Assembly (NCBI GenBank): GCA_024695185.1
Contig: JAILIR010000239.1
Span: 1 to 14,147 of the forward strand
Length of the DNA stretch: 14,147 nucleotides
Origin: a bacterium
Lineage (GTDB): Bacteria; Bacillota_I; Bacilli_A; Acholeplasmatales; JAEDCM01
Reading direction: 5' to 3'
Shown: one piece after another, positions 1-14,147 of the stretch
Layout of the letters: each line of letters starts with the position of its first letter
Position numbering within the stretch: the first letter of the stretch is position 1
Notes under the pieces: model-generated
Database searches by the model: none
What the model saw: only the letters and a program-made list of their open reading frames with translations
What the model was told of the DNA's origin: nothing
Made by a program: the position numbers and the translations under genes

Positions 1-2536
1 ATATTAAGCTTAATGCTTCTCTAGGAGAAAGATCATCAGCATTAATATCATTAAGTATTTGAACTACTTCAGGAGTTTCTTTAATTTCAATGTGTTCTTC
101 TTCATCAAAATTAAATAAATCCATCTCTATTTCTGTTTTACCTTTAGTCTTTTCTAAGTAATTTAAAATATCTGATGCTCTATTAATTACCTGATTAGGT
201 AGATGAGCTAATTTAGCAACATTTATACCATAACTCTTATCACTTGGTCCATCAATAACCTTATGTAGGAATACTAAAGTGTTTTTATCATCTTTAGCTG
301 ATACATGAATATTTTTTAATCTCTTTAATGTTTTATCCAAAGCTGTTAGTTCATGGTAGTGAGTTGAAAATAAGGTAATAGCTCCAATTTTTTCATGAAC
401 ATATTCTATTACTGCTTGAGCTAAAGCCATACCATCATATGTAGCAGTACCGCGTCCTATTTCATCAAATAGAATTAATGAGTTTTTAGTAGCGCCTTTT
501 AGTGCATTATTAACCTCAGTCATTTCAACCATAAATGTCGATTTGCCACTAACTAAATCATCAGCAGCGCCAATTCTAGTATATATTTGATCAATGATTG
601 GAAGTGTCGCGCTCTTACAAGGTACAAAACAGCCAATTTGAGCCATTATCAAGATAATAGCAAGCATTCTCATATAAGTTGATTTACCACTCATATTTGG
701 GCCTGTAATAAGCAATATATTATAGTTTTGGTTTATATTTATATCATTAGATACAAATGGATCTTCACTTAATATTTCAACTACAGGATGACGTCCATCA
801 ACAATATTTATTTCTAATTTATCAATTAGTTTAGGCATGACATAATTATTCTTTTCACTAACTATAGCAAAAGATAATAAGCAGTCAATTGTTGAAATAA
901 TCTTAGCATTTATTTGAAGATTATTTATATATTTTAAGCATTCACTTCTTATTTCTAAGAATAATTCATATTCTAGTTGCATTGATTTATCTTTACTATT
1001 TAGAATTAAAGATTCATATTCTTTAAGTTCTGGAGTAATAAATCTTTCTGCATTTGCAAGTGTTTGTTTTCTAACATAATTTAAGTCATCACTAATAGTT
1101 TGGGCAGCCATTTTAGATATTTCAATATAATAACCAAATACTTTATTATATGATACCTTTAGTGTTTTAATTCCTGTCTTTTCTTTTTGTTCAGCTTCAT
1201 AATTGATTAGCCAATTCTTTCCGTTTTTAGTAATATCTCTTAAATGATCTAATTCTTCATTATAGCCCATTTTGATGATGTCACCATCTTTAATAGTAAC
1301 AGGTGCATTTTCATCAATGGCCCTTTCTAATAATTGATATAATGAATCAAGTGGATCTACTAGAGATGCTAATTCAGTTGCATAAGCTGTATCAATTTTT
1401 TCAATATTTTCTTTTATATTAGGTAAATATTTAAGTGAATTTTTAAGTTGTAATAAATCTCTTGCATTGGCATTTCCATAAGAGATTCTACCAACAATTC
1501 TCTCTAGGTCATAGACATTTTTTAGTTCACTAATTAAGTCTTCTTTTACCTCATAATTATTGATTAAATTATTTACAATACTAAATCTATTTTGGATTAA
1601 TTTTTTATCAATTAATGGCCTAGTAATCCACTTTTTTAACTCTCTAGATCCACCTGCAGTTTGACAGTGATCTAGTAAATATAATAGGGATCCTAGTCTA
1701 GTTTGGTTTCTTAAATTTTCTAGTAATTCTAAGCTATTAATTGTATGAATATCCATTCTTAAAAATTGTTTAGAATTATAATATTCAAGTGGTTTTAAAT
1801 GCATTAATTCACGTTTTTGTGTTTTAATAATATAATTAATCATTCTACCAAATGATTCAATGATTGCAGAATCATTTATATTTTTTGAAAGGTTATTCCA
1901 TATTGAATCAAGAGTAGTTTCATCACAAATAGAAATAACAATTTGATATTTATTTTTCATGCAATCAATAGCAATCTTATTAAATTTTGATGGAATTATT
2001 ATTTCTTTGGCATTTAAAATAAGTAATTCATTTATTAATAAATCAACTGAATTAATTATCTTAGTAGCATATGTTTCACCTGTTGAAAAGTCGATATAGC
2101 ATATGGCATATTCGCCTCTATCTTCAGTTACTGATACTAAGTAATTATTTTGATTTTCACTTACACTACCCTTATCAATATTAGTTCCAGGAGTAATTAG
2201 CCTAACGACATCACGCTTAACTATTTTACTTATGCCTGGTTCTTCCAATTGTTCAACAATGGCGACTTTATAACCTTTTTCCGTTAATTTATCTATATAA
2301 GTATCTACAGCCATATGAGGGATTCCACACATAGGAACTCTCTCTTTAGCTCCAGCATCCTTACCTGTTAAACATAACTCAAGTTCCTTAGACGCAATGT
2401 ATGCATCATTAAAGAACATCTCATAAAAGTCTCCTAACCTAAAAAAGACTAGTGTGTCCACATAGTCTTTTTTAATGTCTAAATATTGTTGCATCATTGG
2501 AGTATATTGATTTCTATCAATATCCTTAAAGTCCAT
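1..2536 (-). CDS. mutS: DNA mismatch repair ATPase MutS, C-terminus cut off by the window edge
   Basis: MutS binds base mismatches and small loops in the cytoplasm and, with ATP, recruits MutL. I translated 845 residues in one uninterrupted frame from the ATG at 2536, which has a GGAGG ribosome site at 2546-2550. The mismatch-reading Phe-x-Glu motif is at F37/E39 (GDFYE). The lever domain carries the usual TAGGSRELKKW segment near residue 295. The ATPase has Walker A TGPNMSGKST with K618, Walker B with D691/E692 (FDEIGRGT), and the H-loop STHYHEL at H726. The visible end (LSPREALSLI) matches the last helix of the family, so probably only about ten codons lie outside the window. It starts 20 bases after the upstream membrane-protein gene and very likely shares its transcript; mutL would be expected next, beyond the window. 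Identity is certain; the stop codon is not seen. Confidence 0.98.
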   Translation of the reverse strand, partial: MDFKDIDRNQYTPMMQQYLDIKKDYVDTLVFFRLGDFYEMFFNDAYIASKELELCLTGKDAGAKERVPMCGIPHMAVDTYIDKLTEKGYKVAIVEQLEEPGISKIVKRDVVRLITPGTNIDKGSVSENQNNYLVSVTEDRGEYAICYIDFSTGETYATKIINSVDLLINELLILNAKEIIIPSKFNKIAIDCMKNKYQIVISICDETTLDSIWNNLSKNINDSAIIESFGRMINYIIKTQKRELMHLKPLEYYNSKQFLRMDIHTINSLELLENLRNQTRLGSLLYLLDHCQTAGGSRELKKWITRPLIDKKLIQNRFSIVNNLINNYEVKEDLISELKNVYDLERIVGRISYGNANARDLLQLKNSLKYLPNIKENIEKIDTAYATELASLVDPLDSLYQLLERAIDENAPVTIKDGDIIKMGYNEELDHLRDITKNGKNWLINYEAEQKEKTGIKTLKVSYNKVFGYYIEISKMAAQTISDDLNYVRKQTLANAERFITPELKEYESLILNSKDKSMQLEYELFLEIRSECLKYINNLQINAKIISTIDCLLSFAIVSEKNNYVMPKLIDKLEINIVDGRHPVVEILSEDPFVSNDININQNYNILLITGPNMSGKSTYMRMLAIILIMAQIGCFVPCKSATLPIIDQIYTRIGAADDLVSGKSTFMVEMTEVNNALKGATKNSLILFDEIGRGTATYDGMALAQAVIEYVHEKIGAITLFSTHYHELTALDKTLKRLKNIHVSAKDDKNTLVFLHKVIDGPSDKSYGINVAKLAHLPNQVINRASDILNYLEKTKGKTEIEMDLFNFDEEEHIEIKETPEVVQILNDINADDLSPREALSLI

Positions 2537-2556
2537 AATGCATTACCTCCAGATTA

Positions 2557-4755
2557 TTATTTACCGAACCAGCCTTTAATTGTCTTAGCGATTGATTCGT
2601 ATAATCCATCACCTAAAATCTTATGGATTACATCTCTTACGCCTTCATATAATCCTTGAAGTGGTGTACCTTCTAATACTCCTAGTAATCCAAGGATACC
2701 AAGAATAATAACTAGTACTAATAATATAACAAGTATGATTAATACCCATTTTAAAATTGTAACAACTGGATTTGATTTTTTCTTACGTCTTGCAACTTTA
2801 GAATCAGCTTGAAGAGCTTCTTTAATAGCTTTTTCTTCAGCAGCTTTCTTCTTCTTATCCATCTTGCTTTCGTTTCCAAGTCTTCTTTCTCTTGCAGCCT
2901 TATCTTCTCCATACATTGGAGCTTCAAATACTGGTGCTTCGAAAATTGGTGTATCAAATAATGGAGTATCAAATGATCCGTATTCATCAGAATCGTCATA
3001 TGATGGTGAATCGAATTGAGTTTCAGCAGGAGCTTCTTCAACCTTAGTTTCAGATGGTTGATCAGCAGCTTGATAGCTTTCAGTTGGTTCTTCTTCGATA
3101 TCAGGCATAGCTATATCTTCGAAGTCTTCAATCTTAACTGTATCTTCATCTTCTTCCTCAGTTTCAGTTTCATCAATCATGTTAAGTTCTTGATTTTCTG
3201 TATCTTCTAATCTAATTAGACCTTCTTCTTCCTCAACAACTTCTTCTTCAGGTTGCTCTTCTTCAACTACTTCTTCAACAACTGGTTCTTCTTCAACTAC
3301 TTCTTCAGTAGTTTCTTCTGTTGCTTCTTCAGGTTGTTCTTCTTCATAATCGAATAGAGGAACTACGAATTCATCTTCTTCAAGATCCTTAGATTCTTGC
3401 ATATTAGCCATTTGTTCTTTTAATGTTTCATTTTCTTCTTTTAGAGCATCCATTTCAGCTTGCTTTTGAGCTTCTTCTTCAGCAGCAGCTTCTTCAGCTA
3501 ATCTAGCTTCTTCAGCAGCTTTTTCTTCTTCAGCGATTCTAGCTTCTTCTTCAGCAGCAGCTTCTTCTTGAGCTAATCTTTCTGCTTCAGCATCAGCAAG
3601 TGCTTGTTGTTTTTCAGCTTCAGCTTGATCTTTAACTTCTGCTAATTCTTGTTCATGAGCTTCTTGTTGAGCTTTTAGAGCTTCTTCAGCAGCATCAGCC
3701 TTAGCTTGAGCTTCTTCAGCTTGTTTAGCAAGTTCAGCTTTTTCTTCTTCGCTCTTATCTTTATTATTCATTTGCATTTGAAGATTTAAAATCATAGCCT
3801 TTAATTCTTCGATTTGTGCATTTGATTGAGGAGCTTCTTCAGCAGGAGCTTCTTCAACGATTTCTTGATCTTCTACGATTTCTTCTTCATCTTCGATAAT
3901 TTCATCATCTTCAGTTGGGATATCTAATACTGCTAAATTTACATAAGACTTTTGTACTTCAGTTTCAACACGATTGATAATGTATTCAATGATGTCTTCT
4001 TTCTTTAATTCGATAGAAGCCTTAACACCATTTTGTTTTGCATATCTTTGTAATTGTTGAACGCTCATACGTTTAACTTTTTCTTGTTCTTCAGGAGAGA
4101 ACTTACCGCTTGCGCTACATGCATCAATAATAATGTCAGCTAATTCTTCCTTCTTAATTCTTCTTGGAACATCGATATTGTATTTAGCACCGATTTCTCT
4201 TAATTCATTTAAAGTAGAGCTCTTTGCTAATACTTCTCTGAATGTATTGTATTCTAGACCATCAACTTCGTTTCTTTCATCATAGAAAAGTGAATCCATT
4301 CCGCGTTGATATTCAGCAATACTTTCTTTTTGGCTCATCTTGTAGCCTCTAGCAGTTTCGAATAGTCCTGTAAGTTTTTCAGTTTCAATCTTTAGTTCTT
4401 CATGAAGTTTGATGAACATTAACCATAATGTCTCTCTATATTCATTGTAAATCTCAGCATTAGAAATTAAAGTAAGGATTCCTTCAAGTTGGTGCTCACT
4501 AAATGTGTTTAACCATCTTAAACGATAACGAACTTCATCTGTGAATTGTGATTTGTATTCAGCCTTCTTAACTCTCTTATCGATAACTTTGTGAAGAGCA
4601 GTCATACGTACCTTTCTTGGCATGTTCATGCCTTGTTCATTAAAAAAGGCAACGATTTCTTTTGAAGGTAGGTCTTTTAATGTAGCTAGTACATCTTCAA
4701 CTTTCATCACTTGTCCGTTAATTTCTAATTCACTACCACGACTAATAACTTTCAT
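2557..4755 (-). CDS. Unrecognised 732-residue membrane-anchored protein with SAP-like repeats, coiled coil and acidic region
   Basis: I do not recognise this protein. The ATG at 4755 is preferred over the one at 4770, because the GGAGG ribosome site (4764-4768) lies inside the first codons of the longer reading. In order it shows three SAP/HeH-like helical repeats of 34 residues (29-62, 180-213, 230-263), an acidic linker (280-308), a Glu/Ala/Gln-rich coiled coil (about 313-455), a very acidic Glu/Val/Thr region (456-560), four F-[DE]-[TA]-P-hydrophobic repeats (595-614), a basic patch (653-660, ARRKKK), one long membrane span (about 664-692), and a 38-residue tail ending in two GLYE repeats (701-732). 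The basic patch just before the span predicts a cytoplasmic N-terminus. SAP-like folds often bind nucleic acid, so a link between membrane and nucleoid or RNA is possible; this is inference. It has its own promoter, precedes mutS, and sits where B. subtilis has cotE, with no resemblance to CotE. Confidence 0.9.
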   Translation of the reverse strand: MKVISRGSELEINGQVMKVEDVLATLKDLPSKEIVAFFNEQGMNMPRKVRMTALHKVIDKRVKKAEYKSQFTDEVRYRLRWLNTFSEHQLEGILTLISNAEIYNEYRETLWLMFIKLHEELKIETEKLTGLFETARGYKMSQKESIAEYQRGMDSLFYDERNEVDGLEYNTFREVLAKSSTLNELREIGAKYNIDVPRRIKKEELADIIIDACSASGKFSPEEQEKVKRMSVQQLQRYAKQNGVKASIELKKEDIIEYIINRVETEVQKSYVNLAVLDIPTEDDEIIEDEEEIVEDQEIVEEAPAEEAPQSNAQIEELKAMILNLQMQMNNKDKSEEEKAELAKQAEEAQAKADAAEEALKAQQEAHEQELAEVKDQAEAEKQQALADAEAERLAQEEAAAEEEARIAEEEKAAEEARLAEEAAAEEEAQKQAEMDALKEENETLKEQMANMQESKDLEEDEFVVPLFDYEEEQPEEATEETTEEVVEEEPVVEEVVEEEQPEEEVVEEEEGLIRLEDTENQELNMIDETETEEEDEDTVKIEDFEDIAMPDIEEEPTESYQAADQPSETKVEEAPAETQFDSPSYDDSDEYGSFDTPLFDTPIFEAPVFEAPMYGEDKAARERRLGNESKMDKKKKAAEEKAIKEALQADSKVARRKKKSNPVVTILKWVLIILVILLVLVIILGILGLLGVLEGTPLQGLYEGVRDVIHKILGDGLYESIAKTIKGWFGK
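2914..2973 (-). repeat. Four tandem pentapeptide repeats F-[DE]-[TA]-P-hydrophobic
   Basis: Residues 595-614 of the membrane protein read FDTPL, FDTPI, FEAPV, FEAPM: two pairs of near-identical five-residue units in a disordered, acidic stretch before the membrane anchor. A related VPLFDYE sits at residues 465-471. Evenly spaced Phe-acid-x-Pro units in a flexible segment suggest short linear docking motifs for a partner, but no partner can be named. Confidence 0.85.
3469..3567 (-). repeat. 27-base direct repeat in the coiled-coil coding region, offset 72 bases
   Basis: The same 27 bases occur at 3469-3495 and 3541-3567. The offset of 72 bases is exactly 24 codons, so the copies encode near-identical RLA(Q)EEAAAEEEA segments of the coiled coil (around residues 393-405 and 418-429). 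The surrounding GAA/GCT-rich codons are repetitive as well. Copy loss or gain by slippage or recombination would keep the reading frame and change only coiled-coil length. Confidence 0.8.
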
Positions 4756-4763
4756 ATTCAATA

Positions 4764-4768
4764 CCTCC
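4764..4768 (-). promoter_or_regulatory. Ribosome binding site deciding the start of the membrane-protein gene
   Basis: GGAGG on the minus strand lies 8 bases before the ATG at 4755 and inside the codons that follow the alternative ATG at 4770. This makes 4755 the likely start and gives a 732-residue product. Confidence 0.85.
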
Positions 4769-4801
4769 ATATGTATTTTTTTATTAGATATCTACTTTAA
4801 C

Positions 4802-4830
4802 ATTTTACAACATTTATTTTAGTATTTCAA
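4802..4830 (-). promoter_or_regulatory. Sigma-A-type promoter for the membrane-protein gene and mutS
   Basis: TTGAAA (4825-4830) and TAAAAT (4802-4807) are separated by exactly 17 bases. Transcription would start near 4795, leaving about 40 bases of leader before the ATG at 4755. A-tracts lie just upstream at 4843-4848, 4857-4861, 4865-4871 and 4875-4881. The upper three are spaced 9-10 bases apart, as in curved DNA or an UP element. No terminator hairpin is visible between the preceding ymcA-like gene and this site. Confidence 0.65.
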
Positions 4831-4889
4831 GTAGTTTAGCCATTTTTTATTACTAATTTTTGTATTTTTTTGCATTTTTTTAGCAATTC

Positions 4890-5156
4890 CTACCAAAAAT
4901 TAATGTTTATGGCTTCATTTATAATGTTACTTATCATTGATAAGTCATTTTTTACTAATTTTTCTAATTCTTGGTACTCATAAATCATCTCTATAAGGGG
5001 AAAATTGTCAATTTTCGCTTCACTAAGGGATAAATCAGTTTTTGATAGCTTAATATATTCATCATTTGATAGAATTATTTTTCTTAGTTCAATATAGCGT
5101 TTTACAATATCGTTATTCTTAAGTTCTATAGCTATTCTATTCAACTTCTTCACCAA
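4890..5156 (-). CDS. ymcA: Small YmcA/YlbF-family (Com_YlbF) protein
   Basis: This 88-residue, all-helical, charged protein ends in a pattern typical of the Com_YlbF family (FPLI...Y.ELEKLV..DL..I..IIN..IN). In B. subtilis, YmcA, YlbF and YaaT form the Y-complex, which assists RNase Y in maturing certain mRNAs and affects biofilm, competence and sporulation. The position directly after miaB matches ymcA, and rny itself is nearby. The start is uncertain: TTG at 5156, GTG at 5153 or TTG at 5144. A GGTGA ribosome-site match at 5150-5154 fits the last best, giving 84 residues. All three overlap the 3' end of miaB (by 20, 17 or 8 bases), implying translational coupling. At 88 residues it is much shorter than the roughly 140-150 of the B. 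subtilis proteins and lacks the Cys-rich tail of YmcA. Family assignment is by pattern and synteny; it could be YlbF rather than YmcA. Confidence 0.6.
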   Translation of the reverse strand: MVKKLNRIAIELKNNDIVKRYIELRKIILSNDEYIKLSKTDLSLSEAKIDNFPLIEMIYEYQELEKLVKNDLSMISNIINEAININFW

Positions 5157-6555
5157 TTAAAAACCAAGTTTTGGCTTCTGTGATTTTCACATTTACAATA
5201 GTTCCAATATGGTTTTTGTTTCCTTTAAAGTTAACTAATTTATTGTGCTCTGAATATCCACATAAAATGTTTTCATCATTTTTAGATGTTCCATCAACTA
5301 ATACTTTTACAACTTTTCCTTCAAATCTTTTATTACCTTTTAAGTATCCAGCATTAATCTTATCATGTAATAAATCTAATCTCTTGTGGGCAGTAGCCTC
5401 ATCTATTTGATCCTTGTATGTTGCAGCTGGAGTGCCTTCTCTAGGTGAATAAATAAAAGTAAATGCACCTTCAAAATCTACCTCATCACATAATCTTAAA
5501 GTCTCATTAAAATCTTCTTCAGTTTCTCCAGGGAAGGCTACTATGATATCAGTTGTAATAGATATTCCTGGATTTAATTCTTTAAGTTTATTTATCTTTT
5601 CTAAATATTCCTCATGAGTATATTTTCTATTCATTCTCTTTAAAATAGTATTACTTCCTGATTGGACAGGTAAGTGTAAATGAGGCATAATGTTAGGCCT
5701 TTGCATAGCCTTCATTGTTTCTATATCTAAATCTCTAGGATGACTTGTCGTATATCTTATTCTTTCTATTCCTGTATCACTTAAATCAAGTAAAAGATTT
5801 GAGAATGTATAATTCATATCCTTAAAATCTTTACCATAGGCATTAACATTTTGACCTAAAAGTGTTATTTCTAAATAACCATCTTCTACTAAGCCTTTAA
5901 CTTCATCAATTATATCTTTAGGTCTTCTTGATCTTTCTTTACCTCTAGTATAAGGAACTATACAATAAGTACAGAATTCATCACAGCCAAACATAATATT
6001 AACCCAAGCTTTTTTCTTTGATAGTCTAATATGAGGTAGCTTTTCAACAATATTCCCTTCAGTTGAATATACTTCAATTAATCTATCTGTTGATTTTTGA
6101 GCTCTATAAATATATTCAGGCAGCATATGAATATTGTGTGTACCAAATACAACATCTATTTGAGGATATTTATCAAGAATTTTAGTAATTGTCTTTTCTT
6201 CTTGAGGCATACATCCACAAATACAAATAATCATATCCTTCTTCTTTTGTTTTAAGGCTTTTAATCCACCAATAGTTCCATAGAATCTATCTTCCGCATT
6301 TTCTCTAATAGCACATGTATTAATAATTAAGACATCAGCATTTTCTTTAGGCCCATTAGTAAAACCCATTTGTTCAAGGATACCACTCATTACTTCACTA
6401 TCAGCTTCATTACCTTGACAGCCAAAAGTAATGACATTATATATTTTACCATTACCTATATTTTTATATTTATCATCTAAGCTATACTCTATTTCTAGAG
6501 TATTACCATTAGTTCTTTTTCTTGCTAATTTTAAATCAGGTCTGTTATAATCCAT
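5137..6555 (-). CDS. miaB: tRNA-2-methylthio-N6-dimethylallyladenosine synthase MiaB
   Basis: MiaB is a radical-SAM methylthiotransferase that adds a methylthio group to i6A37 of tRNAs reading UNN codons. The 472-residue protein has the UPF0004 domain with the auxiliary iron-sulphur cluster cysteines C46 (TFGCQ), C81 (NTCAIRE) and C115 (CGCMPQEE). The radical-SAM triad is C191-x3-C195-x2-C198 (GCDEFCTYC), followed by IVPYTRGKERSRRP and a C-terminal TRAM domain (about 405-470). The strings GTHNIH, LLGQNVNAYGKD and FIYSPREGTPAA are diagnostic of MiaB rather than RimO or MtaB. TFGCQGNE has Gly where MiaB usually has Met (CQMN), a mild oddity. The start ATG has GAAGGGA upstream. It follows the ymdB terminator, has a probable extended -10 promoter, and its 3' end overlaps the ymcA-like gene. 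Confidence 0.97.
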   Translation of the reverse strand: MDYNRPDLKLARKRTNGNTLEIEYSLDDKYKNIGNGKIYNVITFGCQGNEADSEVMSGILEQMGFTNGPKENADVLIINTCAIRENAEDRFYGTIGGLKALKQKKKDMIICICGCMPQEEKTITKILDKYPQIDVVFGTHNIHMLPEYIYRAQKSTDRLIEVYSTEGNIVEKLPHIRLSKKKAWVNIMFGCDEFCTYCIVPYTRGKERSRRPKDIIDEVKGLVEDGYLEITLLGQNVNAYGKDFKDMNYTFSNLLLDLSDTGIERIRYTTSHPRDLDIETMKAMQRPNIMPHLHLPVQSGSNTILKRMNRKYTHEEYLEKINKLKELNPGISITTDIIVAFPGETEEDFNETLRLCDEVDFEGAFTFIYSPREGTPAATYKDQIDEATAHKRLDLLHDKINAGYLKGNKRFEGKVVKVLVDGTSKNDENILCGYSEHNKLVNFKGNKNHIGTIVNVKITEAKTWFLIGEEVE

Positions 6556-6577
6556 TTAAATCATTCCCTTCTTTATT

Positions 6578-6586
6578 ATTATAACA
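6578..6586 (-). promoter_or_regulatory. Candidate extended -10 promoter for miaB
   Basis: The minus strand reads TGTTATAAT, a perfect TATAAT at 6578-6583 preceded by the extended -10 TG. No good -35 box is present: that position falls in the ymdB terminator stem. The start would be near 6571, giving a short leader of about 16 bases that still contains the miaB ribosome site. Confidence 0.5.
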
Positions 6587-6592
6587 TAATAA

Positions 6593-6623
6593 TTAAAGAA
6601 AACACCACTAAATTGTGGTGTTT
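6593..6623 (-). terminator. Rho-independent terminator of ymdB, stem starting in the stop codon
   Basis: On the minus strand AAACACCAC (6615-6623) pairs perfectly with GTGGTGTTT (6600-6608) around a six-base loop, followed by a T-rich run interrupted by one C. The first two bases of the stem are the last two of the ymdB TAA. Confidence 0.8.
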
Positions 6624-7380
6624 AACTTTCTTTTATATTAATTCTTGTGATTTTCTTTAAATCAAAATCAATAATAACTCCATTTAATTGCATTCTACCA
6701 GTTTGTAAAACTAATCTTGATGGTCTACCATCTAAGAATCTATTGATAATTAAATCTCTATTAGCACCTATTACGCCATCAAGTGGACCTGTCATACCTA
6801 CATCCGTTATATAAAATGTACCATGCTCTAGAATTGTTTCATCACATGTAGGTACATGTGTATGAGTTCCTAGTATAGCTCCATTAATTCCATCTAAATA
6901 AAAACCAAGTGCCTTCTTTTCACTTGTAGCTTCAGCATGGAAATCGATTATATAATAATCTGATTTAATTTCATCAATTATCTTTTTACCTGTTTTAAAT
7001 GGACAATCAAGTGGTAAATTCATATAAACTCTACCAAGTAAATTAATTACAGTAATTGTTTCATTATTGTATTTTATTGTTAGATATCCTTTATCATAAT
7101 AGGTTGGAAAGTTTGCGGGAACAATGACATTGGCATTTTCTTCAAGTAGTTTATCTATTTCTTTATTACTAAATGCATGATTACCCATGGTAATAGCATT
7201 TACACCCATCTTCATAAAATCTTTGTAGATTTTTGATGTAATACCTTTACCTTCAGCAGCATTTTCACCATTAACAATAACGATGTTAACTTTATATTGT
7301 TTTTTTATGGCTTCAATGTTACTAGCTAAAAACTTAACACCATCTTCACCATTTACATCACCAATAAATAGTAATTTCAT
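6622..7380 (-). CDS. ymdB: YmdB-family metallophosphoesterase (2',3'-cyclic-nucleotide phosphodiesterase)
   Basis: YmdB is a dimetal phosphoesterase that hydrolyses 2',3'-cyclic nucleotides in vitro. In B. subtilis it influences biofilm, motility and nanotube formation and is encoded right after rny, as here. The 252-residue length and full motif set fit the family: D8 (FIGDVNG), E39-N40 (NGENAAEGKG), N67-H68 (MGNH), H148 (DFHAEATSEK) and H173/H175 (GTHTHVPT), then TDVGMTGP. E39 corresponds to the glutamate known to be essential in B. subtilis YmdB. One difference is GNHAFSNKE where relatives usually have GNHTWDxKE, so an otherwise constant Asp is Ser; the metal ligands remain. Strong ribosome site AAGGAGG, 42 bases after rny with a weak hairpin between them, so it is probably expressed by read-through from rny. 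It ends in a terminator. Confidence 0.93.
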   Translation of the reverse strand: MKLLFIGDVNGEDGVKFLASNIEAIKKQYKVNIVIVNGENAAEGKGITSKIYKDFMKMGVNAITMGNHAFSNKEIDKLLEENANVIVPANFPTYYDKGYLTIKYNNETITVINLLGRVYMNLPLDCPFKTGKKIIDEIKSDYYIIDFHAEATSEKKALGFYLDGINGAILGTHTHVPTCDETILEHGTFYITDVGMTGPLDGVIGANRDLIINRFLDGRPSRLVLQTGRMQLNGVIIDFDLKKITRINIKES

Positions 7381-7398
7381 ACAACAACCTCCTTAGAG

Positions 7399-7421
7399 AT
7401 AAAAAGAGCCATAAGGCTCTT
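7399..7421 (-). terminator. Weak terminator or attenuator hairpin between rny and ymdB
   Basis: AAGAGCC (7415-7421) pairs with GGCTCTT (7404-7410) around a TTAT loop, beginning one base after the rny stop codon. The T-run is only five long (two of them in the stem) before an A, so partial termination is more likely than full. Its base lies just before the ymdB ribosome site. Confidence 0.6.
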
Positions 7422-7422
7422 G

Positions 7423-9012
7423 TTATTTAGCAATATCTACTGCTCTTGTTTCTCTAACTACAGTTACTTTGATAGTACCTGGATAGCTTAGATTCTTTTC
7501 GATTTCTTCTTTTATTTCTCTTGCAACCTTGAATGTTGATAAGTCATCAACTTCATCAGGTTTAACGATAACTCTAATTTCTCTACCTGCTTGAATAGCA
7601 TAAGTTGAAGCAACACCCTTAACATTATTAGAAATTTGTTCTAGTTGTTCTAGACGCTTAATGTAGTTTTCAAGTGATTCACTTCTAGCACCAGGTCTAG
7701 CAGCACTTAAGGCATCAGCGGCAGCGACTAATACAGCAATAATCGATTCTGGTTCTTTATCACCATGGTGTGATTCGATAGCATCAATTACTTCTTTTGG
7801 TTCATGATATTTCTTAGCTAGGTTTGCACCTATTTCAACGTGAGATCCTTCAACCTCATGATCTACAGCCTTACCAATATCATGTAATAAACCAGCACGT
7901 CTAGCTAAAACTTCATTTTCACCAATTTCAGCAGCTAGCTTCGCAGCTAGGAATGCTGTTTCAATAGAGTGGCTTAAAACGTTTTGTCCAAAGCTAGTTC
8001 TATAATATAGTCTACCTAATAATTTTACTAAATCAGGATGAACTCTACCAATATTTGCTGTAAATACAGCTTCTTCACCCTTTTCTCTCATGAAAGATTC
8101 AACTTCTAATCTTGATCTTTCAACGATTTCTTCGATTCTACCTGGGTGAATTCTACCATCAGAAACTAGTGTTTCTAGGGCTTTTCTAGCAATTTCCCTT
8201 CTAACAGGGTCAAAGCCTGAAAGTACTACAGCTTCAGGTGTATCATCAACAATTAAATCAACACCAGTTAAAGCTTCGATAGTACGAATATTTCTACCTT
8301 CTCTACCAATTATTCTACCCTTCATTTCATCACTAGGTAATCCAACAACTGATACAGTCTTTTCACTAGTAGTATCACTAGCGAATTTTTGAATTGCTAA
8401 AGCAAGCATGTTTTTAGCACGAGACTCAACATCGATCTTTGCTTTTTCTTCTTCATCACGGATATAAAGCGCAATTTCATTACTCATATCCTCTCTAACC
8501 TTACTCATAATCATTTCTTTTGCATCTTCAACAGATACATTAGAAATTTCAATCAACTTTGCTTCTTGTTTTTTTAGCACATCATCGATCTTACTCTTTA
8601 ATTCTTCAATTTCATTTTTCTTTTCATCAAGTCTATTTTCTTTGCTGTTAAGTAATTCTTCACGTTTATCTAGGTTAGATACACGGTTATTAATTTGAGT
8701 TTCTCTTTGATTTAATTTATTCTCAACTTCAGTAACCTCAAGTTTTCTAGCCTTGATTTCCTTTTCAGCTTCTTTTCTCAATGAAAAAATCTCTTGTTTA
8801 GCTTCTAACACCATTTCTTTTTTGGCTTTGTCGCCCTCTTTTTTGGCATTATCTACTAAATTTTTACATTCTTCTTCAGTCTTCTTTAGCGATCCTTCTC
8901 TTTGTTTAACTCTAAAGAAATAACCTCCGATTAATCCTGAAACTGCTCCGAATAAAAGACAACTGATTGCGCTAATAACAACAACAATAGTTGTGTCCAT
9001 TGCATAAATCAT
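7423..9012 (-). CDS. rny: Ribonuclease Y
   Basis: RNase Y is the membrane-bound endoribonuclease that starts mRNA decay in many Bacillota. The 529-residue protein has the expected layout: one N-terminal membrane helix (about 7-33), a long charged coiled coil (about 38-200), a KH RNA-binding domain with [12 protein letters not shown] at 232-243, and an HD domain with the catalytic H377-D378 pair in LLHDIGKA plus the family's H-rich [11 protein letters not shown]. Length is close to the roughly 520 residues of B. subtilis Rny. The ATG at 9012 has GGAGG nine bases upstream (9022-9026). It is the first gene of its unit, with a near-consensus promoter and a foldable leader. YmdB follows, and a putative regulator of RNase Y, the YmcA/YlbF-like protein, is encoded two genes further on. 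Confidence 0.98.
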
Positions 9013-9037
9013 CTTATTATTCCTCCGTTTATTAATT

Positions 9038-9108
9038 TGTGAGCCTTAAAAAATGGCTTTATTTCCACATATATCACTAATTTTAAGTGACATAAGATAA
9101 ATCTCACA
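9038..9108 (-). promoter_or_regulatory. Structured 5' leader of rny (candidate three-stem fold)
   Basis: The transcribed leader can close on itself: TGTGAG at 9103-9108, right at the predicted RNA 5' end, pairs with CTCACA at 9038-9043. Inside are a hairpin ATGTCACT/AGTGATAT (arms 9086-9093 and 9071-9078, one G-U pair, 7-base loop) and a short hairpin AGCC/GGCT (9055-9058 and 9042-9045). The last competes with the outer stem for two bases. The ribosome site at 9022-9026 stays free. I do not recognise a known riboswitch class. It could protect the 5' end or serve in autoregulation by RNase Y. Confidence 0.4.
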
Positions 9109-9113
9109 TATTT

Positions 9114-9142
9114 ATTATATATTAAAAAATAAGTTAAGTCAA
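9114..9142 (-). promoter_or_regulatory. Strong sigma-A promoter of rny
   Basis: TTGACT (9137-9142) and a perfect TATAAT (9114-9119) are separated by 17 bases, the best promoter in the window. Transcription should start around 9107, leaving a leader of about 95 bases before the rny ATG. Confidence 0.85.
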
Positions 9143-9180
9143 TGTTTCGTAAGCCATTTTTGAAAGCATTTTTATAACTA

Positions 9181-9220
9181 AATAAGAAAAAAAGCGAAAA
9201 AGCTATTTGTACTTTTTCGC
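9181..9220 (-). terminator. Strong Rho-independent terminator overlapping the glmU 3' end
   Basis: GCGAAAAAG (9212-9220) pairs perfectly with CTTTTTCGC (9194-9202), followed by seven T's and a further T-rich run. The upstream arm encodes the last codons of glmU, and the TAG stop (9203-9205) sits in the nine-base loop. Confidence 0.9.
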
Positions 9221-10540
9221 ATATCCTTTTTTATTGATTTGTCTACTTCTAGCTATTGCTAAATCATTATCATCTACATTATCAGTTATAGTAGATCCAG
9301 CAGCTATAAAGGCATTATCTTTAATCTCTATTGGAGCAATTAAATTACTATTGCATCCAACAAATACATTATTACCAATTACAGTTTTACTCTTCTTCTT
9401 ACCATCATAATTAACAGTAATAGAACCACAACCGATATTGACATTGTTACCTATTTCGCTATCTCCTAAATAAGATAAGTGACTAGCTTTTGTTGTTGTT
9501 CCTAAAATAGAATTCTTAACCTCAACAAAGTTACCTATTCTATTACCTTCTCCAATAATCGCATTCATTCTAATATGGGCAAATGGACCAACAGTTGCTC
9601 CCTTACCAATTCTTGAATCATAAACTACAGAATGCTTAACCTTAGCATTTTCTAAAACATTCGCATTATGTAATTCAGAGTTTGGACCAATAATTGCTCC
9701 TTTTTTGATAATAGTATTACCACTAATAAATGATCCTTGTAAAATAGTTACACCATCTTCTATAACAACATCAGGATAAATAGTTACAGATTCAGGATTA
9801 ATAATATTTACACCATTAAGCATATGTTTTTTTAGAATGTTTCTTCTAACCATATCTTCTACTCTACTTAAGGCATATAAATCATTTATGCCATATAAGA
9901 TATCATTATCATCTAGGATAATGGATGCTATATCGGTAGTAAATTTTAATAAGTCAGTTAGATAATATTCTTTTTTGAAGTTATTATTATCTATTTTATG
10001 AATAGCTTCCTTTAAGAACTTATTATCAACAACCATTATGCCTGTATTAACTTCTTTAATAAGCTTCTCATCTTCATAAGCATCTTTTTCTTCAGCAATT
10101 CTAACTATCTTACCGTTTTCTCTAATGATTCTACCATATCCAGTGGGATTATCTAAAAAAGTTGTTAGAATAGTTATATCTTTTTTTAAAGCCAATTCTG
10201 TTTCTATTAAAGAATTAATTTTTTCATAATTAATTAGTGGTGTATCACCTGGAATTATTAAAGTGATACCATCATCTAAATAATTAAGGGCTGCTTTTAC
10301 AGCATCCGCAGTTCCAAGTTGGTTTTCTTGTGTTGCAAATACACAGTTATTTTTAAGTAAATCATAAAACACTTCTTTTTTATAACCAACAACTACTATT
10401 CTTTTTTCAACCTTAGTTTTATCTAGGGCATCCATTATATAATTAATCATTGGCTTTTCTAAAATAGGAAAGGCACACTTTGGTAAGTCGGTTTTCATTC
10501 TTGTACCTTTACCAGCTGCTAAAACAATGGCATTAATCAT
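9203..10540 (-). CDS. glmU: Bifunctional GlcNAc-1-P uridyltransferase / GlcN-1-P acetyltransferase GlmU
   Basis: GlmU carries out the last two steps to UDP-GlcNAc: acetylation of GlcN-1-P, then uridylation. The 445-residue protein has the N-terminal pyrophosphorylase domain with LAAGKGTRM (7-15), LPK (K21), QLGTADA (74-80), the metal-binding GDTPL (D99) and NTGIM (166-170). The C-terminal left-handed beta-helix has GPFAHIR, IGNFVEVK, catalytic H354 in KASHLSYLGD, the NYDG loop (377-380) and the end motif LAIARSRQ. It lies one base downstream of glmM, with its ribosome site inside the glmM 3' end, so the two are cotranslated steps of one pathway. The segment after LPK (CAFPILEKP) differs from the common VLHxxxGKP, losing the usual His. 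In B. subtilis glmU is elsewhere (near purR-spoVG and prs), so this location is a rearrangement. Confidence 0.97.
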   Translation of the reverse strand: MINAIVLAAGKGTRMKTDLPKCAFPILEKPMINYIMDALDKTKVEKRIVVVGYKKEVFYDLLKNNCVFATQENQLGTADAVKAALNYLDDGITLIIPGDTPLINYEKINSLIETELALKKDITILTTFLDNPTGYGRIIRENGKIVRIAEEKDAYEDEKLIKEVNTGIMVVDNKFLKEAIHKIDNNNFKKEYYLTDLLKFTTDIASIILDDNDILYGINDLYALSRVEDMVRRNILKKHMLNGVNIINPESVTIYPDVVIEDGVTILQGSFISGNTIIKKGAIIGPNSELHNANVLENAKVKHSVVYDSRIGKGATVGPFAHIRMNAIIGEGNRIGNFVEVKNSILGTTTKASHLSYLGDSEIGNNVNIGCGSITVNYDGKKKSKTVIGNNVFVGCNSNLIAPIEIKDNAFIAAGSTITDNVDDNDLAIARSRQINKKGYAKKYK

Positions 10541-10541
10541 T

Positions 10542-11813
10542 TTATTTCACTCCCTCATTTATTAATGATACTAAATTATTTAAACATTCTTCCATAACAG
10601 ACTCATCTTTATGTATTACTGTTACTCTTATTAAATCTTCAGTACCACTTGCTCTTAAGATAATTTTACCATATTTATCAAATGATTTTTCATATTTTTT
10701 TACAGTATCTACTATATTAGGATTATTTATAATATTTTTATCACTAACTTTTAGATTAACCATCTTATATGGATACATCTCTATATCCTTTGTTAAATCA
10801 TATAGTGATTTATTTTCTTCAGATAAAATAGTAAGTAAAATAATCGCATTAAGCATTCCATCCCCTGTAATAGTATATGGAGTAATAATATGCCCTGAGT
10901 TTTCGCCACCTAGAGAATACCCACTCTTTTTCATTTCATCTAAGACATTTTGATCTCCTACACTTGTTAATACGCTATTAATACCTATTTCACTTAAAGA
11001 ATTAATTACACCTAAATTACTCATTACTGTTAAAACAACAGTATCTTTTTTTAACATATCATGCTTTTTAAAGAATTTTGTAAATAAGTATATTAATTTA
11101 TCACCATCAACTATATTTTTCTTATCATCAACAACTATTATCCTATCAGCATCACCATCAAAGGCTATACCTAAATCATAGCCATCCATATTGTTAATTA
11201 AGTTTTCAGGATGTGTTGCTCCACAATTTTCATTAATGTTTTTACCATTTGGTTCATTTGAAATATACTTTACTTTAGCCATTTTATCAAAAATATGAAC
11301 ATAGTTACTTGAAGCACCATTAGCACTATCAATAACTATTTTTAAATTAGTTCTAAGTATATTTTTAGATAAAAAATCTAAATAAGTTGTTTCTTCAACC
11401 TTTAATATACCATTAATTTTATGAGAAAAATCAAGTATACCATCAATATAATCTTCAATGATTTTTTTATCAATATCATCAATTTTATAACCCAATTTAA
11501 CTATTTTAATTCCATTATCTTTATATGGGTTATGACTAGCTGTAATCATTACACCTATTGATTTTCTAAAATAGCTTTCTAAAATTAAACCAGGGGTAGG
11601 AACAACATTTAGGTTAATAACCTCTAAGCCCACACTTAAAGCTCCTTCAATAAGCTTATTAGATAAATCAACTGATGATTCTCTTGTATCATAGCCTATA
11701 ACTACTTTATTTAAATTTAATAAGGATAGTGATCTACCTACCTTATAAGCTAAATCAAGTGTTAGCTTAGTATAGGCTTCTCCTCTAATTCCATCTGTGC
11801 CAAAATATTTCAT
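10542..11813 (-). CDS. glmM: Phosphoglucosamine mutase GlmM
   Basis: GlmM converts glucosamine-6-P to glucosamine-1-P, the substrate of GlmU. The 423-residue alpha-D-phosphohexomutase begins with the GlmM signature YFGTDGIRG (3-11). The phosphoserine is S93 in TASHNPYKDNGIK, the Mg2+ loop is DGDADR at 219-224, the sugar-binding loop is GGENSGH at 302-308, and the phosphate-binding loop is RASGTEDLIRV at 387-397. Most GlmMs have R(P/K)SGTEPLIRV, so the Asp in place of the second Pro is unusual. Length is slightly below the usual 445-450. Its ATG overlaps the TGA of the upstream phosphatase gene (ATGA), with GGAGG at 11821-11825, and glmU follows after one base. Phosphomannomutase or phosphoglucomutase activity is possible for the superfamily, but the N-terminal signature and glmU neighbour favour GlmM. 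Confidence 0.94.
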   Translation of the reverse strand: MKYFGTDGIRGEAYTKLTLDLAYKVGRSLSLLNLNKVVIGYDTRESSVDLSNKLIEGALSVGLEVINLNVVPTPGLILESYFRKSIGVMITASHNPYKDNGIKIVKLGYKIDDIDKKIIEDYIDGILDFSHKINGILKVEETTYLDFLSKNILRTNLKIVIDSANGASSNYVHIFDKMAKVKYISNEPNGKNINENCGATHPENLINNMDGYDLGIAFDGDADRIIVVDDKKNIVDGDKLIYLFTKFFKKHDMLKKDTVVLTVMSNLGVINSLSEIGINSVLTSVGDQNVLDEMKKSGYSLGGENSGHIITPYTITGDGMLNAIILLTILSEENKSLYDLTKDIEMYPYKMVNLKVSDKNIINNPNIVDTVKKYEKSFDKYGKIILRASGTEDLIRVTVIHKDESVMEECLNNLVSLINEGVK

Positions 11814-12307
11814 TTTATAACCTCCAATAATGTTTTCACTCTTAAAACATTAAAATCAAGTTCTTCATCATTATTAATTAAATAGATATTCTTAATTCCT
11901 GCATTATATGCGGCTATAGCATCAGTAATTTTATCGCCTACCATAATAGAATTTTCTAAATCTATATTATATTTATCTTTAGCATCAAAAAACATTTTAG
12001 GTTTAGGTTTCCTACATTCACAGTTAGAGTTTGGATCATGTGGACAATAGAATACATCTAAAATATCAACGCCATGTTTTTTAAATTCTTCTAGCATGTA
12101 ATTATTAACTTTTAAAAAATCGTCTAATGTATAAAGATTTAAGCCTATTCCTGTTTGGTTTGTAACAACAATAACCTTATAGTTTTTACTAATATAATAT
12201 TTGCATAACTCAAAAATACCATCAATAAAAACAAAATCTTCAATTCTTGATACATGGCCATGATCTATATTTATTACGCCATCTCTATCCAAAAATAAAA
12301 CCTTCAT
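11810..12307 (-). CDS. gmhB: HAD-superfamily sugar-phosphate phosphatase, GmhB-like
   Basis: This 165-residue protein has the HAD IIIA layout of the GmhB/HisB-N group: nucleophile D7 and acid-base D9 in FLDRDGVIN, T49 in VVTNQTGIG, and the Zn2+ loop C88-x-H90 with C96-x-C98 (CPHDPNSNCECRKPKP). D125 and D129 are in MVGDKITDA. GmhB removes the 7-phosphate of D-glycero-D-manno-heptose 1,7-bisphosphate; close relatives act on histidinol phosphate or other sugar phosphates. The start is taken as ATG at 12307 with AGGTGA at 12313-12318. A GTG at 12316 would add three residues but lies inside that ribosome site. It is shorter than E. coli GmhB (about 190). The ATGA overlap with glmM ties it to the amino-sugar genes, and no other heptose-pathway gene is in view, so the true substrate is open. 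The family is clear; the substrate is inferred. Confidence 0.85.
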   Translation of the reverse strand: MKVLFLDRDGVINIDHGHVSRIEDFVFIDGIFELCKYYISKNYKVIVVTNQTGIGLNLYTLDDFLKVNNYMLEEFKKHGVDILDVFYCPHDPNSNCECRKPKPKMFFDAKDKYNIDLENSIMVGDKITDAIAAYNAGIKNIYLINNDEELDFNVLRVKTLLEVIK

Positions 12308-12312
12308 ATACT

Positions 12313-12318
12313 TCACCT
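12313..12318 (-). promoter_or_regulatory. Ribosome binding site deciding the start of the gmhB-like gene
   Basis: AGGTGA, a full match to part of the anti-Shine-Dalgarno complement, lies five bases before the ATG at 12307 and covers the alternative GTG at 12316. It also lies only four bases after the T-run of the recA hairpin. Confidence 0.7.
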
Positions 12319-12322
12319 ATAG

Positions 12323-12345
12323 AAAAAAGGTGTTATTTAACACCT
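12323..12345 (-). terminator. Terminator hairpin containing the recA stop codon
   Basis: AGGTGTT (12339-12345) pairs with AACACCT (12328-12334) around the loop AAAT, followed by five T's. The recA TAA (12333-12335) spans the loop and the second arm. With a seven-pair stem and a short T-run it may let some polymerase through into gmhB-glmM-glmU, for which I see no convincing separate promoter. Confidence 0.75.
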
Positions 12346-13319
12346 AATTTTTCTCTTATCATATTTTCAATTTCATCACTAACAGTCGGATTGTTTTCAA
12401 GATATTTTACGGTATTATCTCTACCTTGTCCAATTTTTTCTCCATTATAGCTAAACCAAGCACCAGCTTTAGTTATAATATTGTATTCAGTAGCGATATC
12501 ACAAATTTCACCATATTTATTTAAGCCTTTACCAAATATAATATCTACTGAAGCACTCTTAAATGGAGATGCGACTTTATTCTTAACAATCTTTAGATTA
12601 GTTTTAGCTCCAATTACATCAGAGCCATTTTTGATCCAGTCCCCTTTTCTAACATCAATTCTAACTGATGCATAGAATTTTAAGGCTCTACCACCTGTAG
12701 TAGTTTCTGGATTACCAAACATAATACCTACTTTTTCTCTTAATTGGTTAATAAATATTACCAAAGTATTAGTTTGACTAATTGCACCACTCATCATACG
12801 CATAGCTTGACTCATAAGTCTAGCTTGTAAACCAACATGTGAATCACCCATATCGCCATTAATTTCAGCTTCTGGAACTAAGGCAGCAACAGAGTCAATA
12901 ACAATGATATCTACAGCACCTGATTTAACTAAAGCAGTAGCTATATTTAAACCTTGTTCACCTGTATCAGGTTGTGAAATAAGTAAATCTTCAATATTTA
13001 CACCAATATTTTTAGCATAATTTGGATCTAGGGCATGCTCAGCATCAATAAATGCGGCAGTACCGCCAGATTTTTGAACTGATGCAATAGCTGTTAGAGC
13101 AATAGTTGTTTTACCTGATGATTCAGGTCCAAATATTTCAATAATTCTACCCTTAGGATATCCACCAATACCTAGTGCAGCATCAAGAGATATTGATCCA
13201 CTAGGAATAGCTTCTACACCACTTACTTGGTCTTCACCAAGTGTCATGATAGCTCCTTTTCCAAATTGTTTTTCTATTTGTTTTATCGCTTCTTTTAAAG
13301 CTTCTTCTCTTTTTTCCAT
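12333..13319 (-). CDS. recA: Recombinase RecA
   Basis: RecA forms filaments on single-stranded DNA, catalyses strand exchange and, where present, triggers LexA cleavage. The ATG at 13319 is chosen because GAGGAG (13327-13332) lies seven bases upstream; a TTG at 13334 would place that ribosome site inside the gene. The 328-residue protein has Walker [10 protein letters not shown] (64-72), catalytic E94 in IDAEHALDP, Walker [10 protein letters not shown] with D142, loop L1 ([21 protein letters not shown]) and loop L2 ([29 protein letters not shown]). It stops right after the C-terminal domain (MIREKLGVK), so the acidic tail seen in E. coli RecA is missing. Gene order pgsA-recA matches B. subtilis except for the absent cinA. 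No canonical LexA box is visible upstream. A hairpin overlaps the stop codon. Confidence 0.98.
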
Positions 13320-13326
13320 TTCCTCA

Positions 13327-13332
13327 CTCCTC
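13327..13332 (-). promoter_or_regulatory. Ribosome binding site deciding the recA start
   Basis: GAGGAG lies seven bases before the ATG at 13319. The alternative upstream TTG at 13334 would bury this site inside the coding sequence and lacks a comparable site of its own. Confidence 0.8.
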
Positions 13333-13369
13333 AAGGTTAATATAACATTTATTTAAAAATATACCTAAT

Positions 13370-13399
13370 AAAATAGTTAAAAATACCTTTATTTTTCAA
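13370..13399 (-). promoter_or_regulatory. Possible recA promoter
   Basis: TTGAAA (13394-13399) and TATTTT (13370-13375) are 18 bases apart, a moderate sigma-A match. A second candidate, TGTTATATT at 13339-13347, would leave only about 13 bases of leader and is less likely. The 149-base gap between pgsA and recA is very AT-rich, so either match could be chance. Confidence 0.35.
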
Positions 13400-13406
13400 A
13401 AACGAA

Positions 13407-13423
13407 TAATTTATACTAAATTA
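13407..13423 (-). repeat. Perfect 7+3+7 inverted repeat upstream of the recA promoter
   Basis: TAATTTA and TAAATTA are separated by GTA on the minus strand, just upstream of the candidate recA -35 box. It has the size of a dimeric regulator site, but it is all A/T in its arms and could be chance in this AT-rich gap. Confidence 0.3.
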
Positions 13424-13468
13424 AGCGCATTAATAATATTATTTTTATAAAAAAAACCAAATATTATC

Positions 13469-14101
13469 TTACATACTCTCAAAAATATACTTTTTTCCTT
13501 TAATAATGTAGTCTATACCTGAAATTACTGTTAAAATTGTGGCAATATAAATTAATACTTGACCTACATAAATTAATGAATCATGTAATCCACATAAGAA
13601 TAAAACAATAATAGCAATCATTGTTACTACTGTTTTAAGCTTACCAGCCATACCAGCAGCAATTGCTTCTCCATTAACAGCAGCAACCATTCTTATACCT
13701 GAAACCATAAATTCTCTAATTAAGATAATTAAGAATACCCATACAGGAAGTAATAATCCTTTTGGTAGTAATCCTCCAGGAAGGAATCCTTTAGTACTTG
13801 AAGCCATAATAATAGTCATTGCAGCAAATACTAATATTTTATCTGCTAAAGGATCTGCAAATTTTCCAAAGCTTGTGACCATATTGCATTTTCTAGCAAT
13901 CTTTCCATCTAATAGGTCAGTTAATGATGCAATCGCAAATATTAATAATTCAATAAAACATAACCAGTTTAAACCAAATGTTTTACCATCTATATCATAA
14001 CTGAACATATAATGTCTTCCAAGCCAAGGTATATAATAAACAATTACCATAATTGGAACTATTAAGATTCTAAACATAGTTAATTTGTTAGGTAAATTCA
14101 T
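13469..14101 (-). CDS. pgsA: CDP-diacylglycerol--glycerol-3-phosphate 3-phosphatidyltransferase PgsA
   Basis: PgsA is a membrane enzyme making phosphatidylglycerol phosphate from CDP-diacylglycerol and glycerol-3-phosphate, the committed step to phosphatidylglycerol and cardiolipin. The 210-residue protein contains the complete CDP-alcohol phosphotransferase motif D62-x2-D65-G66-x2-A69-R70-x8-G79-x3-D83-x3-D87. It opens with NLPNKLTMFRI, typical of bacterial PgsA, and has about five to six hydrophobic segments (roughly 10-24, 45-61, 88-100, 116-130, 155-171 and 176-193). It is slightly longer than usual (about 180-195), because residues 25-45 form an insertion between the first two helices. 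GGTGGGG precedes the ATG. Position before recA matches B. subtilis. I see no GC-rich terminator after it. Confidence 0.95.
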   Translation of the reverse strand: MNLPNKLTMFRILIVPIMVIVYYIPWLGRHYMFSYDIDGKTFGLNWLCFIELLIFAIASLTDLLDGKIARKCNMVTSFGKFADPLADKILVFAAMTIIMASSTKGFLPGGLLPKGLLLPVWVFLIILIREFMVSGIRMVAAVNGEAIAAGMAGKLKTVVTMIAIIVLFLCGLHDSLIYVGQVLIYIATILTVISGIDYIIKGKKYIFESM

Positions 14102-14124
14102 AAAAACACCCCACCAACAATATG

Positions 14125-14133
14125 ATTATATCA
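14125..14133 (-). promoter_or_regulatory. Extended -10 promoter for pgsA
   Basis: The minus strand reads TGATATAAT: a perfect TATAAT (14125-14130) with the extended TG. A -35 box at standard spacing would lie just outside the window. Transcription would start near 14118, giving a leader of about 17 bases. Confidence 0.55.
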
Positions 14134-14147
14134 TATTTAAAATAATA

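Follow-up and report, generated by a model that had tools for sequence, protein, structure and literature searches.

Tail-anchored proteins with LEM/HeH-like repeats in Acholeplasma- and Izemoplasma-type Bacilli: a possible tether of DNA or RNA to the membrane

The window, by which we mean the whole 14,147-nt stretch of DNA that was analysed, carries on its minus strand, in this order, a miaB-type gene, a short YmcA/YlbF-like ORF, the gene of a 732-residue protein and mutS. The features of the locus, all on the minus strand, are the following.

2557-4755, minus strand: gene of the predicted tail-anchored protein, 732 aa, stop included (open frame; start from ribosome-binding site and alignment)
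4764-4768, minus strand: GGAGG ribosome-binding site (sequence)
4802-4830, minus strand: promoter-like TTGAAA-17-TAAAAT (consensus match only; 13 in the region against 10.3 expected)
2-2536, minus strand: mutS, beginning 20 nt downstream and running off the window (TIGR01070, 1028.4 bits)
4890-5156, minus strand: short YmcA/YlbF-like ORF (position; Com_YlbF E 0.23, below the cut-off)
5137-6555, minus strand: upstream miaB-type gene (Radical_SAM, UPF0004 and TRAM matches; presumably miaB)
3958-4755, minus strand: conserved N-terminal domain, residues 1-266 (at least 171 proteins, own included; AlphaFold2 pLDDT 87.5, pTM 0.80)
4564-4677, minus strand: repeat R1, residues 27-64 (hhalign to R2 and R3; predicted helices H31-40 and H47-62)
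4117-4242, minus strand: repeat R2, residues 172-213 (hhalign to R3; predicted helices H182-191 and H202-215)
3964-4080, minus strand: repeat R3, residues 226-264 (Pfam, Rho_N best at 228-261; predicted helices H232-241 and H252-274)
2836-3957, minus strand: variable linker, residues 267-640, with a Glu/Ala stretch at about 310-460 and a very acidic stretch at about 461-595 (hardly aligns between relatives)
2908-2973, minus strand: F-[DE]-[TA]-P-x motifs, residues 595-616 (sequence; largely confined to close kin)
2770-2901, minus strand: basic juxtamembrane stretch, residues 619-662 (sequence)
2656-2778, minus strand: C-terminal membrane span, inside residues 660-700 (hydropathy)
2560-2655, minus strand: short tail, residues 701-732 (sequence; poorly conserved outside close kin)

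The start of the protein is placed at ATG 4755, which the GGAGG motif precedes by 8 nt and whose methionine is common to most of 21 aligned relatives; for these two reasons a 737-residue form starting at 4770 is unlikely. The YmcA/YlbF-like ORF encodes 88 residues from a TTG start, overlaps the end of the miaB-type gene and is possibly degenerate. Elsewhere in the window (9203-12316, between rny and recA) lie genes reading as glmU, glmM and a GmhB-like HAD gene, the last being the only one of the three that was searched against families; the set is also found in both congeners (loci L031 and L032) and was not listed, at bits over 45, in the other loci compared.

A search with residues 1-280 of the protein recovered 51 proteins, its own included, and a profile built from 17 distant members recovered 160, the best 120 of which we took; together they bring the family to at least 171 proteins. 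Judged from these comparisons, this is an unnamed but real bacterial protein family, in agreement with the earlier note, which knew of no named family with this order of parts: with the exception of the Rho_N domain, no characterised family scored over the cut-off. The listed members are called 'hypothetical protein' in records of Erysipelotrichales, Acholeplasmataceae, Izemoplasma/Izimaplasma, Xianfuyuplasma and Bacillota, the two exceptions being mutually conflicting JGI labels (P0105, YukD-like; P0151, Zn ribbon). The gene is present in 79 of 100 genomes, own included, and the 21 without it comprise all 16 of genus g20 and five of family f2. Class-wide, 127 of 395 genomes reach E <= 0.001; by our count of the listing, the match is long in 99 of these and only short and weak in 28. 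Of 392 genomes drawn from the phylum, 51 match at E <= 1e-8, all of them the window's own or from the same order or class. By our reading, a FastTree tree of the family broadly follows families. Two genomes (G281 and G322, loci L135 and L137) have second, diverged copies of the gene beside short ORFs that, by eye, resemble signal peptidase and TasA/camelysin-type proteins.

With respect to the N-terminal domain, all 26 invariant columns in an alignment of 21 proteins fall inside residues 73-258. Comparison of its repeats by hhalign, using sub-alignments of 37 domains, gave ungapped matches for R2 with R3 (E 9.1e-9, probability 96%), R1 with R2 (E 5.3e-5, 67%) and R1 with R3 (E 3.1e-4, 39%), against E-values of 0.014 to 0.41 for seven control pairs involving two non-repeat segments of the domain; given these values, the sequence relationship of R2 to R3 is firm and that of R1 is weaker. 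The window domain passes the Pfam Rho_N cut-off (39.2 bits against 24.9). With a limit of E 0.1, Rho_N matches 56 of 60 members, and with a limit of E 0.05 it matches 12 of 17 distant ones, the first of the latter scoring 19.1 bits, below the cut-off. Pfam HeH/LEM, again with a limit of E 0.1, matches nine of the 60 (lowest E-value 1.6e-4); it also matches one of the 17 distant members (E 0.0078), and is not listed among the family-profile matches of the window protein. Moreover, AlphaFold2 predicts a helix, an extended loop and a second helix at each of R1, R2 and R3, both in the window domain and in a 330-residue homologue from Xianfuyuplasma coldseepsis (pLDDT 84.4, pTM 0.77), which shares 24-29% identity with six co-aligned rows from Acholeplasmatales-type loci; the helix order largely agrees between the two models. 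No match to the whole-domain fold was found among solved or viral structures by Foldseek, whose matches VIA-align re-scores. The three SAP/HeH-like repeats described in the earlier note are hence borne out by hhalign, by Rho_N and by the predicted helix-loop-helix units, R1 less strongly so in sequence, and the models, on which that note had staked the SAP/HeH-type fold, contain helix-extension-helix units. Modules of this kind are frequently binders of DNA or RNA.

The net charge of the domain is about zero or slightly negative (mean -1.7 in alignment A3 and -3.4 in A2) and is unevenly distributed. R1 and R2 are basic on average (+2.7 and +1.4 in A3; +1.3 and +2.9 in alignment A4), R3 is close to zero, and two other segments are acidic (-3.0 and -2.4). 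Lysine or arginine occupies R47, R199, K201 and K202 in at least 95% of 37 rows, and these sites lie within, or end, the predicted loops of R1 and R2. Profile searches against the PDB returned sub-threshold matches to two nucleic-acid factors that have this fold, Ku70 (SAP, 1jjr, E 0.21) and Rho (3l0o, E 0.56), along with unrelated proteins ranking as high or higher, namely SdcA (E 0.16), syntaxin (0.0029) and a dopamine receptor (0.29).

The arm that follows the domain carries a net charge of -105 across residues 263-600 of the window protein, and the DNA encoding its Glu/Ala and acidic stretches consists in parts of tandem repeats. Among relatives, its length ranges from some 30 residues, in short forms of about 330 residues that retain both domain and span, to several hundred. 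By hydropathy, the window protein has one clear span near its C terminus, as is characteristic of tail-anchored proteins. A C-terminal span, counted as one that starts within the last 110 residues, is present in 80 of 90 ORFs of relatives from fetched loci, and such a span occurs in 161 of the 171 proteins. The ten exceptions among the ORFs include four split ones (L082, L086, L088 and L089), in which the next downstream ORF carries the span, one cut by the end of the locus (L058) and five plainly span-less ones that no split or cut explains (L035, L039, L040, L042 and L057); one further member, L166, has four predicted spans. The Glu/Ala stretch, the very acidic region, the basic juxtamembrane patch and the single span are all as first described, the observation as a whole stands, and the anchored architecture persists across families. 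The pentapeptide motifs and the short tail, likewise described, do exist in the window protein but belong mainly to its close kin: the F-[DE]-[TA]-P-x motif is clear in P0001 and P0026-P0028, occurs as two copies in P0038 and as a trace in P0034, and is absent from the remaining rows of the 21-protein alignment. Neither motif nor tail is a core feature.

An additional feature emerged in the related genus g13, of which all ten species among the 100 genomes were examined (G019, G025, G028, G031, G034, G040, G045, G047, G055 and G092). In five of them (loci L086, L088, L089, L172 and L173), a run of A10 (G025, G031, G034 and G047) or A11 (G040, whose piece begins inside the gene) lies just past the domain, after about codon 380 of the homologue. 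The frame of the domain meets a stop 2 to 6 codons beyond the run. The -1 frame, which opens 43 to 61 nt ahead of that stop, runs on for 326 to 354 codons and so reaches into the acidic arm; it includes the C-terminal span in four of the five, the contig of G040 ending before it. In G045 (L091) an A10 run stands at the same place in frame, and the other four species have no such run and a single continuous frame. These six are the only runs of at least 10 A or T in 121,456 bases, taken as one locus for each of the ten species. Changes after the run, by codon position of the -1 frame, show a third-position excess among the three closest species (3, 5, 13; 8, 9, 15; 10, 11, 18) and no clear excess in seven more distant pairs (e.g., 34, 19, 30). 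The pattern fits translation of the -1 frame and is compatible both with frameshifting and with a recent split of the gene; that no other such runs occur in these loci suggests frameshifting or slippage in g13. The split in G010 is of another kind, the second ORF simply coming after the stop, and in the window gene all runs of A or T are shorter than 7.

As for the wall, the spore coat and Noc, a cultured member of Izemoplasmatales is described as wall-less (PMC10470597). We surveyed 67 genomes of our own choosing, 40 with the gene and 27 without. CotE was found in five of the 40 and nine of the 27, MurG over the cut-off in none and nine, a MurG-like match at E < 1e-20 in five and 16, and Noc over the cut-off in none and eight, respectively. 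Five genomes (G010, G019, G028, G113 and G219) combine the gene with both CotE and a MurG-like match below the MurG cut-off. Since the gene is found both with and without CotE and MurG-like matches, its role seems bound to neither wall nor spore coat. In the window's genus, no MurG match was found in three of three genomes (72-83% complete), and the tail is poorly conserved, so that the earlier suggestion of an outside tail contacting the envelope is not supported. The absence of Noc may be only a clade trait, because G059, G067, G078, G098 and G103, which belong to the same families and do not have the gene, lack it too; genome G000 has a single match to the ParB/Noc model, on another contig (C189).

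Beyond the modules, the arm, the anchor, their conservation and the gene position, which computation establishes, we infer a cytosolic orientation, nucleic acid as the ligand and a tethering role. Our first choice, held tentatively, is that these tail-anchored proteins tie DNA or RNA to the membrane in the manner of LEM/HeH proteins. The three helix-extension-helix modules, lying in a cytosolic N-terminal domain, would hold nucleic acid, most likely the chromosome and possibly RNA; the acidic arm, long and flexible, would lead from there to the final membrane helix and serve as a spacer of loosely constrained length. This is consistent with the HeH-type repeats detected by both sequence profile and predicted structure, the basic R1 and R2 with their near-invariant loop residues, the C-terminal span of most members, which a downstream ORF supplies where the frame is split, and its retention in the short forms. 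The occurrence of the gene in genomes without a MurG-like match as well as in five with CotE and such a match, the hints of Ku70 and Rho, and the lack of Noc over the cut-off in all 40 gene-plus genomes point the same way. Against it stand the neutral to slightly acidic charge of the domain as a whole, the unrelated proteins that equal or outrank Ku70 and Rho, the lack of an overall fold match, the five unexplained span-less ORFs together with four-span L166, the clade-like distribution of Noc, and the small, phytoplasma-like genomes of g20, all 16 of which show that some such cells manage without the gene.

The same charge distribution, basic in R1 and R2 but neutral or slightly acidic overall, leads us to rank second, as unlikely but the main rival, a scaffold that organises membrane or division machinery and whose HeH modules have a protein as their ligand, in the way that BAF is bound by the LEM domains of metazoans. 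A neutral to acidic domain would suit such a role, LEM proteins provide a precedent for protein binding (PMC4810098), and 35 of our 40 chosen gene-plus genomes lack a MurG-like match at E < 1e-20; however, the conserved basic residues at the R1 and R2 loops and the passing Rho_N score argue against it, and no partner gene is linked across all the contexts examined.

Distinctly less probable is a part in RNA decay or translation, in which the protein would bind RNA and give RNase Y, encoded in the same gene cluster, a platform at the membrane. In many loci rny, ymdB and miaB are upstream (miaB within 2.5 kb in 59 of 82 ORFs), and the Pfam family takes its name from Rho; but 12 of 19 loci of f2 have no matched miaB, ymdB or rny upstream, while mutS is downstream in all 19, the rny-ymdB-miaB cluster also exists without the gene (L154 and L162), and PF07498 is described as covering a part of Rho without the key functional residues (PMC11829017). 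At one locus, L165 (G375), rny is split over two ORFs, by a frameshift or an assembly error.

The linkage to mutS, whose persistence the earlier note proposed to check, holds in most loci: among 83 distinct loci with 1.5 kb of downstream sequence, mutS lies within 2 kb downstream in 69 and within 100 nt in 65. Nevertheless, an accessory of MutS/MutL that brings mismatch repair to the membrane is improbable. The gene also occurs without MutS1, which is missing over the cut-off in six of 14 gene-plus genomes tested, many of them picked because mutS is unlinked there; the six are 97% (G159), 92% (G228), 82% (G375), 84% (G402), 90% (G081) and 88% (G343) complete. Furthermore, such linkage can simply be inherited, given that a ymcA-like ORF, cotE and mutS stand in that order in L154 and L162, where CotE, in the absence of the gene, occupies the place between the other two. 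In gene-minus L158, CotE follows the ymcA-like ORF and two more ORFs precede mutS, and in gene-minus L160 an IMP dehydrogenase stands between the ymcA-like ORF and mutS. In G010 (L082), the order is miaB, a ymcA-like ORF, CotE, the gene (without a span), an ORF with a C-terminal span and mutS; this is a two-gene version with CotE and the gene both present. The gene sits in or beside the cotE slot, and the G010 order, together with the place of CotE in gene-minus relatives, indicates that it probably adjoined cotE before the loss of cotE in many lineages. A sporulation-derived protein that replaced CotE, whose place the gene occupies relative to L154 and L162, is already disfavoured to the point of being scarcely credible, as no CotE (PF10628) match was found in the window protein, and CotE and the gene stand side by side in G010 and coexist in five of 40 gene-plus genomes. 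No CotE match was found in G000 (72% complete) either.

Returning to the tether of nucleic acid, a bolder version, which we consider doubtful, would make the family the bacterial counterpart of LEM/HeH proteins, a dedicated nucleoid-membrane tether of Acholeplasma- and Izemoplasma-type Bacilli, with one genus using a conserved poly-A run, through ribosomal frameshifting or slippage in transcription, to set the ratio of free to anchored protein. Of the interpretation offered in the earlier note, the family, the repeats, the anchored layout and the mutS linkage are supported, and the envelope-contacting outside tail is not. The family, with its DNA/RNA-type modules on a membrane leash, is a concrete candidate for what holds and spaces the chromosome where a wall and a Noc over its cut-off are both missing, and one accessible in cultured organisms (Paracholeplasma and Xianfuyuplasma).

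Several known systems invite comparison. The N-terminal domain of Rho (PF07498) and SAP proteins resemble the window domain, which passes the Pfam cut-off with its best stretch in R3; unlike Rho, the window protein has a membrane span and, of Rho's domains, yielded Rho_N with no ATPase or RNA-binding domain. Noc, a relative of ParB, is alike in the job proposed here, the bridging of DNA and membrane; the Noc model also matches ParB-type genes, and the family-profile search found no ParB-type domain in the window protein. In Bacillus subtilis, Noc recruits DNA to the membrane, which it is described as binding through an N-terminal amphipathic helix (PMC4331003), in contrast to the C-terminal span found here. 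The B. subtilis Ser/Thr kinase YabT differs in its kinase domain, of which the family-profile search found none in the window protein, and is alike in its anchoring C-terminal membrane helix and basic juxtamembrane part, which in YabT binds DNA (PMC6333020).

The closest likeness is to the LEM/HeH proteins of the inner nuclear membrane (emerin, LAP2 and MAN1; yeast Heh1/Src1), which also combine an HeH-type module and a membrane span in one chain; emerin has its LEM domain at the N terminus and its anchor at the C terminus. The window protein is bacterial, has three modules inside one domain and gave no MSC domain in the family-profile search, and the likeness is one of layout, with neither homology nor common descent claimed. 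One group of LEM/HeH proteins has a single span, and some bind DNA directly, as the fungal HeH domain can, whereas others bind a protein, which for the metazoan LEM domain is BAF (PMC4810098). By analogy with some nuclear envelope proteins, the family described here may keep the chromosome or RNA attached to the membrane; if DNA binding is true, the module-arm-anchor layout of nuclear envelope tethers also exists in bacteria.
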